From contig NZ_CP087952.1 in NCBI RefSeq assembly GCF_028752835.1, positions 3,470,501 to 3,534,500 on the forward strand: a stretch of 64,000 nucleotides of DNA. The letters are read 5' to 3'. The translations under genes and the position numbers were made by a program. Positions 1 to 64,000 of this stretch are shown one piece after another. The stretch is from Desulfosarcina sp. BuS5 (GTDB taxonomy: Bacteria > Desulfobacterota > Desulfobacteria > Desulfobacterales > BuS5). A model generated the notes under the pieces. The model did no database searches and was not told the DNA's origin. It was given only the letters and a program-made list of their open reading frames with translations. Numbering within the stretch: position 1 is the stretch's first letter; each line of letters opens with the position of its first letter.

Positions 1-294
1 ATGCTCGAAGAAATAGGGTTTCCATACACAAAAATGATGGAACTTGGGAATCACCTTGCTGTGGCAGAAGCAAAATGCATATATCGCATTCCGCTGCGAT
101 ATAATGATCCTATAGAAATTCGCAGCAAATTTACCAAAATTTCAAGCAGAAGTCTCAAAATCAACCAGGAAATATGGAATCTTGATATCGACAAACCGGC
201 AACTACCATTGGTTTAAGTCTGGTATGCATAAATAATAAAGGCCGGGCGACAACTCTACCTGAGGCTTTTAAACAAGCACTTAATTCAAAATAG
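1..294 (+). CDS. Acyl-CoA thioesterase, hotdog fold (YbgC/4-HBT type), 3' part
   Basis: These 97 codons match the C-terminal two thirds of a YbgC or 4-hydroxybenzoyl-CoA thioesterase type protein, a small cytoplasmic hotdog enzyme that cleaves acyl-CoA thioesters. The pattern seen is an EEIGFPY turn, a strand VAEAKCIYRIPLRYNDPIEI, then a strand ISSRSLKINQEIW and a closing strand SLVCINNKGRAT. Family members are about 130-145 residues and carry a catalytic Asp near residue 15-20. That region is missing here, so the true start very probably lies before the window and the ATG at position 1 is internal. The substrate cannot be read from this fragment. Confidence 0.75.
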   Translation: MLEEIGFPYTKMMELGNHLAVAEAKCIYRIPLRYNDPIEIRSKFTKISSRSLKINQEIWNLDIDKPATTIGLSLVCINNKGRATTLPEAFKQALNSK

Positions 295-297
295 CAT

Positions 298-801
298 TTA
301 CTCTGCTATATGTTTTACAATATGCCCAATTTCAAGAAAAATAAGAGCCTTACAGGCTAATTTACAGGCTTTCAGGCTGCCGGGAATTGCAAAAAGAACA
401 GACTTACCTGTAATTCCGGCTGTGGCGCGGGATAAAATTGCCGCGGAATCTATCTCTTCAAAACTCAGTTGCGCAAAAACAGCACCAAACCCGGTAAGTT
501 CTTTTATAAACAAGGGCCGGACAGCCTCGATGGTAACATCCGTGCTGCTTATTCCCGTCCCCCCGGTTACTATTATAACGTCAGGTTTCAGATCCTGGAT
601 CAGATCCAGGACGGTTTTTGTAATGGTGGCTGATTCATCAGGAATTACCTGATGAAAAACTACAGTATGCCCCTCTTTTTTGGCTTGTTTACTGATCCAG
701 ACTCCGCTTTTGTCATTGGCAATGGTTCTTGTAGTAGAAACAGTTATTATCCCGATCCTGGTTTTTTTCGGAGCTGTTTTTTTATGTTTCTGTGTACTCA
801 A
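298..801 (-). CDS. moaB: MoaB/Mog-type molybdenum cofactor biosynthesis protein, TTG start
   Basis: Cytoplasmic MoaB/Mog-fold protein, which in this family binds molybdopterin and adenylylates it during molybdenum (or tungsten) cofactor synthesis. It has 167 residues, normal for MoaB. The family core RIGIITVSTTRT is followed by the molybdopterin-binding VTGGTGIS (residues 78-85) and an IPGS loop near 139-142. The frame is open to a GTG at 825, but the TTG at 801 is the better start. It gives MSTQKHKKTAPKKTRIGI, which matches family N-termini, and AAGGA lies 8 nt upstream. The extra codons before it fall in a repeat element. It is the last gene of a minus-strand run with pyrR. Confidence 0.88.
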   Translation of the reverse strand: MSTQKHKKTAPKKTRIGIITVSTTRTIANDKSGVWISKQAKKEGHTVVFHQVIPDESATITKTVLDLIQDLKPDVIIVTGGTGISSTDVTIEAVRPLFIKELTGFGAVFAQLSFEEIDSAAILSRATAGITGKSVLFAIPGSLKACKLACKALIFLEIGHIVKHIAE

Positions 802-815
802 AAAAATAATCCTTA

Positions 816-972
816 GGGTTCGCACAAAAATAAGTTAGCAATTTTAAGTGTTGAGGCGCCTGGCTGGCAAGGCGCGAAAGCGTAGGAATATCAAGATATT
901 TCTACGCTTTCGTAACGCAGCCAGGCAGGATGTATCGACGTTTAAAATGTAAAGTTATTTTTGCGCGAGCCC
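816..972. mobile_element. 157-bp palindromic element between pyrR and moaB
   Basis: The ends are inverted repeats: GGGTTCGCACAAAAATAA on the left and, read from the other strand, GGGCTCGCGCAAAAATAA on the right. Both flanks carry TTA (813-815 and 973-975), a possible 3-bp target duplication. The centre is an 18-bp hairpin (875-892 with 895-912, one mismatch, 2-nt loop), flanked by a shorter GCCTGGCTG / CAGCCAGGC pair. There is no coding capacity. The right boundary falls on the pyrR stop codon and the left one on the moaB Shine-Dalgarno. Partial relatives lie at 6042-6092 and 15083-15118. Confidence 0.75.
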
Positions 973-1503
973 TTACTCAATCAGAACAGCATCTATGTCA
1001 TCATGCTCCTGAAAGAGCACATTAACTGTTTCGTGCTGCCTTGTTTCTATAAACTTACCCACATAATCAGCCTGTATCGGTAATTCCCTGTATCCCCTGT
1101 CCACCAGAACGGCAAGTTCAATACGATCAGGCCTGCCAAAATCGATAACAGCATCCATGGCCGCCCTGACAGTGCGGCCTGTAAAAAGGACATCATCAAC
1201 AAGAATAATATGTTTTCCGTCAACGGAAAATGGTATTTTAGTAGTCTTTACTACCGGATGGTTGCTTATCTTTGTCCAGTCATCACGATACATGGTAATA
1301 TCTATTGTGCCGGACTCGACAACAATCCCCTCAATATCAACAATTCCTTTCCCTATTCTTTGCGCTAAATAAACGCCCCTGGTATGAATGCCGATTAAAA
1401 CCAGATTGCCGACACCTTTGTGTCTTTCAATTATCTCACAGGTAATCCTTGTAAGTATTCTTTTTATATCACCTTTGTCGAGAATTATATTTTTTAAATC
1501 CAT
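973..1503 (-). CDS. pyrR: PyrR: pyr operon regulator / uracil phosphoribosyltransferase
   Basis: This is a 176-residue type I phosphoribosyltransferase of the PyrR group. Such proteins make UMP from uracil and PRPP, and in many bacteria bind pyr mRNA to attenuate pyrimidine genes. The PRPP loop VDDVLFTGRT is at residues 102-111 and a GIHTRG segment at 38-43. The length is normal. The start ATG has AGGAAAG a few bases upstream. No pyr attenuator is recognisable nearby, and carAB lie 57 kb away, so RNA-binding control is only inferred from the family. The TAA stop lies at the edge of the inverted-repeat element that separates it from moaB. Confidence 0.92.
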   Translation of the reverse strand: MDLKNIILDKGDIKRILTRITCEIIERHKGVGNLVLIGIHTRGVYLAQRIGKGIVDIEGIVVESGTIDITMYRDDWTKISNHPVVKTTKIPFSVDGKHIILVDDVLFTGRTVRAAMDAVIDFGRPDRIELAVLVDRGYRELPIQADYVGKFIETRQHETVNVLFQEHDDIDAVLIE

Positions 1504-1524
1504 AATTCTTTCCTGATTTAATCT

Positions 1525-2667
1525 TTAAAGACGGCAAAGTATTTCAGCTGCTTTTTCCAATGTTTCATCTTTTTTTGCAAAACAGAATCTCAATACTTTA
1601 TCATCCTGCTTTTTGTTATAAAAAGCGGATGGAGGAATGGCGGCAACTCCGTATTCTGTTGTGATACGTTCTGCAAATGTATAATCAGATTCATCTGAAA
1701 CAGCCGAATAATCCACCATCAGAAAATAGGTTCCGGAACAAGGCAAGACCCTTAATCCGGATGCCTCCAAACATGAAATAAATTTGTCCCGCTTCTTTTG
1801 ATAAAAAATAGCCAGATTATTATAATAACTTTTTTCTTTCATCATGTCTGCATAAGCATACTGCACCGGCGTGTTGGAAGCAAAAGTAAGAAACTGATGG
1901 ATCTTGCGAAACTCAGTTGATAAAATTTCAGGCGCAATACAATAACCAATTTTCCAGCCGGTTGTATGATATGTTTTACCAAAAGAACTGATAACAAAAC
2001 TTTTTTCAGCCAGTTCGGGAAAGCGCAGCATACTCGCATGGGTGAGACCATCAAATATAATATGTTCATAAACTTCATCGCTGATAATTAAAATATCAGT
2101 ATTATGGGTTAACTCCCGCAAACTGTTAATATCCTTCCCGGACAGGACTGTTCCTGTAGGGTTGTGCGGCGAATTTAATATTATAAGCTTTGTTCTTGAT
2201 GATACAGCCTCCGTCACCTCATTCCAGTCTATTCTATATTCCGGAAACTTAAGCTGTATAAAAACAGGTATACCGCCGTTCAGCTTAACAGCCGGCTTAT
2301 ACGAGTCATAAGCAGGTTCAAAAATAACAACTTCATCACCTGGATTTACAACAGCGCTAATGGATGCATACAAAGCTTCTGTGGCGCCGGAAGTAACTGT
2401 AATTTCTTTATCAGGATCTACATCAGCTCCATATATTTTTTTGACTTTGGCTGCTATCTGTGATCTCAACTCGGGAATTCCCTCCATGGGGGCATACTGA
2501 TTAAAACCAGAGCGCATATACTTAACGACAAGTTCTATCAGCCTGTCGGGAGCATCAAAATCAGGAAAACCCTGTGAAAGATTAATGGCATTATGTTCAG
2601 CCGCCAGTTTCGACATGATAGTAAAAATAGTAATGCCGACATCAGGTAGTTTTGACTTTATTTTCAT
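1525..2667 (-). CDS. PLP aminotransferase, methionine aminotransferase (YbdL) type
   Basis: Fold-type I aminotransferase of 380 residues, cytoplasmic. The sequence follows E. coli YbdL (methionine:2-oxo-acid aminotransferase) along its whole length: LPDVGITIFT at the start, INLSQGFPDFD (29-38), NSPHNPTG (165-172), SDEVYEH (196-202), and SSFGKTYHTTGWKIGYC with the PLP lysine at 231. Methionine or another neutral or aromatic amino acid is the likely donor, by family. It lies 21 nt upstream of pyrR and 6 nt downstream of a methyltransferase gene on the same strand, so co-transcription is likely. No clear Shine-Dalgarno precedes the ATG. Confidence 0.88.
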   Translation of the reverse strand: MKIKSKLPDVGITIFTIMSKLAAEHNAINLSQGFPDFDAPDRLIELVVKYMRSGFNQYAPMEGIPELRSQIAAKVKKIYGADVDPDKEITVTSGATEALYASISAVVNPGDEVVIFEPAYDSYKPAVKLNGGIPVFIQLKFPEYRIDWNEVTEAVSSRTKLIILNSPHNPTGTVLSGKDINSLRELTHNTDILIISDEVYEHIIFDGLTHASMLRFPELAEKSFVISSFGKTYHTTGWKIGYCIAPEILSTEFRKIHQFLTFASNTPVQYAYADMMKEKSYYNNLAIFYQKKRDKFISCLEASGLRVLPCSGTYFLMVDYSAVSDESDYTFAERITTEYGVAAIPPSAFYNKKQDDKVLRFCFAKKDETLEKAAEILCRL

Positions 2668-2673
2668 ATTTTT

Positions 2674-3360
2674 TTAAGTCGGATTTATCTTGCTTTTCAT
2701 CTGGAAAAGAACAAACTCTTTAGCGCTGTCATCTGTGCGGAGTATTCTTTTTCCTGCTTTGATATGAAAGTACTGCCCCATTTCTTCCAGAAAAATTAAA
2801 CCTGTCTTACGCATTCCTTCTGCCAGAGTTATGTTACCGCCTGGTTTTAAACATTTATTAAAAAGCATTAACAAACTTTTAATATCACTTTTTTTATAGA
2901 CTACCTCTGAGCCTATTATTTGATCAAAACGTCCATCACATACCGGTTTATTCCAATCAAGATCTTTAATTTCCAAATTATCACAGTTGTTTATCGCCGT
3001 ATTGGCCCTGGCAAATTTCAAGGCATCAGGATTATGTTCCGACATCAATACCCTGTGCCCGAAACTCGCAGCCACAATTTCAACAACACCAATACCCGCA
3101 CCTATTTCAAGAAATCTCTTTGCAGGGTTCACCGGTAGATCCGCCATATAAGCCGATAGAACAGTCGCTGCTTCCCATATCTTGGCCCAAAGCGGAAATT
3201 CATCAAACAGATTATCTTTATTTATAAAACGATCAATAGTTTTTGGTATAAGAAAGCTGAATTTTTTTCCATTTACAACCATAGGTATTTGTTCGGTTTC
3301 ATAATCGCTATAAAACTGATCCAAATCAAATTCTGCAGGTTTTTTTATTATGTTTATCAT
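2674..3360 (-). CDS. Class I SAM-dependent methyltransferase (Methyltransf_16-like)
   Basis: A Rossmann-fold methyltransferase. Motif I is FLEIGAGIGVVEI, followed by an acidic SEHNPDALKFARAN segment and IIGSEVVYKKSDI. This resembles the lysine-methyltransferase-like family (PF10294), so protein or small-molecule methylation is possible, but the substrate is unknown. The frame extends to an ATG at 3417, but the N-terminal 19 codons (MTLSILFLTNLYAP...) are unlike the family. A TTGACA-17-TATATA promoter lies inside them and would place the transcript start next to the ATG at 3360, giving 228 residues and a possibly leaderless mRNA. The start is therefore a judgement. Confidence 0.8.
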   Translation of the reverse strand: MINIIKKPAEFDLDQFYSDYETEQIPMVVNGKKFSFLIPKTIDRFINKDNLFDEFPLWAKIWEAATVLSAYMADLPVNPAKRFLEIGAGIGVVEIVAASFGHRVLMSEHNPDALKFARANTAINNCDNLEIKDLDWNKPVCDGRFDQIIGSEVVYKKSDIKSLLMLFNKCLKPGGNITLAEGMRKTGLIFLEEMGQYFHIKAGKRILRTDDSAKEFVLFQMKSKINPT

Positions 3361-3367
3361 ATCTGTA

Positions 3368-3396
3368 TATATATATGGCGCATATAAATTTGTCAA
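3368..3396 (-). promoter_or_regulatory. Sigma-70-type promoter of the methyltransferase gene
   Basis: On the minus strand a perfect -35 TTGACA (3396-3391) is followed by a 17-bp spacer and TATATA (3373-3368). The predicted start of transcription is next to the ATG at 3360, where no Shine-Dalgarno is present. Confidence 0.5.
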
Positions 3397-3416
3397 AAAT
3401 AGTATTGACAGGGTCA

Positions 3417-3456
3417 TGCCTTCATTCTTGACAAAAACTTATCAAGAGTGAAGGCA
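3417..3456. repeat. 15-bp imperfect inverted repeat in a divergent intergenic region
   Basis: TGCCTTCATTCTTGA (3417-3431) pairs with TCAAGAGTGAAGGCA (3442-3456), with one mismatch and a 10-nt loop. It lies between the divergent methyltransferase and the A+T-rich gene at 3641, without a following T run. An operator or cruciform is more likely than a terminator. The rest of 3457-3640 is A+T-rich and shows nothing recognisable. Confidence 0.5.
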
Positions 3457-3640
3457 TATCCCTTATCTTAACTTTTCATTGGTTGGAATTGATTTGTATC
3501 AATCTCTTACAAAATAATACAATTTAAATTTAAGTTTATTTTAATAAATACGATATATTTTATAGAGAAAAACATTTTTATAACTTCTTTAAAAACTCAA
3601 AGATGATATTTAATCCCGTAATATATAAAATTATTAAATA

Positions 3641-5434
3641 ATGGAAAATGAATCTCAAAATAATAATCTTTCCGAACAGGAAAAAATGGATGCACTTGTT
3701 GCCGAACTTGCTGGTGAATCAAATGATCCGGCTAAAAACGATCTTAAAAATAATAATAACAATGATGATGAAAACAACTCAGAAACTGTCGAAAATATCA
3801 AAAATAATGAATTTGAGGAGACCGCTCAAAACGCTGATAGCGCCGACCCGGATATAAATAATCTTTCCGAACAGGAAAAAATGGATGCACTTGTTGCCGA
3901 ACTTGCTGGTGAGTCAAATGATCCGGCTAAAAACGATCTTAAAAATAATAATAACAATGATGATGAAAACAAATCAGAACCAATCGAGAATATCAAAAAT
4001 AATAAATTTGAGGAGACCTCACAAAACGCTGATAGCGCCGACTCGAATATAAAAAACCTTTCCGAACAGGAAAATTTTAGTAATAAAAATGAACCTGATG
4101 ATTTTAATTCTCTCGATGATGATGAAATAGAACATTTTGATGCTGCTATCTCAACTAAAATATCGGATAAAAAAATAACAAAAAAAACTGAAAATGTTGA
4201 TTTAAATATTTCGACTGAAAAGGAAAATACTGCAAAAAAACCAACAATTAATAAATTGAAAAAACAAATTAGAATAAAAAAATATATAAAACTGCTTATC
4301 TCTTTGTTTTTATTATTGATTTTATTTTCTTCAGTGTTTCTTATATATAAATATAAAACTGGAAAAAATCATTCTTTAATATCTGAACATCAATCCTCAA
4401 ATAACCAGTATAAAAACAATAAACCTTTAACGACCACTAAAATAAAAGAACCTGAATTTGAAGAAAAAAAAATTACTCAATCTCAATTAGAGGATCTTCT
4501 GAAAAAAATAGATATTATTATAGATGAATTGCAATCAACCAAAAATGAGCTTGATAATATTATACGCTATTACAAAGATGGAATAAAAAATGTGGAATTA
4601 GCTATTACCAAAGAAATAAAAAAAAAAAATATACATACATTTAAAGATGCAATAAAAAATATGAGAATAAAACTCGGTATAGAAACTATTCAAAGGAGAT
4701 TATTCTATTTTAATAAACTTGAAAAACCATTCAATCAACTTAATTATGATATTGAAGAGCTAATATTTTTAAAACGCAAAATTAAAATAGCTATACAAAT
4801 TATGCCTCTTATAAATGAAACAGAAATTGCGAATTTTCAAAAAGATATAGAAACTGCTCTTATAAAACATATTTCAGTTACCGATAAACTGTTTGTTGAT
4901 AATAATTCTACAAATAAATTAGAATCTTTTGAATCTATATGGGCCGCATTGCCCTTTTATGAAAAAACAAAAGATAGTATAAAAAAAAAAAATAATTTAA
5001 CCAACATAGAAATATGGGAAGAATTATCTAATGGAAATTTCGATAACGTAAATAAACTTACTAAATTATCAATCGCTTCCGCAGAATGTCTGTCAAAATG
5101 GAAAGGAAAAGATCTTTATTTAAACAATATTACAACTCTTACACCACAAATAACAAAAAAACTTATTGAATGGAAAGGAGAATGGCTATGTCTTAACGGT
5201 CTCTCTACCCTTTCTCCTGAAACAGCAAAATATCTTTTTAAATGGGACGGCAAACGGATTTCTCTTAATGCAATAAAACAACTTTCACCTAAGGAAGCAG
5301 AATATATATCCGGTTGGCAGGGTAATCATCTTGAAATGATTAATCTTAACAGTTTTTCTCCCACGACTGCCCAATATTTAACGAAATGGCTCGAAGCGGG
5401 AGGAAAAATTTATATTAATGATAAATATCGATAA
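3641..5434 (+). CDS. Unrecognised membrane protein: Asn/Asp-rich tandem repeats, one TM, LRR-like C-terminus
   Basis: I do not recognise this 597-residue protein. Residues 1-210 are low-complexity Asn/Asp/Glu/Lys with a 65-residue tandem repeat starting LSEQEKMDALVAELAGE (two full copies and a third LSEQE). A Lys-rich stretch precedes one membrane helix (about 216-236). Residues 270-440 look helical or coiled-coil. Residues 473-590 hold about four 24-residue units of the form LSPe-AkyL-kW-G--L-LN, an LRR-like solenoid. The arrangement suggests an acidic cytoplasmic N-terminus and an exported C-terminus. The ATG at 3641 lacks a clear Shine-Dalgarno. Base composition is far more A+T-rich than neighbouring genes, suggesting transfer. 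It overlaps the next gene by 17 nt. Confidence 0.7.
   Translation: MENESQNNNLSEQEKMDALVAELAGESNDPAKNDLKNNNNNDDENNSETVENIKNNEFEETAQNADSADPDINNLSEQEKMDALVAELAGESNDPAKNDLKNNNNNDDENKSEPIENIKNNKFEETSQNADSADSNIKNLSEQENFSNKNEPDDFNSLDDDEIEHFDAAISTKISDKKITKKTENVDLNISTEKENTAKKPTINKLKKQIRIKKYIKLLISLFLLLILFSSVFLIYKYKTGKNHSLISEHQSSNNQYKNNKPLTTTKIKEPEFEEKKITQSQLEDLLKKIDIIIDELQSTKNELDNIIRYYKDGIKNVELAITKEIKKKNIHTFKDAIKNMRIKLGIETIQRRLFYFNKLEKPFNQLNYDIEELIFLKRKIKIAIQIMPLINETEIANFQKDIETALIKHISVTDKLFVDNNSTNKLESFESIWAALPFYEKTKDSIKKKNNLTNIEIWEELSNGNFDNVNKLTKLSIASAECLSKWKGKDLYLNNITTLTPQITKKLIEWKGEWLCLNGLSTLSPETAKYLFKWDGKRISLNAIKQLSPKEAEYISGWQGNHLEMINLNSFSPTTAQYLTKWLEAGGKIYINDKYR
3656..4070 (+). repeat. In-frame 195-bp tandem duplication inside the N-terminal coding region
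   Basis: The block beginning ATCTTTCCGAACAGG occurs at 3666, again at 3861, and as TTTCCGAACAGG at about 4059, giving a period of 195 bp (65 codons). The first two copies are nearly identical over their first 110 bp, including a run of AAT/AAC codons. This indicates a recent duplication or a slippage- or recombination-prone array. Confidence 0.85.
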
Positions 5435-6050
5435 AACCCGACTGAAAAAAGAATATTTTGCCCATTTTAATTCTCCTTGCGAGGAGAAACCGATCCTCAC
5501 GAACGGACAACAAGTGATTAAATTTTTTATAAAATTTAAAATCTTTTATATCCTCCCTCTATATTTATTTATAGCTTATGATTTTGTATTTGCTAATAAT
5601 GATATTAATAATATTCTACGGCAAAAATTATCGGATATTACATATACTCAGGAAATCATTGCAAAAAAAATCAAGTTATCTGTAAAAATAAAAGATAACC
5701 TAATTAATAATGAAACAAAAATTATTCAGAAAATAACAGACAAAAAAAAATCTTTAAATATTAATAATTGTCAAACTGCTGATCAATTGCCGTTAATGCA
5801 ATTCGATCTAACATTAATTCAACTACTTCGTACTTATATTGCGGAACTTTCCCAAAAAATCATTCTTTTAAAAAACTGTAATACCCAGCTTGATTTTTTA
5901 TATAACCAGGCTGAAGATAGTTTAATGATAAACAAAACGATTAAAAACCTTCAAATAAATGAATTGATACTAAAAATAGATAAAACCCTCGAAACAAATC
6001 AAAACTTAATTGAAAAAGAGATATTGTCCTTAAGATTCTTGCAAAAATAA
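5418..6050 (+). CDS. Unrecognised exported helical protein, partner of the upstream gene
   Basis: The 210-residue product has no family I recognise. A hydrophobic segment, FKIFYILPLYLFIAYDFVFA, followed by NN looks like a signal peptide, but it begins about 36 residues after the ATG. An alternative GTG at 5514 would place it at the very N-terminus. Residues after 60 are Lys/Ile/Leu/Asn-rich and probably form long helices or coiled coil. The gene overlaps the preceding one and shares its extreme A+T bias, so the two probably function as a pair at the cell envelope. The last codons and the stop lie in a fragment of the GGGTTCGC-type repeat element, so the original C-terminus may be lost. Confidence 0.6.
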   Translation: MINIDKTRLKKEYFAHFNSPCEEKPILTNGQQVIKFFIKFKIFYILPLYLFIAYDFVFANNDINNILRQKLSDITYTQEIIAKKIKLSVKIKDNLINNETKIIQKITDKKKSLNINNCQTADQLPLMQFDLTLIQLLRTYIAELSQKIILLKNCNTQLDFLYNQAEDSLMINKTIKNLQINELILKIDKTLETNQNLIEKEILSLRFLQK

Positions 6051-6305
6051 ATTTGCAATTTTAAGTGTTGAGGCGCCTGGCTGGCAAAGCGCAAGAACTA
6101 TGCTGTCATCACTTAATTCATAACCTCTCCATACATATTTACTCAATACGCTGACATCTGCTGATGCAGTCGGTCTTTTCTCCATGTTCGACATGGCACT
6201 GATCAGCCCCTTTGGTTCCTCTTCCTCTGCCCACAGATAAGTATTACCTGTAAATAGTGCCATTGATATTATAATTGCCACCAGTTTCCACACTCGAATC
6301 CCCAT
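6030..6305 (-). pseudogene. Truncated TorF-type outer-membrane porin, N-terminal fragment
   Basis: From the ATG at 6305 (AAGGA upstream) the frame encodes a signal peptide ending near TYLWAEEEE. It then gives SADVSVLSKYVWRGYELSDDS, the conserved start of TorF-family putative porins, which are normally around 250 residues. After about 70 residues the frame runs into the repeat fragment at 6042-6092 and ends in unrelated codons (LALCQPGAS...). The beta-barrel is therefore missing and the gene is dead. It lies directly downstream of amt on the same strand, an arrangement seen for such porins in ammonium loci. Confidence 0.75.
6042..6092. repeat. Half-copy of the GGGTTCGC palindromic element
   Basis: About 50 bp (GCAATTTTAAGTGTTGAGG and the following CGCCTGGCTGGCAA) match the left half of the element at 816-972 almost exactly. 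The other half is absent. It forms the junction between the A+T-rich gene pair and the truncated porin and supplies both their 3' ends. Confidence 0.8.
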
Positions 6306-6357
6306 TTGCTTAACATTCCTTTTATTATTATAAATTAACAATATATCTTACTTGCCC

Positions 6358-8094
<1,737 letters not shown>

Positions 8095-8109
8095 TTATCA
8101 TCATAACAG

Positions 8110-8125
8110 AGCAATCACTGTGCCA
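8110..8125 (-). promoter_or_regulatory. Sigma-54 (RpoN) promoter upstream of glnB-amt
   Basis: TGGCACAGTGATTGCT on the minus strand matches the -24/-12 consensus TGGCAC-N5-TTGC, with exactly 10 nt between the GG and the GC. It lies about 65 nt before the glnB GTG. Nitrogen-regulated glnK-amtB operons are classically RpoN/NtrC driven, so the control element outlived the genes. No NtrC sites were picked out. Confidence 0.8.
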
Positions 8126-8253
8126 TATATCAACGATTTTTTTTTAGCATAACCATTGGAAATAACTTGATATAAAACTAATGACCTTCCTGGCACGATT
8201 CAGCATGGATACAAATTTGTATATTTTTTTAAAAAAAATTCAGTAGTGTCCGG

Positions 8254-9408
8254 TTAAGTTTTTGCATATAGCATTTGCTCTTTGATAATCAGATTATTAG
8301 ACCATACGTTTTTTTCGTCAGTACGTAATTCGTTCTGGATGGTATTTCTAAGCTGACGAATCCTCTTTATTGATACAGGTTCATTAAACTGTTCATGGCA
8401 GTATATGGCCATAAGCAGGTAGGTTATTAACCCCGCAAGGATTTGAACCATCAGGCCATATCTACTGTGAGCAATCAAGTGGTACACTTTTAAATGTTTC
8501 TTCCACCATTTGAAAAAAGTTTCGATATCCCATCTAAGCTTATAAACGGTTGCAACCTGCTCGGCTGTAAGATCATAACGATCAGTTGCCACAAAATATT
8601 TGACACCGGCAATTTTATAACCAACCAGTCGAACCGGCTTTCTGGTCTGGTTTACCCCAGGAGTGCCAAGAAGAACCACAGCATCATAAAAAATATAGCT
8701 GTCGGGATCAACAGGCTGCTCTTTGATAATAGTTCTTGTTGTTTTCGCTTTGATGCGGCAAACAAAATGTTTTTTTTCATCCTGAAGAAGATCAAAATCC
8801 TTATGTGATTGATACCCCCGATCCATGATTCCTGTTTGGCCTTTTGTAAGGATAGACCTGACAAAGGGGCGTTCAGCGCCATTTCCATTTGTCAGATGAA
8901 TTTTTATAGGAATCTTGCGATTGACATCAAAGCCGAAATGGCCTTTTGCTTTTTTAGCGCCTTTTCTGTAATCAGCCCAGTACATGGACAGAACTGCATC
9001 AATTAAAGATCCATCAATGGAAACGAGTTCACCGAGATCTGAATAATTTGATGGTAAAGCATTTTGTGCCTGGCTGCAAAGAGCTTGAAAAACATATTCA
9101 AGCTGTTCAAGCCCTCGAGAATTGATAATTTCGGAAAAACTGCTACGACTGATCCCTCCATCTGGAGCGACACATTCTTTGGCAAAATCGTCTTCTTTAA
9201 GGTGTTGAATAAGATCACGAGCTGATTCATGTTCTTGTAGATGGAAAAATATCAGTGCGTGAAGCTGATCTTCAAAAGTCATTTTCAATGGCCTGTGACC
9301 TCGGGATTTAAGCTGTGGCGTGTCAGGAAAAATCTTTTGCAAAGGTTTGAGAAATCGAGCATGAGATTGGGGATTAAAATTCTTTTTTGGGATATTGAAT
9401 ATGTCCAT
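8254..9408 (-). CDS. IS4-family DDE transposase
   Basis: The protein has 384 residues. The RNase H-like DDE core shows LVSIDGSLID (first Asp), a GIMDRGYQSHKDF segment (second Asp) and the IS4 YREK signature YKLRWDIETFFKWWKKHLK. The N-terminal part (NPQSHARFLKPLQKIFP) is the usual helical DNA-binding region of this group. It appears intact: no frameshift or internal stop is visible. The ATG is preceded by AAGGAG, and the stop codon lies inside the left inverted repeat, typical of a compact IS. Confidence 0.93.
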   Translation of the reverse strand: MDIFNIPKKNFNPQSHARFLKPLQKIFPDTPQLKSRGHRPLKMTFEDQLHALIFFHLQEHESARDLIQHLKEDDFAKECVAPDGGISRSSFSEIINSRGLEQLEYVFQALCSQAQNALPSNYSDLGELVSIDGSLIDAVLSMYWADYRKGAKKAKGHFGFDVNRKIPIKIHLTNGNGAERPFVRSILTKGQTGIMDRGYQSHKDFDLLQDEKKHFVCRIKAKTTRTIIKEQPVDPDSYIFYDAVVLLGTPGVNQTRKPVRLVGYKIAGVKYFVATDRYDLTAEQVATVYKLRWDIETFFKWWKKHLKVYHLIAHSRYGLMVQILAGLITYLLMAIYCHEQFNEPVSIKRIRQLRNTIQNELRTDEKNVWSNNLIIKEQMLYAKT

Positions 9409-9500
9409 TTTTGTCTTAACTCCTTGTTATAATTATATTTTATAACAAAACGATAAAAAATTTTTATTTGGTTTGTCAAGTAAAAAATGAACATTTTTCT

Positions 9501-9596
9501 AATTTTTTTATCCCATATAACATGCAAAAACCTAACCGGACACTACTGAATTTTTTTATCCCATATAACATGCAAAAACCTAACCGGACACTACTG
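9501..9596. repeat. Two tandem 48-bp copies of the IS right terminus
   Basis: Positions 9501-9548 and 9549-9596 are identical. Each contains ATCCCATATAACATGCAAAA followed by the inverted repeat ending CACTACTG. The duplication could come from abortive or adjacent transposition, or from replication slippage. Confidence 0.93.
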
Positions 9597-9661
9597 AAAA
9601 AAATTACACTTCTGTAAAAAATAAGCTTATTTTTCCCTTTTTTTAAAAAAAATATTTAAAA

Positions 9662-10109
9662 AAAACAATTTTGTGTAATTGATGGTAAAAAATACACTCA
9701 TTGTTCCGAAGCAGGGATATCATTTGTAGAACTTTCAAGAAAAATCTCTGTGAATAAACGTCAGGCGCTGATAGAGGAATTTACAAAAAATGGGGGCTGT
9801 AAAGCATCCTGTCAACGGATGCAGGTGGAACAGACCTCAACCTCCAGACCGCTGATTGTGTTGTCAATTTTGAGCTCCCCTGGAACCCGGCCCGTATAAA
9901 CCAGCGCATAGGGAGGGGGATCAAAAACGCTCAAAAAAATAAATGCATAAATGGAGCATGTTCTTAATTCCGGAATGGAGTTTATTGGCGGCCTTCTGGA
10001 AATGGCAACCGGCAGCAAGATAAAACCGGTTGAGGGAGACGGTAAAATTGTGAGTCTTGACAAGACAACGGGTGAAGTTACATTAAAATTTAAACTGCCC
10101 GGTTTCTAG
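9662..10109 (+). pseudogene. Remnant of an SNF2-family helicase, C-terminal end
   Basis: Translating in shifting frames gives the end of a superfamily 2 ATPase. First comes NKRQALIEEFTKNGG (9752 on), then after a +1 shift ILSTDAGGTDLNLQTADCVV followed by NFELPWNPARINQRIGR (helicase motifs V-VI). A stop follows, then GMEFIGGLLEMATGSKIKPV to the terminal TAG at 10107-10109. Motif VI is degraded (RGIKNAQKN where HRIGQKN is usual). The upstream ATPase lobe is absent and the IS lies at that side. It probably belonged to a DNA-repair or defence-type helicase; which one cannot be said. Confidence 0.75.
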
Positions 10110-10214
10110 CAGTTCAAGCCTTGATCCATAGACGATCCTGATTTGCCGTCCCACCAAAAACCCGTATTTAATGGTTGGCTCGTTTTGAATAATGCATTAA
10201 TATACTAATCTGTA

Positions 10215-10320
10215 TACCTCGGAATGTTATAAATTGCGTTTTTTTCGATGAGCAATGAGCATCAAAAGCGAGCCTGAGTAACGCAGCTATTGTGATGTTC
10301 GGGGCCATTGAGAAGTTATA
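10215..10320. repeat. Degenerate hairpin repeat downstream of ribF
   Basis: The 216-bp gap 10110-10325 holds no gene. It contains GGAATGTTATAAATTGCG, nearly repeated at 15078-15095 (GGAAGGTTATAAATTGCG). It also holds a hairpin around GATGAGCAATGAGCATC and a TAACGCAG core (10279-10286) that recurs in the other palindromic repeats of this window. Confidence 0.45.
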
Positions 10321-10325
10321 TATCA

Positions 10326-11264
10326 TCATGGATCAGGCAATATTGCGTCTGCTTTTTTAATATCTTTTTTAATCTGTTCTGCTAATTCGTTGATGTTGGA
10401 AAATTTTTTTTCATCCCTGATACGTGTGATAAAATTTACCCGAATCTGATGTTCGTATATATCCTTATTAAAGTTAAGAATGTGGACTTCAACAGTAAAC
10501 TGTTGATCAGTAAAAGTCGGGCTGTAACCAATATTAGCGACTCCTTTGTATTTACAATTCAGACATTCTACAATAACGGCATAAACTCCCCTTTTGGGGC
10601 AAAGCTCATCTTTTAAGTTGATATTTGCAGTCGGACAACCGAGTAGCCTTCCACCTCTGTTGCGCCCCGGTACTACCATTCCTCTGATTTGATAAAAACG
10701 TCCCAATAATTGCGGCACTTCTTCGACCTTACCGTCAAGAACAAGCTCTCTGATTTTTGTACTGCTTATTCTTACAGGGCAATTGCCCGATACCGGTATC
10801 CAGTTACTGACAATTACTTCAAAACCTTTTTGCGAAGCATGTTTTTTTAATAAACTTATGTTGCCCTCACGGTTCTTGCCGAAAGAATAGTCCTTGCCAA
10901 CGACAATGGCTTTTATGGCTATAGTTTCAAGCAGAAGGTTATCAATAAAGTCATCTGCAGTGATGGAGGCAAACTTCCTGTTAAAAGGCAAGCAAACAAG
11001 CACATCTATTCCCGATTTTTCAATCAGCTCAACTTTTTGTTCATACAGAGTTATAAGGGGTAGATAATAGTCAGGTTTTAATACTCGCGTGGGATGAGGT
11101 TCAAAAGTCATGACCATGGAAGTCCCGTTAAGTTCCTCCGCCTTTTCAATCACTTCATGCAGAAGTGCCTGATGGCCTAAATGGACGCCGTCAAAATTGC
11201 CTATGGTAATTACTGGGTTTTTATATTTGATTTTAAAGTTATCTATATTATTAATAAGTTGCAT
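10326..11264 (-). CDS. ribF: RibF: bifunctional riboflavin kinase / FAD synthetase
   Basis: It makes FMN and then FAD from riboflavin in the cytoplasm. The N-terminal nucleotidyltransferase domain has ITIGNFDGVHLGH (residues 19-31) and later ISSTKIRELVLDG. The C-terminal flavokinase domain has GRLLGCPTANI and KYKGVANIGYSPTF. The length, 312 residues, is typical. The frame runs back to 11366, but the ATG at 11264 is preceded by GGGGAG at good spacing. The longer version adds a hydrophobic stretch foreign to the family. It is transcribed away from the adjacent tRNA. Confidence 0.95.
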   Translation of the reverse strand: MQLINNIDNFKIKYKNPVITIGNFDGVHLGHQALLHEVIEKAEELNGTSMVMTFEPHPTRVLKPDYYLPLITLYEQKVELIEKSGIDVLVCLPFNRKFASITADDFIDNLLLETIAIKAIVVGKDYSFGKNREGNISLLKKHASQKGFEVIVSNWIPVSGNCPVRISSTKIRELVLDGKVEEVPQLLGRFYQIRGMVVPGRNRGGRLLGCPTANINLKDELCPKRGVYAVIVECLNCKYKGVANIGYSPTFTDQQFTVEVHILNFNKDIYEHQIRVNFITRIRDEKKFSNINELAEQIKKDIKKADAILPDP

Positions 11265-11369
11265 AATACTCCCCGGGCCGAATAAATAATAGGCTTGACA
11301 AAAAAAAGAAAAAAAAATAATTAATATATTTTTATACATTAATAAATCCTTTTTTACAAATTTCAATAT

Positions 11370-11456
11370 GCCGAAGTGGCGGAACTGGTAGACGCGCTAG
11401 GTTCAGGGTCTAGTGGATGAATTTCCATGGGAGTTCGAGTCTCCCCTTCGGCACCA
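11370..11456 (+). tRNA. tRNA-Leu (anticodon CAG)
   Basis: An 87-nt class II tRNA. The acceptor GCCGAAG (11370-11376) pairs with CTTCGGC (11446-11452). The D-arm contains GGTAGACGCG, the anticodon CAG is at 11404-11406 in a CTAG...CTAG stem, and there is a long variable arm. The T-arm is GGAGTTCGAGTCTCC. The discriminator A and CCA are encoded in the DNA. It reads CUG leucine codons. Confidence 0.97.
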
Positions 11457-11503
11457 TTCTTTTTAGTGGTCCCAGAATTTTCAATCAAAAAAAGGAGGAT
11501 ATT

Positions 11504-11980
11504 ATGCAGGTTCTTGTTCTTTATTATTCCAAGGGAGGTAATACCAGGCAACTTGGCGAGGAGATTGCGAAAGGGGTTGAGTCTACGAACATAAAGGCGG
11601 TAATCAAGAGTACCAATGAGGTTACCAAAGAGGATTTCCAGGAAAGTTCCGGCATTATCGCAGGTTCGCCTGTCTATTTTGGCGGCATGGCTGCTGATCT
11701 TAAGCGCGTATTCGATGAGTTTGTGGGTGTGCGCAAGAAAATGGAGAATAAGATAGGCGCTGCATTTGCCACAGGCGCGCATCATACAGGAGGCAAAGAG
11801 ACAACTATGCTCTCAATCCTTCAGTGCATGCTGATATATGGTATGATTATTGTTGGTGATCCGATGGATGCTTCAGGTCATTATGGCGTTGCCTGTCTGC
11901 AGGCCCCGGATGAAACGGCTGCATCCGATGCTTTTAAGCTGGGAGCCCGTGTTGCAGAGCTTTGCAAAAAGTTGCAATAA
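11504..11980 (+). CDS. Flavodoxin / NADPH-dependent FMN reductase family protein (WrbA-like)
   Basis: The protein has 158 residues and a flavodoxin fold. The FMN phosphate loop is YYSKGGNTRQLGEEIA (residues 7-22), followed by IAGSPVYFGGMAADLKRVFD and AFATGAHHTGGKETTMLS. By family it is a cytoplasmic flavin electron carrier or a quinone/flavin reductase; the partner is unknown. The ATG at 11504 has an excellent AGGAGG 5 nt upstream; the frame before it runs into the tRNA. It probably starts the unit continuing into the 11996 gene. Confidence 0.88.
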   Translation: MQVLVLYYSKGGNTRQLGEEIAKGVESTNIKAVIKSTNEVTKEDFQESSGIIAGSPVYFGGMAADLKRVFDEFVGVRKKMENKIGAAFATGAHHTGGKETTMLSILQCMLIYGMIIVGDPMDASGHYGVACLQAPDETAASDAFKLGARVAELCKKLQ

Positions 11981-11995
11981 GATTTTTGCTATATA

Positions 11996-12910
11996 ATGCA
12001 ATGGCGTAAAACAGATTTCAAACAAATAATTAATGACAGAAGAATGATAATCCTGATAGGGATGGTCGTTCTCTGTCTTGGTTATGTTGCCCTGCAAAAA
12101 CATATTAATATAAAGGCTGAAAAAAATTTTAATCATACCATAGCCGGAATCAAATCATACGCTGATATTCATTACAATGATATTTTCGTTGATCCCATCA
12201 GCCGCAAAGTTTATATCAAACATATAACAATCACTCCCAAAAATAGTCTGGAAAGTTTAAACATTGGTGAATTAATACTTTATCAATGCGATGTAAAAAA
12301 TAAAATCCCCCATACATTACATTTTGCAATCAAAGATTTTGAGATCTGTCAAGATAATAGCACCCTGTTGAAATTGAGGCCATATTTTGATGAATTGCGC
12401 TACAGCGAACTGAAAGTTGATTTTGACCTGGAGTATCGTGTTGAAAACAAAGATGATTCCCTTGTTATCAACAAGATGGTAATAGACGCTGAAAATGTGG
12501 GACGAGCTGAATTTTATCTGAAATTAAATAGATTTAACCTTACCAGGCTATTAAACCCATCAGACAGCGCAGGGAACCTTTCCAGGACTCTGCCGTTTGT
12601 TTCAATTTCTGAAGCATCACTTAATTATGCGGATGATTCCTTTGTATTAAGGTTTTTGGAGCGTCTGGCCAGGCAGGGTAACCGACCGGTCGAATACCTT
12701 ATCCACGATATTTCCGAGGAGTTACAAAAAAAGATAGGCGATAGCAACGAGTTTACACGCATACAATTGCAAGCATTGATAGAATTTATTAATAATCCCG
12801 ACAAAATAAAAATAACCGCCTATCCTGAAAAGCCTGTTCCTTTGGCCAATTTCCTGTGGCTCAATGATTTGAACGACCTGATTGATCTGCTGCGGATCAG
12901 GATAAATTAA
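11996..12910 (+). CDS. Membrane-anchored periplasmic protein of unknown function
   Basis: I do not recognise a family with confidence. The 304 residues begin with a basic stretch and one hydrophobic helix (MIILIGMVVLCLGYVAL, about 17-33) that acts as signal-anchor. The rest is soluble, beta-rich and shows alternating ITI/FEI/LKVD strands. Sequences such as IFVDPISRKVYIKHITI and FAIKDFEI recall DUF945/AsmA-like lipid-transfer or envelope folds, but this is only a resemblance. It starts 15 nt after the flavodoxin gene. Its stop overlaps that of the convergent 675-residue gene by 3 nt. Confidence 0.65.
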   Translation: MQWRKTDFKQIINDRRMIILIGMVVLCLGYVALQKHINIKAEKNFNHTIAGIKSYADIHYNDIFVDPISRKVYIKHITITPKNSLESLNIGELILYQCDVKNKIPHTLHFAIKDFEICQDNSTLLKLRPYFDELRYSELKVDFDLEYRVENKDDSLVINKMVIDAENVGRAEFYLKLNRFNLTRLLNPSDSAGNLSRTLPFVSISEASLNYADDSFVLRFLERLARQGNRPVEYLIHDISEELQKKIGDSNEFTRIQLQALIEFINNPDKIKITAYPEKPVPLANFLWLNDLNDLIDLLRIRIN

Positions 12911-14934
12911 TTTTGAAGCATCTCCCTGCTTTGGAGATAATCCTGTGCATCCCGGCTGCCAAGGGCTGCTGCAAGCTTTAAATCATCAATACCTTTTTCT
13001 TCATCACCGGATAGAAGATAGACTCTTCCCCTGCCATAAAAGTACAGACCGTTTTGAGGGTCTATTTCCAGGGATTTGGTTATTAATGATATTGCCTTCT
13101 GGTAATCACCGGTTTCTCCGTAGGATATGCCGAGTTGGAAGTATGCGTCGATTCTATTGGGATCGATTTCGATTGCTTTTTTATAATATCTTATAGCAGC
13201 CCTGTCGTTCCCGTATGTGGAACAGATGGCCCCTTTTTTCCACCAGTATTGTGCATCATTCTCATTAATACCACTTGCTTTTTCATGATTACCGGCTTGA
13301 TTAAGCGGGCCCGTATCTGTTTCCATATAACTTGACCCTGTTTGGCATGGTGCGGAACGGACATTGGAAAAGTCAAGCTCCTTAACCCATGCTATCATCT
13401 TTTTAAGATCATCCATCATGATTGATGATCTTGTATATATTGTACCCTTACTGGCGTTACATTCCAAGGTAATTTTCTCCATTTCAGGTAGCTTCCCCAT
13501 CCTCAAACCCTGCGCAGGCGCCATTCCCATAATCATTTTTATGTAACCGGCCATATCAATATTCATCGTCATTAAAGGTGCAGCAGATTTTTTTTCTTTA
13601 AAATTACCCGATATTTTAATTAATTCATCAATCCTCTTATCATTTGGAGCCGTGATGAATAAATTATCCAAAGCAGTCATTCGCATGTCATATTCAAGCA
13701 TCTGTTTATTTTTTGCTATACAGTTCATAGCATCCGGTCCCGGTACAGGAAAAAAAGGAACGCCCACTTTCAGTCCATATACTTTATGCCCTTTTACAAT
13801 GCTGTCCTGAGTGCGTGTAAAATTTTGCTGTTTGGCAGAAAGCATCTGCTTGCTCAACATTTTATTGATATCGGTGCTATATTTTTCCAGCCATGGGAGA
13901 TAGGTTTTCTCTATGAAATCAGCATAATTTCTCCCTTTTTTCAAAACACTGATGCTTTCGAAAACCATTCTGCCGTTTTGAAAATTTACACCTCCGGCCA
14001 TTTCTCCGGTAAAGTTAGTGCAAACCGATTCTATACTGGAAAGGTCGATTCCTATTTTTTTGTAAAACTCTCCGAAACAATTATTTATTATATCGAGCAT
14101 CCCCATGATGTCATAGCTGTGAGATCTGAAATTGATTTGATACTGAGGTGAATAATTGTCAAGCATCACAGTATCTCCGGTTGAAGTGAAAAGTTTTTCC
14201 AGTCTACTGCCCCGAACAGTATCCGCTTCAAAAAAAGCCTGGAAAATCGATTTGTTTAGATTAAGACCTGTGGAGACTGTTTCAATTTCTGATAAAGTGT
14301 CTAGACTTTTTTGGAGCATTTCCTTGATTTCAGCCGGCGATATATTAAGTTGGTTAAGCTCTTGGTTAGCAGGCATATTTTCAAGTTGAACCATGGATTC
14401 CTTTATTTTATCATGATATATTGACATTATTTTGCTTACATTCATTGTTATTGAAAATGAATCGTCGGATTTAGCCCCTGATACATTGACCAGCGCATTT
14501 TTTAGCGACTCTGAAATATTTCCGTTAGTAATGGGCGGCACCGATATGATATAGTAATCAGAACCGGAACTTGCATTGAAAGCAGCCTGAAAATTGTTGT
14601 TCGGCTCTTTAAAAGGGATAAGCGCCGATATTTCAGGTTTGGTGGTATTTTTTAATACAACGCCTAATACAATAGGACGGTTATGATCTATCCAGTCGGT
14701 TCCCTGGAGCATACCTCTAAGCATATGGGCAGGTGATGGAGTATTCGTATGTGGGTCTGCTTTTATAAGCTCTTCAATTATGTTTAACGTTTCGTCTATT
14801 CTGCTTATTTTAATTATAATATCCAATGAATCAGGGATGGTATTTTTGGCGTTAACAGAACAATTTGTGATTATTAGCAGTGTTATAATAAAAATTATGG
14901 GAGACAATTCCATCTTAGAGGGCTTTAAGAACAT
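12907..14934 (-). CDS. Exported protein with C-terminal TPR repeats
   Basis: The 675-residue product has a signal peptide (IIFIITLLIITNCSVNA, cleavage before KN). A long N-terminal region of unknown family follows, containing IDETLNIIEELIK, RPIVLGVVLKN, and a VPFFPVPG loop. The last 110 residues hold about three TPR units (AAIRYYKKAIEIDP, YFQLGISYGETGDYQKAIS, LYFYGRGRVYLLSGDEEKG), a protein-protein interaction module. The Cys in ITNC is not in a standard lipobox, so a lipoprotein is unlikely. The ATG has AAGGAG 7 nt upstream. Location is periplasmic by inference; function unknown. Confidence 0.75.
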   Translation of the reverse strand: MFLKPSKMELSPIIFIITLLIITNCSVNAKNTIPDSLDIIIKISRIDETLNIIEELIKADPHTNTPSPAHMLRGMLQGTDWIDHNRPIVLGVVLKNTTKPEISALIPFKEPNNNFQAAFNASSGSDYYIISVPPITNGNISESLKNALVNVSGAKSDDSFSITMNVSKIMSIYHDKIKESMVQLENMPANQELNQLNISPAEIKEMLQKSLDTLSEIETVSTGLNLNKSIFQAFFEADTVRGSRLEKLFTSTGDTVMLDNYSPQYQINFRSHSYDIMGMLDIINNCFGEFYKKIGIDLSSIESVCTNFTGEMAGGVNFQNGRMVFESISVLKKGRNYADFIEKTYLPWLEKYSTDINKMLSKQMLSAKQQNFTRTQDSIVKGHKVYGLKVGVPFFPVPGPDAMNCIAKNKQMLEYDMRMTALDNLFITAPNDKRIDELIKISGNFKEKKSAAPLMTMNIDMAGYIKMIMGMAPAQGLRMGKLPEMEKITLECNASKGTIYTRSSIMMDDLKKMIAWVKELDFSNVRSAPCQTGSSYMETDTGPLNQAGNHEKASGINENDAQYWWKKGAICSTYGNDRAAIRYYKKAIEIDPNRIDAYFQLGISYGETGDYQKAISLITKSLEIDPQNGLYFYGRGRVYLLSGDEEKGIDDLKLAAALGSRDAQDYLQSREMLQN

Positions 14935-15082
14935 TTCATTCTCCTTGTATCAAATCTTTGAATAATTCAATTTAATTATATAATATACAGGATGTAAATC
15001 TTTGTATATTATCGGCAGTAACTTGGAAAAACTTAAAATTTTTTTCTTTTTTTAAAATTTGAGAATCTATACTCTGGAAGGT

Positions 15083-15118
15083 TATAAATTGCGAACTTAT
15101 TTTTGCGCGAACCCTTAA
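15083..15118. repeat. End fragment of the GGGTTCGC palindromic element
   Basis: TTATTTTTGCGCGAACCC followed by TTA matches the terminal inverted repeat of the element at 816-972; the other end is absent. The preceding GGAAGGTTATAAATTGCG is shared with 10230. The rest of 14935-15209 shows only a TAATATACA/TGTATATTA hairpin (14981-15011). Confidence 0.6.
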
Positions 15119-15209
15119 GAACAAGGACGAAATAATTTTAAATTGACAACTGTACCTGGATCTGAGATTTTCTTTTTTTTCAACCAATTTAAATATAAGG
15201 TGAACTGAA

Positions 15210-17099
15210 ATGCTGAATGTTTTTAGAAAAAAGGCTGGCTCGTGGATGGTTAAGGCCATCCTGGGCGCAATTATCATTGTATTTATTTTCTGGGGTGTGG
15301 GCAACTACGGCGAGAAACAAGGCAACATGGTTGCTGTTGTAAACGGAGAAAACATTACAATAGACGAATACAGAGATGCATACGAGAATCTCCTGGAACA
15401 GTTTCGTAAAAGATTTGGAAATAACCTGAATGATGAAATGATAAAAATGTTCCGGATTAAACATCAGGCTTTAAATATGCTCATAGACAGGAAGCTGATG
15501 ATTAATGCGGCCAAAAAATTAAAACTACGTGTTTCCCAGGATGAGGTTGTGTCTGCAATTAAAAATTTTGAGGCTTTTCAGACAGCCGGAACATTTGATA
15601 AACGTCTTTACGCAAATATTTTAAATCGTATAAGAACAACTCCTGATGAGTTTGAAGCGGAACAGGGTGTGGTCTTACTTTTGAACAAGTTAAGATTATT
15701 TATAACGGATTGCGTCAAGGTTTCCGAGCAAGAGGCGAGAGAATGGTTTGTTTGGAATAATTCATCAGTAAAGATCGATTACGTTATATTTGATCCTGAA
15801 TCATACAAAGACATAGACCCTTCAGATAAAGAAGCTGCCGAATATTTTGAAATCCATAAGGAAGAGTATAAGACGGAACCTATGGTCAAGGTAAGATATA
15901 TACATTTTGATCCTGAAAATTACAAACCAGTGGTAACTATTTCTGAGGATGAACTGCGAAATTATTATGAAATGAACCCTGAAGAATTTATAAAGCCAAA
16001 AACAGTAGAGGCAAGGCACATACTGATAAAAACAGATCAAAATGACAGCCCTGAAAAAATTGAAGAAAAGAGAACAAGGGCCCTTGAGATTCAAAAAATG
16101 GCAGAAAAAGATGATTTTGCCGAACTTGCCCGGAAATATTCAGAAGGCCCCAGCAGGGATAACGGTGGTTTCCTGGGAGCATTTACACAAAAGGATATGG
16201 TTAAACCCTTTGCGGACAAGGCATTCTCCATGAAAATAGATGAGATAAGCGATCCTGTGAGGACAAGGTTCGGCTGGCACATCATCAAGCTTGAAAAAAT
16301 TAACGAAGAATCGACAATTCCGTTTAAGGAGGCTGCAGTAAAAATACGAGAAAAAATTACTAAAGAGCGCGCGGTGAACCTGGCTTATGATGAAGCTGAA
16401 AAGGTGTATGACGCTTCATTTGCAGGAGACGACCTTGTAACCGCCGCCCGGGAACACAATCTGAAAGTTGAGACAACCGAATTTTTTACAAAACAGGGCC
16501 CTGAAAACGGTATATTGGATCGCTTAAAATTTGCATCCGCAGGTTTTTCCCTTGGGGATATGGAACTTAGCGATATACTTGATTTTAAAGATGGTTATTA
16601 TATTTTGCAGCTTATAGATAAACTCCCCCCTGAAATACCGGAATTCACCGCTGTCCGGGAAAAGGTCAGGACTGATTTAATAAAGTTTAAACAGAGAGAA
16701 AAAGCAGAGCACGATGCCAAGGCGCTCCTTGGTGATTTAAAAAATGGTGTTTCCATGAGCTTGGGAGCTGAAAAGTACAACCTGAAAGCCTCAACTTCCG
16801 ATTTTTTTAAGAGAGATGCTTCGCCAGGCAATACCGGTCTGGAAAAAACCATTATTAAAGCTTCGTTTAATCTGTCGGAAAAACATAAATTGTATGAACA
16901 GGTAATTCCAGGAATGAATGGATTTTATTTAATCAGTTTCAATGAAAGCAAAAAGCCCGATCCGGATGAATTTGAAGATGAAAAAAAGTCTGTAATCAAT
17001 AAATTATTACAGGAAAAAAAAATTAAAACTTTTGAAGCGTGGCTGTCGCAGTTGAGAAACGAAAGTGAGATTTCCATAGAAAATCATTTTCTGGAATAG
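15210..17099 (+). CDS. ppiD: PpiD/SurA-type membrane-anchored peptidyl-prolyl isomerase
   Basis: This is a periplasmic folding chaperone anchored in the inner membrane. The N-terminus LNVFRKKAGSWMVKAILGAI and one helix (about 14-32) match PpiD. A SurA_N-like region follows (VAVVNGENITIDEYRDAYE, ALNMLIDRKLMINAA). A parvulin domain spans about residues 266-366 (VEARHILIKT, LARKYSEGPSRDNGGFLGAF, SDPVRTRFGWHIIKLE). A second, degenerate parvulin-like or C-terminal part completes 629 residues, normal for PpiD. AAGGTG lies 7 nt before the ATG. A small zinc-ribbon gene follows 9 nt later. Confidence 0.92.
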   Translation: MLNVFRKKAGSWMVKAILGAIIIVFIFWGVGNYGEKQGNMVAVVNGENITIDEYRDAYENLLEQFRKRFGNNLNDEMIKMFRIKHQALNMLIDRKLMINAAKKLKLRVSQDEVVSAIKNFEAFQTAGTFDKRLYANILNRIRTTPDEFEAEQGVVLLLNKLRLFITDCVKVSEQEAREWFVWNNSSVKIDYVIFDPESYKDIDPSDKEAAEYFEIHKEEYKTEPMVKVRYIHFDPENYKPVVTISEDELRNYYEMNPEEFIKPKTVEARHILIKTDQNDSPEKIEEKRTRALEIQKMAEKDDFAELARKYSEGPSRDNGGFLGAFTQKDMVKPFADKAFSMKIDEISDPVRTRFGWHIIKLEKINEESTIPFKEAAVKIREKITKERAVNLAYDEAEKVYDASFAGDDLVTAAREHNLKVETTEFFTKQGPENGILDRLKFASAGFSLGDMELSDILDFKDGYYILQLIDKLPPEIPEFTAVREKVRTDLIKFKQREKAEHDAKALLGDLKNGVSMSLGAEKYNLKASTSDFFKRDASPGNTGLEKTIIKASFNLSEKHKLYEQVIPGMNGFYLISFNESKKPDPDEFEDEKKSVINKLLQEKKIKTFEAWLSQLRNESEISIENHFLE

Positions 17100-17108
17100 G
17101 ATATCTTT

Positions 17109-17324
17109 ATGGATGAAAAGAATCATTGTTTTACAACAAAAAAATGTCCGGAATGTTTAACCAACTTGCCACTTAACGCCGAAAAATGCCCTGACTGTGG
17201 AAAAAAAATTGGTGAGGTAGATAAGACCGGATTTGCAAAAAGGCCTGTCAACTGGCTATCTTATATTATCAGCGTGCTTGCATGGGTAGCGCTGTGCCTA
17301 TATATTTGGTGGGCATTTTTTTAG
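17109..17324 (+). CDS. Small zinc-ribbon protein with C-terminal membrane helix
   Basis: The 71-residue product has two CxxC pairs, CPECL (14-18) and CPDCGKK (33-39), forming a zinc ribbon. A tail-anchor-like helix (LSYIISVLAWVALCLYIWW) ends the protein. The role is unknown. The gene is 9 nt after ppiD, with AGGA before the ATG, so the two are likely co-transcribed and co-located at the inner membrane. Confidence 0.75.
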   Translation: MDEKNHCFTTKKCPECLTNLPLNAEKCPDCGKKIGEVDKTGFAKRPVNWLSYIISVLAWVALCLYIWWAFF

Positions 17325-17341
17325 CGTTTATATAGGTTTCC

Positions 17342-17375
17342 ACAGTAAGAGCTCGATGTATCACGCCCTTACTGT
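17342..17375. terminator. Candidate bidirectional terminator hairpin
   Basis: ACAGTAAG (17342-17349) pairs with CTTACTGT (17368-17375) around an 18-nt loop, between convergent gene sets (ppiD/zinc ribbon and DUF47). Only a weak TTTTT run follows at 17385, so the call is tentative. Confidence 0.4.
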
Positions 17376-17407
17376 TAACTCAGATTTTTCCCACTCTATG
17401 CCGGAGA

Positions 17408-18076
17408 CTACCTCGCTATCATAGCTCTCATCATATCTCCGGCATTTTCTGCGTGATCGGCTATCGATCCTATTGTTTCGGCCAGCCTGACCATATGAAA
17501 TACTGTAACAGGATCCTGGATCAGATTAAAAACCTTGCTTTTTACAGCATCTTCGACTGTATCGGCATCATGTTCCTGCTGACGTATTGTTGCAATAATA
17601 TTTTTTACTACATTTCTTTGTTTATCTGAATAATTTCTGAAATACTTCCTGGCTTCGGATACCATTTTGCTTAATTCTTCAATAGGGGTGATTATTGTAT
17701 CCACCAAAAGGAAAAAATCCTTTTCAAGCTCTTCCGGTATGCCAGGGTCATTCCTGTATGAGATCCAGTCAAGTGCATCTTCAACCGAATCGAGTACGCT
17801 GTCCTGTTCTCTCAAATATCGAAACAACTGAAATTTATCCACCGGCAGCATGCTCCATTTCGGCAGATGACCACGAATTCTTCGTTTAATGGCATCTGCT
17901 TCACTTTCGAGTTGATCGACCTCCTGCCTGAATTTTTCAAAAGTCAGACATTTATCCGTAATGTGGCATTCAAGGGCTTGCTGAAAAGCCCATGTGCATT
18001 CCTTTACCTTTTCAGCATGTTCCTGAATTCCTTCAAAAGGCGAAGTCATAAACATGGATATAAATGGTAAACGCAT
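17408..18076 (-). CDS. DUF47 family (PhoU-like) phosphate transport accessory protein
   Basis: A cytoplasmic, all-helical PhoU-like protein of 222 residues. Members are encoded next to PiT transporters and are thought to modulate phosphate (or metal) uptake. Characteristic segments are EVDQLESEADAIKRRIRGHL, EQDSVLDSVEDALDWISYR and AETIGSIADHAENAGDMM. The ATG has AGGAGGGG close upstream. It is 10 nt downstream of the PiT gene on the same strand, forming the usual pit-DUF47 pair. Confidence 0.92.
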   Translation of the reverse strand: MRLPFISMFMTSPFEGIQEHAEKVKECTWAFQQALECHITDKCLTFEKFRQEVDQLESEADAIKRRIRGHLPKWSMLPVDKFQLFRYLREQDSVLDSVEDALDWISYRNDPGIPEELEKDFFLLVDTIITPIEELSKMVSEARKYFRNYSDKQRNVVKNIIATIRQQEHDADTVEDAVKSKVFNLIQDPVTVFHMVRLAETIGSIADHAENAGDMMRAMIAR

Positions 18077-18086
18077 AGCCCCTCCT

Positions 18087-19310
18087 TTATAATATAAGTT
18101 GAAGAATTTTAAAAATTATCATACTGGTAATCGCGGCAGCCGGCACTGTTAATATCCAGTAAAGCATTATCTGAAGCACAATACTGAAATTGACTGCCTC
18201 AAACCCCCGCGCAATTCCCACGCCGAAGACTCCGCCCACAGCAGCATGAGTAGTGGAAACAGGCAGGCCTAATTTTGAGGCTATCAGCACTGTCGTTGCT
18301 GCGGCAAAATCGACCGAAAAACCGCGTGTATTGGTCAAGGTGGTGATTTTGGTGCCGATAGTGCCCATAACCCTGTGGCCCGCCATAGCAATTCCCAAAG
18401 CAATGCCAATGCCGCCGAATAAAAGCAAAAAAAGCGGAACAGGCACCGTTGCGCCGACTGATCCTGTTTTTACGAGAAAGTAGATCACCGCCAGCGGACC
18501 GATTGCATTGGCTACATCATTGGCGCCCTGCGCAAGCGCTACATAGCAGGAGGTCCCTATCTGAATCCGCCTGAAAATTTCTTCAACGCAATTAGACTTT
18601 TCCCCGAGAAAGCGCCGTAAAAGCCTTAAACCTGCATATCCGGTTATTACGGCAAGAATAAATGCTATAAGCAGTGCCGAGTATGTATCTATATCAAATC
18701 TTTTACCAAGAGGCGTTTTAAAAAGAAATGATAAAATAATCACGAAAAAAGCAAGGCCGATAAAAAAAGGCGCCAGCTTGAAGGCCCAGGCCATAGCGTC
18801 CTTTTTTGAAAGAATAAATTTAACTATGATTTTAAACATAATGAACGCAATCACAAGACTGAATACCGGTGAAATAATCCAACTCAAGATAACAGCTGCG
18901 AGCTTGCCCCAGTTGATCACGGAAAAACCGCCGGCCATTATTCCGAATCCAATCATTGCGCCGACTATGGAGTGGGTTGTTGAGACCGGCAACGATTTCC
19001 AGGTGGCAAAACTAACCCACAGGGCAGAGGCAAGAAGGGCGGAGAGGGCGCCTATCAGAGCAAGGTGAGGGTCAGATAAAACTTCGGTGGAAACAATACC
19101 TTTTCTGATGGTATTAGTAACATGTGAGCCAAGAAATGCGGCCCCGACAATATTCAGAATCCCAGCAATAAAAATTGCCTGCCGGATCGTTATCGCTTTG
19201 GCACCGACAGCGGATGCCATGGAATTTGCAACGTCATTGGCCCCAATATTCCACGCCATATAAAAACCGAAAATATAACCAATGATAAGTATATAATATT
19301 CTAAAATCAT
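18087..19310 (-). CDS. pit: PiT-family inorganic phosphate permease
   Basis: An inner-membrane Pi:cation symporter of 407 residues with 10-11 predicted helices. The two inverted PiT signatures are present: WNIGANDVANSMASAVGAK near the N-terminus and LAQGANDVANAIGPLAV in the second half. Conserved LPVSTTHSIVGAMIG and LPVSTTHAAVGGVFG loops accompany them. It would provide low-affinity uptake alongside the PhoB-controlled Pst system at 46-52 kb. Some PiT proteins carry sulfate or other anions, so specificity is by family only. No Shine-Dalgarno is obvious before the ATG. Confidence 0.93.
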   Translation of the reverse strand: MILEYYILIIGYIFGFYMAWNIGANDVANSMASAVGAKAITIRQAIFIAGILNIVGAAFLGSHVTNTIRKGIVSTEVLSDPHLALIGALSALLASALWVSFATWKSLPVSTTHSIVGAMIGFGIMAGGFSVINWGKLAAVILSWIISPVFSLVIAFIMFKIIVKFILSKKDAMAWAFKLAPFFIGLAFFVIILSFLFKTPLGKRFDIDTYSALLIAFILAVITGYAGLRLLRRFLGEKSNCVEEIFRRIQIGTSCYVALAQGANDVANAIGPLAVIYFLVKTGSVGATVPVPLFLLLFGGIGIALGIAMAGHRVMGTIGTKITTLTNTRGFSVDFAAATTVLIASKLGLPVSTTHAAVGGVFGVGIARGFEAVNFSIVLQIMLYWILTVPAAAITSMIIFKILQLIL

Positions 19311-19437
19311 ACTAAATTAATACCAATTTTAGATTTTCCCTGATAAAGATTTCACTTTTTTTATCGGGTACGTAACACGTGTGAATATGCAAATCAATGC
19401 TAATATTTTTTAAGCTTTTCCATCAAAGTTCTTACCT

Positions 19438-19538
19438 CAGCAATTCTAATTATGGCATATTTTTATCTATATATAGATTATGAAGCATAGCGTTGCTACA
19501 ATATGATGTGCCACAATCTTCCAAAATTAGAATTGCTG
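19438..19538. mobile_element. 101-bp MITE with 18-bp TIRs and 9-bp TSD (CAGCAATTC family, copy 1)
   Basis: The left end CAGCAATTCTAATTATGG and the right end CCAAAATTAGAATTGCTG are inverted with one mismatch. TTCTTACCT flanks both sides (19429-19437, 19539-19547) as a 9-bp target duplication. The interior is A+T-rich and non-coding. The element at 40509-40635 shares the first nine terminal bases and the 9-bp duplication size. Apart from it, 19311-19657 shows nothing but the ferredoxin leader. Confidence 0.93.
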
Positions 19539-19657
19539 TTCTTACCTAATTTTACTTGACTATTGATTATAATTTGTATAAGGCTTTTTACAATTATGGA
19601 TAAATTATGGAGGCTATCCGCCTTGATTTTTTTTTTTTACAAAAGGAGATTTGATAA

Positions 19658-19846
19658 ATGGCTTTTATTCCAACAGTAGATGCAGACAAATGCGAAGGTT
19701 GTGAAGAATGTGTTGACGTCTGTCCAGTAGATGTATTCGAGATGGTAGATGAAAAATCCTCACCGGTTAATGCTGACGAATGCCTGGGTTGTGAGAGTTG
19801 TATAGAGGTTTGTCCAGCAGATGCCATAACCGTTGAAGAGGTCTAA
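19658..19846 (+). CDS. 2[4Fe-4S] bacterial ferredoxin
   Basis: A small electron carrier of 62 residues. Cluster ligands are complete: C12, C15, C18, C22 (CEGCEECVDVCP) and C42, C45, C48, C52 (CLGCESCIEVCP). This is the clostridial-type two-cluster ferredoxin common in anaerobes. The acidic composition suits soluble electron transfer. AAAGGAG lies 8 nt before the ATG. It appears monocistronic. Confidence 0.95.
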   Translation: MAFIPTVDADKCEGCEECVDVCPVDVFEMVDEKSSPVNADECLGCESCIEVCPADAITVEEV

Positions 19847-19869
19847 GAAATATACTAAGACCCTTGCAA

Positions 19870-19912
19870 ATGAGCCCCTCTTGCGCACATAAGGGGGGGG
19901 GCTCACTCCCCC
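19870..19912. repeat. G-run/C-run hairpin after the ferredoxin gene
   Basis: GAGCCCC can pair with GGGGCTC, or the nine-G run with the following seven-C run, giving two competing stems just after the ferredoxin stop. No T tract follows, so I do not call it a terminator. The gap 19847-20245 otherwise holds one dispersed repeat and an AATTTTT tandem near 20100-20133. Confidence 0.5.
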
Positions 19913-19941
19913 CCAAGTTCACTCACTTCGGTCCGACCTAC

Positions 19942-20066
19942 TACAGATTGTCACATAAATAATTTGGCTGCGTTATCGGTCGTTGGTGTAGGGGTTCAAG
20001 ATTTTGAACCCTCCCTCTGGCCTTATGCTAAATTTCAAGATAGGGTAATTACCTGAAAATCTATAT
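19942..20066 (+). repeat. Dispersed hairpin repeat, TATAGACCGTCACATAA family, copy A
   Basis: The left flank (AGATTGTCACATAAATAATT) is followed by CTGCGTTATCGGTCG. The centre is AGGGGTTCAAGATTTTGAACCC, a self-complementary hairpin written here as GGGTTCAA / TTGAACCC. The right flank runs from CCTCTGGCCTTATG to a degenerate ATCTATA. The same central hairpin is found in copy C. Confidence 0.8.
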
Positions 20067-20245
20067 AGCCTCACCGACAAAATTGTACCTCAATTCTATA
20101 ATTTTTTAATTTTTAATTTTTAATTTTTAATTGAATGGAATAAATCTTGCTTTCAATTTTAGTGGAACTATGCTTGCTTTGGGATTAATCAGCCCCGCAA
20201 AAAAAAATTGTAATCAGAATTAAGAGACAAAATTGGGAGACCGGA

Positions 20246-21289
20246 ATGAATTGCAAATTAAAATTTCAGACATTTGTCAGCGCAATGATTATGTGCGCTT
20301 TATTGTTTAATTTTTCTTTAAACCTTTGCGCTGAAGAAAGGGTTGGAGAAATTGAATATGAAAACGGCTTTTACTACACGATTCAAAAAGGGGACACTCT
20401 CTGGGATCTTTCCCAAAAATTTTCCGACTCTCCATGGCAATGGCCTGATTTGTGGCGGGAAAACAAACAGCTGCCTAATCCGCACTGGATTTATCCGGGC
20501 GAACGGATACGCTTATACCTTAAAGAGGACACAGGCAGCATACCCGAAAATAAAATCATCAAACAAAAAATACATCAAATAGAATCAACAAAAAAGCAGG
20601 TATATTATTATTACTCTAAAATCGATCAGGCGGGTTTTATAAAAAGTGATGCCGCCAAGCCGTCCGGCACCATTTTGAAAGTAAAAGATAAAAAGGCAAT
20701 GATAAATGAAGGGGATATTATTTATATCAGAGAAGAGGGGGGGATTCCCCTCCCAGAAGGTAAAAAATATTATATTTACAGAACTATGAAACCGGTGCGG
20801 GCTCAAAACCTTACACCCTACCCGGGGGTGCAGCACTATTTTACAGGTATCGCGGAAATCGTAAACAAAGAGGCGGGATTTGCTGTCGGCAAGGTTATAA
20901 AGTCTTACCGGGCCACCAATCTTTATGATCTGCTTATGCCGTATGAACCTATTAAATCTGAAATTGCCATTACCGAAAGTATAAAAGGACTCAAGGGAAG
21001 AATTATTCTTTCAGAAGAGCATAAAGCTATGATAGGGGAGAATGATATTGCATTTATAGATAAGGGAACAAAGGACGGAATACAACCAGGCCAGCGGTAC
21101 AGCATATTTTATCAGGAAAAAGAAAAAATCAGCGCCAATTCAAACCAAGCCGTGTTGCTGCCCCCTGTTCAATACGGAATGCTCCTTGTTCTGCGTACTG
21201 AAAAAGATACCTCAACTATTTTGATTACATATTCGGAAAAAAGCGCTCACGACGGCGCAGGGATATGCTATCCTTTGGATGAAGGATAG
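20246..21289 (+). CDS. Exported LysM-domain protein
   Basis: A periplasmic or envelope protein of 347 residues. The signal peptide is residues 1-29 (cleavage after LCA). A LysM domain, which binds peptidoglycan glycan, spans residues 43-91 (YYTIQKGDTLWDLSQKF, WIYPGERIRL). The long C-terminal part has repeated beta segments such as GTILKVKDKKAMINEGDIIY and IGENDIAFIDKGTKDGIQPG, a pattern seen in uncharacterised delta-proteobacterial LysM proteins. Catalytic residues are not visible. It lies alone between two dispersed repeats. Confidence 0.82.
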   Translation: MNCKLKFQTFVSAMIMCALLFNFSLNLCAEERVGEIEYENGFYYTIQKGDTLWDLSQKFSDSPWQWPDLWRENKQLPNPHWIYPGERIRLYLKEDTGSIPENKIIKQKIHQIESTKKQVYYYYSKIDQAGFIKSDAAKPSGTILKVKDKKAMINEGDIIYIREEGGIPLPEGKKYYIYRTMKPVRAQNLTPYPGVQHYFTGIAEIVNKEAGFAVGKVIKSYRATNLYDLLMPYEPIKSEIAITESIKGLKGRIILSEEHKAMIGENDIAFIDKGTKDGIQPGQRYSIFYQEKEKISANSNQAVLLPPVQYGMLLVLRTEKDTSTILITYSEKSAHDGAGICYPLDEG

Positions 21290-21388
21290 AGGGAAAAGTC
21301 TGACATATCACTTCAAAAGTACTTTACACTTTTTTTTAAAAAATAAACGAGGTTTGTTTTAATCTCAGCCATTTTGAGATATGAGGGA

Positions 21389-21434
21389 TGAGTATTGAGA
21401 ATAAAGATACAGTAAAGTTTTTTCTCAATACTCA
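21389..21434. repeat. 13-bp perfect inverted repeat
   Basis: TGAGTATTGAGAA (21389-21401) pairs exactly with TTCTCAATACTCA (21422-21434) across a 20-nt loop. It lies between the convergent LysM and TPR genes, with a T-rich loop but no U tract after the stem. A terminator role is possible. Confidence 0.5.
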
Positions 21435-21480
21435 CAACTCAACCCTAAGTGGCCCAAGATAAAACCAAGCCCAAACAAAC

Positions 21481-21586
21481 CTATAGACCGTCAGATGATT
21501 AATTTCACAAGGCCAGAGGGAGGAAGGCGTATTATAATACTCCGGCGACCGATAACGCAGTGAAATTATTTATGTGACGGTCTATA
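21481..21586 (-). repeat. Dispersed hairpin repeat, copy B
   Basis: Complete copy in reverse orientation: CTATAGACCGTCAGATGATT at one end and ATTTATGTGACGGTCTATA at the other. The CTGCGTTAT core is on the minus strand (21553-21560). The central segment is of the GTATT..AATAC type and is shared with copy D. Confidence 0.85.
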
Positions 21587-21651
21587 TCTGTGTTTATTTG
21601 TATCCCACTGTTGTTTCAAAAGTGTCAACGATAAATGAGGGATGCCAAGTT

Positions 21652-22446
21652 TCAATATATTTCTTCAGCCTTTTTTTTAGCCTCTTTTGCCTGCTTGCTG
21701 CCCGGGAAAAGTTCAATAATCCTGTTATATGCATCAACAGCCTTTGTGTATGATTGGGAACGCCGATATGCTCTGGCCAGCTCAAAATATAACACAGCGG
21801 ACCGAGGAGAAAGTTTATCATCTTTTTTTGATTTTTCGACATCCCTTTCATAAACTGCAACAGCCGTTTCGAGCGTTGAAACTGCATCCGGCAGTCTGTT
21901 CAGCATAATATACGTTTGGCCAAGGCCCAACAGGGCTTTTAAAAATTCCGGCTGAAGTTCCAGAGCATCAAGATAGTATTTTTCTGCAAGTTTATATTCT
22001 TTTTTCTTGTAATAAGCCCATCCCATATTCGAAAGCGGGTTATACGGAGTGACATAGAGTAGATCTTTTGTAACTTTTTGAAAATAATCTATAGCCGTAT
22101 CCCAATCACCTTTTACCATATATGCCGTGCCCAGGTTGTTCATAGCCGGGGCATAATCGTGCTTTAATTTAACAGCTTCCTTAAAATGGGCTATTGCAAG
22201 ATCATTCCTCCCTTTTGCCATATAAACCTCGCCCAAGTCATTATGAAGGAAAGGGTCGTTATGATATATCTCTTCCGCCCGAAAAAATTCTTTTAAGGCT
22301 AAAGTATATTTCCCCTCTGCCATGTATACTTCGCCCAAATTCCGGATGGCTTCCCCCTGTTTTTTTTGCTTTGCTATGTAGGAGGTACATGAAACAAAAA
22401 ATAAAATAAAAATAGTGAATATTATAAAAGAAAATTTTCTAATCAT
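21652..22446 (-). CDS. TPR lipoprotein, PilF/PilW-like
   Basis: The product has 264 residues. A lipobox FVSC puts the acylated Cys at residue 20. Six or so TPR units follow (AIRNLGEVYMAEGKYTLALK, FLHNDLGEVYMAKGRNDLAI, APAMNNLGTAYMVKGDWDTA, and others). This layout resembles type IV pilus assembly factor PilF/PilW, but no pilus genes are nearby and the assignment is only structural. The start lies one base after the stop of the LysM/TM gene, placing it last in the serS-thrC-LysM-TPR operon. Confidence 0.8.
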   Translation of the reverse strand: MIRKFSFIIFTIFILFFVSCTSYIAKQKKQGEAIRNLGEVYMAEGKYTLALKEFFRAEEIYHNDPFLHNDLGEVYMAKGRNDLAIAHFKEAVKLKHDYAPAMNNLGTAYMVKGDWDTAIDYFQKVTKDLLYVTPYNPLSNMGWAYYKKKEYKLAEKYYLDALELQPEFLKALLGLGQTYIMLNRLPDAVSTLETAVAVYERDVEKSKKDDKLSPRSAVLYFELARAYRRSQSYTKAVDAYNRIIELFPGSKQAKEAKKKAEEIY

Positions 22447-22447
22447 A

Positions 22448-24235
22448 TTATTCCCAAATAATAAGTTTGATTTTTTTGTCTTTTAAAAACTGAACAATTT
22501 GATTGTCAAGGAAATGGCCGGCAAGCAATACTTTTTCATCAGTTTCGGTGTTAATAAGAAAACCGGATATGATTAAATCTATATTGTGCTGTCCCGGTTT
22601 TTGTGCGGCATGAAATATTGGATTTTTTTTATATACAATGCCGACAGCCTTCAAAATTTTTTTCGATACAGCATCAATAGAATCATTTTTAAATATCTGC
22701 ACTATATCAAAACCCGATTTTTTTATTGCATCAACTGAATCTCCGTAAAAATTTCCGTAATCCACAAGCAGAGGATGCCCACTATTAGTCGATATAAAAT
22801 TCGATATGGTTTTTACTTGAACACCGGCATATGGAAAAGTAATATGAACATTCGGAATATATTTATAATCCAAAGCTGCAAGTAAATCACTCACAAATGA
22901 TTTATGATCTGCAACACTTAAGGTGATAATATTTTCACCATACTCGGACAACTTGTCTTCAGGTGGATGTTCAATCTCTTTATTGCCGCGAAACAACTCT
23001 TTAACTATTATATTATGCTGAAACAAATACTGCAGGATTGAATCAGGAATTTTTTGATCAATACTATCAATCCAGAAGATACATACATGATTCATTCCCT
23101 GGCCCGGTATTTGATTTGGTCCGGCCGGTTTGTCGATTATCCATTTAGCCCGTATTATTACTTTCACTCCCTTATCTGAAAATGAGAAAACGGTTTTTGA
23201 ATTGTTTTTTTTAATTACTTCCAATACCGCATCGAATACTTGCTCGGAAGTGGCTTCTCCAGAAACCGCTGCAAACTTCAAGTTTTTCCAATGTGATTTA
23301 ATAATCTCTTTTTGAGATTCTGAAAACCCCTTCTCTCCGGTATAGATGACCCTTTGCCCGTCATTAAATTCAAGCACCGGGAAATGTGACAGATTAAGTT
23401 CAATATCCTTTTTATTTTTTCTGGGAAAATGGTAAATACCTTTATTAATAAGTTTGGCCTCAAGAATAGACGCAGCCTCTGCCAAAGGTGATTTTAGTTC
23501 ATCGTTGCTTTCTTTAGATTCAAAAGTACTGAGTGCAATAGTATTAGAAGTATCAGAAATATCTGATTTGGGTTTTTTATCATAACCAGCAATAAACTCT
23601 TTTGAATTGTCAAAAATGGAAGCATACCATGACTCATTCTGCACGGATGCTTTCGGAATTTTAATTGTTTGGCCGGCTATAATTCGATTAATATCAGATA
23701 GTTCTGGATTAACCTGCTTAAAAAGTTTAAGGCCGTCTTTATACGATTGCGAGCCGTATACCCCGAATCTTTGAGTAATAAGTTTTGATACGCAATCACC
23801 CTTTTTCACCTTATATCCGGTAGTATGCCTGGCAAGCAGTTCGGAAACGCTCATTATGGTTACAAAGGGAATGGTAATAATTCCTGAAGCCTGCCCCGGC
23901 ATTGCTCCAGGCAACAACTTCCTTAAGGGTATGAGTATATGCTGGCCGGGGCGTATTATGTCCAAGTTGTTTATGTGAGGATTTATACTCTTGAATATGC
24001 TTAAGAATTCAGGGAAATCCCTGTGTGATATCTCGCCTTTTTGTTTGAAAACTTTAAGAATCCAGTCATTTTTCTGCACAACATACGGATCGCACAAAAT
24101 ATCTATGCCGCTGACTTGTCGCACCATATAGGTTTTATAAAGTAATGCGCCGTAAGCATAAAATGAGATTAGCAGACATCCTGATATAATCCCGGCCGTT
24201 AAAAAACAGAGTCTCCTTAGCCTTTTTTTTTGCAT
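22448..24235 (-). CDS. Membrane-anchored protein with two LysM domains
   Basis: The 595-residue protein has one N-terminal helix (about 9-30). LysM-like domain 1 is at about 51-104 (YVVQKNDWILKVFKQKG to IIRPGQHILIPL) and LysM domain 2 at about 141-195 (YKVKKGDCVSKLITQRFG to IIAGQTIKIPK). The remaining 400 residues are unrecognised; IYTGEKGFSESQKEIIKSHW and a DYGNFYGDSVDAIKKSGFD segment suggest a globular periplasmic domain. The start overlaps thrC by 19 nt, with GGAG 6 nt upstream, indicating translational coupling. Peptidoglycan binding is inferred; the reason for coupling to threonine synthase is unclear. Confidence 0.8.
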   Translation of the reverse strand: MQKKRLRRLCFLTAGIISGCLLISFYAYGALLYKTYMVRQVSGIDILCDPYVVQKNDWILKVFKQKGEISHRDFPEFLSIFKSINPHINNLDIIRPGQHILIPLRKLLPGAMPGQASGIITIPFVTIMSVSELLARHTTGYKVKKGDCVSKLITQRFGVYGSQSYKDGLKLFKQVNPELSDINRIIAGQTIKIPKASVQNESWYASIFDNSKEFIAGYDKKPKSDISDTSNTIALSTFESKESNDELKSPLAEAASILEAKLINKGIYHFPRKNKKDIELNLSHFPVLEFNDGQRVIYTGEKGFSESQKEIIKSHWKNLKFAAVSGEATSEQVFDAVLEVIKKNNSKTVFSFSDKGVKVIIRAKWIIDKPAGPNQIPGQGMNHVCIFWIDSIDQKIPDSILQYLFQHNIIVKELFRGNKEIEHPPEDKLSEYGENIITLSVADHKSFVSDLLAALDYKYIPNVHITFPYAGVQVKTISNFISTNSGHPLLVDYGNFYGDSVDAIKKSGFDIVQIFKNDSIDAVSKKILKAVGIVYKKNPIFHAAQKPGQHNIDLIISGFLINTETDEKVLLAGHFLDNQIVQFLKDKKIKLIIWE

Positions 24236-25740
24236 GCGGTCTCCTGCCTGAGATCCAGATATTCAGCAATGTTATCGGATACGCGTTTTACAAAGATATT
24301 AAAATCATCTCCCTCCAGGGGTTTTCCCGGGGCTGGAAATTTTTGTAAATCTCCAGGTTTGATAAGTACGGGAGTATTGATAAGCTCGAGATCCGGTATA
24401 ATATTAAATTCAGCTGGAAAGCTGCCGTTGAAATAGGTATCCGCAAAACCGGAAAATTTTATGGCATGAGCGGTGGAATCGAGTATGGCCACATCATCTT
24501 TGCCGATTAATCCGCGTTTGGATGCTTCAACAAGACCGGCCAGTGATTCACCTCCCTGGGTGCAGGCTATATGGCCGTTACGGTTTGCAATAAGCTCCCA
24601 GTCCATAATAGACTGCTCGGAGACTTCCACAAAAAAAAGATTCTCCTTTTCGGAAATTTTGTTATAAAGATCAACAAGATGTATGACCCGGGGCATGGAA
24701 ACAGGATTGCCGATCATAGCTGCCTGGGCAACGCTCGATTTTACTCTTACAGGCACGAATTTACGTTTTTTTGCATCAGGTTCAAGATAATATCGATACA
24801 CAGGATCTGCATGTTTCGACTGAACTCCGATAATTCTTGGAAGTTTATCGATAATGCCGGCATCATAAAATTTGAGGAATCCGCTGATAACTGCAGAAAT
24901 ATTACCGGCATTACCCACAGGCAATATTACTGTTTTTTGATCCATATCATACTCAAATTCCTGCGCGATCTCGTACGAATAGGACTCCTGGCCTAAAATT
25001 CTCCACGCATTTTTAGAGTTTAAAAGCGCCACATTGTATCTTTCCGACAAGCTCTCCACAACCTTCATGCAGTCGTCAAAAACACCAGGTATTTCAAATA
25101 CGGCCGCACCGCTTCCCAAAGGCTGTGAAAGCTGCTGGGGAGTCACTTTTTTATGGGGCAGAAGAACCGCAGATTTTACCAAGGGCTGCAAAAATGAGGC
25201 ATACAGAGCCGCCGCCGCGGAAGTATCCCCGGTGGAAGCACAGACTGCCAGCACATTTTCAACATGCTTTCCCTGAATTAAAAAATTTATATAGCTAAAA
25301 GCGCTGGCCATGCCCCGGTCCTTAAATGAAGCGCTTGGATTCTGGCCGTCGTTTTTAAAAAAAAACCTGACTCCAACTTTATCCTGCAAAAAAGAATTGG
25401 CCTCTATCACAGGAGTATGTCCCTCGCCAAGATAGAGAATCGTTTCCAGGGGCAACACCGGGCCGATAAATTCATGATAACGGTAAATACCTTTTAAGGC
25501 CGGTTTGTTAAGCATCCTTCGATAATCGAAAATACGCCGCCATGTTTTCCCGGGGATCTGTTTCAAATGTTCAAAATCTTCATCATAAATCAGCAGGATC
25601 TGCCCGCATTCCGGGCAGGTATAAAGAAGTGTCTCGATCCCGAATTTTCGATTACAATCGAGGCAGCGATATATAAGCTTACCCTTGTGCCCGGGTATTA
25701 TAAAAGGTCTGATATCTTCCGGAAAATCTTCTACCCGCAT
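24217..25740 (-). CDS. thrC: Threonine synthase
   Basis: It converts O-phosphohomoserine to threonine (PLP, cytoplasm). The PLP lysine is K140 in [10 protein letters not shown]; the phosphate-binding region [10 protein letters not shown] is also present. The N-terminus bears a rubredoxin-like CLDCN...CPECG pair (C26, C29, C42, C45), as in long archaeal and bacterial ThrC forms of about 490-510 residues. AAGGATAG precedes the ATG, which overlaps the end of serS by 10 nt. Upstream threonine-pathway genes are not in this window. Confidence 0.93.
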
Positions 25741-27008
25741 GGCTCTATCCTTTTCATCCCCTCCATATAGGGCTGTAATGCTTCCGGTATTGCCACCGAG
25801 CCGTCGGCTTTTTGAAAATTTTCAATTACCGCCGCAACTGTCCGGCCCACGGCCAGCCCGGAACCGTTTAAAGTATGAACAAGCTCGGTCCCTTTTTTAC
25901 CCTTTCGTCTGAATCTGATATTGCCCCGCCTTGCCTGAAATGCTTCAAAATTACTGCAGGAAGAAATCTCTCTGTAAACATTCTGAGCGGGCATCCATAC
26001 TTCAATATCATAGGTTTTTGCTGCTGAAAAACCAAGATCACCAGTGCAAAGCTCTATAACCTGATAGGGAATTTCAAGTCGTTTTAATATAGTCTCCGCA
26101 TTGTTAAGCAGATTCTCCAGTTCATCATAAGATGTTTCAGGTGTAGTAAATTTAACAAGTTCCACCTTGTTAAACTGGTGCTGTCGTATCAATCCTTTTG
26201 TATCTTTACCATAAGATCCCGCCTCTGAACGGAAACAGGGAGTATAAGCGGCATAAAAAACGGGAAGGTTCTCTTCTTCAAGGATTTCACCCTGATGTAT
26301 GTTGGTTACCGGGACTTCTGCTGTGGGAATTAAATAATAATCCAATCCCTGAAGTTTGAAAAGATCCTCCTCAAACTTGGGAAGCTGCCCGGTGTTGGTC
26401 ATGCTGCCGCGGTTCACTATAAAGGGAGGGAGAACCTCCTTATAGCCGTGACGTTCAGTATGCAGGTCAAGCATAAAATTTATCAAGGCTCTTTCCATCC
26501 TTGCGCCAGGGCCGAAATAAAGCGGGAAGCGGGCTCCTGTAATCCTGGCGGCTCTGTTAAAATCAAGGATACCCAGTTGCTCACCCAAGGTCCAGTGGGG
26601 CAGAGGTTTAAAATCGAAATCAGGCAATCTTCCTTTAATATATCGAACCGGATTGTCGGAAGGATCCTCTCCCAGGGGCACAGACGCATGGGGTAGGTTG
26701 GGCAATGACATGACAATAATGTTAATTTTTTCTTCTGCTTCGGATAAGGAGTTCGCCAGATTTTTGACACTGGATGAAACTGTACGCATTTCATTGACAA
26801 TGCCCTCTGCATCCTCCCCCTTTTTTTTCATTGCCGCAATCTCTTGCGAGACCACGTTGCGGCGATGCCTGAGATTTTCAAGTTCCAGTAAAATTTTTTT
26901 TCGCTGCTCATTGAAAGAATTCAAGTCTTCAAGATCGGCTGTTTTCCCGCGTGTGGAAAGCGCTTTTTGAACTTTCTGCAAATTTTGGGTTACATATTTT
27001 ATGTCCAG
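25731..27008 (-). CDS. serS: Seryl-tRNA synthetase
   Basis: A class II synthetase that charges tRNA-Ser (and tRNA-Sec where present). An N-terminal coiled-coil tRNA-binding arm ([20 protein letters not shown] to [10 protein letters not shown]) leads into the catalytic core. Motif 2 appears as [21 protein letters not shown] with an R-containing loop, and motif 3 as [21 protein letters not shown] chose the ATG at 27008 (425 residues), rather than the one at 27029, because MLDIKYV matches family N-termini. It heads the operon with thrC. Confidence 0.94.
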
Positions 27009-27047
27009 CATAACAATTCCCGTATTCATTAAAAAGTCTGAGACATA

Positions 27048-27176
27048 TATAGATTCTCACATAAATAATTTCACTGCGTTATCGGTCGTCGAAGTAGGGG
27101 TTCAAGATTTTGAACCCCTATCACCTCTGGCCTTGTGTCAAATTTTAAAATCGGGTTATTATCTGAAATCCTATAG
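27048..27176 (+). repeat. Dispersed hairpin repeat, copy C
   Basis: The left flank is TATAGATTCTCACATAAATA, then TTTCACTGCGTTATCGGTCG. The centre is GGGGTTCAAGATTTTGAACC, as in copy A. The right flank is CCTCTGGCCTTGTGTCAAAT with a degraded end. It lies upstream of serS between divergent genes. Confidence 0.82.
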
Positions 27177-27375
27177 GATAATATGGAAAAATACAATTTG
27201 CAGGTTATTTAGTCAATGATTATTATAGGTTGACTTTATTCAAAATTTTATATATGCAAAGTCAATTTAGAAATGGATGATTTGTCAATGCTGGTCGGGT
27301 TTCATTGAAATAATATGAAAAGTTAATCATGTTACCATGAAACATAAATATAAAAAATGGTTCAGGAGAACATAA

Positions 27376-27963
27376 ATGGAGGCAGTGAAAGAAAAAAAAC
27401 GTGTCATCCGCGAAAAAATTTCTATAACACTTTCCGCATTTTCTGATAGTGAGTTAGCTGATAAAACCAAAGCAGTAGAAAACAGGTTGTTTGATTTTGC
27501 CAATTTTTTTGAATCAAAAATTGTATTATTATATATAAATAACGTAAACGAAGTAAATACGGAACAGATAATTAAAAAGTCCTTAAAACTTAATAAAATC
27601 GTCATTCTTCCAGCAATTGGCACAAAAAATCATGAAATAAAATTGCTGAAAATTGATAATGTCGAAACAGATTTAAAAATCGGCTCACGAGGTATTTTAG
27701 AGCCTGATGCTGAAAAATGTAAACTTGTCCCCGTGGAATGTATAGATATTGCAATTGTCCCCGGAATTGCACTGGATGAAAAAGGCAGCAGAATAGGGTT
27801 CGGCGATGGATACTACGACCGGCTTATCCCAAAACTGCCTCTTACTGCCAGAAAGGTCGGCATTGCTTTTGAGGATCAAATTATAAAACAGGTGCCGACC
27901 GAATCACATGACCGGCATGTGGATATCATTATTACTGAAAAAAGAATCATATATAAAATTTAA
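27376..27963 (+). CDS. 5-formyltetrahydrofolate cyclo-ligase family protein
   Basis: It converts 5-formyl-THF to 5,10-methenyl-THF using ATP, in the cytoplasm. The product has 195 residues, usual for the family. The signature is PGIALDEKGSRIGFGDGYYD, preceded by the basic N-terminal KKRVIREKI and a VILPAIG strand. AGGAG lies 8 nt before the ATG. It is apparently monocistronic: an inverted-repeat element follows 30 nt after the stop. Confidence 0.93.
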   Translation: MEAVKEKKRVIREKISITLSAFSDSELADKTKAVENRLFDFANFFESKIVLLYINNVNEVNTEQIIKKSLKLNKIVILPAIGTKNHEIKLLKIDNVETDLKIGSRGILEPDAEKCKLVPVECIDIAIVPGIALDEKGSRIGFGDGYYDRLIPKLPLTARKVGIAFEDQIIKQVPTESHDRHVDIIITEKRIIYKI

Positions 27964-27993
27964 GATTTTAGGTTTTAAGTTTTAAGCCTTTAA

Positions 27994-28124
27994 CAATACC
28001 TTCGCCAATTTGTATTTTGATCTGTTTTTACAAAAAATTATTTTTTAAACATTAACAAAATCAACACGTTACAAAAACAGAAAAAGCTGATTTTCTCTGT
28101 TTTTTTAATTTGGCGAAGGTATTG
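27994..28124. mobile_element. 131-bp inverted-repeat element with 5-bp TSD
   Basis: The ends CAATACCTTCGCCAATTT (27994-28011) and AATTTGGCGAAGGTATTG (28107-28124) are complementary except for one or two inner bases. TTTAA flanks both sides. An inner CTGTTTTT / AAAAACAG pair adds to the stem. No coding capacity. Its ends are unlike the other elements here. Confidence 0.85.
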
Positions 28125-28170
28125 TTTAACAAAACATTTAATTATTTTAGTTAAAACCTATAGCACATTT

Positions 28171-28273
28171 CGGAAGTCTTGATACTGTTTATGCAAATTT
28201 TTAGCAGTAAACATGCGTCACAAGTTGCTTTCTACGAGTATCAAGATTTACGGGACACGCGATAATACTTCCG
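28171..28273. repeat. Bipartite inverted repeat upstream of the RseC-like gene
   Basis: CGGAAGT (28171-28177) pairs with ACTTCCG (28267-28273), and CTTGATACT (28178-28186) with AGTATCAAG (28237-28245), about 100 bp overall. It ends roughly 20 bp before the RseC-like start, so it lies in that gene's promoter or leader. It may be a decayed small element. Confidence 0.5.
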
Positions 28274-28289
28274 GTCTTTTCCGGGTCAG

Positions 28290-28742
28290 GTGTTTAATTT
28301 GGCTACTGAAGAAGGCATAATAACAAAAATTGATGCCGCCACTGCCTGGGCAAAAACAACAAGAAGCAGTTCATGCGCGTCCTGTTCCTCAAGGGATTCC
28401 TGTAATGTCATGGAGGAAGGCGGAAAAGAAATGATTGTTGAGGCCCGCAATCCGGCAGGCGCTAAAGTAGGAGATCGGGTTGTGCTCAGTTTTGAAACAT
28501 CCTCATTATTAAAGGCCTTATTTTTGCTGTATGTTTTTCCGATTATCTGCATGATTGCAGGCGCCGTTGTGGGCCATAAATTTGCCATTATCTACAATTA
28601 CAATGATTCGGTAATGTCTGCAATTTCAGGGTTTCTATTTTTTTTCCTCGCGATTATTGTAATAAGATTAACGTCTGACAAACTGGCCGAAAAGGATGCT
28701 TACAAACCAAAAATCATCAGAATTCTGTCCAAAAGTAAGTAA
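28290..28742 (+). CDS. RseC/SoxR-reducing-system family membrane protein
   Basis: The product has 150 residues with the RseC layout. An N-terminal cytoplasmic part with a Cys cluster (SSCASCSSRDSCNVM) is followed by a beta domain (KVGDRVVLSF) and two membrane helices (LFLLYVFPIICMIAGAVVG; AISGFLFFFLAIIVI). RseC proteins accompany Rnf or sigma-E systems and are implicated in redox control, but neither is visible here. The start could be the GTG at 28290 or the TTG at 28299; AGGTG lies at good distance for the latter and MATEEGIITKI looks like a family N-terminus. Confidence 0.85.
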   Translation: MFNLATEEGIITKIDAATAWAKTTRSSSCASCSSRDSCNVMEEGGKEMIVEARNPAGAKVGDRVVLSFETSSLLKALFLLYVFPIICMIAGAVVGHKFAIIYNYNDSVMSAISGFLFFFLAIIVIRLTSDKLAEKDAYKPKIIRILSKSK

Positions 28743-28746
28743 AATT

Positions 28747-29835
28747 TTATACAGGATACTTATAGGTTTTACCCTCATAATTTTTTACAAGTAAATTACC
28801 ATTATTTGCTCCCACGATATATTTTGGGACAAGCGGTACTTTGCCCCCTCCCTCCGGCAAATCGATCATATAATGCGGCACTGCAAGGCCGGACGTATGA
28901 CCATAAAGTTCCTGCATAATTTTAAGACCCTTCTTGACGGATGTACGAAAATGACAGGTTCCCTCAACAAAATCGGCATTATGAATATAATATGGTTTTA
29001 CCCTGATCTTGAGCAGACCATGCACAAGCTTTTTTATCGCCGCCGGTGTGTCATTTACTCCCCTTAGCAGCACTGACTGGCATCCAAGGGGCAGGCCGGC
29101 ATCCGCAAGAATTGAGCAGGCTTTTGTTGCCTCAGGGGTAATTTCATCATAAAGATTAAATTGTATATTAATATACAGAGGGATATATTTTTTTAAAATC
29201 CCGGCAAGCTCCCGGGTTATTCTCTGGGGAAGAGTACATGGCACCCTCGAATGAATTCTAATTATCTCAACATGATCTATTGCGCGTAGTCGCAACAAAA
29301 TATTGTCAAGCACCTCATTTTCAAGCAGCAAAGGATCGCCGCCTGAAATTAAAACATCGCGTATCGCTCTGTTCCAACGGATATAGGCCAGACCGTCTTT
29401 TATGGTATCATCATTTACTGAAAAACGGGTCCCCACTCTTCTTTTACGCATGCAGTGCCGGCAGTACATGGCACACTGGTCCGAAACCATAAAAAGGACC
29501 CTGTCAGGATAGCGGTGAATCAGATTCGGAACTGGAGATTGAGCTTCTTCAGCAAGGGGATCTTCCATTCCTAATTGGAGATTTATCTCCTTCATATCCG
29601 GTATGGACTGCTTCCAGACAGGATCACCCACAGACTTAATAAGAGATAAATAGTAAGGGTTTATACGCATCGGGAATTTTTCGGTTATTTTTCGAATATT
29701 TTGTTTTTTTACCGGCAAATATTTTGCCAGCACATCAGCAGTCGTTATGCTGGAAGATAAAATATCATGCCAGTCGGAATACTTTTTGCAACATATTGCT
29801 CCTGCTAACGAGATGGTTTGGCTATTGTGTGTCAT
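28747..29835 (-). CDS. KamA-family radical SAM / PLP aminomutase (lysine 2,3-aminomutase type)
   Basis: The 362-residue enzyme moves an amino group between alpha and beta carbons using SAM, a [4Fe-4S] cluster and PLP. The cluster motif CAMYCRHC has C121, C125 and C128. Later come VLISGGDPLLL, YYIHNADFVEG and IDLPEGGGKVP. The last holds the PLP lysine, and Asp residues occupy the positions that bind the lysine amino group in lysine 2,3-aminomutase, so lysine is a plausible substrate. It is shorter than clostridial KamA, and EpmB-like lysylation is an alternative, but no efp or epmA is nearby. AAGGATATC precedes the ATG. Confidence 0.85.
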   Translation of the reverse strand: MTHNSQTISLAGAICCKKYSDWHDILSSSITTADVLAKYLPVKKQNIRKITEKFPMRINPYYLSLIKSVGDPVWKQSIPDMKEINLQLGMEDPLAEEAQSPVPNLIHRYPDRVLFMVSDQCAMYCRHCMRKRRVGTRFSVNDDTIKDGLAYIRWNRAIRDVLISGGDPLLLENEVLDNILLRLRAIDHVEIIRIHSRVPCTLPQRITRELAGILKKYIPLYINIQFNLYDEITPEATKACSILADAGLPLGCQSVLLRGVNDTPAAIKKLVHGLLKIRVKPYYIHNADFVEGTCHFRTSVKKGLKIMQELYGHTSGLAVPHYMIDLPEGGGKVPLVPKYIVGANNGNLLVKNYEGKTYKYPV

Positions 29836-29928
29836 AAGATATCCTTTTTGATCAATATCCGATCAACCTTGAAATAAAATAACTTGCAAAATATTATTTG
29901 CAGGATTATTTATTATAATTAATCTAAT

Positions 29929-29964
29929 TTTTTCTATAATATTTTCTATAATATTTTCTATAAT
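29929..29964. repeat. Three tandem 12-bp units before the PilZ gene
   Basis: The unit ATTTTCTATAAT is repeated three times in tandem (the first unit starts TTTTTCTATAAT), 23 bp before the PilZ ATG. Each unit contains TATAAT, so it offers staggered -10 boxes. Copy-number change could alter expression. Confidence 0.8.
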
Positions 29965-29986
29965 ATTTAATTTTTGAGGCATCATA

Positions 29987-30490
29987 ATGTTGGAAAAAAT
30001 ATTTGTAAACGAAAATAATATAGCTGTTTTTATCTGCCCTGAATGTAAAAAATCAAGAAATGTTGATGTTTCAAAATACAAAAATCTTGACAAAGCTTCC
30101 AAAATTAAATGCAGTTGCCCCTGCGGGCATTCATATAACGCTATCCTGGAAAAAAGAAAACATTACAGAAAAAAAACGAATTTTCCCGGAATATATGTTA
30201 ATATTATTTCCAGTATAGGTGCCAATTTTTTAGAGGAAGTGGGCCGCGGCACACTAAAGGTAACCGATATATCCCGCACAGGAATACAATTCACTCTGAA
30301 TATTCAGCATGACTTTAGCCTTCATGATAAAATTCTTGTGGAATTCCGGCTGGACGATAAACAAAAAACATTGATAAAAAAAGAGGTTATAATAAAAAAT
30401 ATCAATGGGTTGAAAATAGGTGCCGAATTCTTCTCAATTGACCCATCGGACCCATCTGACAAAGCCATAGGGTTTTACCTTTTAAAATAA
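29987..30490 (+). CDS. PilZ-domain protein with N-terminal zinc-ribbon-like motif
   Basis: The product has 167 residues. The N-terminal CPEC (17-20) and CSCPCGH (42-48) make a probable metal-binding ribbon. The PilZ domain carries the c-di-GMP binding signature: a basic RKHYRKK (57-63) in place of RxxxR, and DISRTG (94-99) for D/NxSxxG. It probably acts as a cytoplasmic c-di-GMP effector. GAGGC lies 8 nt before the ATG. The output partner is not evident from neighbours (Tag follows 12 nt later). Confidence 0.85.
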   Translation: MLEKIFVNENNIAVFICPECKKSRNVDVSKYKNLDKASKIKCSCPCGHSYNAILEKRKHYRKKTNFPGIYVNIISSIGANFLEEVGRGTLKVTDISRTGIQFTLNIQHDFSLHDKILVEFRLDDKQKTLIKKEVIIKNINGLKIGAEFFSIDPSDPSDKAIGFYLLK

Positions 30491-30502
30491 ACAGCTTGTA
30501 AA

Positions 30503-31081
30503 ATGAAGCAGCGATGTAAATGGCCGGGCTATGATCCGGTTTATGTAAAATATCATGACACGGAATGGGGCGTCCCGGTGCATGATGACCGAACCCTGTT
30601 TGAATTTCTTGTGCTTGAAGGCGCACAGGCCGGACTGAGCTGGATAACCATTCTGAAAAAAAGAGATAATTTTGCCAAGGCCTTCGCAGGATTCAACCCG
30701 GAAATAATAGCGGAATATAATCAGAATAAAATCGAAGAGCTTATGCAAAACAAATCTATTATCAGAAACCGTTTAAAAATAAAATCTGTTGTGCGTAATG
30801 CAAGATTATTTCTTGATATTCAAAAAGAATTCACCAGCTTCAACGATTATATCTGGATGTTTACAGGTGGAAAACCGAAAAAGAATGCATGGCGGCATGA
30901 GGATGAGATTCCCGGAGCAACAGAAGAATCCTCGGATATGAGCAGAAATTTAAAAAAAAGAGGGTTTAAATTTGTCGGTCCCACAATTTGCTATGCCTTT
31001 ATGCAGGCTACCGGCATGGTAAATGATCATATAGTAGATTGCTTCAGATATAACGAGATCTATAGACCGTCACATAAATAA
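30503..31081 (+). CDS. tag: DNA-3-methyladenine glycosylase I
   Basis: It excises 3-methyladenine from alkylated DNA. The 192 residues match E. coli Tag with the zinc-snap ligands C5, H18, H176 and C180 and the catalytic-pocket segment LEGAQAGLSWITIL (E39). The final residues IYRPSHK and the TAA stop are written by the left flank of dispersed repeat copy D, which begins at 31061. The native C-terminus was therefore replaced or extended by a few residues, after the last zinc ligand, so activity is probably retained. No Shine-Dalgarno is clear before the ATG. Confidence 0.94.
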   Translation: MKQRCKWPGYDPVYVKYHDTEWGVPVHDDRTLFEFLVLEGAQAGLSWITILKKRDNFAKAFAGFNPEIIAEYNQNKIEELMQNKSIIRNRLKIKSVVRNARLFLDIQKEFTSFNDYIWMFTGGKPKKNAWRHEDEIPGATEESSDMSRNLKKRGFKFVGPTICYAFMQATGMVNDHIVDCFRYNEIYRPSHK

Positions 31082-31166
31082 TTTCACTGCGTTATCGGTC
31101 GTTGAAGTATTACAATACGCCTTCCTCCCTCTGGCCTTGTGAAATGAATTATCTGACGGTCTATAG
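31061..31166 (+). repeat. Dispersed hairpin repeat, copy D, overlapping the 3' end of tag
   Basis: Full copy: CTATAGACCGTCACATAAAT, then CTGCGTTATCGGTCG, the central GTATTACAATAC hairpin, CCTCTGGCCTTGTGAAAT, and ATTATCTGACGGTCTATAG. It is nearly identical to copy B (opposite orientation). Its first 21 bp are coding in tag. Confidence 0.9.
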
Positions 31167-31199
31167 ATTGTCACATAAGTAATTTTACTGCGTTATCCC
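31162..31199 (+). repeat. Partial sixth copy of the dispersed repeat, abutting copy D
   Basis: TATAGATTGTCACATAAGTA followed by ATTTTACTGCGTTATCC repeats the left flank and breaks off before the hairpin. It shares its first bases with the end of copy D and ends beside the stop codon of the trans-sulfuration gene (31205). Confidence 0.8.
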
Positions 31200-31204
31200 A
31201 TGGA

Positions 31205-32395
31205 TCAAACCTGCATAACGTTTTCGAGATCTGAAATAATATCCGCCGCGGCTTCAATGCCGATTGAGAGTCTTATTAATCCATCTGTAATACCGGCCTT
31301 GGCCCTTTCTTGTTTAGTATAGGTTGAATGGGTCATAGAGGCGGGATGCTGGATCAGGGTTTCACAACTTCCAAGCGAGACGGCAAGCAGGGCCAGTTTA
31401 ACTCGGCCCATAATTTTCCGGCCTGCTTCTACCCCGCCCTTTACTTCAAATGACAACATACCGCCGAATCCTCTCATCTGCTTTTTAGCCAGCCTGAGCC
31501 CGGGCCCTGATTCAATGCCAGGATAATAAACATTTATTACGGCAGGATGCTTTTGCAGCCATTGCGCAATACTCATGGCGTTGTCACTCTGTCTTTTTAC
31601 CCTCAACGCAAGGGTTTTAATACCCCTTAAGATCAGCCACGCATTAAACGGACTTATAACGGGGCCATAGTGGAAAATATATTCTTCCCTGATTCTATTA
31701 ATCATATTTCCGGATCCGATAATTATACCTCCGAGAGCATCACTGTGCCCGCTAAGATATTTTGTGGCGGAATGAATAACGATGTCCGCGCCTAAACTTA
31801 ACGGGTTCTGAAGATAAGGTGTTGCAAAAGTATTGTCTACAATCAAAGGTAGTTTCCGTTTACGCGCAACCGATTTCCACATCTTAATATCGATAATATC
31901 CAAGGTCGGATTTGCAGGGGTTTCCATGAATAAAAATTTTGTTTTTTTATTGATCATATCGTTGATGAGCTCTTTTGAGCAGGCATCAGGGGGTGATATA
32001 AAAAGCGGCTCAATATCAAGATCTCTCAAATGTTTGTTAAAAAGCGCAAAGGTGCCTCCGTAAATTGAGTTACATGTAATAAAATTATCCCCCGGTTTTG
32101 CCAAAGTGAGCGCAACCGCAGCAATGGCAGACATGCCGGAAGAGGTAGCAGCGGCGGATTCGCCGCCTTCCAGTAAAGCCATCTTTTTCTCCAGCAGATT
32201 GATGGTGGGATTGGAAATCCTGGTATATATATACCCTTCCTCTGTACCTTTGAATAGAGCGGCACCATGATCTGCGTCTTTAAATATGAATGTTGATGTG
32301 GGATGGATGGGCGGCACGAGATCCATATGAGTCGAATATTCACAGCCTTGCCCGTGGACAATTTCTGTTTCGATGCTCATTTTATTTTTTGTCAT
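31205..32395 (-). CDS. Cys/Met metabolism PLP enzyme (cystathionine gamma-synthase / O-acetylhomoserine sulfhydrylase / Met gamma-lyase group)
   Basis: A cytoplasmic fold-type I PLP enzyme of 396 residues. The PLP lysine is K212 in HSATKYLSGHSDALGG. Other family marks are VPPIHPTSTFIF, YTRISNPT, SIYGGTFALF and LGSCETLIQHPASMTHS. Methionine gamma-lyases usually have a Cys where YGGTF (112-116) has Gly, so a synthase or sulfhydrylase, or a gamma-lyase of broader specificity, is more likely; the exact reaction is not settled. GAGGAG precedes the ATG, which overlaps the end of putA by 14 nt. Confidence 0.88.
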   Translation of the reverse strand: MTKNKMSIETEIVHGQGCEYSTHMDLVPPIHPTSTFIFKDADHGAALFKGTEEGYIYTRISNPTINLLEKKMALLEGGESAAATSSGMSAIAAVALTLAKPGDNFITCNSIYGGTFALFNKHLRDLDIEPLFISPPDACSKELINDMINKKTKFLFMETPANPTLDIIDIKMWKSVARKRKLPLIVDNTFATPYLQNPLSLGADIVIHSATKYLSGHSDALGGIIIGSGNMINRIREEYIFHYGPVISPFNAWLILRGIKTLALRVKRQSDNAMSIAQWLQKHPAVINVYYPGIESGPGLRLAKKQMRGFGGMLSFEVKGGVEAGRKIMGRVKLALLAVSLGSCETLIQHPASMTHSTYTKQERAKAGITDGLIRLSIGIEAAADIISDLENVMQV

Positions 32396-35300
32396 AATTT
32401 ACTCCTCGTTCACCAAGATTACCGTATCTATGATAATTACAGCAAATGCTCTGTTCCTTATGATACTGTAAAAGCTCGATCCGGCCTTCCATAACTACTC
32501 TTGTTCCGGAAACATAAAACCCCAGGCCCGCGGCAGCCTTGAGGAGAGGAAGCGGTACCCGTTCCGGCGCGGCGTAACGAATACCATCCACCTCGGGCAG
32601 CATGTCGATCAGATCCTTATCGCTCTGATAGAGGATTTCAGGGCTGCCGATGAACTCCTTTCCATCTTTGCCGGAAAGGAATTCAACCGAACCATTCTTT
32701 AATCCTTCCGGGATGCTGATAATGAGACTGCATCCTGAAATCTTCACAGCAGCAATACGGGCCAATATTTCAAAAAGGCTGTCCTTACCATGCAAACGCA
32801 CGGTCATCTTTCCCAGGGGGAGGTAGCGGAGCAGATTATCCTGTCCTCTCAGGTGAAAGTAATCCTTTTCTACAGAAAATTCAGCTTCTTTGGCATAGCG
32901 ATAACTCTTTACAGCACTTAATGCTTTATAAAGATCAGTCTTATATTCTTTTAGCCCGCCCCGATTAAGCTTTTGGCGCCAGACTCTTGTCAACTGCAAT
33001 AAGGGATGATCATCAGCGACTGCCCCGGTTAATGGTGGGCTGATATCTCTGATCTCCATAAACTGCATAACATAATTTGGGCCGCCGGCCTTGATTCCGG
33101 CGCCCAGGGCGGATTTGCCCATCCCGCCGAAGGGCTGCCGGAGCACAACTGCTCCGGTTGTGCCGCGGTTGATATAGAGATTGCCTGCTTTTATTCTTTT
33201 TTTCCAGTATTCCTGTTCTTCATAATCCAGGCTTTCAAGCCCTGAGGTTAACCCATAACCTGTCTGATTCGTAATATCAACAGCATTATCCAGATTTTTC
33301 GCGCGCATAACACCCAGCAAGGGACCGAAAAATTCAGTAAAATGGACGTAGCTACCCGGCTGAACACCCCATTTAATGCCGGGAGTCCATAAATTAGGAT
33401 TACCATGTATGTTTTCAGGCTGCAGTGCCCACTCTTCACCTTTACTTAAATGGGTAAGCCCCTTTTTCAGCTTACCCGCGGGAGGTTGAATCAAAGGCCC
33501 CATTCTGTTTTTAAAATTCCAGGCCGACCCGGTTGCATAACTTTGGGCGGCATCCACAAGCTGTTTTTTAAAATTTTTGTCAGCATAAACCTCTTTTTCA
33601 AGGATCAGCAGAGATGTGGCGGAACATTTCTGTCCGCAGTTGCTGAAGGCGGAATGAATCACATTCTTTATAGCCTGATCCCTGTCCGACAGCGCTGTAA
33701 CAATCGTGGCATTTTTTCCGCCTGTTTCACCGGCAAAATATATTTCCGGCCGGTCTCGCAGTATTTGCAGAGCCGTATCGGTTCCACCGGTAAAAATTAT
33801 AAAATCAATTTCCGGATGCGCAACAAGTTTTGCTCCTGCGGCCGATCCCAGGCATGGGAGAAATTGGAGCACATTTTTGGACACTCCCGCCGCCCAGAAG
33901 CATCGGCACAATTCCCAGGCCGGAACTATGGCGGCAGAAGCCGGTTTAAATATAACGGTATTACCGGCGGCAAGGGCGGCTGTTATGCCTCCGCAGGGAA
34001 TCGCAATCGGAAAATTCCAGGGGGAGATGACCAGGCCGACGCCTTTTCCTCTACACTCTATATTATTTAAACCTGCCAGGGCTTTCAGGGAATATGGATA
34101 ATATTCAGCAAAATCTATGGCTTCGGAAACCTCCACATCGGCTTCACTGAAAATCTTGCCTGTATTTGCAGCTGCAGCGCCTATCAGATCACCCCTGGAG
34201 CGTCTCAGGTTGACGGCGACCCGGGAAAGGATCGCATGCCGTTCATCCGGACTCATATTCCGCCACTGGTCAGGATCTGCCCTGGCAATTGCTGCGGCCG
34301 AGTCTATATCCTCTTTTCCGGCCAGTGCACAGACAGCCACGCAAACCTTTTCATTCAGATCCGCCCGTATGCTGGACGGATCAATGGATTCAACCTTTTG
34401 TCGGTTTTCAAAAATATCTATGCCCCCGACTGTGATGGGAATTTCAAGGGGCTCATCACCCGAAAATTTTCTCCATTTATTTTTTATGGACCCGGCCCAC
34501 TCGTGATTGCCGGGCAATGACCAGTCCGTGTCCGGTTCATTTACAAATTCATTTTCAAAAAAAGTCCCTTTTTTTTCGTTGGATGTCTCATCTCTGCGGT
34601 CCTGGCACCTGTGGGATACCATTTCCGGATTATGTATCCAGTGGCATGAATCGATGAACTGCTGCTTTAAAAATGACCATTCCGGCGAATCGGTTTTAAG
34701 GTTGCAGGTATAACGCAAAAAATTCTCTTCCGCCGTATTCTCATCAAGGCGGCGAATAAGGTAGGCGACCGCATTTATAAATCTCGCTTTAGACGCCACA
34801 GGAGCATACATCAGGATCTTCCCGATGGTCTCCTGGATTGCGCTCATCACATGCGGGGCCATCCCTTCCAGCATTTCAAAGACAACATATTCGCCTATCA
34901 GCCTTTGGCTGGAAAGAATGTATGCAAAAGCCAATTCAAACAGATTGTGAGATGCGATGCCTAAATGAACCGAAGTAATGTTTTCAGGCCGCATTCCGAA
35001 TTCCAGCATTCTTTTAAAATTGGCATCCACATCGAGTTTTTTATCATAAGGCGCCAGAGACCAGTTGCTGATATCCGATTCAATTTTTTCCATTTCCAGG
35101 TTAGCGCCTTTGACAATTCGGATCTTTATGGGGCCGCCGCCATTGGCCGTCCTCTGCCTGGCCCATTTTGTCAGCCTTTGTTGAATCTCAAAGCCTTGGG
35201 GCAAATATGACTGCAGGGCGATCCCGGCCTGGCAGCTCTCAAACCCGGCTTCATCCAGGGCCTGCATAAAAGCCGTGACAGTAATTTCCAGGTCGGAAGA

Positions 35301-36002
35301 TCCTTCCATATCCAGGTTTACAAATTTAGGCCGGCCGGTGCCGTTGCTTTCTACAAAGGGATTCTCCTGGGCTGTACGGTAAAGGATGGACAAACGATCC
35401 TTAATAACGGCAACACTATCTTCAAATGCAAACGGTTGGATTTGGGAATAGAGAGATGAGATTTTTACGGAAATATGCTCGATCTCCGGTTTTTTCAAAT
35501 CCTCAATATACCGGTTCAGTTGGCGCAGGGCCTCGTCCTCTCCCAGAACCGCTTCTCCGATATGATTAATATTCATTTTTACAGAGCTTGTTCTTCTTTC
35601 CTGGAGAATAACGAGCAGCGCTTCTTTTTCTCCAGGGAGAATAAATCTTCCGCATTCCTTTATGATCGTCTTTATCATTACCGGAATCGATATCCTGTGA
35701 AAAAATCGGCCGAATAATAGAAAAAATCTTATTAAGAGTCGTTCACGCCATAAAAAAAAATGCGGAATTCCGTATCTTTGAAACAGGCTTCTGATCCGGC
35801 CGGCAACCCGGCCGGTATTTACGGATCTAAAACACTGATCAATTATTTTGGTCAGAACAACCTTATCGATTGAATGCTTAAGAAGACGCTGAAATCTTTT
35901 TTGATAAGTCTTTTCTTTCGAGCTTAAAATTTGATCAGCGCGTTGCTGCCATTTTGCTGCCAATTCCGTTGATTCCGCTATTATATTTTCCAGATTTTCC
36001 AT
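32382..36002 (-). CDS. putA: PutA-type proline dehydrogenase / 1-pyrroline-5-carboxylate dehydrogenase
   Basis: This bifunctional enzyme oxidises proline to glutamate. Of 1206 residues, about 100-450 form the FAD-linked proline dehydrogenase barrel (VNLDMEGSSDLEITVTAF, IRIVKGANLEMEK, and ASHNLFELAFAYIL). About 550-1010 form the aldehyde dehydrogenase (GLVISPWNFPIAIPCGG, FAGETGGKNATIV, SNCGQKCSATSLLI with the catalytic Cys, and GGMGKSALGAG). No ribbon-helix-helix repressor domain is present at the N-terminus, so it is not an autoregulatory PutA. The last 190 residues are a poorly recognised extension. It overlaps the following PLP-enzyme gene. Confidence 0.93.
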   Translation of the reverse strand: MENLENIIAESTELAAKWQQRADQILSSKEKTYQKRFQRLLKHSIDKVVLTKIIDQCFRSVNTGRVAGRIRSLFQRYGIPHFFLWRERLLIRFFLLFGRFFHRISIPVMIKTIIKECGRFILPGEKEALLVILQERRTSSVKMNINHIGEAVLGEDEALRQLNRYIEDLKKPEIEHISVKISSLYSQIQPFAFEDSVAVIKDRLSILYRTAQENPFVESNGTGRPKFVNLDMEGSSDLEITVTAFMQALDEAGFESCQAGIALQSYLPQGFEIQQRLTKWARQRTANGGGPIKIRIVKGANLEMEKIESDISNWSLAPYDKKLDVDANFKRMLEFGMRPENITSVHLGIASHNLFELAFAYILSSQRLIGEYVVFEMLEGMAPHVMSAIQETIGKILMYAPVASKARFINAVAYLIRRLDENTAEENFLRYTCNLKTDSPEWSFLKQQFIDSCHWIHNPEMVSHRCQDRRDETSNEKKGTFFENEFVNEPDTDWSLPGNHEWAGSIKNKWRKFSGDEPLEIPITVGGIDIFENRQKVESIDPSSIRADLNEKVCVAVCALAGKEDIDSAAAIARADPDQWRNMSPDERHAILSRVAVNLRRSRGDLIGAAAANTGKIFSEADVEVSEAIDFAEYYPYSLKALAGLNNIECRGKGVGLVISPWNFPIAIPCGGITAALAAGNTVIFKPASAAIVPAWELCRCFWAAGVSKNVLQFLPCLGSAAGAKLVAHPEIDFIIFTGGTDTALQILRDRPEIYFAGETGGKNATIVTALSDRDQAIKNVIHSAFSNCGQKCSATSLLILEKEVYADKNFKKQLVDAAQSYATGSAWNFKNRMGPLIQPPAGKLKKGLTHLSKGEEWALQPENIHGNPNLWTPGIKWGVQPGSYVHFTEFFGPLLGVMRAKNLDNAVDITNQTGYGLTSGLESLDYEEQEYWKKRIKAGNLYINRGTTGAVVLRQPFGGMGKSALGAGIKAGGPNYVMQFMEIRDISPPLTGAVADDHPLLQLTRVWRQKLNRGGLKEYKTDLYKALSAVKSYRYAKEAEFSVEKDYFHLRGQDNLLRYLPLGKMTVRLHGKDSLFEILARIAAVKISGCSLIISIPEGLKNGSVEFLSGKDGKEFIGSPEILYQSDKDLIDMLPEVDGIRYAAPERVPLPLLKAAAGLGFYVSGTRVVMEGRIELLQYHKEQSICCNYHRYGNLGERGVNYDKK

Positions 36003-36225
36003 TTTTGTTAAGCCTTATACTTTCCACGGTTGCAGAGCATTCTTTGATCCCGGTCTATAGATTTCCACAGCAATCACCGGAGCACTTAATAGTGCCATTT
36101 TTCTATAAAAAAATTATATTTGTATTTTCATTAAGTCAAGGAATAAGTATGGTGCCCCCGGATTACATATTATCAGATTATGCCAAAATACGTTTCCTGT
36201 TTGTTCAGGTTTTTCAGTCGAATAA

Positions 36226-36254
36226 TTGTATTACTGGTTGAAGTCTGGTATAAT
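36226..36254 (+). promoter_or_regulatory. Sigma-70-type promoter upstream of feoB
   Basis: TTGTAT (36226-36231), a 17-bp spacer and a perfect TATAAT (36249-36254) lie about 68 bp before the GTG start of feoB. The remainder of 36003-36225 shows no gene; no Fur or DtxR box is clearly recognisable. Confidence 0.55.
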
Positions 36255-36321
36255 ATTCTTATATTGATTGTTTATACAAACATCTATCAGATCATTAAAT
36301 AAAAGGAAAGAAAGCGGGAAA

Positions 36322-38310
36322 GTGAATCTTGCAGAAACAGACCTGAATAACCAATTCCGGACAAAGTACGCCCAACCCTGCATCGCCTTGATCGGCAGTA
36401 TGAAAGTAGGAAAAAGCGCTTTATTTTCCCAAATTTGCGATAGGGAAACTGCCAACCTGAATATAGAAGAGAGTCTGATTCCCGTTCACAGCGGTCAAAT
36501 CAGGGGAACTGAAAAAATTGCCTATGACACACCGGGAATTTATTCAATATTTTCCGGCAGTGATGATGAACGTGCTTGCCGGGATATTCTTTTGCCGGGA
36601 TATTCTGAAAATTGTATTACCGGGATCGTGCTGGTTGCAGATGCCAAAAACATGAAACGTTCCATTGCTCTGACTTTGCAATATGCTGAATACGGGTTGC
36701 CGATGCTGCTGGTAGTCAATATGATTGATGAGTCAGCTTCAAGGGGCATCGAGATCGATTATGACCTGCTGACCGAGGCACTGGGGATATCTGTGTGTAC
36801 GACAGTTGCCCGGGACGGAATCGGGATTCAAAAAGTACTCTCCCGGCTAAAAAAAATGCGCGTCCCAAAGCGCCTGATTACTTATCCGGATCGGACAGAG
36901 GAGTTTTTAAAGATCCTCACCAAGTTGCTGGGGCTGGTTGAGATTTCTCCACGAATAATTGGTATTTTGCTCCTGACCGAAGATCCTGCAGTTGAAAAGT
37001 TTTTGTCCGACCGGTACGGCTCTGGTATGCTGGAACAAGTGAAGAATCTGGCCGAAGAGTACCGCCGCGAAGAGAATCTTTCTTTGGGCATCTATTTTTC
37101 CAACCTGTATAACTCAAGGGCGGAAAAAATCGTAAAGCAAATTCAGAAAATAAATCCGCCTCATGGCCATCCTTTTTTTGAAAGAGTGGGTGACTGGTGC
37201 ATCCGGCCCTCGACCGGTATTCCGATAGCCATAATTATGTTATATTTGATGTATCTGTTTGTAGGGACCTTTGGGGCGACCTTCATGGTGGACACCATTA
37301 ACGGGACTCTTTTTGAAGGGCTTTTGATTCCCTGGACAACCAAAATAGTTGCGCCGATTCCAAGCGCTTTTATCCGGGATATGCTGGTGGACCCGGATTT
37401 CGGCATTTTGCCCACCGGTGTTTTTCTGGCCCTAGGTTTAGTATTGCCGGTGCTGTTCTGTTTTTATATCGCCTTTGGAATCCTTGAAGATTCCGGCTAT
37501 CTGCCGCGTATTTCAATTTTGCTGGATAAGCTGCTGCAGAAGATGGGGCTTAACGGTAAAGGCGTCATCCCTTTGATTATGGGGTTTTCCTGTGTTACCA
37601 TGGCAATTTTAACCACCCGCATGCTTGATACGGAAAAGGAAAAAAATATTGCATCCTTTCTCCTGCTGCTCGGTATGCCCTGCGCCCCGCTGCTGGCCGT
37701 GATGTTTGTTGTGCTGGGAAAAATGCCGGTTTCAGCGTCTATCACTGTTTTTGGTATAATTTTTATCCAGATTCTGCTGGCAGGCTTTTTGGCCAATAAG
37801 ATATTACCTGGCCGGCGTACGCCTCTCCTGATGGAGATACCAACAATGCGCTTGCCCAAAATGGCCCAGGTGCTGAAAATGGCTGCCCTAAAAACCTATT
37901 TTTTTATAAAAGAAGCGATCCCTGTCTTTATTTTAGCTTCTTTTGTGGTTTTTCTATTTGATAGAATGGGTGGGCTTGCTGTTCTGGAACGTATATCAGA
38001 GCCGATTATAGGCGGGTTTATGGGGCTGCCCGAAAAAAGCGTTCAGGTGTTTATTAAAACCATTATTCGACGCGAAAGCGGCGCCACCGAAATAGAACAT
38101 TTAAGCGCCGTTTATGATAATCTACAGCTGGTGGTCAATTTGCTGGTTATGACCTTTCTTTCCCCCTGCATGAATGCTATTATTGTACTATTTAAAGAAC
38201 GGGGGGGGAAAGCGGCGGTGATGATGATGGTAACCGTAATGGTTTATGCGGTTTTGATCGGGAGCCTGGTCAGCCACTTCTGTCGCTTGCTTGGAATAAG
38301 TTTTACGTAA
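36322..38310 (+). CDS. feoB: FeoB-family ferrous iron transporter (divergent)
   Basis: An inner-membrane GTP-dependent Fe(II) transporter. The N-terminal G domain has G1 GSMKVGKS (25-32), G3 DTPG and G4 NMID. The C-terminal half has 8 or more helices with two gate repeats. The usual GCNVPA of the first gate reads GFSCVTMAIL and the second is LLGMPCAPLLAVM, keeping the Cys residues but not the flanking pattern. A late IRRESGATEI segment is also unusual. The frame begins with TTG at 36268, but the GTG at 36322 (662 residues) is likelier. A DtxR-type regulator follows, supporting iron transport. Confidence 0.87.
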   Translation: MNLAETDLNNQFRTKYAQPCIALIGSMKVGKSALFSQICDRETANLNIEESLIPVHSGQIRGTEKIAYDTPGIYSIFSGSDDERACRDILLPGYSENCITGIVLVADAKNMKRSIALTLQYAEYGLPMLLVVNMIDESASRGIEIDYDLLTEALGISVCTTVARDGIGIQKVLSRLKKMRVPKRLITYPDRTEEFLKILTKLLGLVEISPRIIGILLLTEDPAVEKFLSDRYGSGMLEQVKNLAEEYRREENLSLGIYFSNLYNSRAEKIVKQIQKINPPHGHPFFERVGDWCIRPSTGIPIAIIMLYLMYLFVGTFGATFMVDTINGTLFEGLLIPWTTKIVAPIPSAFIRDMLVDPDFGILPTGVFLALGLVLPVLFCFYIAFGILEDSGYLPRISILLDKLLQKMGLNGKGVIPLIMGFSCVTMAILTTRMLDTEKEKNIASFLLLLGMPCAPLLAVMFVVLGKMPVSASITVFGIIFIQILLAGFLANKILPGRRTPLLMEIPTMRLPKMAQVLKMAALKTYFFIKEAIPVFILASFVVFLFDRMGGLAVLERISEPIIGGFMGLPEKSVQVFIKTIIRRESGATEIEHLSAVYDNLQLVVNLLVMTFLSPCMNAIIVLFKERGGKAAVMMMVTVMVYAVLIGSLVSHFCRLLGISFT

Positions 38311-38336
38311 AGGGTCTTGCAAAAAGGCCAAACAAA

Positions 38337-38442
38337 TATAGACCGTCACATAAATAATTTCACTGCGTTATCGGTCGGAGATATACGATTAGTATTATCT
38401 CCTCGCTCTAGCCTTGTGAAATTAATTATGTGAAAATCTATA
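38337..38442 (+). repeat. Dispersed hairpin repeat, copy E
   Basis: TATAGACCGTCACATAAATA, then TTTCACTGCGTTATCGGTCG. The centre is a third type of hairpin, GGAGATA..TATTATCTCC. The right flank is GCCTTGTGAAATTAATTATG, ending AAATCTATA. It ends at the GAGGG Shine-Dalgarno of the next gene. Confidence 0.88.
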
Positions 38443-38454
38443 GAGGGAAAAGTT

Positions 38455-39117
38455 ATGCTAACTGAAAAACAAGAAGAGATCATGGAGGCAATCTGGTGCG
38501 CAGGGGAGCACCGAAATTACTCCGTCGAGGCTGTCCGGAAAAACTGTGTTATCGATTTTACTGCATCAGAACTGGCAGTCCTTGAAGAGATGGGCTTAAT
38601 TGTTACCAATGCTGATAAAATCCTGTTTTCAAGTACGGGCAAACAACTGGCTGAAAGGATTATGCGATGTCACCGCCTGGCCGAAGTATTGATCTCTACT
38701 GTTCTAAAACTGAAAAATTCAGCAATGGAAGAAGTGGCGTGTAAAGTGGAACACTGTCTGGAGCCAGAGCTGGAAGAGTCAATCTGCACCCTGCTAGGGC
38801 ATCCGGAAGTCTGTCCCGACGGCAAACTTATTCCAAGGGGACGCTGCTGCAAAAAAAGATTAAAAGTGGTCAATAGTGTAGTTATGGGGCTGGATAAGCT
38901 CAAGCCTAGAGAAAAAGGAAAAATTTCCTATATCGAGCCCGGCAGTCATTCCAATTTGCATCAATTGATCTCCCTGGGTCTGCATCCCGGAATTGTGGTT
39001 TCGGTTCATCGCACGGCCCCCGCCGTTTGCATAAAATTTGATAACACCGAATTGGCCCTGGACAAAGAAATCGCCAAAAACATATTTATATGGAAAATTG
39101 ATTCGGCTATTTCATAA
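38455..39117 (+). CDS. DtxR/MntR-family metal-dependent regulator with FeoA-like C-terminal domain
   Basis: The 220-residue cytoplasmic repressor has an N-terminal winged-helix region (LTEKQEEIMEAIW, VLEEMGLIV, FSSTGKQLAERIMRCHRL). A metal-binding dimerisation region follows (AMEEVACKVEHCLEPELEE, HPEVCPDGKLIPRG). Residues about 145-215 form a FeoA/SH3-like domain (LISLGLHPGIVVSVHRTAP). The N-terminal HTH is weakly conserved. Placed directly after feoB, it most likely senses Fe(II) or Mn(II) and controls iron genes. Its Shine-Dalgarno (GAGGG) directly follows dispersed repeat copy E. Confidence 0.85.
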   Translation: MLTEKQEEIMEAIWCAGEHRNYSVEAVRKNCVIDFTASELAVLEEMGLIVTNADKILFSSTGKQLAERIMRCHRLAEVLISTVLKLKNSAMEEVACKVEHCLEPELEESICTLLGHPEVCPDGKLIPRGRCCKKRLKVVNSVVMGLDKLKPREKGKISYIEPGSHSNLHQLISLGLHPGIVVSVHRTAPAVCIKFDNTELALDKEIAKNIFIWKIDSAIS

Positions 39118-39205
39118 AAAAGTTGTAAATGCTCAGGTGGAGAGGCTGAAGGCAACATGCTGTCCGCGTTACAAAATTTCCAACACAGGGCCGTGCCTGC
39201 ACCAC

Positions 39206-39226
39206 GAAACCTGAAACCTGAAACCT
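39206..39226. repeat. Three tandem GAAACCT heptamers
   Basis: GAAACCT occurs three times in a row 20 bp before the DUF445 start. It is a simple slippage-prone tract in that gene's leader. Confidence 0.8.
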
Positions 39227-39245
39227 GTATCTGGAGAAATAGAAT

Positions 39246-39971
39246 ATGGAAAACAAAATTTTTAAACCCAACATGAGTTTAACCACAAACCTGTTATCAT
39301 CTTTGTGTGTCATTACAGGCGCAATCTTATCAAATCATATAATTTTTAATACCGGTTTATTTGCGCTCTCAGGCGCAATAACAAACTGGCTGGCGATTCA
39401 TATGCTTTTTGAAAAAGTGCCGGGATTATATGGCTCAGGAGTAATACCGGCCAGGTTCGAGGATTTTAAAAAAGGCATTCATGCCCTTGTTATGGGCCAA
39501 TTTTTTAACCATGAGAATATGGAACGTTTTTTCGAGCAATCCGCATCTGAAAACATTGACCTCTCCCCGGTTATAGATCGGATCGATTTTGACCCCTCAT
39601 TCGATACAGTTCTGACCGTGATTATGGAATCATCTTTTGCGCCCATCCTCGGCATGATGGGAGGCGTTGAGGCATTGATGCCTTTGAAGGAGCCCTTTGT
39701 AGTAAAAATAAAGGAAATTTTTCTGGGAATCGCGAAAGATGATTCCATGCAGGACGGTATTCAAACAATTATAAAAAAAACGGCTGATATTAATGAAATT
39801 ATCAGCAAAATAGAAATCATTGTGCAGAAACGGCTTGATGAGCTTACCCCCCGAATGGTCAAAGAGATAATACAGGATATGATACGCAGGCATCTCGGAT
39901 GGCTTGTGGTCTGGGGCGGAGTTTTTGGAGGTTTAATCGGCCTTGTCACAGCTTTTATCCCTTCTAATTAA
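39246..39971 (+). CDS. DUF445 family membrane protein
   Basis: The 241-residue product has two N-terminal helices (LLSSLCVITGAILSNHIIF, then a GLFALSGAITNWLAIHMLF segment that carries the family mark GAITNWLA) and a final C-terminal helix (WLVVWGGVFGGLIGLVTAF). The middle is a helical cytoplasmic or periplasmic region. DUF445 proteins are widespread and have no established role. GGAG lies upstream of the ATG. Confidence 0.85.
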   Translation: MENKIFKPNMSLTTNLLSSLCVITGAILSNHIIFNTGLFALSGAITNWLAIHMLFEKVPGLYGSGVIPARFEDFKKGIHALVMGQFFNHENMERFFEQSASENIDLSPVIDRIDFDPSFDTVLTVIMESSFAPILGMMGGVEALMPLKEPFVVKIKEIFLGIAKDDSMQDGIQTIIKKTADINEIISKIEIIVQKRLDELTPRMVKEIIQDMIRRHLGWLVVWGGVFGGLIGLVTAFIPSN

Positions 39972-40007
39972 GGCGTTCTGTAAAAAACTATTCAAGCCTG
40001 CAACACT

Positions 40008-40145
40008 CAATGTTGTTAACTTAAGAAATTTTTGTTTAACTCTGTTTTTTCACCCTCATTCCCGCGCAGGCGGGAATCAATTAATACTGTCACTTCCCGT
40101 ATTCACGGGAATGACATAAAAAGAATTCTTAAGTTAATGACATTG
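40008..40145. mobile_element. 138-bp inverted-repeat element with 20-bp TIRs
   Basis: CAATGTTGTTAACTTAAGAA (40008-40027) pairs with TTCTTAAGTTAATGACATTG (40126-40145), with two mismatches. The interior contains TTCCCGCGCAGGCGGGAA, a GC-rich palindrome common in bacterial intergenic repeats, and a second CCCGTATTCACGGG hairpin. No coding sequence and no certain target duplication. The stretch 40146-40508 has no gene; a TCCTCCTT/AAGGAGGGA pairing near 40310-40400 is the only other structure. Confidence 0.8.
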
Positions 40146-40508
40146 CAGTAAAACTTTTAAGATTTATCCTATAAATATATGGTATTTATTTCATAAGCAT
40201 GTAGTATTCTTTTCACAACAAGCCAACCCCAAACTATTCCAAACAAAATTCATATCGGCATAACCATTTGATATAAAAGGTTATTAGATTTTTTTCATTT
40301 TTTTATCCTCCTTGGCACCAGGCTTGCAAGAGCAAACTGCAAGATACAGTTTTCAATTTCTGTTGCAAGTTATAAACGATAAAAATCAAAAGGAGGGATG
40401 ATTCAAAAAAAGAGTTTAAAACCAATGATTTTTTTAACAGGAATGCAATACTAAAATTTTTACCGCAACATTACACGATAACGAAGTCATAAATTTTAAA
40501 ACAAAGGG

Positions 40509-40635
40509 CAGCAATTCCCGGTCATAAATAGCTTAACTTATTGGAATCATTGAACTTTCAATTTTAGAGTTTGCGAAAACTCTTGTCTGATAACATAATA
40601 ATATCAGATAGTTAAGACCCGTCCGGGAATTGCTG
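40509..40635. mobile_element. 127-bp MITE in the leader of the PEP-CTERM gene (CAGCAATTC family, copy 2)
   Basis: The ends CAGCAATTCCCGG (40509-40521) and CCGGGAATTGCTG (40623-40635) are perfect inverted repeats. The flanks AACAAAGGG and AACAAAGGA are a 9-bp duplication with one mismatch. The internal pairs are CTTAACT/AGTTAAG (40532-40538, 40610-40616), AGAGTTT-GCGA-AAACTCT with a GNRA loop (40566-40583), and TCTGATA/TATCAGA (40586-40608). The right-hand duplication supplies the AAGGA Shine-Dalgarno of the next gene. The terminal nine bases match the element at 19438. Confidence 0.85.
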
Positions 40636-40651
40636 AACAAAGGAAAAAAAA

Positions 40652-41293
40652 ATGAAAAAATTTTCAAAAATTTTAATCGGAGCAGTTCTTGGTATGTTTC
40701 TGGTGGCCTGGAGTTCTTGGGCGATCCCGACACTTGAGATCACTGATGGAACAAATACTTTAACATTTCAAGATATAAATGGAGATGGGATTGTAGGTTC
40801 GTTTGGAGATATTGGTATCTTTAATTTTTATATGTCTGCCGGCACTACTAAACCGCAGGATGGCAGCGCTGCTTTCCCAATGATGCACGTAGGTGGATAT
40901 GCGACCACAAATGGCAGCGGAACCTTTACTGCCAAATTTAGTGAAACTGATTTTGGTCCGCTTAATAGCTCAATCACCGGATTTATCTCAAGCCTGAATG
41001 GTTTTGGTGGTACGCAATCCTTAGATGTTTATTACGATACAAACAATACTCTGTTTGGCATGGGTACCCAAATTGCGGACATTGATGCAATAAACACATC
41101 TCAATTATATAATGGGATCCTGGCCAGTAATCTATTTTCCCTTACCATGATAAGCACAATAACATTAAATAACGCTACCGGTTCTTTTGACAACGGCGTA
41201 AACCCCGTACCCGAACCGACAACCATGCTGCTTCTCGGAGTTGGTCTGATCGGTTTGGCAGGCGCAAGCCGGAAAAAGATTTTTAAATCATAA
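40652..41293 (+). CDS. PEP-CTERM sorting-domain exported protein
   Basis: The 213-residue protein has an N-terminal signal peptide (KILIGAVLGMFLVAWSSWA). A secreted domain follows, with the calcium-site-like DINGDGIVGSFGDIG. The C-terminus is a PEP-CTERM signal: VPEPT (186-190), the helix TMLLLGVGLIGLAGASR, then basic KKIFKS. It is probably exported and processed by an exosortase, none of which is in the window. AAGGA lies 8 nt before the ATG, at the very edge of the inserted MITE. Confidence 0.9.
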   Translation: MKKFSKILIGAVLGMFLVAWSSWAIPTLEITDGTNTLTFQDINGDGIVGSFGDIGIFNFYMSAGTTKPQDGSAAFPMMHVGGYATTNGSGTFTAKFSETDFGPLNSSITGFISSLNGFGGTQSLDVYYDTNNTLFGMGTQIADIDAINTSQLYNGILASNLFSLTMISTITLNNATGSFDNGVNPVPEPTTMLLLGVGLIGLAGASRKKIFKS

Positions 41294-41376
41294 AAATACT
41301 TTTTAATTGAATCTTTAAATCCTTGTTAAGTCCTGAAGTTAAGAAAAAACATGTTGCGTAAAGTCATGAAGGGGGG

Positions 41377-41397
41377 GGGAGATAATCTCTCCCTTTT
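41377..41397 (+). terminator. Rho-independent terminator of the PEP-CTERM gene
   Basis: GGGAGA (41377-41382), loop TAATC and TCTCCC (41388-41393) form a GC-rich stem followed by TTTT, 84 nt after the stop codon. A long G run precedes the stem. Confidence 0.75.
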
Positions 41398-41451
41398 GTG
41401 CTTTTGGGTTCCCCGTTTCTCGGCCCAGCCTCCATAAATAGCCCCAGGAGA

Positions 41452-41666
41452 AGGTTGGGGACGCCCTTTATATTTACAGTTTTGAAATGATGGTTATTGG
41501 GGGAAACTGGTGGGCGCTGGTAAAATGTTCACATTTACGGTTCTCATTGGCCTGGGTGAGTCAATCAGTAAGGCGAGGAGAAACAATAGTACAAAAAAAG
41601 CTATAATCTCATCGATTCTTAAGTCTAAAACTGTAAACATGGAAATGTAAAGGGCGTCCCTAAACT
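41452..41666. mobile_element. 215-bp inverted-repeat element ending GGGACGCCCTTTA
   Basis: The left end GGGGACGCCCTTTATATTTA and the right end, read on the opposite strand, AGGGACGCCCTTTACATTT, are followed on both sides by TTTACAGTTTT. The left arm lacks about eight bases present on the right. The interior has no gene. It lies between the terminator and the toxin-antitoxin pair. No clear target duplication, so the boundaries are approximate. Confidence 0.7.
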
Positions 41667-41724
41667 CCCTCTTGCCTTATACCTCAATTGGTGATACATG
41701 TAAAAATACAATAGGAGGTACACA

Positions 41725-42006
41725 ATGGGAAAACTTATGAATATCCTTCCGATAAGCGATTTGAGGCAGAACGCTGCCAAGGTCCTGAAAAAATTACGAG
41801 ACAACAAGGAACCCATTATCATTACACAAAGAGGTCGGGCAGCTGCCGTCATAATCGATATCGAGGCGTATGAAAAATCTGAACACGATAAAGAGCTCCT
41901 TCGGCTTTTGGCTAAGGGAGATAAGGAAATAGAAATAGGAGAGGGTTATGATCTTGATACTGTTCTTGCTGAAGCCGATTTAATCCTATCCCAGGAGCCA
42001 TCGTGA
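41725..42006 (+). CDS. Phd/YefM-type antitoxin
   Basis: The 93-residue antitoxin has the Phd/YefM N-terminal DNA-binding fold: ILPISDLRQNAAKVLKKLRD, then EPIIITQRGRAAAVIIDIEAY. The flexible C-terminus neutralises the toxin and the dimer usually represses the operon. AGGAGG lies 6 nt before the ATG. It overlaps the toxin start by 4 nt, the usual coupling. The lineage-specific C-terminus is acidic. Confidence 0.92.
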   Translation: MGKLMNILPISDLRQNAAKVLKKLRDNKEPIIITQRGRAAAVIIDIEAYEKSEHDKELLRLLAKGDKEIEIGEGYDLDTVLAEADLILSQEPS

Positions 42007-42284
42007 AAGTCCGCTTTACGCCTTCTGCCAAATCCCAGTTTCTATCTGCTCTCGCATATATTTGGCGGGATAAACCTTCTGCAGCAACCAGTTTTCGAGA
42101 GCATTCCGAAACAGTTTTGCGAAGGCTTGAGGACTTTCCTGAGTCTGGAAGAATCATACCAAAATTTCCATACCGTGAGGTAATCATATCACCATACCGA
42201 TTTTTTTATAAAATCAAAAATGATGTCGTTTGGATAGTTGTTGTGTGGCATGGTGCACAGCTTCCAAAGCAGCCAAGGCATTAA
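42003..42284 (+). CDS. ParE/RelE-superfamily toxin
   Basis: The 93-residue product starts at a GTG overlapping the antitoxin stop. The fold pattern is VRFTPSAKSQFLSALAYI, FPESGRIIPKF, YREVIISPYRFFYKIKND and VWIVVVWHGAQ, typical of ParE/RelE-like toxins that target gyrase or ribosome-bound mRNA. The R-x-x-Y-x-I/F-Y motif points to the ParE side, but the target cannot be decided from sequence alone. It forms a complete TA module with the upstream antitoxin. Confidence 0.9.
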   Translation: MKVRFTPSAKSQFLSALAYIWRDKPSAATSFREHSETVLRRLEDFPESGRIIPKFPYREVIISPYRFFYKIKNDVVWIVVVWHGAQLPKQPRH

Positions 42285-42297
42285 ACGCCAACTAGGC

Positions 42298-42350
42298 GCT
42301 TAACTCAGACGGCTAAAACCGGTACGTTTTGACCTATATCGCAGTTAAGC
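42298..42350. repeat. 53-bp hairpin after the toxin gene, resembling an attC site
   Basis: The outer arms GCTTAAC (42298-42304) and GTTAAGC (42344-42350) are exact complements and fit the attC R-box forms RYYYAAC/GTTRRRY. The inner arms GGCTAAAAC and GTTTTGACC pair with two mismatches around CGGTAC. A second GCTAA..TTAGC hairpin and a GGCGGCTGCGCCGCC palindrome follow by 42436. No integrase is present, so this may be a chance hairpin. Confidence 0.35.
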
Positions 42351-42527
42351 ATAATTTGGGGCTAATCGCGAGGCATCGGCTAATTAAACCGCCGCTGGTT
42401 AGCTTTTCGTTCTCGGCGGCTGCGCCGCCAAAAATCGCGGTGCTGACTTCGTCCTCGAACGTACGCGCAAAGCTGTTGGGAAGATACTATTTTATAGTTG
42501 TCAGCCTATGGATCACACTCGGGGGAG

Positions 42528-42674
42528 GTAACAGTCCGCTTAAAGGAAAACGGCCTGATAGCCCTCGGCCGGGGAGCTGATCCGGATATTATAGTGGCTG
42601 GCGCCAAAGCCTATGTTAACGGACTGAACAAGATTGAATACCTTAAATCCTCGAAATATCAGGAATCTGTTTAG
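42528..42674 (+). pseudogene. C-terminal fragment of a LeuA/CimA-type synthase
   Basis: The frame VTVRLKENGLIALGRGADPD, then IIVAGAKAYVNGLNKIEYL, ends at TAG (42672-42674). It matches the tail of the regulatory (LeuA dimer) domain of 2-isopropylmalate or citramalate synthases, where GRGADTDIIVASAKAYVNALN is typical. No catalytic domain is upstream. The remainder of 42285-42820 has no gene. Confidence 0.75.
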
Positions 42675-42820
42675 GGTTCTCTCTCGCAGTTAATTTGATT
42701 TGTCACGCTCATAGTATAACAATAATACGAGCGTATGTAATTTGATAAAATCTCACGGAATTGCAAGCCGCTATATTTCAAAAAATACGGCAGATATAAA
42801 TTTTATGATGCCCGATTTAA

Positions 42821-44605
42821 TCAAGATGGGAGATGAATTGTAAAAGTGCTTCCTTTGCCGGGAGCGCTGTCGGCCGTTACATGGCCTCCATGGGCCTGGA
42901 TAATATGTTTTACTATGGCAAGCCCGAGGCCTGTGCCGCCCAAACTCCTGCTCCTGGCTTTATCTACCCTGTAAAACCTTTCAAAAAGTCTGGACAGGTG
43001 CTTTTTAGGAATACCGGGCCCGTTATCTTTAACGTGAATCAGGATTCCCTTTTCCTTGCAATCAGCCCAAATGAGAATTTTTTTTCCCTCTGGGCTGTAT
43101 TTTACGGCATTGTCTATAAGATTGACAAGAGCCTGTTCAAGCAGGGAAATGTCTATTTCTGCAACAATATCATCACTGCAACTGATATCAAAATCAATAT
43201 TCTTCTTTTTGGCCCTATCTTTTACCACCTGAAGTGCGGTTTCAATAATATCTTTTATTTTGCTGTTTTCGAGCCTTAGTTTATTACCGGGTTCATTCCC
43301 GGCACCTTTTTTTTCTATTCTTGCCAAGGAGAGGAGATCTTCCGTTATCGCCTCAAGACGATTCACATGTTTAGAGATTATGCCCAGAAATTTTTCCGTT
43401 TCCGCCCTGTCATGGTCATGGTTATAAAGAATGGTCTCAACAAATCCCTTGATTGCCGTAAGAGGGGTCTTGATTTCATGGGATACGTTGGCCACAAAAT
43501 CCTTGCGAATATTTTCAAGATGTCTCACATGGGTCACGTCCTGCAAAACAATCAGACTTCCTATCCTTTTGTGATCCGAATCAAACAGGGGCGCGCAGTT
43601 AGTATTGACTATTTTTTCAGGAATATCGGATACTAATATATCGTTTTCACAGGGACGGTCAAACAAAGCTGACTTACTGATAAGCAAATGCATCTCCCGG
43701 TTCCTGATTATTTCATGCAGATTTTTTCCTTTTGCGGCTGATTGTTTTAGATCAAATATTTTTTCGGCTGCATTATTTATGCCAATGATCACATCTCCCA
43801 TATCCAGGGCGATAATCCCTTCTGTCATACTGGCTAAAACGGCTTTAAATTCATTTCTCTGATTTATTACGCTTGCCATGCGCTCTTTTATTTGTTTCGC
43901 CATTCTGTTCATAGCGTCTGCCAGGCCAGCCAGTTCCAGTGTTTCCGGAAGATAGAGCCTGTGATCAAGATCTCCGCAGGCAAATCTCTCCGCACCTTTT
44001 CGCATCTCTTCTATGGGTCGGCTTATGCTGTGGGCTATAAAGAATGATATAAAGGATACAATTACAGCAATAAGAATCCCTCCCATAATTATCCTGTAAT
44101 GCATGGAGCGGAGTTCTGTATCTATGAACGCGATGGGAATCGATATTCTTAATACTGCTTTAATCTCCCGGTTTATTATAAGCGGCCTGGCAATATACAT
44201 CATTTTTCTGCGTAAAGTGCCGCTGTATCTGATGGACGAGCCGATTCCCCCCTGGAGAGCCGTTTGTATCTCAGATCTGCCTATATGATTATCCATAATA
44301 GCTGGATCTTTGATTGAGTCACCAATAACTCTGCCGTTTTTCAGTGTTATTGTTATCCTGGTTCCGGATGAGCCTGCTATTTCTTTGCACAGGCGGTCTA
44401 CTTTTTTTATATCAGGGGATTGAATTGAATTAATAAACATGCTTTCAAGAAGTTGGGCGCGGGCATTAAGGTTTGCTTCGGTTCGCTCAAGAAAAAAAAT
44501 GCGCCACGAAAAAGCCGTAAACCATATAACGGCTGCAAGTACAAGAAGGGTCAAAATCAGATAAGAGGGATAAATGCGCCAAATTAATTTAATATTTTTT
44601 TTCAT
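42821..44605 (-). CDS. phoR: PhoR-type sensor histidine kinase
   Basis: The 594-residue inner-membrane kinase senses phosphate limitation through the Pst/PhoU complex. TM1 (about 12-30), a periplasmic sensor loop and TM2 (about 172-194) are followed by HAMP (ISRPIEEMRKGAERFACGDL) and a PAS domain (VLASMTEGIIALDMGDVIIG). Then come HisKA (FVANVSHEIKTPLTAIKGF, phospho-His) and HATPase with the N box (LVNLIDNAVKYSP), G1 (VKDNGPGIP) and G2 (GGTGLGLAIV). The start overlaps the phoB stop by 4 nt. It is the last gene of the pst-pho operon. Confidence 0.93.
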   Translation of the reverse strand: MKKNIKLIWRIYPSYLILTLLVLAAVIWFTAFSWRIFFLERTEANLNARAQLLESMFINSIQSPDIKKVDRLCKEIAGSSGTRITITLKNGRVIGDSIKDPAIMDNHIGRSEIQTALQGGIGSSIRYSGTLRRKMMYIARPLIINREIKAVLRISIPIAFIDTELRSMHYRIIMGGILIAVIVSFISFFIAHSISRPIEEMRKGAERFACGDLDHRLYLPETLELAGLADAMNRMAKQIKERMASVINQRNEFKAVLASMTEGIIALDMGDVIIGINNAAEKIFDLKQSAAKGKNLHEIIRNREMHLLISKSALFDRPCENDILVSDIPEKIVNTNCAPLFDSDHKRIGSLIVLQDVTHVRHLENIRKDFVANVSHEIKTPLTAIKGFVETILYNHDHDRAETEKFLGIISKHVNRLEAITEDLLSLARIEKKGAGNEPGNKLRLENSKIKDIIETALQVVKDRAKKKNIDFDISCSDDIVAEIDISLLEQALVNLIDNAVKYSPEGKKILIWADCKEKGILIHVKDNGPGIPKKHLSRLFERFYRVDKARSRSLGGTGLGLAIVKHIIQAHGGHVTADSAPGKGSTFTIHLPS

Positions 44606-45294
44606 GGTTTTTCTCTGAATCTGTATCCTACGCCTCTGACGGTTTCGATGTATTTACCACAGGTTTTAAGTTTTTTTCTTAATGATACAACCTGCACATC
44701 CACACTTCTGTCAGTAACCGGGTAGTCATCTCCCTGGATGGCATCGATGATCTGGGTACGGGTAAAAACCCATCCCGGGCGTTTAATCAAAAAATGGAGC
44801 AGTTGAAACTGGGAAAAAGTAAGATCCACTATGTGGCCGCAAACCTTGATTTCACGACGCCTCGGATCAAGTTCCAGATCAAAAATTTTTATAAAATCAT
44901 CTTGTTGCGTACCGACCTTTTTTTTTCTGCGCAGAACCGCCTTTACCCTGGCATTGAGTATTCTCGGTGAAAACGGTTTTGTGACATAGTCATCAGCACC
45001 TAGTTCTAGGCCGGTTACAATATCGGCTTCGTCTCCTTTGGCCGTCAGTATTATGATGGGGACAGAACTGGTTAAAGAATCGTTTTTAAATCTCCTGGCA
45101 GTTTCCAGGCCGTCAATTCCGGGAAGCATTAAATCAAGGAGGATGAGATCCGGCATATTTTTTTTTGCAACCCTCAGAGCCTCTTCTCCGGAAAATGCGG
45201 AATCGACCATATATCCGTCTCTTGACAGGTTGTAGCTTACGAGTTCCCTGATATCTTCTTCATCATCTACGACCAATATTCTTTTTTTCTGCAT
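44602..45294 (-). CDS. phoB: PhoB-type response regulator
   Basis: The 230-residue OmpR/PhoB-class transcription factor activates phosphate-starvation genes by binding Pho boxes. The receiver domain has the acidic pair VVDDEED, the phospho-acceptor D54 in LLDLMLPG, LTAKG and the lysine in YVTKPFSP. The C-terminal winged helix has VDLTFSQFQLLHFLIKRPG, the recognition helix RSVDVQVVSLRKKL and the wing ETVRGVGYRF. A matching Pho box is found upstream of pstS. Confidence 0.94.
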   Translation of the reverse strand: MQKKRILVVDDEEDIRELVSYNLSRDGYMVDSAFSGEEALRVAKKNMPDLILLDLMLPGIDGLETARRFKNDSLTSSVPIIILTAKGDEADIVTGLELGADDYVTKPFSPRILNARVKAVLRRKKKVGTQQDDFIKIFDLELDPRRREIKVCGHIVDLTFSQFQLLHFLIKRPGWVFTRTQIIDAIQGDDYPVTDRSVDVQVVSLRKKLKTCGKYIETVRGVGYRFREKP

Positions 45295-45318
45295 TATGAT
45301 TTACCGTGCCTCCTAATT

Positions 45319-45996
45319 TTAAGGCATTTTGAGCGAGTTCTTAACGCGGCCGTGCCTTATAATATCTCCTTCAATCATGTAGATTACTTCTTCCGCAATA
45401 TTGGTGGTATGATCCGCAAGACGCTCAAGGTGGCGGGATATCAACAGCAGATTGATCATGTATCCGAGATGTTTCGGATATTCATGCATTCCTTGTTTAA
45501 TTTTGTCGTATGCCTTTTTTTTAATTTTATCCACCTCATCATCCATGGCGCATACTTTCAAGGCCAGTTTAATATCAAGATTGACAAGGGCGTCGAGACT
45601 CATCTTGAGCATCTTTTCAGCTTTTTGTGACATGGAGGAATAGTCGAACATAAAATTATGCTTGGACTGTTTTGCCATAATCATAATTCTTTCCGCAATA
45701 TTTACGGCCTGATCGCCGATTCTTTCGAGTTCATTATTAATCTTGATTATCGCAATCAGAAATCTGAGGTCAACCGCAACCGGTTGATACAGGGCCAGAG
45801 CTTTCAAACATTCCTCCTCAACCTCGACTTCCATGCAATCAATTTCAACATCGGTTTCTATGATCTCGTGCGCTAAATCAGTATCTATTGTCTCCACCGC
45901 CCTGTTAGCTTTGCGGACACGATCTTCAACCAATGCTCCCAAGGACAGGATCATGAGTTTGAGTTTCTCGAGTTCTCTGTGAAAATGACTGGTCAT
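45319..45996 (-). CDS. phoU: PhoU phosphate signalling protein
   Basis: A cytoplasmic all-helical protein of 225 residues with two PhoU repeats, each with a metal-binding EXXXD-type segment (IETDVEIDCMEVEVEEECLK; CAMDDEVDKIKKKAYDKIKQ). Each repeat ends in NELERIGDQAVNIAERI or RHLERLADHTTNIAEEV. It links Pst transport to PhoR activity and prevents phosphate over-uptake. GGAAGGA lies before the ATG. It sits between pstB and phoB, as in many delta-proteobacteria. Confidence 0.95.
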   Translation of the reverse strand: MTSHFHRELEKLKLMILSLGALVEDRVRKANRAVETIDTDLAHEIIETDVEIDCMEVEVEEECLKALALYQPVAVDLRFLIAIIKINNELERIGDQAVNIAERIMIMAKQSKHNFMFDYSSMSQKAEKMLKMSLDALVNLDIKLALKVCAMDDEVDKIKKKAYDKIKQGMHEYPKHLGYMINLLLISRHLERLADHTTNIAEEVIYMIEGDIIRHGRVKNSLKMP

Positions 45997-46010
45997 TTTT
46001 CCTTCCTTAT

Positions 46011-46817
46011 TTAACCGAAACGTCCGGTTACATAATCTTCCGTTCTGGCACTTTTCGGTTTTGTGAAAACCACTCCTGTTTCTCCGTATTCTACTATATA
46101 TCCGAGATACATAAACGCGGTATTGTCTGACACTCTTGCAGCCTGCTGCATGTTGTGCGTTACTATTACGATAGTATAGCTGCCCTTGAGCTCATTGATA
46201 AGATCTTCTATTTTAATTGTAGCCAGAGGGTCGAGGGCTGAGCAGGGTTCATCCATCAGCAGGACCTCAGGTTCGGCTGCAATAGCGCGGGCAATGCATA
46301 AGCGCTGCTGCTGTCCTCCTGAAAGGCTCAGGGCATTGTCATCCAGCCGGTCCTTTACCTCATCCCAGAGCGCCGCCCCTTTTAAAGCTTTTTCCACTGT
46401 ACTGGTCAGTATATTGCGATTCCTGATTCCGTCGATTTTGAGGGGATAGGTCACATTATCGGCAATCGACATTGGAAAAGGGTTAGGTTTCTGGAATACC
46501 ATCCCCATTCTTTTTCTAAGTCCTATCACATCAATATCACGATGAAAAATATTTTTTCCGTAAAAACGAATCTCTCCAGTAAAACTAATATTCTCTATCA
46601 GATCATTCATCCGGTTCAGGGATCTCAGTAGAGTCGATTTGCCGCATCCTGACGGACCGATCAGCGAAGTAACAAGTCCTTTTTCAATTTCAATCTTATT
46701 CTTGAAAAGGGCCTGCTTTTCTCCATACCATAATGAGAAATAGTCAATATTGATTATTGAACCTTCGGGTCCCTTTTGAAGATGATAAACGGTTTCTTCG
46801 TTATAATTTTTGGTCAT
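46011..46817 (-). CDS. pstB: PstB phosphate ABC transporter ATPase
   Basis: The 268-residue ATPase of the high-affinity phosphate importer sits on the cytoplasmic side of PstA/PstC. Walker A is GPSGCGKST (54-62), the signature [14 protein letters not shown], Walker B VLLMDEP, then the switch His in [15 protein letters not shown]. The PstB marker RRMNDLIEN appears as [10 protein letters not shown]. No Shine-Dalgarno is obvious. The gap to pstA is 59 nt with no hairpin of note. Confidence 0.96.
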
Positions 46818-46876
46818 AATATAATTCTGTTATAATTGCTTAAGAACGAGACTCTTTCACCTTTAGCCTGAGTAGT

Positions 46877-48538
46877 TTAAAAATGTCCTGTCAGATACTT
46901 GCGCTTTAACCTGCCGCGAATATAGATTGCTGCAGCATTCATAACGCCAATAAGAAAAATAAGCAGCAGGGTTGTTACAAAGACCATCGGTTTTCCGGCC
47001 TCTGCGTTACGGGACTGGAATCCAACATCAAAGATATGAAACCCGAGGTGCATGAAGCTTCTTTCAAGATGCACAAATGGGAAATAGCCGTCCACCGGAA
47101 GTTCGGGAGCCAGTTTTACTACTCCGACAAGCATCAGGGGAGCTACCTCTCCGGCGCCCCTTGCCATGGCGAGTATGATGCCGGTAAGAATACCGGGCAT
47201 TGCCCTGGGAAGCACAATATTTTTTATAGTCTGCCATTTGGAAGCCCCGCAGGCAAGGGAACCTTCCCGCAGTGACGTGGGAACCGAGGCGAGCGCTTCT
47301 TCGGTTGCAACGATAACTACCGGAACTGTAAGCAGCGCCAGGGTCAGGGATGCCCATAAAATTCCCCCGGTTCCGAAAACAGGATTTGGAAGTCTTTCCT
47401 GGAAAAAAAAATTGTCTATGCTACCGCCTATTATATATGCAAAAAAACCGAGGCCGAAAACACCATATACAATCGAAGGCACTCCGGCAAGATTGTTTAC
47501 GCATATTTTAACCAGGGATACCATGCGTCCCTGTTTTGCATATTCACGCAGGTAGAGAGATGCCATAATTCCGAAAGGGGCTACAAAAACAACCATTAAC
47601 AGTGTCATTGCAACAGTGCCGAAAATTGCAGGCATCACTCCGCCTTCAGTATTGGCCTCCCTGGGCCGGGTTGCAAGAAATTCATACCACCTTGAAAAAT
47701 ATATTTTTATTTTTCCAAAAAGAGTAATGCTGTTGGCAGGATAAAACCGGACTATTTCAGACAACTTTATAATTTTTTCTTTTCCGTTAACATCTTCCAG
47801 GATAAGCAAAAATTTATCATTGATATTTTTTTCAGCCTCAACTTTTGTTTGAACCTTTTTATACCGTATTTCGAGCTCTGATAAGCTTTTTCGATAATCC
47901 TGCAACGCTAATTTATATAGCTTGCTTTGATCACCATGCTTTATCTCAACCCTTCGCAAATCCAAACGTTTTTCTTCCATAAGATGATTTATCCGTCCAA
48001 GACCATTTTTTTCTATTTTCAGAATTTTTTTTCTTCGTTGCAGGGCTTTTTGGTGTTCTTTTTCAAGCAGCCGGATGTCTTTTTCCAGGAAGTTGAATTC
48101 AACCCTGTTTTTGTCAAGCTGCAAAGCTTTGATGAACCCGATAAAAGGTCCCCATTCCATACGTTCAATAAAAAATATATCTTGTGGCGCTGACAGCTTG
48201 TTTATCTCATACTCTGCAACCCATACATAATCTTCATTATAAAGATCGAAATTGCCTGTTTTATAAAGTGTTCGTTCAGCAAGACTATTATCGGCTTGAG
48301 CAAAGTCCGTTTTAAAAGTTTCTTTCCGGCCAGGTTCCCCTGCAATAATTTTTGAATTATTGAGATTTAACTTATATACAGGCCCGGGATAAAATGTGGT
48401 AAGTCCGTTTACTATGACAAGGCATAAAAAACCGACCACCATTAATATTCCCACCGCCAGGGCACCGCCCATGGTCCATAGAAAAGGCTCACCCCGGGCA
48501 GTCAGGTTTTGCCCGGTTATTTTGTTATTTTTTTTCAC
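46877..48538 (-). CDS. pstA: PstA phosphate permease, long form with cytoplasmic or periplasmic coiled coil
   Basis: The 553-residue inner-membrane subunit. TM1 (about 23-47) is followed by a 230-residue insert, including a coiled coil (about 150-235, EKDIRLLEKEHQKALQRRKK and later heptads). The usual MetI-type permease domain (about 300-545) follows, with an EAA loop EEALASVPTSLREGSLACGA. Canonical PstA is about 290 residues. Long PstA/PstC pairs occur in some proteobacteria, such as pseudomonads. The start is GTG at 48538. Confidence 0.92.
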   Translation of the reverse strand: MKKNNKITGQNLTARGEPFLWTMGGALAVGILMVVGFLCLVIVNGLTTFYPGPVYKLNLNNSKIIAGEPGRKETFKTDFAQADNSLAERTLYKTGNFDLYNEDYVWVAEYEINKLSAPQDIFFIERMEWGPFIGFIKALQLDKNRVEFNFLEKDIRLLEKEHQKALQRRKKILKIEKNGLGRINHLMEEKRLDLRRVEIKHGDQSKLYKLALQDYRKSLSELEIRYKKVQTKVEAEKNINDKFLLILEDVNGKEKIIKLSEIVRFYPANSITLFGKIKIYFSRWYEFLATRPREANTEGGVMPAIFGTVAMTLLMVVFVAPFGIMASLYLREYAKQGRMVSLVKICVNNLAGVPSIVYGVFGLGFFAYIIGGSIDNFFFQERLPNPVFGTGGILWASLTLALLTVPVVIVATEEALASVPTSLREGSLACGASKWQTIKNIVLPRAMPGILTGIILAMARGAGEVAPLMLVGVVKLAPELPVDGYFPFVHLERSFMHLGFHIFDVGFQSRNAEAGKPMVFVTTLLLIFLIGVMNAAAIYIRGRLKRKYLTGHF

Positions 48539-48564
48539 AATTCACCATATTATGTTGAAAAATT

Positions 48565-51174
48565 TTACAGTTGCAGCGTTTTTTTGCGAAACCTGATCCT
48601 CACAATTTCCGCTATGGTATTGATTACAAAGGTCATTGCAAACAGAACCAGTGCGGCCAGGAACAGGACTCTGTATAATGTGCCGTCTTTAACGGCTTCG
48701 GGCAGCTCAACAGCAATGGTTGCCGAGAGTGCCCTTAGTCCGTTGAAAATATTCATGTCGATTATGGGAGTGTTGCCGGCGGCCATGACTACAATCATGG
48801 TTTCACCAACCGCCCGCCCCATACCGATCATTATTGCCGAAAAAACTCCACTAAGCGCGGTCGGCAAAACAACATACAGGGCTGTTTGCCAGGGTGTGGC
48901 TCCACATCCCAGACTGGCGGCGCGGAGATGAGACGGGACGGAAGTCAAAGCATCATCTGCCAGTGTATATATAATTGGAATAACTGCGAATCCCATAGCA
49001 AAACCGATAATAAGCGTATTTCGCTGTGCATAAGCGCCTATGATGGAATTCCTGGCATCCAGCCCAAGTAATGTTGCAATTTTAGCAATCGCAAAAGAAA
49101 GTATAATGGCAATTATTGATATGCAAAACCACCTCGCAAGATCAAAAATTGCCGCATTAACAACGGAAATCCTTCCATAAAATTCGGCAATATAGCGTCC
49201 CGCCAATTTTGAAAGCAATACTGCCGCTACCAAAAAGGATACGGGGAGAGCCAAAAGAAACAGAAAGGGTTCAGCGCCGGATACATCAAAATTTAACCAT
49301 GCTTTAAAATCACCATGAAACATAATTTTTTCAGCAACAGGCCCCAGTCCTGCCGAAACTGTAAAACCGACTGTTATTGCAATAATAAGCAGCGTAAATT
49401 TAAGGCCGCCCTGCCAGCGGGTGGCCATGTGTAAAGGGATGAGCTGCCACAAAAGAGCCGACAGCATCAAAAACGCGGGGATTATCAGGACGGAAAGTAT
49501 AATTGCCAACAAATTTTTTTCCACTACCGGAGCAAGTACAAGCGCAGCAACAAATCCCAGGATTACGGAAGGTAGCGATGTCATCATTTCCATGCCAGGT
49601 TTTATTATATCTCTTGTACGTTTACCGAGAAACTCGGAAGTATATATAGCCCCCAGAATCGCTATGGGAATTGCAAAAAGAAGCGAATAAAAGGCAGCTT
49701 TAACCGAACCGAAAATAAGGGGTATGAGAGAAAATTTTTGTTCAAAATCGTCTGTTCCGGCGGATGACTGCCATGTATAAGTCGGTTCCGTGTAACCTTC
49801 GTACCATATTTTTCCAAAAAGTGTCGAAAAGGTTGTTTCCGGATGAGCAATTGTGAATTCTGTAAGCCTAACCCGGCCGTTTTTTGATATACTCAGTAGG
49901 CCGTCAAGTTTTGGAGCAAGCAGAATACCGGCGAGCTGTCCATTTTTGTAGCCGGGAAAGCGCCAAATGATTTTTTGACTTGTTGCGTGGAGTATTTCGG
50001 TTGCGCCGGATTTGCAGGCTGCTGCAAAGCTTTTTCCACGGCCTGATGCAGCCAGCATTACGACCGGTTCACCTTTTTCTTTTAAAGCCCGGGCCTTGAT
50101 TATGGCTTTACCATCAGCAGTGCCCCTTTCCGGTCTGTTGATGATAAAATATATACCAAGCGACCCGTCGCTGCCTCCGGCCACAAGCGACTGGCCTCCA
50201 GGCAGAAAATTAAAAACCGTCAATTCCACCTTGTCCGGAAGCAGATGGAAAATTTCAGCCAGGAGCGGAGCATTGAAGTCTTTAGTATTGTATCGATATA
50301 TTCTTCCGCCGGCAGCGCTGATCAATACCATGTCCGCCTGTTCTGTGAGAAGTACGGAATGGATAGCAAGCTTTTGTGGTAAAGGCGGCAGGATGGTTTT
50401 TCTTATTTTTGTGCGCCGCTCGCCGGTTAGAAGATTTATTTTTGATTTGACCTTGCTCAACAGAGCTGAACCGCCGGCATCGACAGTGACAAGGGCCTTG
50501 ACCCGACGTTCCGCCTCTCCTGTAATATGATAATCCACGGCAATTACAGGTCTGTTTTCAGGGCTCACCTTTATGGACGATTCAAGCTCGATTTTGAAGC
50601 CGATTTTTCTGTACTGCCCCCCGGGAATCCTTGAATAAACAAAAGCTCCATCAGTACTGTCACGGTCATCCAGGGTTTCCAGGTTTTTCGGGATATTTTT
50701 TTCAGTAATAATATTAATATCAAAAAAAGTTCTGGCGAGACTGACACTTCCGTCTGAAAAACCGAATGCAAGATATTCCCCATCGGTTGTTTTTGAAAAT
50801 GCAGTAATCTCCTTTTCATCAAAAGTTACTTCCGAAGACTTAAGCCTGAAACCGGATTTAGCATGGAAGATGCTGATTTCTCCGTTTTTCTTCATAAAAA
50901 CAGATATCGTTTTATATTCATCAATACCCATAAAGAGAAGATCATCGGATTGTTTTTCGATTGTATAGCTATGGGTTTTGTCAATTGTTCCACTTTTAAA
51001 AAGGGGCACAACCTTTACTACCAGAAATATAAGAATGCACAACACTACGGCTATTACCAGGATACCTCCGGTTGTAATAACCCGGTCAGCAATCCGGTCG
51101 GCAATCAGGACTATCTTTCTTGTTTTTTTATTCCGTTTATCCGGAACTCCGGCAGGTACCCTGTTGTTATTCAT
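48565..51174 (-). CDS. pstC: PstC phosphate permease, long form with beta-propeller-like insert
   Basis: The 869-residue permease. TM1 (about 35-58) is followed by about 400 residues of WD40-like beta repeats (YLAFGFSDGSVSLARTF, DMVLISAAGGRIYRYNTKD, SLVAGGSDGSLGIYFI, GLLSISKNGRVRLTEF). Residues about 500-860 form the permease domain, starting GAIYTSEFLGKRTRDIIKP with SLPSVILGFVAAL and the EAA loop DALTSVPSHLRAASLGCGA. Standard PstC is about 310 residues. The insert presumably faces the periplasm and may touch PstS or the envelope, which is inference. Confidence 0.92.
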   Translation of the reverse strand: MNNNRVPAGVPDKRNKKTRKIVLIADRIADRVITTGGILVIAVVLCILIFLVVKVVPLFKSGTIDKTHSYTIEKQSDDLLFMGIDEYKTISVFMKKNGEISIFHAKSGFRLKSSEVTFDEKEITAFSKTTDGEYLAFGFSDGSVSLARTFFDINIITEKNIPKNLETLDDRDSTDGAFVYSRIPGGQYRKIGFKIELESSIKVSPENRPVIAVDYHITGEAERRVKALVTVDAGGSALLSKVKSKINLLTGERRTKIRKTILPPLPQKLAIHSVLLTEQADMVLISAAGGRIYRYNTKDFNAPLLAEIFHLLPDKVELTVFNFLPGGQSLVAGGSDGSLGIYFIINRPERGTADGKAIIKARALKEKGEPVVMLAASGRGKSFAAACKSGATEILHATSQKIIWRFPGYKNGQLAGILLAPKLDGLLSISKNGRVRLTEFTIAHPETTFSTLFGKIWYEGYTEPTYTWQSSAGTDDFEQKFSLIPLIFGSVKAAFYSLLFAIPIAILGAIYTSEFLGKRTRDIIKPGMEMMTSLPSVILGFVAALVLAPVVEKNLLAIILSVLIIPAFLMLSALLWQLIPLHMATRWQGGLKFTLLIIAITVGFTVSAGLGPVAEKIMFHGDFKAWLNFDVSGAEPFLFLLALPVSFLVAAVLLSKLAGRYIAEFYGRISVVNAAIFDLARWFCISIIAIILSFAIAKIATLLGLDARNSIIGAYAQRNTLIIGFAMGFAVIPIIYTLADDALTSVPSHLRAASLGCGATPWQTALYVVLPTALSGVFSAIMIGMGRAVGETMIVVMAAGNTPIIDMNIFNGLRALSATIAVELPEAVKDGTLYRVLFLAALVLFAMTFVINTIAEIVRIRFRKKTLQL

Positions 51175-51178
51175 TGTA

Positions 51179-52165
51179 TCAACGCAGTCCTATGGTTTTG
51201 AGATCATTTTCTGCGATAAAATTTGACACAGGATAGAATCCATCTTTTATTACAACAGTCTGACCCTGTTTTGAAAAAATATATTTAATAAACTCACCCC
51301 GCAAAGGCTCCAGGTTATGATTAGGCTTTTTGTTAACATATACATATAGAAATCTTGCCAGAGGATAATCCCCGCTATATGCATTTTCGGCATTTGCATC
51401 AAAAGCCTCTTCACCATCTTCCACAGCCAGCGGCACAGTCCTTACATCGGCTGTTTTGTATCCAACGCCGGAGTATCCTACTCCGTATTTATCGGATGAA
51501 ACACCCTGCACAACTGCCGAAGATCCGGGCTGTTCCTTGACACAGTCCTTATAATCTCCTTTAAAAAGCGCTACTTTTTTAAAGTATCCGTAAGTGCCGG
51601 AGGCCGAGTTGCGTCCATATAATGATATTGGTTTATCAGCCCAATCCCCTTTTAACCCGAGATCTCCCCAGGTCCTGATATCCCCTGACAAACCTCCTTT
51701 ACGGTTCTTTGAAAAAATTGCATCCAACTGCTTAAGTGTCAGGGATTTAATCGGGTTATCCTTGTTAACAAATACTGCCAGCGCATCCACCGCAACCCTG
51801 ATATGTGAAGGCTTATACCCGAATTTTTTTTCAAAGGCATCCTTTTCTTTCGGCTTCATTTCCCTGGACATGGGACCAAATTGGGAAGCCCCCTCTATCA
51901 GGGCAGGCGGCGCAGTTGAGGAACCCTTGCCTTCGATCTCAATTTTTACACCCGGGTATATGGAGTGAAATCCCTCTGACCAGAGAGTCATCAGGTTATT
52001 CAACGTATCGGAACCAATAGACTTTATGTTGCCCGAGACCCCGCTGACCTTAATGTAAGTAGGAAGATTTTTATCCACTTCAAGAGCATGCGATGGTACT
52101 ACCGGAAATATGACTACCATTATGACAATACCTGGGTTGATTAGCTTTGCAATCCATTTCTTCAT
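51179..52165 (-). CDS. pstS: PstS periplasmic phosphate-binding protein
   Basis: The 328-residue binding protein that feeds the Pst importer. A signal peptide (LINPGIVIMVVIFPVVPSHA, cleavage before LEVD) is followed by the phosphate-site segments GNIKSIGSDTLNNLM and EGKGSSTAPPALIEGASQFG. SRNSASGTYGYFKKV-like sequence appears as GRNSASGTYGYFKK. AGGAGG is well placed before the ATG. It is first in the operon, with the Pho-box promoter about 280 bp upstream across an inverted-repeat insertion. Confidence 0.95.
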   Translation of the reverse strand: MKKWIAKLINPGIVIMVVIFPVVPSHALEVDKNLPTYIKVSGVSGNIKSIGSDTLNNLMTLWSEGFHSIYPGVKIEIEGKGSSTAPPALIEGASQFGPMSREMKPKEKDAFEKKFGYKPSHIRVAVDALAVFVNKDNPIKSLTLKQLDAIFSKNRKGGLSGDIRTWGDLGLKGDWADKPISLYGRNSASGTYGYFKKVALFKGDYKDCVKEQPGSSAVVQGVSSDKYGVGYSGVGYKTADVRTVPLAVEDGEEAFDANAENAYSGDYPLARFLYVYVNKKPNHNLEPLRGEFIKYIFSKQGQTVVIKDGFYPVSNFIAENDLKTIGLR

Positions 52166-52203
52166 AATTGTACCTCCTATAAGTTGTTTCGTCCCCGTTA
52201 CTT

Positions 52204-52407
52204 CAATTTGTTGGCTACCAACGTAAGGCGGGACAGCTGCTTTGGTGGATTCGTCGCACGCTCCTTAATCCACCCTACGATTTTCGGCTATCAACGTAAG
52301 TCTGTAGGGTGGATTAAGCGAAGCGAATCCACCGAAAACTGTAAATTCAATCAGCCATAGAGCAAAAACGACAGGAAGTGTCCCGCTTTAAGCGGGTAGC
52401 CAATTTG
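52204..52407. mobile_element. Nested inverted-repeat element inserted in the pst leader
   Basis: The outer arms CAATTTGTTGGCTACC.. (52204-52235) and ..GGGTAGCCAATTTG (52379-52407) also contain matching CGGGACA / TGTCCCG. The inner arms GGTGGATTCG..(52244-52278) and ..CGAATCCACC (52304-52333) contain TAATCCACCCTAC / GTAGGGTGGATTA. The GTAGGGTGGATTA sequence is a widespread bacterial intergenic repeat type. No coding capacity. The element lies between the Pho-box promoter and pstS, so it would be transcribed in the leader. Confidence 0.8.
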
Positions 52408-52409
52408 TG

Positions 52410-52431
52410 AATAAGTACTCAAGTACTTATT
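52410..52431. promoter_or_regulatory. Perfect 10-bp palindrome just after the pst start site
   Basis: AATAAGTACT (52410-52419) and AGTACTTATT (52422-52431) are exact complements separated by CA. The palindrome lies a few bases downstream of the predicted transcription start of the Pho-box promoter. A repressor operator is possible; the protein is unknown. Confidence 0.45.
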
Positions 52432-52439
52432 GATTAAAG

Positions 52440-52494
52440 AATATATTCGGTAAATGTTAGGGGAATATTAGGAGAATGTTAAACAAGTGTTAAA
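52440..52494 (-). promoter_or_regulatory. Pho box (four 11-bp repeats) and -10 of the pst-pho operon
   Basis: Read on the minus strand, TTTAACA-CTTG-TTTAACA-TTCT-CCTAATA-TTCC-CCTAACA (52494-52455) gives four 7-bp repeats at an exact 11-bp period, the geometry of PhoB sites. Nine bases later TATATT (52445-52440) serves as the -10. This orients the promoter toward pstS. Confidence 0.88.
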
Positions 52495-52586
52495 ATAAAA
52501 ATAGATTCCGGAAGCAGTCTGCTCAAGTCAGAAAGCTCAATACTATTCCCCCACTGCGGGAGAGAAATCAAACACCCTATTTTGAT

Positions 52587-53870
52587 TTAAAATGTGAAGT
52601 TTTGTTTATCAAGATAATTGTTGGATGAGAGTAGAAAACGCCACAGGGGGACAGCTATTATCTCGGTATCATTTGATTTTATAACTGTATCTATCCCTCT
52701 TGTTATTAAAAGCCCTTTACTGGTTTGAGGGAATCGCCTTAAAAATAACTTAAATCCGGAAAACCGTTTGTCTTTCCAGTCAAACGAAGAAAGGTATTTT
52801 ACTTCAATCGGCATGGGTTTTTTAACATTCCCAGTGATAAAATCAACCTCCTTTTGGCTTTCGGCGAAATAGCCACAGTCAATTTGATTTCTTTTCAATT
52901 CCATAAAGACGGCATTCTCCGCCTTTACACCTTCATCAGCCGGACCTGTCAATAATGTCTTTAAACCGGTATCCCAAAGATATATTTTTTTTTGAGCGTA
53001 TACCCTTTCATTATGGGAAGTGGTCCATTTAGCCATTGGCCATACGAGGAAAGCTGATTCAAGGTGAAGTATGTATTCTTTTACGGTATCAACAGAGATT
53101 GAGAGTACCTTGCAAAGCTTGTTAAAACTGGTACGCGACCCGGACGAAGCCGCGATAAGCTTTAAAAGATCTTTTAGAACAAACCCCTTCTTTATCGGAT
53201 AAAGCCTGATAAGATCCCTTGAAAGGATATCCTCAAGGAGATTGCTCATATACTCTATTGACGGGTTGAGTACGTTTTCCGGATAACCTCCAGTCTGAAG
53301 ATATTCCTCGACTCGCTTTTCATACCTGTAATCCTCGCTCAAACTGGGTTTATCCGCTCGAAACAGCATAAATTCTTTGAAGCTGAGAGTATAGACGGTT
53401 GTTATGATCTGTCGCCCTGTGAGACGGTTCCCCTGCTGGGTAAGCAAGGCAGAGGTGGACCCGGTACAGAATATTTTGATATTTTCCATGTCATATATGG
53501 ATTTGAGTTCTAACTCCCAGTTTCTGCTTTCATGGACTTCATCAAGGAAGAAAAATACTTTTTTTCCCCTTTCCCGCATGAATATTTTTCTAAAGTTCCG
53601 AAGGTGTTCTGAAATGGTAATCCCTGCAAAGGAGGGGTGGTCAAGAGCCAGATAAAATATATCGCCCGGAAAAACACCTCTGTTTATAAGATTCCTGACA
53701 AACTGTTTGAATAACGTTGTTTTACCGACACGACGGCTCCCTATGAGTACTTCAATCTGTTTTCTGCCAAGAAAGATATCAAAGCGCTTTAGGTATTCCG
53801 GTCTATTGATTCCAGTATCATAATCTCTTTCTTCCCACCAGGGATTAAGTGCATAATAAGTAGCTTCCAT
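52587..53870 (-). CDS. AAA ATPase with DUF4143-type C-terminal domain
   Basis: The 427-residue cytoplasmic ATPase has Walker A GSRRVGKT (about 43-50) and Walker B VFFFLDEVHE, followed by a sensor-like FCTGSTSALL. The C-terminal part contains EVDFITG..MPIEVKY, the DUF4143 nuclease-like E-D-ExK pattern, here complete. These archaeal/bacterial ATPases are common, often laterally transferred, and of unknown function; links to defence or to mobile elements are speculative. It has its own promoter region with a palindromic operator. No Shine-Dalgarno is evident. Confidence 0.88.
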   Translation of the reverse strand: MEATYYALNPWWEERDYDTGINRPEYLKRFDIFLGRKQIEVLIGSRRVGKTTLFKQFVRNLINRGVFPGDIFYLALDHPSFAGITISEHLRNFRKIFMRERGKKVFFFLDEVHESRNWELELKSIYDMENIKIFCTGSTSALLTQQGNRLTGRQIITTVYTLSFKEFMLFRADKPSLSEDYRYEKRVEEYLQTGGYPENVLNPSIEYMSNLLEDILSRDLIRLYPIKKGFVLKDLLKLIAASSGSRTSFNKLCKVLSISVDTVKEYILHLESAFLVWPMAKWTTSHNERVYAQKKIYLWDTGLKTLLTGPADEGVKAENAVFMELKRNQIDCGYFAESQKEVDFITGNVKKPMPIEVKYLSSFDWKDKRFSGFKLFLRRFPQTSKGLLITRGIDTVIKSNDTEIIAVPLWRFLLSSNNYLDKQNFTF

Positions 53871-53886
53871 CCAATTTTTTTAAACA

Positions 53887-53928
53887 AAATCGAAATTTAT
53901 GTCAATTAGTTTCGATTTAAGTCGAAAC
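53887..53928 (-). promoter_or_regulatory. Palindromic operator and promoter of the DUF4143 ATPase gene
   Basis: GTTTCGA-TTTAAG-TCGAAAC (53909-53928) is a perfect-arm palindrome. A further half-site AATCGAAA lies at 53888-53895. On the minus strand TTGACA with a TAAAAA 17 bp later overlaps this region. The arrangement suits autorepression by an unknown regulator. Confidence 0.55.
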
Positions 53929-54174
53929 TTTTTAGAATATACAGCAAAATTCTTCAATAGATGAAGGCCTGTGATCGCTTAGGATCGAAGATTAAATAAA
54001 TTGGCAGAATTTGCGCCCTAATTTTTTGGCGGATGAAGCCGGCTCTGGAAAAAATGTCGAAGCGGGAATGATTATTTTAGCAAACAGCCCTTGATTTCCC
54101 ATTATTTTGAGCGAGCCATTAAAGACCTGGTCTTCGAAACGACAAGAAATCATCAAAAATAAAGCAGTTATATA
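53929..54174. other. Intergenic region without recognisable gene
   Basis: Six-frame reading gives only short frames with stops. One plus-strand stretch (SHYFERAIKDLVFETTRNHQ, near 54100) could be the end of a dead gene, but I cannot assign it to a family. Confidence 0.4.
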
Positions 54175-54579
54175 CTAATGATGTATTTCTTTACGGTGTT
54201 TTTTGTTTAGTTCCTGGCAACTGGAAAGGGATAGATAAAAAGCACCTATTGTCAGTTCAGCGCAATGCATATGATCTTCAGGTAATGTTTCCAGATAATC
54301 TATAACGTCCTCTGGTGTTATATTCCATGCATCTTCAATGCTTTTACCTTTTGCCAGGAGAGCCACGGTATTGGCACAGGCAGTTGTATTCATGCACCCT
54401 TGAACCTGGAAAGATACGTATTCGATCAAATCGTTTTGGATACTAAGATAAAATTCTACGGTATCACCGCAATCCCCGGTTTTTTTTCCATATCCATCGG
54501 GTTTTGCCAATATTTCCCGGTTATCCGTTTTAAAGGCCATCGCCAAATAATGTGAGGAATGATCCTGCCAGAAATTCAT
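54175..54579 (-). CDS. NifU/IscU-like iron-sulfur cluster scaffold protein
   Basis: The 134-residue product is of the NifU N-terminal type, a cytoplasmic scaffold on which Fe-S clusters are built. The three ligand cysteines are present in KTGDCGDTVEF, GCMNTTACANTVALLAKG and MHCAELTIGAFYLS. Although the frame is open to 54873, MNFWQDHSSHYLAMAF at 54579 matches the start of the delta-proteobacterial subgroup, with a GAGAGTGG upstream. Another in-frame ATG at 54600 is possible. It is divergent from miaA; no nifS/iscS is adjacent. Confidence 0.88.
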   Translation of the reverse strand: MNFWQDHSSHYLAMAFKTDNREILAKPDGYGKKTGDCGDTVEFYLSIQNDLIEYVSFQVQGCMNTTACANTVALLAKGKSIEDAWNITPEDVIDYLETLPEDHMHCAELTIGAFYLSLSSCQELNKKHRKEIHH

Positions 54580-54727
54580 TTTTCCACTCTCGTTGTTCAT
54601 ATTTATAAATGTAATTAAAATTTTTAAAAATAGTTGCTTTGTCTCGACTAAATAGTAATTATAAAAAAAATGCGTATTTTTTTTATACCAATTTATTTTA
54701 AAAACATAAAGAGCTGATAAATATTCT

Positions 54728-55657
54728 GTGAGTTTTATTAAAAAATCAAAAATTGTTGTAATCTGCGGTCCAACCGGCATCGGTAAAACATCATTGGCAA
54801 TTAAAACGGCAAAATTGTTCTCCGGTGAAATTATCAGTGCGGACTCAATGCAGATATACAGATATATGAACATCGGTACTGCTAAACCGACCCTTGCTGA
54901 ACAAACCGCTGTTTTTCATCATATGATTGATATTATTGATCCTGATGAACAGTTTGATGCGGCTGATTTTGCAGCAAAAGCCCGTAATGTAATAGCTGAA
55001 TTGTGTGAAAAAGATATTTTACCCTTTGTGGTGGGTGGAACCGGATTTTATATTAAGGCGCTCCAGCATGGACTATTCCGGGCCAGGCCTGCGGATCAAA
55101 AAATTTTAATAAGGTTAAAAGAGGAGGCCATCAAATTTGGTTCGTCTGCCTTACATTCAAGGTTAGAGGAAATAGATTCGGATGCGGCGCATAAAATTCA
55201 TTGCAACGACACCTTCAGAATTGTACGGGCGCTTGAGACCTTTGAGTCCACAGGTAAAAAAATATCCGAATATCAAAAAGAACATAATTTTGGAGATAAC
55301 CTGTTTGATGTTTTGAAAATCGGCCTTGCAGTAGATAGAAATCGGCTTTATGAACGAATCAACAAAAGAGTCGATCTTATGCTGGAATCCGGCTTTGCTG
55401 ATGAGGTCAAAAACCTGCTTGAGAAAGGGTATAATAAAAATCTGAAGGCCATGCAATCGATTGGTTATCGTCATCTCGTTGAATTTATTAAAGGACAAAG
55501 TTCGTGGGAAAAGACTGTAAGACTCTTTAAGCGGGATACCAGGAGATATGCGAAACGTCAGTTAACATGGTTTAATGCTGATCCGGAAATTATATGGCTG
55601 GATCCTGCTGAAATAGATCAAGCGACAAAATTAATAAAAAAATTTATTGTGGTATAA
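54728..55657 (+). CDS. miaA: tRNA dimethylallyltransferase
   Basis: It adds a dimethylallyl group to A37 of tRNAs reading UNN codons. The P-loop is GPTGIGKTS (14-22); DSMQIYRYMNIGTAKP, VVGGTGFYIKALQHGL, and the C-terminal MQSIGYRHL and KRDTRRYAKRQLTWF follow. The 309-residue length is typical. The start is GTG at 54728. Its 3' end overlaps the convergent radical SAM gene by 14 nt. Confidence 0.95.
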   Translation: MSFIKKSKIVVICGPTGIGKTSLAIKTAKLFSGEIISADSMQIYRYMNIGTAKPTLAEQTAVFHHMIDIIDPDEQFDAADFAAKARNVIAELCEKDILPFVVGGTGFYIKALQHGLFRARPADQKILIRLKEEAIKFGSSALHSRLEEIDSDAAHKIHCNDTFRIVRALETFESTGKKISEYQKEHNFGDNLFDVLKIGLAVDRNRLYERINKRVDLMLESGFADEVKNLLEKGYNKNLKAMQSIGYRHLVEFIKGQSSWEKTVRLFKRDTRRYAKRQLTWFNADPEIIWLDPAEIDQATKLIKKFIVV

Positions 55658-56672
55658 CCTCCTCTTTAAGCATGCAGCAGGCGATCCTGAATTCGGGTGT
55701 GCCGTTTGTCTTATATTCCAGATTGTCGGATTGAATAATCCTGTTCATCACGCAGCCTTCAGGGATATTCAATTTAAACAAATGGCTTTCGTTGATGTTG
55801 CCGGTCTTTATCAGCCTGTTCTCCTTGATCATCATGCTGTGCATGGGGAAATCTTCGCACAATGGGCATCTATAGACCCTGCCGTTGGGGAAAATGAAAT
55901 AATTATCTGCAACCAGGCCTGCGCATTCAAAAGTATCTTCCGGACTTAAAAAAACTTTCGGGTAGGTTACGGTTATTCCGAGGTCTGCTGTTTTTTCAGC
56001 TGCTTCAGGTATAATTTCAGTCCATAACGCGCGCGGGACCTGAATCCCGGTCTTATTAATTTTGGTCCGGTCTGTTGCCGGGAAATCCTTTTTAACCGGA
56101 TTTCCTCTTACACCGATAACCTGGATGAAAAATCTATCAACACCGAGTCTTTCTAAAAGAGGCGGCATCATTTTGAGTTCATCAATATTAAGACTGCTTA
56201 CCGTATAGATAACGCTGGTGTTAAAGCCTTTTTTTACAGCATCCTGGATGCCTGCCATGCATCTGTCATAAGAGCCCTTTCCCCTGATCATGTCATTTGT
56301 TGTTCTTGTTGCGCCATCAATACTGAAACTGAAAAAGTCTATTTCATCAGGCCCGATTTTAGTTAGAATATTATTAAACAGGTATCCGTTTGTATCAACG
56401 GTTATAGAGCTGTAGGCCAGCGAGCGTGCTTTTTTGATTGCCAAAGGAAGATCTGGATGAAGAGTCGGTTCGCCGCCTAAAAGAATCAGATTTGTTTTTT
56501 TGTCTTTTTCGGCAAACAGGTCAAGCCATTCTTCTATTTCAGGTAAAGAAAGGCTGTTTGATCCGTGCTGCTCCCTGTTTATATAGCAGTGAATACACCT
56601 GAGATTACAATCTGTAAGTATGTGAAAGAAAATATTTGAAGATTCTTTAGAAAATGAAACAGTCCTTTTCAT
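55644..56672 (-). CDS. Radical SAM protein with SPASM-like Cys-rich C-terminus
   Basis: The 342-residue protein has CNLRCIHCY (C22, C26, C29) binding the SAM-cleaving [4Fe-4S] cluster. LLGGEPTLHPDL and SFSIDGATRTTNDMIRGKG follow, as in peptide- or cofactor-modifying enzymes. The C-terminus has CAGL, YRCPLCEDFP, CVMN and ACCML cysteines, suggesting auxiliary clusters. No precursor peptide gene is seen nearby, so the substrate is unknown. It overlaps the cyclic-nucleotide-binding gene by 4 nt (ATGA), indicating coupling. Confidence 0.87.
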   Translation of the reverse strand: MKRTVSFSKESSNIFFHILTDCNLRCIHCYINREQHGSNSLSLPEIEEWLDLFAEKDKKTNLILLGGEPTLHPDLPLAIKKARSLAYSSITVDTNGYLFNNILTKIGPDEIDFFSFSIDGATRTTNDMIRGKGSYDRCMAGIQDAVKKGFNTSVIYTVSSLNIDELKMMPPLLERLGVDRFFIQVIGVRGNPVKKDFPATDRTKINKTGIQVPRALWTEIIPEAAEKTADLGITVTYPKVFLSPEDTFECAGLVADNYFIFPNGRVYRCPLCEDFPMHSMMIKENRLIKTGNINESHLFKLNIPEGCVMNRIIQSDNLEYKTNGTPEFRIACCMLKEEVIPQ

Positions 56673-57181
56673 GACATTTTCAGCTTATTTGTTTCTATTA
56701 CCTTCATGGCATTAACAAGCTCTTCATTGGTTAAGCGTAAACGGATCGACATATATTCAGCAAAAATTCTATATAAAAGCAGCAGAAAATCCAGTTTTTC
56801 GTCCCGCGTTCCTTCAGTGGAGAGTCTTTTTTTGGTGGAGGTATCCACTGCCAGGCAAATAGTCTTGCCGGCCGCATAAACTGACGCTGACCTGCTTAAA
56901 CTGTCAACGATTCTCATTTCCCCGAAGATTTCTCCCTTTTGGGATATTGTGGCAATGCTTTTTCCCTCTTTAACTATCCTTATTTTACCGGAAAGAAGAA
57001 AATATAGCCACGGGTCTAAATCACCCTCTTCGATAAGAAGCTCACCATCCTTATATTCCCTGATTTTGCTGAGCCTGAGGAGTTTGCCAAGATTGGAAGT
57101 TTCAAAATGTCTTAAAGCCGGAATAGTCAAAAGTTTTTGAATATTCTGAATATTATCTTTAAGGTATTTGGATTCAAGCAT
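56669..57181 (-). CDS. Cyclic-nucleotide-binding (cNMP) domain protein without HTH
   Basis: A 170-residue, single cNMP-binding fold (IREYKDGELLIEEGDLDPWL, then LLSGKIRIVKEGKSIATI and GEIFGEMRIVDSLSRSASV as the phosphate-binding cassette). The arginine usual in that cassette is present as SLSRSASV. No helix-turn-helix follows, so it is not a Crp-type regulator. It may regulate or scaffold the coupled radical SAM enzyme. AGGAGA lies just upstream of the ATG. Confidence 0.85.
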   Translation of the reverse strand: MLESKYLKDNIQNIQKLLTIPALRHFETSNLGKLLRLSKIREYKDGELLIEEGDLDPWLYFLLSGKIRIVKEGKSIATISQKGEIFGEMRIVDSLSRSASVYAAGKTICLAVDTSTKKRLSTEGTRDEKLDFLLLLYRIFAEYMSIRLRLTNEELVNAMKVIETNKLKMS

Positions 57182-57219
57182 ATGTTGTCTCCTTTGGTTA
57201 GAAACGAGGACGAAGCAAC

Positions 57220-58641
57220 CTAATCTTTTTCAAGATAATCCTCAAGACAATTTTTGGACAGCTTATTATCAAAATCTACCGGATAACAGCCGTCAAAGCA
57301 GGCTTTACAGAAATTATCTTCCGGATGATCGACTCCGGTTGATGCAAGCAGACCTTCAAGGCTGAGATAATGCAGCGAATCTAAACCAAGAAAATCTTGC
57401 AGCTCTTTCTCTGACTTGCTTGCAGCAATCAATTCTCCCCTTGTGGAAAAATCGATTCCATAATGACACGGGAACCTGTGCGGCGGTCCGCTGACTCTGA
57501 GATGTATTTTTTTTACTCCAAGTTCCCGCAGTGCCTTGACCCTGGTTCGCACGGTTGTCCCTCTTATTATTGAATCTTCAATTATAATAATATCTTTTCC
57601 TTTTAAAAGATCTTTTACGGGATTCAACTTTACCCTTACTGCAAAATCGCGCATGCTCTGTGTCGGCTGTATGAATGTTCTGCCCACATAATGGTTGCGT
57701 ATCATTGCCATTTCAAATGGTATACCTGTCTCTTCGGCATAACCTATAGCAGCATAGGTTCCGGAGTCCGGAAACGGCATCACAAGATCCGCATCCACAT
57801 GGGATTCCTGCGCCAGGCGTTTTCCGTGTGCTTTTCTGATTTGATAAAGACTTTTTCCGAACATTATACTATCCGGCCTTGCAAAATAAATAAGCTCGAA
57901 TATACAGAATGACCGTTTTACGCTGTTAAAAGGTTTTATAGATTTTATCCCGTCCTGGCCAATGATTACTATTTCACCAGAGTCCAGCTCCCTTATAAAA
58001 TCGGCCTGGACCAGATCAAGGGCACATGTTTCCGATGCCAGGATATAATGGCCGTTTAGTTTGCCAAGGCATAAAGGCCTGAACCCATTGGGGCCTTTGA
58101 TTCCTATAAGTTCTCCCCGGCTTGTAAGCCATACAAAAGAGAATGCTCCTTTTAGCCTGGAAATTGTTTCAATAAGCGCTTTTTCAAATCCATACCCCAA
58201 ATTTTTAACAAAAAGGTGCAAAAGAACTTCACTATCCATTGTGGTTTGAAAAATGGAACCTGCTTCCTCAAGCTCATTTTTTAATATATGAGCATTAACC
58301 AGGTTGCCGTTATGAGCTATTGCATACGATCTTTTTCTGTAACGTATGAAAAAAGGTTGTGCATTTGAAATTACCGAATTTCCTGTGGTTGAATATCGAA
58401 CATGCCCGATGGCGCTGTTGCCTGTAAGTTTCTCCAGATATTCCGTTTTAAAAATATCAGGCACGAGCCCCATACCCTTGTGGGTGATGATATTATCATT
58501 GTGCGCTACTGAAATACCTGCGCTTTCCTGCCCCCTGTGTTGCAAGGCGTACAAACCGAAATAGGTTAATTTTGCCGCATCCGGGTGCCCATGGATTCCA
58601 AAGAGGCCGCAAGCCTCTCGCGGCTTTTCTGAAAAATTCAT
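57220..58641 (-). CDS. purF: Amidophosphoribosyltransferase
   Basis: The first step of purine synthesis: PRPP plus glutamine gives phosphoribosylamine. The 473-residue protein begins with a 10-residue propeptide before the catalytic C11 (CGLFGIHGH), so maturation by self-cleavage is expected. The glutaminase LQHRGQESAGIS and the PRPP loop IIEDSIIRGTT are present. Cysteines in FCIFELIYFARPD, FPCHYGID and FCKACF fit the [4Fe-4S] type of Bacillus PurF. It is 3 nt after carB, thus co-transcribed with pyrimidine genes. Confidence 0.96.
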   Translation of the reverse strand: MNFSEKPREACGLFGIHGHPDAAKLTYFGLYALQHRGQESAGISVAHNDNIITHKGMGLVPDIFKTEYLEKLTGNSAIGHVRYSTTGNSVISNAQPFFIRYRKRSYAIAHNGNLVNAHILKNELEEAGSIFQTTMDSEVLLHLFVKNLGYGFEKALIETISRLKGAFSFVWLTSRGELIGIKGPNGFRPLCLGKLNGHYILASETCALDLVQADFIRELDSGEIVIIGQDGIKSIKPFNSVKRSFCIFELIYFARPDSIMFGKSLYQIRKAHGKRLAQESHVDADLVMPFPDSGTYAAIGYAEETGIPFEMAMIRNHYVGRTFIQPTQSMRDFAVRVKLNPVKDLLKGKDIIIIEDSIIRGTTVRTRVKALRELGVKKIHLRVSGPPHRFPCHYGIDFSTRGELIAASKSEKELQDFLGLDSLHYLSLEGLLASTGVDHPEDNFCKACFDGCYPVDFDNKLSKNCLEDYLEKD

Positions 58642-58644
58642 ACC

Positions 58645-61600
58645 TTATTTATTATACTCCTGAATTGTTTTTACTGTGAGCTTTTGATTTTTCAGGGCGG
58701 CAATACCTTTACACATGGCTATACCTCCTGCAATAGTAGTTGCATAGGGTATTTTATATTTTATTGCAGCCTGCCGTATATCAAACCCATCGCGCTTTTT
58801 GGCGCCTCCCGACCCGGTGTTGATTATAAGCTGAATCTCTCCGTTTTTAACGGCATCAACAACATGCGGTCTTCCAAGCGAAACCTTGTTGATCGCTTTG
58901 CTTTCTATGCCGTTATCTTTGAAAAAAGACCATGTCCCCCTTGTTGCCATGATTTTAAATCCGAGCTTTACAAAATTATGCGCGGCAGGAAGCATAGCCT
59001 TTTTGTCACGTTTCTGAACACTGATAAATATAGTTCCGGTTACAGGAAGATGGATCCCTGCCCCTGCCTGGGCTTTTGCGTATGCAGCGCCAAATTCGTA
59101 ATCAATCCCCATAACTTCACCGGTTGATTTCATTTCCGGACCAAGCAGGGTATCTACGTCAGGGAACTTGTCAAACGGCAGAACAGCCTCTTTTACAGAG
59201 ATATGCTCCGGGACTATCTCATGGGTTAATCCTAATTCTTCAAGCGTAAGTCCCAGCATAATTTTAGTTGCTAATTTGGCAAATGGAATGCCGGTAGCCT
59301 TGCTGACAAAGGGAATGGTTCTGGATGCTCTTGGATTCACCTCAATCACAAACAGTTTGTCGTTTTTTATAGCATACTGTACATTCATAAGGCCGATCAC
59401 ATTTAATTCCTGAGCCATTGCCCTCGTGGCTTGCGATATTTCCGCAAGCATATTTTTTTTAATACTGTAAGGCGGCAGAACGCAGGCCGAATCACCAGAG
59501 TGCACGCCGGCCTCTTCAATATGCTCCATAATGCCTGCGATAATTGTTCTTTTTCCGTCTGAAATTGCATCAACATCAATTTCCACAGCATCTTCCAGGA
59601 ACTTGTCAATCAGAACCGGGTGTTCAGGAGAAGCGTCAAGCGCGAGCAGCGTAAAGTTTTTCAATTCAGCGCTGTCATATACTATTTTCATGGCTCTTCC
59701 GCCAAGCACATACGAAGGCCTTACAATAACCGGGAATCCTATTTTCTCCGCCGCTTTCTCCGCACCCTCCACGCTCATAGCCGTGCCGTTCGGCGGTTGC
59801 ACAAGGCCTAATTTGTTTAACATGCACTGAAACAGCTCCCTGTCTTCCGCCCTGTCTATACTATCCGGCTGGGTTCCAAGAATCTTGATCCCGGCTTTAA
59901 ATAATCCGGAGGAAAGATTAAGCGGGGTTTGCCCTCCAAATTGAACAATCACGCCCATCGGCTTTTCAATTTCAACAATATGGAGCACATCTTCTTTGGT
60001 TAGCGGTTCAAAATAGAGCTTATCCGAGGTGTCATAATCCGTGCTGACTGTTTCAGGGTTACTGTTAACCATTATGCTCTCTACGGCTTCTTCTTTAAGC
60101 GCAAAAGAAGCATGAACGCAGCAATAATCAAATTCTATGCCCTGTCCGATTCTATTAGGACCGCCGCCGAGAATCATTACCTTCTTTTTTTCTGAAATCC
60201 TGGCCTCATTTTCTTCTTCATAAGTGGAATAATAATAAGGAGTGGCAGCCTTGAATTCGGCCGAACAGGTATCAACAAGTTTATATACCGGTATAATTCC
60301 CTTTTCAGTGCGTTCCCTTTTAATTTGCTCTTCATCAGTTCCAGTCAAACAAGCGATCTGCACATCGGAAAAGCCAAAAGCCTTGGCCTGTTCCAGTTTT
60401 GCAGTTGACAGTTCCGGGCCGGTTTTTTTTAAATCTTCTTCGAGTTCTGTTATCTGTTTCAATTGATACAGAAACCATGGGTCAATACCGGTTAATTTAT
60501 AAATAAAATCAATATCCATGCCGCTGAGAATAGCATATCGGAGATAAAAAAGTCTCTCGGAATTAGGTGTTGCCAATTTTTTTTTAATTTCAGCGCTCGG
60601 ATGTTTATCTTTTTCCGCTTGCAGCATTTCAGAGTTATCTTTCCCATCAGCGCCGAAGCCATACCTGCCGATCTCCAACGACCTGATCCCTTTTTGTAAA
60701 GCCTCTTTAAAAGTTCTGCCGATTGCCATGGTTTCCCCTACTGATTTCATGGCTGTCGTAAGATAATCTTCAGTTTCCGGAAATTTTTCAAATGTCCAGC
60801 GCGGTATTTTGATTACACAATAGTCAAGTACCGGCTCAAAGGATGCAAAGGTCTCGCCGGTTATATCATTCGGAATCTCATCAAGTGTGTATCCCACAGC
60901 AAGTTTGGCTGCAATCTTGGCAATCGGATATCCTGTAGCCTTGGATGCCAAAGCGGAACTTCTTGAGACTCTGGGATTCATTTCAACCACAATCATTTCG
61001 CCTGTTTTAGGGTTAACGGCAAACTGTACATTGGAACCGCCCGTGTCGACCCCCATTTCACGCATAATCGCAATGGAGGCATTCCGCATTTCCTGAAATT
61101 CCTTATCCGTTAAGGTCTGAGCAGGAGCCACGGTTATGCTGTCTCCGGTATGAACGCCCATAGGGTCCATATTCTCTATGGAACATATAATTACAACATT
61201 ATCGTTATTATCCCGCATAACTTCGAGTTCATATTCTTTCCATCCAAGGACAGACTCTTCCAGCATGACTTGCCCTATAAGGCTTGCCTCCAGACCTGCT
61301 TTACTGAGAACCTCCAGTTCTTCTGCATTATATGCCACCCCTCCGCCTGTACCTCCAAGGGTGAAGCTGGGACGGACAATAATAGGAAAGCCGAGTTGAC
61401 CCGCTATCGAGCTGACATTTTCCATGTTCACAGCTATACCGCTTTTTGGAATTCTAAGGCCGATTCTCCGCATTGCTTCCCGAAAAAGGTCCCTGTCTTC
61501 AGCTTTATTAATTGCCTCAAAAGATGCCCCTATCATCTCAACCCCATATTTTTCCAGGACACCCATTTTATATACTTCTACAGCAGTATTCAATCCGGTT

Positions 61601-61878
61601 TGCCCACCCAGAGTAGGCAAAAGCGCGTCCGGTCTCTCGCGCTCTATAATCTTGACGACTGCGCGAGGCGTTACAGGCTCTATATATGTTCTATCAGCCA
61701 TTTCAGGATCAGTCATAATAGTAGCAGGATTACTGTTAACCAGGACAATTTCATATCCTTCTTCACGCAGGGCTTTACATGCCTGTGTGCCTGAATAATC
61801 AAATTCGCAAGCCTGGCTGATGATAATCGGTCCTGCTCCTATGATCAAAATTTTGTTTATATCTGTTCGTTTCGGCAT
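58645..61878 (-). CDS. carB: Carbamoyl-phosphate synthase large subunit
   Basis: It makes carbamoyl phosphate from bicarbonate, ammonia (from CarA) and 2 ATP for arginine and pyrimidine synthesis. At 1077 residues it is full length, with two tandem ATP-grasp synthetase halves. The first has [20 protein letters not shown], the second [20 protein letters not shown]. An allosteric MGS-like domain at the end ([17 protein letters not shown]) follows. The gap to carA is 12 nt. Confidence 0.97.
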
Positions 61879-61890
61879 AGTTTATATTAG

Positions 61891-63042
61891 TCAAGCCTTT
61901 ATTCTTCTTACAAAATTATTAAAAAAGTATCTGGCATCATGGGGCCCTGGAGAGGCTTCGGGGTGATATTGCACCGCCTGCAGGGGAAGCTCTTTATGTT
62001 TGAAACCTTCAACAGTATTGTCATTTAAATTCAGATGAGTAATTTCAATATTCAGATTGTTGAGACTCCCAGGACTAAGTGCAAATCCGTGGTTTTGGGA
62101 CGTGATTTCTATTTTTCTTGTTATAAGATTCTTAACAGGCTGGTTTGCGCCGCGATGCCCGAACTTTAATTTAAATGTTTTGCCTCCCAGGGCCAGCCCC
62201 AGTATTTGCAAACCAAGGCAGATTCCAAATATTGGTCTGTACCCTATAAGTTCTTTGATGGTATTGATTGCATATCTTACAGGTTCAGGATCACCAGGGC
62301 CGTTTGATAAAAATATTCCATCAGGTCCTATGGTTTTCACAACATCTGCTGTCGTTGCAGCCGGCACCACTATCAAATCGCATCCTGCAATTTCAAGGCA
62401 TCTTAAAATATTAAATTTCACACCGTAATCAAAGACAACGATCCTCTTTTTTTCGTGACTTTTTTCCCACAATTTGCCGTTAATCTCTAAATCCTGTTCA
62501 GGCACGGCTACTTTTTCCCCCTCAACCCAGCGGTATGCTGAATCGGTTGTAACTTCCTTTACCAGATCCTGTCCTGCCATGTCAGGGATCTCTTTTGCTT
62601 TTTGAACGCATGATGCAGGGTCAAGGTCTTCAGTAGAAATAAAAGCCCGCATAGCTCCTGCATTCCTTATATGCCTGGTAAGAGCTCGTGTGTCCAGATC
62701 TTCTATGCCTAGCACACTGTGTTGATTATTCCCCGAATTTTTTAAATATTCCGACAAAGATGCTGTTGATCTGAAATTACTCGGATAATTTTGATATTCT
62801 CTGGTTAAAAAGGCTGATACCTGAATCCGGTCCGACTCCACATCTTCATTATTCGTACCATAATTTCCTATTAGAGGATAGGTCATGGTAACCATCTGCT
62901 TTTTATAGGAGGGATCTGTTAATATCTCCTGGTATCCCGTCATCCCGGTATTAAAAACAACTTCGCCTGATGCTTCGCCGGCCCCGGTAAAGGATTTGCC
63001 TTTAAAAGTACGACCATCCTCAAGTGCTAATATAGCTTTCAT
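61891..63042 (-). CDS. carA: Carbamoyl-phosphate synthase small subunit (glutaminase)
   Basis: The 383-residue glutaminase supplies ammonia to CarB. The N-terminal domain has LEDGRTFKGKSFTGAGEASG and EVVFNTGMTGYQEILTDPSY. The class I amidotransferase domain has GPGDPE, GICLGLQILGLALGG with the catalytic Cys, and YHPEASPGPHD with the His/Glu pair. It heads carA-carB-purF and probably the two downstream genes. No attenuator or PyrR site is recognisable in its short leader. Confidence 0.97.
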   Translation of the reverse strand: MKAILALEDGRTFKGKSFTGAGEASGEVVFNTGMTGYQEILTDPSYKKQMVTMTYPLIGNYGTNNEDVESDRIQVSAFLTREYQNYPSNFRSTASLSEYLKNSGNNQHSVLGIEDLDTRALTRHIRNAGAMRAFISTEDLDPASCVQKAKEIPDMAGQDLVKEVTTDSAYRWVEGEKVAVPEQDLEINGKLWEKSHEKKRIVVFDYGVKFNILRCLEIAGCDLIVVPAATTADVVKTIGPDGIFLSNGPGDPEPVRYAINTIKELIGYRPIFGICLGLQILGLALGGKTFKLKFGHRGANQPVKNLITRKIEITSQNHGFALSPGSLNNLNIEITHLNLNDNTVEGFKHKELPLQAVQYHPEASPGPHDARYFFNNFVRRIKA

Positions 63043-63165
63043 TATTTAGCTCGCGTTGTTATTGTAAAATTATTTTTTTATTGTGCATGTATGTTGAAAA
63101 CTAGCTATTCTATTAAATTAATACTGCCTGTGCAATAAAATTCTTGACAAAAATTTCATTTCATA

Positions 63166-63191
63166 ACAGATAGAGATTTTGTTCTATCTGT
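63166..63191. promoter_or_regulatory. Hairpin in the EF-G leader
   Basis: ACAGATAGA (63166-63174) and TCTATCTGT (63183-63191) form a perfect 9-bp stem with an 8-nt loop, about 27 nt before the EF-G ATG. TTGACA (63144-63149) lies just upstream. It may be an operator or an mRNA structure. Confidence 0.45.
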
Positions 63192-63217
63192 CAGCATAAA
63201 AAGGGTTTGGATCGGCT

Positions 63218-64000
63218 ATGGAATATAATATAGAAAAAATTAGAAATATTGGTATCAGCGCTCATATTGATTCAGGGAAAACGACATTAACCGAAAGATT
63301 CCTTTTTTATACTAATCGAATCCATGCAATTCACGAGGTAAAAGGGAAAGATGGTGTCGGCGCCACAATGGATTCTATGGAACTTGAAAAGGAGCGCGGC
63401 ATCACAATAGCTTCTGCCGCGACTTTTTGTGAATGGAATGATTATCAGATCAATCTTATCGATACCCCCGGTCATGTTGATTTTACAATTGAGGTCGAGC
63501 GTTCTTTACGAGTTTTGGATGGCGCTATCCTTATTTTATGCTCTGTTGGTGGTGTTCAATCCCAATCGATGACTGTTGACCGTCAGATGCGAAGATATAA
63601 AATTCCATGTATCGCCTTTATCAACAAATGCGATAGAAGCGGCGCGAATCCTGACAGGGTAATCCAACAACTGAAAGAAAAACTTGGCCACAATGCTGTT
63701 GCCTTGCAAATCCCGATTGGGATGGAAGCAGATTTTAAAGGTGTTGTTGATCTTGTTTCCATGCAAGCGATATATTTTGATGGTGAAAATGGAGAGATTC
63801 TCAGATATGAAGAAATCCCTGCAGACCTGCTTGATAAAGCTGAATCTATGCGGGAAGAATTAATTGATGAGGCATCTCTATTTTCTGATGAGCTTACCGA
63901 AGCTGTTCTGGAAGATTCTGAAATTACAACTGAAATTCTTATTGGGGCCGTAAGGGCCGGAACCCTTGAGCGTAAAATCACTCCTGTCTTTTTGGGGTCT
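63218..64000 (+). CDS. fusA: Elongation factor G, spirochaete/delta/mitochondrial type, 5' part
   Basis: The GTPase that moves tRNAs and mRNA after each peptide bond. The 261 visible codons stay open to the window edge. G1 is AHIDSGKTT (15-23), then [18 protein letters not shown] (switch I side), G3 DTPGHVDF and G4 NKCD. Ser in place of the usual Ala of AHIDAGKTT, plus [13 protein letters not shown] and GANPDRVI, matches the spdEFG1/mitochondrial EF-G1 subfamily rather than canonical FusA. It may be one of two EF-G genes in the genome, so the symbol is tentative. Start ATG at 63218, with a weak Shine-Dalgarno. Confidence 0.92.

Follow-up and report, generated by a model that had tools for sequence, protein, structure and literature searches.

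Two open reading frames lie on the same strand of the window, i.e., the whole analysed stretch of 64,000 nucleotides from Desulfosarcina sp. BuS5, whose genome (G000) comprises two contigs and 4.18 Mb (Table 1). We refer to them as gene 1 and gene 2; they bear out the same-strand two-gene unit that an earlier note, made from the letters of this DNA alone, had proposed. Upstream of the hydrophobic segment that the same note had recognized as a membrane helix, the gene 1 product carries a tail of 217 residues with 52 D/E versus 27 K/R. Because a K/R-rich stretch precedes the helix, gene 1 is predicted to be oriented N-in/C-out with its acidic N-terminus in the cytoplasm. The motif LSEQEKMDALVAELAG is present twice in the translated tail, and its second copy is followed by the stub of a third (LSEQEN). 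The underlying tandem repeat had been described as expanding; the repeat itself is real and motif copy number ranges from 0 to 6 across homologues, while an expansion among strains would be conjectural.

Table 1. Features of the gene pair (positions counted from the first letter of the window)
Feature	Position	Strand	Evidence
Gene 1, predicted type II membrane protein, 597 aa	3641..5434 including stop	+	ORF; homologues; dN/dS
195-bp tandem repeat, 2.1 copies, 94% matches	3662..4074	+	Tandem Repeats Finder
FliM-N-like motif copy 1, LSEQEKMDALVAEL	3668..3709	+	Translation; FliM N-terminus profile versus shuffles
FliM-N-like motif copy 2	3863..3904	+	Translation, motif pattern
Second short motif (F..L[DE]..), 65 residues N-terminal of the membrane helix	4097..4126	+	Pattern count versus shuffles
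Transmembrane helix, residues 218-236, N side K/R-rich	4292..4348	+	Hydropathy
Predicted periplasmic helical hairpin, residues 280-411	4478..4873	+	AlphaFold2, pLDDT mostly 88-95
LRR domain, residues 450-597	4988..5431	+	AlphaFold2; VIA-align 2 versus solved LRR chains
Gene 2, signal-peptide-like N-terminus and predicted periplasmic helical hairpin	5514..6050; ORF opens at ATG 5418	+	Likely GTG start; model; codon differences

The part of gene 1 beyond the membrane (residues 270-597) was modelled by AlphaFold2 from 38 sequences with a mean pLDDT of 89.5 as three helices, two of 50 residues each and a third that is shorter, followed by a leucine-rich repeat (LRR) domain at pLDDT 95-98, though the mutual placement of helices and LRR is unsure (pTM 0.50). 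The C-terminal W/L repeat has a period of ~24 residues, and its W/G-rich unit starts with LSPExAxxL. VIA-align places the LRR on 6o60_C with a Z of 12.0 (rmsd 3.3 over 143 residues), a score tied by the LRR chains of ribonuclease inhibitor and NLRP, in line with the LRR-like solenoid of 24-residue repeats suggested before. Foldseek returned no match at E < 0.001 for either gene's model, the best PDB hit of gene 1 standing at E 0.058, and the only thing that gene 1 has in common with bacterial LRR proteins such as the Legionella LegL1 and Leptospira LIC10831 folds is the LRR solenoid. Compared with a same-genus copy, dN/dS is 0.26 for the LRR, 0.31 for the helical part and 0.64 for the tail, all from few differences. 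The LSPExAxxL unit also exists without a membrane tail, in a TPR-plus-LRR lipoprotein-like protein of genome G109, where it has many copies (L168:1053-3497), and in a lipoprotein-like protein of a Myxococcales record (L073:5665-7497).

The model of gene 2 consists of long helices (mean pLDDT 83.0, pTM 0.68). VIA-align pairs it with a mixture of long-helix proteins (best Z 13.9) within the tool's warning range, and these matches were set aside. Gene 2 probably starts at GTG 5514 rather than at ATG 5418. From GTG 5514 onward the protein opens with a signal-peptide-like sequence, and against the same-genus sequence the 26 codons upstream show five non-synonymous and no synonymous changes (few, hence weak), compared to five and two in the 178 codons that follow. 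The overlap of the two genes that the earlier note had read from the sequence depends on ATG 5418 and is therefore in doubt; with the favoured start, a gap of ~80 bp would separate them. In several homologous pairs, the genes do touch or share a few bases. At 40 of 42 distinct loci, a profile built solely from gene 2 matches the neighbouring gene 1, so that both proteins have a hairpin domain in common, and gene 2 is predicted to be a secreted protein homologous to the gene 1 hairpin.

Within the window, the G+C content of the pair (0.27-0.29) is far below that of its flanks (0.40), so that the reported extreme A+T bias holds at this place; as a feature of the system it does not, because family means over 42 loci are 0.53 for the flanks and 0.53-0.54 for gene 1. 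The low G+C is local to this genome and no family trait, and a recent arrival of the pair from an A+T-rich relative is possible. Promoter and terminator scans were near chance (20 versus a shuffled mean of 17.8, and 1 versus 1.0, respectively). Beside the pair, the genes for P-II and an ammonium transporter (6358-8046) look broken: of the 102 profile positions, P-II matches just 72, while the Amt reading frame is divided between two ORFs that lie ~140 bp apart and differ in frame. A DDE transposase gene (8254-9408; PF01609, E 3.2e-23) adjoins this glnK-amt locus and is followed by a perfect 48-bp tandem duplication (9501-9598). The short ORF at 6030-6341 has a signal-peptide-like start, the stretch KYVWRGYELSDDSIVL and no Pfam match; judging from its resemblance, we take it to be perhaps the remnant of a porin-like gene.

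Searches with hmmscan found no Pfam family above the curated cut-off for gene 1 or gene 2 and no NCBIfam family for gene 2, and Pfam, NCBIfam, PHROGs and PADLOC together gave no usable family for either, in agreement with the earlier statement that they belong to no known one. PADLOC matches of a single gene 2 homologue to LmuB (8e-4) and GajB (3.8e-3) were partial, covered helical stretches only and were discarded. Among the papers listed in literature searches, none describes the pair. With gene 1 as query, 11 of 58 relatives matched, the window genome counted, and a profile of the periplasmic part matched 58 of 389 genomes of the order at E 1e-3 or better. Full-length gene 1 is present in 52 of these 389, a count that leaves out a gene 1 interrupted by masked sequence (G151) and weak matches in G062, G109, G199, G206 and G251. 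Across a phylum set, two of 395 genomes matched, both inside the order. A named collection contributed 38 loci, of which 37 come, by record title, from Desulfobacterales or delta-proteobacteria (Desulfosarcina, including D. widdelii and D. alkanivorans, Desulfatitalea, worm symbionts and others); the 38th is the Myxococcales record L073, which has the LRR part alone in common and was excluded from homologue counts. From these searches, the family appears limited to one order, Desulfobacterales by annotation.

Of 42 distinct loci, 41 have gene 2 next to and downstream of gene 1, the sole exception being G019 (L027) with a lipoprotein-like gene nearby, and the suspicion that this is an undescribed and conserved pair is thereby upheld. 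Clustering of neighbours over 42 loci, the Myxococcales locus counted, revealed no general constant neighbour other than gene 2; the next cluster, with 16 loci, comprises mixed sensor-type proteins. SixA-like, guaA, larB-like and sensor-kinase neighbours, named by eye, were dismissed as lineage synteny. Two copies of the pair with unlike array lengths (L162, L163) are found in G301, and G187 encodes upstream of gene 1 a protein with pentapeptide-like repeats and, by eye, a TIR-like C-terminus (L166:332-1546).

Across the homologues, the linkers of the N-terminal arrays fail to align, and it is a short motif that persists. Its long form, LxxDQQxAxxxIMAEI, was found by pattern in 23 of 42 proteins with up to six copies (this list includes the Myxococcales protein and omits L071, neither of which has the motif), while a shorter, FliM-like form is present in the window protein and in L050, L054, L026, L027 and L031. 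Overall, 29 of 42 distinct homologues carry the array motif in one form or the other, and one (L062) has a CheX-like domain. The remaining 12 have neither (L036, L038, L047, L058, L061, L064, L066, L067, L068, L069, L071 and L072), with L064 cut by a contig end and L071 read separately because it is absent from the motif, charge, FliM-N-profile and composition counts. At least four of these 12 (from G211, G187, G033 and G027) come from FliM-bearing genomes, which speaks against capture of CheY as the function of the tail.

The earlier note had remarked that the repeat weakly recalls the N-termini of flagellar switch proteins, and this resemblance is supported for the motif of the window's own gene 1, as well as by the CheX-like domains and the co-occurrence with FliM described below. 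Using a profile built from 15 FliM N-termini of the order, the best place in the window tail is LSEQEKMDALVAEL, whose score of 27.9 compares with a shuffled mean of 12.4 and was reached by none of 200 shuffles; 12 of 41 proteins fall below p = 0.05 with ~2 expected, though in four of the low-p proteins (L045, L048, L053 and L060) the best place is another segment. The stretch DLSQDEMDALEKIMAEI of L052 resembles both forms, the FliM-type ILSQEEIDALLSAM and the long motif. By sequence, gene 1 resembles the N-terminal segment of FliM, with a short helix of LS..E-x-[IM]-DAL type that would sit on a disordered tether; unlike in FliM, it is repeated up to six times and membrane anchored, and Pfam detects no FliM middle or SpoA domain. 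FliM-N is the target of CheY (PMC7355467), CheZ and FliM bind one and the same face of CheY (PMC3774744), and at the C-ring, effectors bind the N-terminal motif of FliM (PMC7534056).

Run on 15 genomes, a profile of the long form strongly matches gene 1 in eight of them and elsewhere yields only rows at E 0.03 or worse, with further weak stretches of G152 falling within gene 1 itself. It scores no FliM and nothing strong outside gene 1 in these genomes, so we rejected a wider role of the long motif, and it misses the shorter forms of the window, G011 and G017. Because it passes over both FliM and the shorter form of the window, a common origin of the two motif forms, or of either with FliM-N, would be hypothetical, which counts against CheY capture. 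Searches of the PDB gave nothing for the window motif and chance-like rows only for the long-motif profile. Compared to other segments of the tail, the motif copies are only mildly more amphipathic (mean percentile 0.68). Amphipathic short helices are common in acidic tails, which counts against CheY capture. The second short motif, F..L[DE].., occurs in 12 of 42 homologues, compared to 0.4 predicted by shuffling, and mostly lies 65-150 residues N-terminal of the membrane helix; its pattern had been chosen by looking at these very sequences.

In both examined genomes of one genus (G055 and G102), a domain of 159 residues starts the tail and replaces the array. Pfam CheX matches it with E-values of 4.6e-4 and 0.012, which do not reach the curated threshold of 27 bits; among solved chains, the best matches are the CheC-domain protein 3iic (E 0.0044) and the CheX 6vpw (0.032) for one domain and the CheC/FliN fusion 4hyn (0.039) for the other. 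These N-terminal domains thus resemble the CheY phosphatases CheX and CheC but differ in being fused to a membrane LRR protein and in reading EMAD and EMAA where 3iic has ELTN, i.e., ExxD or ExxA in place of ExxN. Provided that the E and N of ExxN are the catalytic residues in CheX, as we assume, the catalytic Asn is lost and phosphatase activity is unlikely. In the reading favoured below, the domain would be another likely CheY-binding module.

FliM (PF02154) is encoded by 217 of the 389 genomes of the order, including 50 of the 52 with full gene 1 versus 167 of the 337 others (Fisher p = 6e-12, a test that ignores kinship), and this co-occurrence could partly be due to common ancestry. FliM falls into two score classes split by E-value at a border of 1e-54: in the better-scoring class, none of 117 genomes has full gene 1, compared to 50 of 100 in the other, where misplaced partial matches such as G376 lower rather than raise the share of the pair. 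In a set of 58 relatives, mostly one genome per family, full gene 1 occurs in 10 of 14 with one FliM class, in none of 18 with the other and in one of 26 without FliM. Among representatives, N-termini of the better-scoring class mostly read VDSLL and those of the other IDALL, ILSQEEIDALLSAM-type (L187-L193, L142). At several loci of the pair-associated class (L138, L141, L143, L145 and L146), a MotA-like gene is followed, by eye, by two consecutive MotB-like genes and then FliL and FliM.

A tree of 32 of 40 FliM rows (23 with and nine without full gene 1) required six changes of the gene 1 label versus 8.1 after shuffling, with 28 of 500 shuffles as low; the label is patchy and mildly clustered. 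Seven VDSLL-type rows and G166 were left out for their start pattern and read by eye, so the class split itself rests on E-values. This mild clustering, together with the limitation of the pair to one order, would fit a scaffold for adhesion or for sensing in the periplasm or cell wall that is unrelated to motility and was co-inherited with the flagellum in one clade. Two genomes point the same way and against CheY capture: G032 (95% complete) and G267 (86%) keep both pair and array with no FliM or FlhA detected. CheW is present in both, and chemotaxis as such does not discriminate because CheW was found in 14 of 15 genomes tested, another point against CheY capture. We nonetheless consider such a scaffold unlikely, as it leaves the CheX-like replacement and the FliM-like motifs unexplained, and in family f30, where 27 of 30 genomes have full gene 1, the gene is present in 25 of 26 genomes with FliM and two of four without. 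Furthermore, G062, which lacks FliM and FlhA, carries a short gene 1 without the entire N-terminal tail.

The flagellar region of the window genome encodes a FliM with this motif, FlhA and CheX (E 1e-11) as well as, by eye, FlhF, FlhG and a CheY-like protein. The pair lies ~426 kb away from these flagellar genes, which again counts against CheY capture, and the flagellar clusters that were inspected lack gene 1. It is therefore very unlikely that gene 1 is a structural component of the motor, e.g., a periplasmic collar anchored to the C-ring by FliM-like or FliN-like tails, even though periplasmic bulk plus a FliM-like cytoplasmic tail and the association with one FliM class would suit it; only half of the genomes of that class have full gene 1.

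In general plan, gene 1 resembles the polar hub proteins HubP/FimV/TspA. HubP comprises a periplasmic domain, one membrane helix with adjacent coiled coil and, in the cytosol, a large acidic region of repeats by which partners of flagellum and chemotaxis array are recruited (PMC8789113). Gene 1 likewise combines one membrane helix, a periplasmic domain and a large acidic cytosolic repeat region, and charge counts reveal an acidic N-terminus in nearly all homologues. Together with the FliM co-occurrence and a flhA-flhF-flhG order typical of polar flagella, seen by eye in the window genome, this would match a HubP-like polar organiser whose periplasmic domain marks an envelope site and whose tail recruits flagellar or chemosensory clients with no binding of CheY. 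We regard this as unlikely, since hmmscan found neither LysM (searched to E 10) nor TPR, the C-terminus is an LRR, the membrane orientation is inverted and the repeat is a conserved, FliM-N-like helical motif and more than D/E-rich sequence. In addition, LRR and helical hairpin would lie outside, accompanied by a separate secreted paralogue in gene 2.

Tentatively, and as one possible account of these sequences, we favour the view that the pair forms a scaffold across the membrane and is linked to flagellar chemotaxis, perhaps via multivalent CheY capture. Gene 1 would sit in the inner membrane and, with gene 2, build an envelope-spanning structure. In the periplasm, its hairpin might pair with its paralogue, the gene 2 product, and the LRR domain might grip a ligand of the periplasm or cell wall; LRR and hairpins would serve sensing or anchoring outside. 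In the cytoplasm, the long, acidic and presumably disordered tail with its repeated short helices akin to the CheY-binding FliM N-terminus could hold several molecules of CheY, or of a CheY-like receiver, at one place of the membrane. Close to the motor or the array, the tail may thereby store, tether or buffer CheY locally, with a conceivable effect on motility, and the CheX-like domain that replaces the array in one genus, its catalytic Asn lost, would likely bind CheY as well. More doubtful is the fullest version of this scheme, a membrane-tethered buffer of the chemotaxis signal, given to flagellated bacteria of one order, in which the number of tandem repeats would set the valency of an envelope-anchored, CheY-capturing tail and the LRR sensor would tune it.

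The pair has no family model, yet many members of an order of environmental importance, both cultured and uncultured, have kept it. In the usual picture, CheY, which signals to the flagellum when to reverse, diffuses freely as a messenger between receptor array and motor. If our reading is true, a membrane protein that carries a CheX-like domain or several helices of the CheY-binding type would offer the cell a new means of storing, placing or buffering the CheY signal and would connect this signal to a periplasmic cue.

Follow-up and report, generated by a model that had tools for sequence, protein, structure and literature searches.

How a gene can keep its ribosome-binding site after a transposon has landed on it, and whether the inserted DNA then acts on the mRNA, are the questions raised by a PEP-CTERM protein gene of Desulfosarcina sp. 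BuS5. The window, meaning the whole stretch of 64,000 nucleotides that was analysed, carries a short non-coding element directly before the Shine-Dalgarno sequence of this gene, and an earlier note had taken it for a MITE in the leader that may act as an acquired RNA switch or insulator. The features of the locus, in window coordinates, are as follows.

40313..40328, + strand: predicted sigma-54 type promoter TGGCACCAGGCTTGCA (-24 GG, -12 GC), an exact match to TGGCAC-N5-TTGCW
40338..40499, + strand: ancestral 5' leader, preceding the insertion, with a putative transcript start near 40338-40340
40500..40508, no strand: left copy of the target duplication, AACAAAGGG, last base G for A
40509..40635, + strand: MITE of 127 bp without an open reading frame, one of six near-identical genome copies, two further copies forming a diverged subfamily
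40509..40521, + strand: left terminal inverted repeat CAGCAATTCCCGG, 13 bp, perfect
40566..40583, + strand: internal hairpin AGAGTTT-GCGA-AAACTCT with a GNRA-type loop, the loop being GCAA in two other copies
40623..40635, - strand: right terminal inverted repeat, reading CCGGGAATTGCTG on the + strand, 13 bp, perfect
40636..40644, no strand: right copy of the target duplication, AACAAAGGA, containing the Shine-Dalgarno sequence AAAGGA (40639-40644)
40652..41293, + strand: PEP-CTERM protein gene, 213 aa (PF07589 E=1.1e-7, above cut-off; TIGR02595 above cut-off)

The perfect ends and near-perfect 9-bp duplication described in the earlier note were recovered, with perfect terminal inverted repeats of 13 bp and imperfect flanks (AACAAAGGG vs AACAAAGGA) identical at 8/9 positions. 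What the earlier note stated about the sequence itself held throughout. The right flank does carry the Shine-Dalgarno sequence used by the gene, as had been claimed, with a spacing of 7 nt between AAAGGA and the ATG at 40652. Eight copies of the element were found in the genome, in two subfamilies, and since all of these independent insertions (8/8) are bordered by duplications of a constant 9 bp, the element is not a chance product. The duplications are perfect in six copies (TACATACTG, GTTCGAGAT, GTGTTTCAT, ACAGAATAG, ACACTTTTT and ACGACCCAT) and match at 8/9 in the other two. The main subfamily comprises six copies including the window copy (94-100% alike), and subfamily B comprises two, ~90% alike mutually and 67% to the window copy; one of these splits an open reading frame near TTHYIEEAE whose product, judged by eye, resembles an ABC-transporter ATPase. 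With its 13-bp repeats, its eight dispersed copies with 9-bp duplications and the empty sites described below, the claim of a MITE in a gene leader holds, and window 40509-40635 reads as an ordinary MITE insertion, belonging to an apparently undescribed, widespread IS/MITE group. A search of 95 relatives returned no full-length copy; its matches, three in all, were short, incomplete and confined to two genomes. A different element sharing the terminal inverted repeat is represented in the own genome by right ends of 112 bp, 97% alike, at two places (G000:C1:2231524-2231635 and 1199171-1199282; L030 and L025), the left end not being seen. The IS4 element beside the L030 end was considered as a parent and rejected, as it has its own ends, CAGTAGTGTCCGGTT.

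A comparison of PEP-CTERM orthologue loci, proposed earlier as a check, was possible in two relatives of the same genus (G001 and G002). In G002, window 38440-40507 aligns to C25:11885-9873 at 90% identity, and the match restarts with window 40636-40723 against C25 9880-9794; the MITE makes up the unaligned gap, and the two matches overlap by 8 bases, which represent the duplication. This empty site is syntenic, with upstream flanks ~90% identical. G001 encodes a 71%-identical protein behind a leader which ends in ...TTTTTAAACAAAGGAGTAAAAAATG and is free of the element; its upstream neighbours are unlike those of the window, making this a homologous gene and leader in a non-syntenic position. 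From the element-free leaders of G002 and G001 the ancestral site was therefore a AACAAAGGA-like Shine-Dalgarno segment and, judging by these alignments, the changed base of the duplication sits in the upstream, now unused copy. In the syntenic G002 locus the promoter, leader, signal-peptide start and C-terminal PEP-CTERM part are conserved and the protein middle is unaligned (window 40724-41203), and the G001 gene with a similar protein middle sits among different neighbours (loci compared: window 40190-41419; G002:C25 9180-10193, L243 and L249; G001:C89 2130-3045, L061). As aligned, the PEP-CTERM locus looks like a cassette replacement of a surface protein.

Upstream of the insertion, the match to TGGCAC-N5-TTGCW at 40313 is one of two within the 64 kb, and the predicted sigma-54 promoter is retained, each time with a single mismatch, in both G001 and G002. 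Conservation across the three genomes covers promoter, leader and start region, the promoter-leader region being 84% identical to G002 and 70% to G001; the leader, ~160 nt from promoter to Shine-Dalgarno sequence (window 40330-40499), includes conserved stretches such as AAAAGGAGGGA.GATT and ACACGA.AACGAAGT. Both marks of an RpoN-dependent PEP-CTERM gene were found, namely a -24/-12 sequence (the promoter being predicted) and PrsR in the same genome (TIGR02915, above cut-off, C1:2657854). A sigma-54-dependent PEP-CTERM gene with a mapped promoter, TGGCAC/CTGCTT, is pepA of Aquincola (PMC9850573). Given the exact promoter match upstream, the MITE is probably transcribed within the 5' leader, ~170 nt into the predicted transcript. 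Near the locus, a palindromic intergenic repeat-like sequence (ATTCCCGCGCAGGCGGGAAT then TTCCCGTATTCACGGGAA) lies between two genes at window 40055-40115, and downstream of the PEP-CTERM gene window 41725-42284 holds two overlapping small open reading frames, antitoxin/toxin-like by eye (Phd/YefM-like and ParE/RelE-like).

The nested helices and GNRA-capped hairpin noted previously were reproduced by folding of the 127-nt RNA (-42.7 kcal/mol, z=-6.45, 0/200 shuffles as good), which gave three hairpins, among them the GCGA-capped one of 7 bp, besides an inner stem and a stem of the terminal inverted repeats. A stem formed by the terminal inverted repeats is expected from transposition. In the model, the unpaired probability of the Shine-Dalgarno sequence was 0.87 with the MITE vs 0.76 with the flanks joined, and that of the ATG was 0.44 with the MITE vs 0.57 without it, the lower ATG accessibility making a mild effect possible. 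The leader around the element was predicted to fold almost identically with or without the MITE. Since Shine-Dalgarno accessibility and leader fold are little changed, the MITE behaves in the model as a self-contained hairpin, and no alternative fold involving the Shine-Dalgarno sequence was seen in the folding models. Of the cells in the comparison of all eight copies, 90% pair, and changes on both sides were found in 3/43 pairs, a number reached by 118/500 shuffles; in subfamily B most helix 5 pairs and several helix 3 pairs are broken, and the inside folds differently. The covariance analysis of genomic copies suggested at the outset returned, on pair count, no interior covariation beyond shuffles. 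An RNA switch is unsupported by these results, as the Shine-Dalgarno sequence is not sequestered in the model and the interior is broken between copies, while the idea of an insulator stands in a weak sense, that of a self-contained hairpin with the ribosome-binding site open in the model.

A PEP-CTERM leader that is itself a conserved structured RNA (switch), with no transposon involved, would suit the very stable fold and its GNRA-capped hairpin, but the syntenic empty site of G002 together with the target duplications rules it out, and we assign it hardly any probability. Both same-genus relatives checked lack the element in their leaders, its copies occupy unrelated sites with 9-bp duplications, including the one that breaks the ATPase-like frame, the interior helices broken in subfamily B are not kept by compensatory change (3/43 pairs), and no Rfam family reached threshold at the element. 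Orthologues keeping this leader and showing no empty sites, the outcome that the earlier note had set against a transposon, did not occur. It is also rather unlikely that the MITE hairpin regulates the PEP-CTERM mRNA, giving a new expression level through RNase processing at the stem of the terminal inverted repeats or through an effect on how stable the mRNA is or how ribosomes enter it. Precedents are transcribed Correia elements, whose terminal inverted repeats RNase III cleaves, and ERIC elements, which change the decay of mRNA (PMC10969869). Both the strong stem (z=-6.45) and the upstream promoter, which suggests a place in the transcript, are consistent with such a role; however, the modelled Shine-Dalgarno accessibility is near unchanged, the perfect stem runs for just 13 bp before a bulge, and the interior varies freely between subfamilies. 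Still less probable, to the point of being remote, is that the insertion reduced or abolished expression and that the gene is heading to loss: the conserved leader now lies 136 bp away from the start region, but the open reading frame is intact (213 aa) and begins after the MITE, and the PEP-CTERM motif, promoter and Shine-Dalgarno sequence are all retained.

We consider it highly probable that a trans-mobilised MITE hit the Shine-Dalgarno segment, that the duplication kept the Shine-Dalgarno sequence, and that the insertion was tolerated as a near-neutral spacer. A DDE transposase recognising CAGCAATTCCCG ends and making a 9-bp staggered cut would have moved the MITE in trans into AACAAAGGA, where the PEP-CTERM gene, probably driven by sigma-54, has its Shine-Dalgarno sequence. 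Repair of the gaps would have doubled AACAAAGGA, so that the gene retained its Shine-Dalgarno sequence at the original 7-nt distance to the ATG, and the upstream copy, once orphaned, would have undergone a single A-to-G substitution. A self-contained hairpin is now probably present in the mRNA, which would in vivo stop 3 nt before the Shine-Dalgarno sequence as in the predicted fold. As this hairpin leaves the ribosome-binding site open in the model, the insertion probably persisted as a tolerated, near-neutral spacer and not through selection as a switch; on the modelled accessibility, a tolerated spacer is the most likely state. The locus would then be a clear case of a transposon on a ribosome-binding site without evident damage, since the gene regains the site through the target duplication. 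The saving of the Shine-Dalgarno sequence by the target duplication is one point of interest, and the broad, apparently unclassified IS/MITE group is the other.

GTDB genomes were scanned with the pattern CAGCAATTCCCG-N90..120-CGGGAATTGCTG, which allows element lengths of 114-144 bp, and at least 118 stretches with paired ends were obtained. Record labels among the matches listed included Chloroflexi/Thermoflexia/Anaerolineales, Gammaproteobacteria, Planctomycetota, Chlamydiae, Cytophagales and Deltaproteobacteria. Among the matches listed with both flanks present, 74/113 had duplications at 9/9 and 18/113 at 8/9 (92/113 in total). Counts of the terminal 12-mer in 28 such genomes ranged from 3 to 155, compared with 0-1 per strand when the reversed 12-mer was counted as a control. 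A fixed length near 122 bp was considered, as 13/18 loose clusters lay at 120-125, and dropped in view of the 114-144 bp scan window and of 143-161-bp forms elsewhere. Viral contigs searched over four spacing ranges had no paired ends. Four papers contained CAGCAATTCCCG, and by title and abstract none of them dealt with transposons. Over 96 insertions the target preference was at most 0.14 bits per position, by which a preference aiming the MITE at Shine-Dalgarno sequences was rejected. Of 89 insertions with duplications, a few had a plausible start codon no more than ~16 nt away; in a Thermoflexia copy (L111) the duplication GATAGGAGA includes AGGAG, 8 nt before an ATG. Because there is almost no target preference, chance insertion and survival of harmless cases are enough to explain such near-start landings.

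Solo ends led to a deleted element of 657 bp whose ends are exact and whose transposase is truncated; relatives of this protein were found in the own genome and on plasmids of Legionella and Aureispira. The relative in the own genome is 5'-truncated, with its terminus adjoining a TCGGGAATTGCTG end, and a complete autonomous element was not found in this genome. At G000:C1:2011671-2013212 (L060 3672-5213) a 5'-truncated transposase continues in frame into the antisense strand of a glycosyltransferase-like gene and adjoins a CAGCAATTCCCGA end. Elsewhere, transposase-bearing elements with similar ends measure 1.4-1.7 kb: one of 1658 bp has a perfect 9-bp duplication and an intact 453-aa transposase, one of 1445 bp has a perfect 9-bp duplication, and the Aureispira plasmid copy, interrupted by IS4, has a perfect 9-bp duplication as well. 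The ends of these three deviate somewhat from the consensus (CAGCGATTTCCG, CAGCAATTCCAA and CAGCAATTCTAA), and a 1402-bp copy in G111 has exact ends and no duplication. The MITE, itself devoid of coding capacity, thus has candidate autonomous partners with a matching end type in other genomes and a truncated one in its own, and the transposase that moved the window copy would be of this kind. An IS5-type transposase in a 979-bp stretch (L190 3067-4045, in G099) was rejected as a parent, having its own inner ends (AGGGGCTGTTGCC/GGCAACAGCCCCT); this is apparently a MITE of the same end type, with a perfect 9-bp duplication, into which an IS5 jumped.

Invariant D residues and a GRA..IENETFNTLKNQ block are common to the transposases, and the RefSeq name is 'hypothetical protein'. 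Profile scores were 22.9 bits for DDE_Tnp_1 (E=8e-5) vs a cut-off of 23, and 20.6 vs 115 for NCBIfam IS4_1, with DDE_Tnp_1_assoc (E=6.5e-4) likewise below cut-off; no curated NCBIfam or Pfam cut-off for a known IS family (IS4, ISAs1, IS1634, IS1380 and others) was passed. The likeness to IS4 / ISAs1-type IS (DDE_Tnp_1 superfamily) consists in these weak DDE_Tnp_1 and DDE_Tnp_1_assoc matches, together with an element size which we take to fit, whereas the partner transposase reaches no curated NCBIfam IS family. We tentatively propose, at a little under an even chance, that CAGCAATTCCCG ends with a 9-bp duplication define an undescribed IS/MITE superfamily across several phyla, with a transposase of ~425-450 aa annotated as hypothetical and with MITEs that can enter Shine-Dalgarno sequences, the duplication preserving them. 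Linking an unclassified transposase to same-end MITEs in distant phyla would make unexplained repeats in environmental genomes annotatable.

Among known systems, Correia elements (NEMIS) of Neisseria have TA duplications and different ends, whereas the present group has CAGCAATTCCCG ends and 9-bp duplications. Both are short, non-coding, palindromic MITEs, often just upstream of genes, with an mRNA hairpin possible (PMC10969869). QMITE2 of Coxiella burnetii is similarly a small MITE, with direct repeats that are mostly 7-9 bp long and vary in sequence, but it is larger (150-190 bp), has longer ends (23-29 bp) and lies mainly in 3' UTRs (PMC5896051); no evidence of QMITE2 ends matching CAGCAATTCCCG was found. 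The Chunjie MITE of Geobacter uraniireducens, compared by length, is larger (178-235 bp). In several MAGs (genomes G109 and G113) the terminal 12-mer stands close to contig ends, for example at positions 43-54, which suggests that MITEs of this end type break metagenome assemblies.
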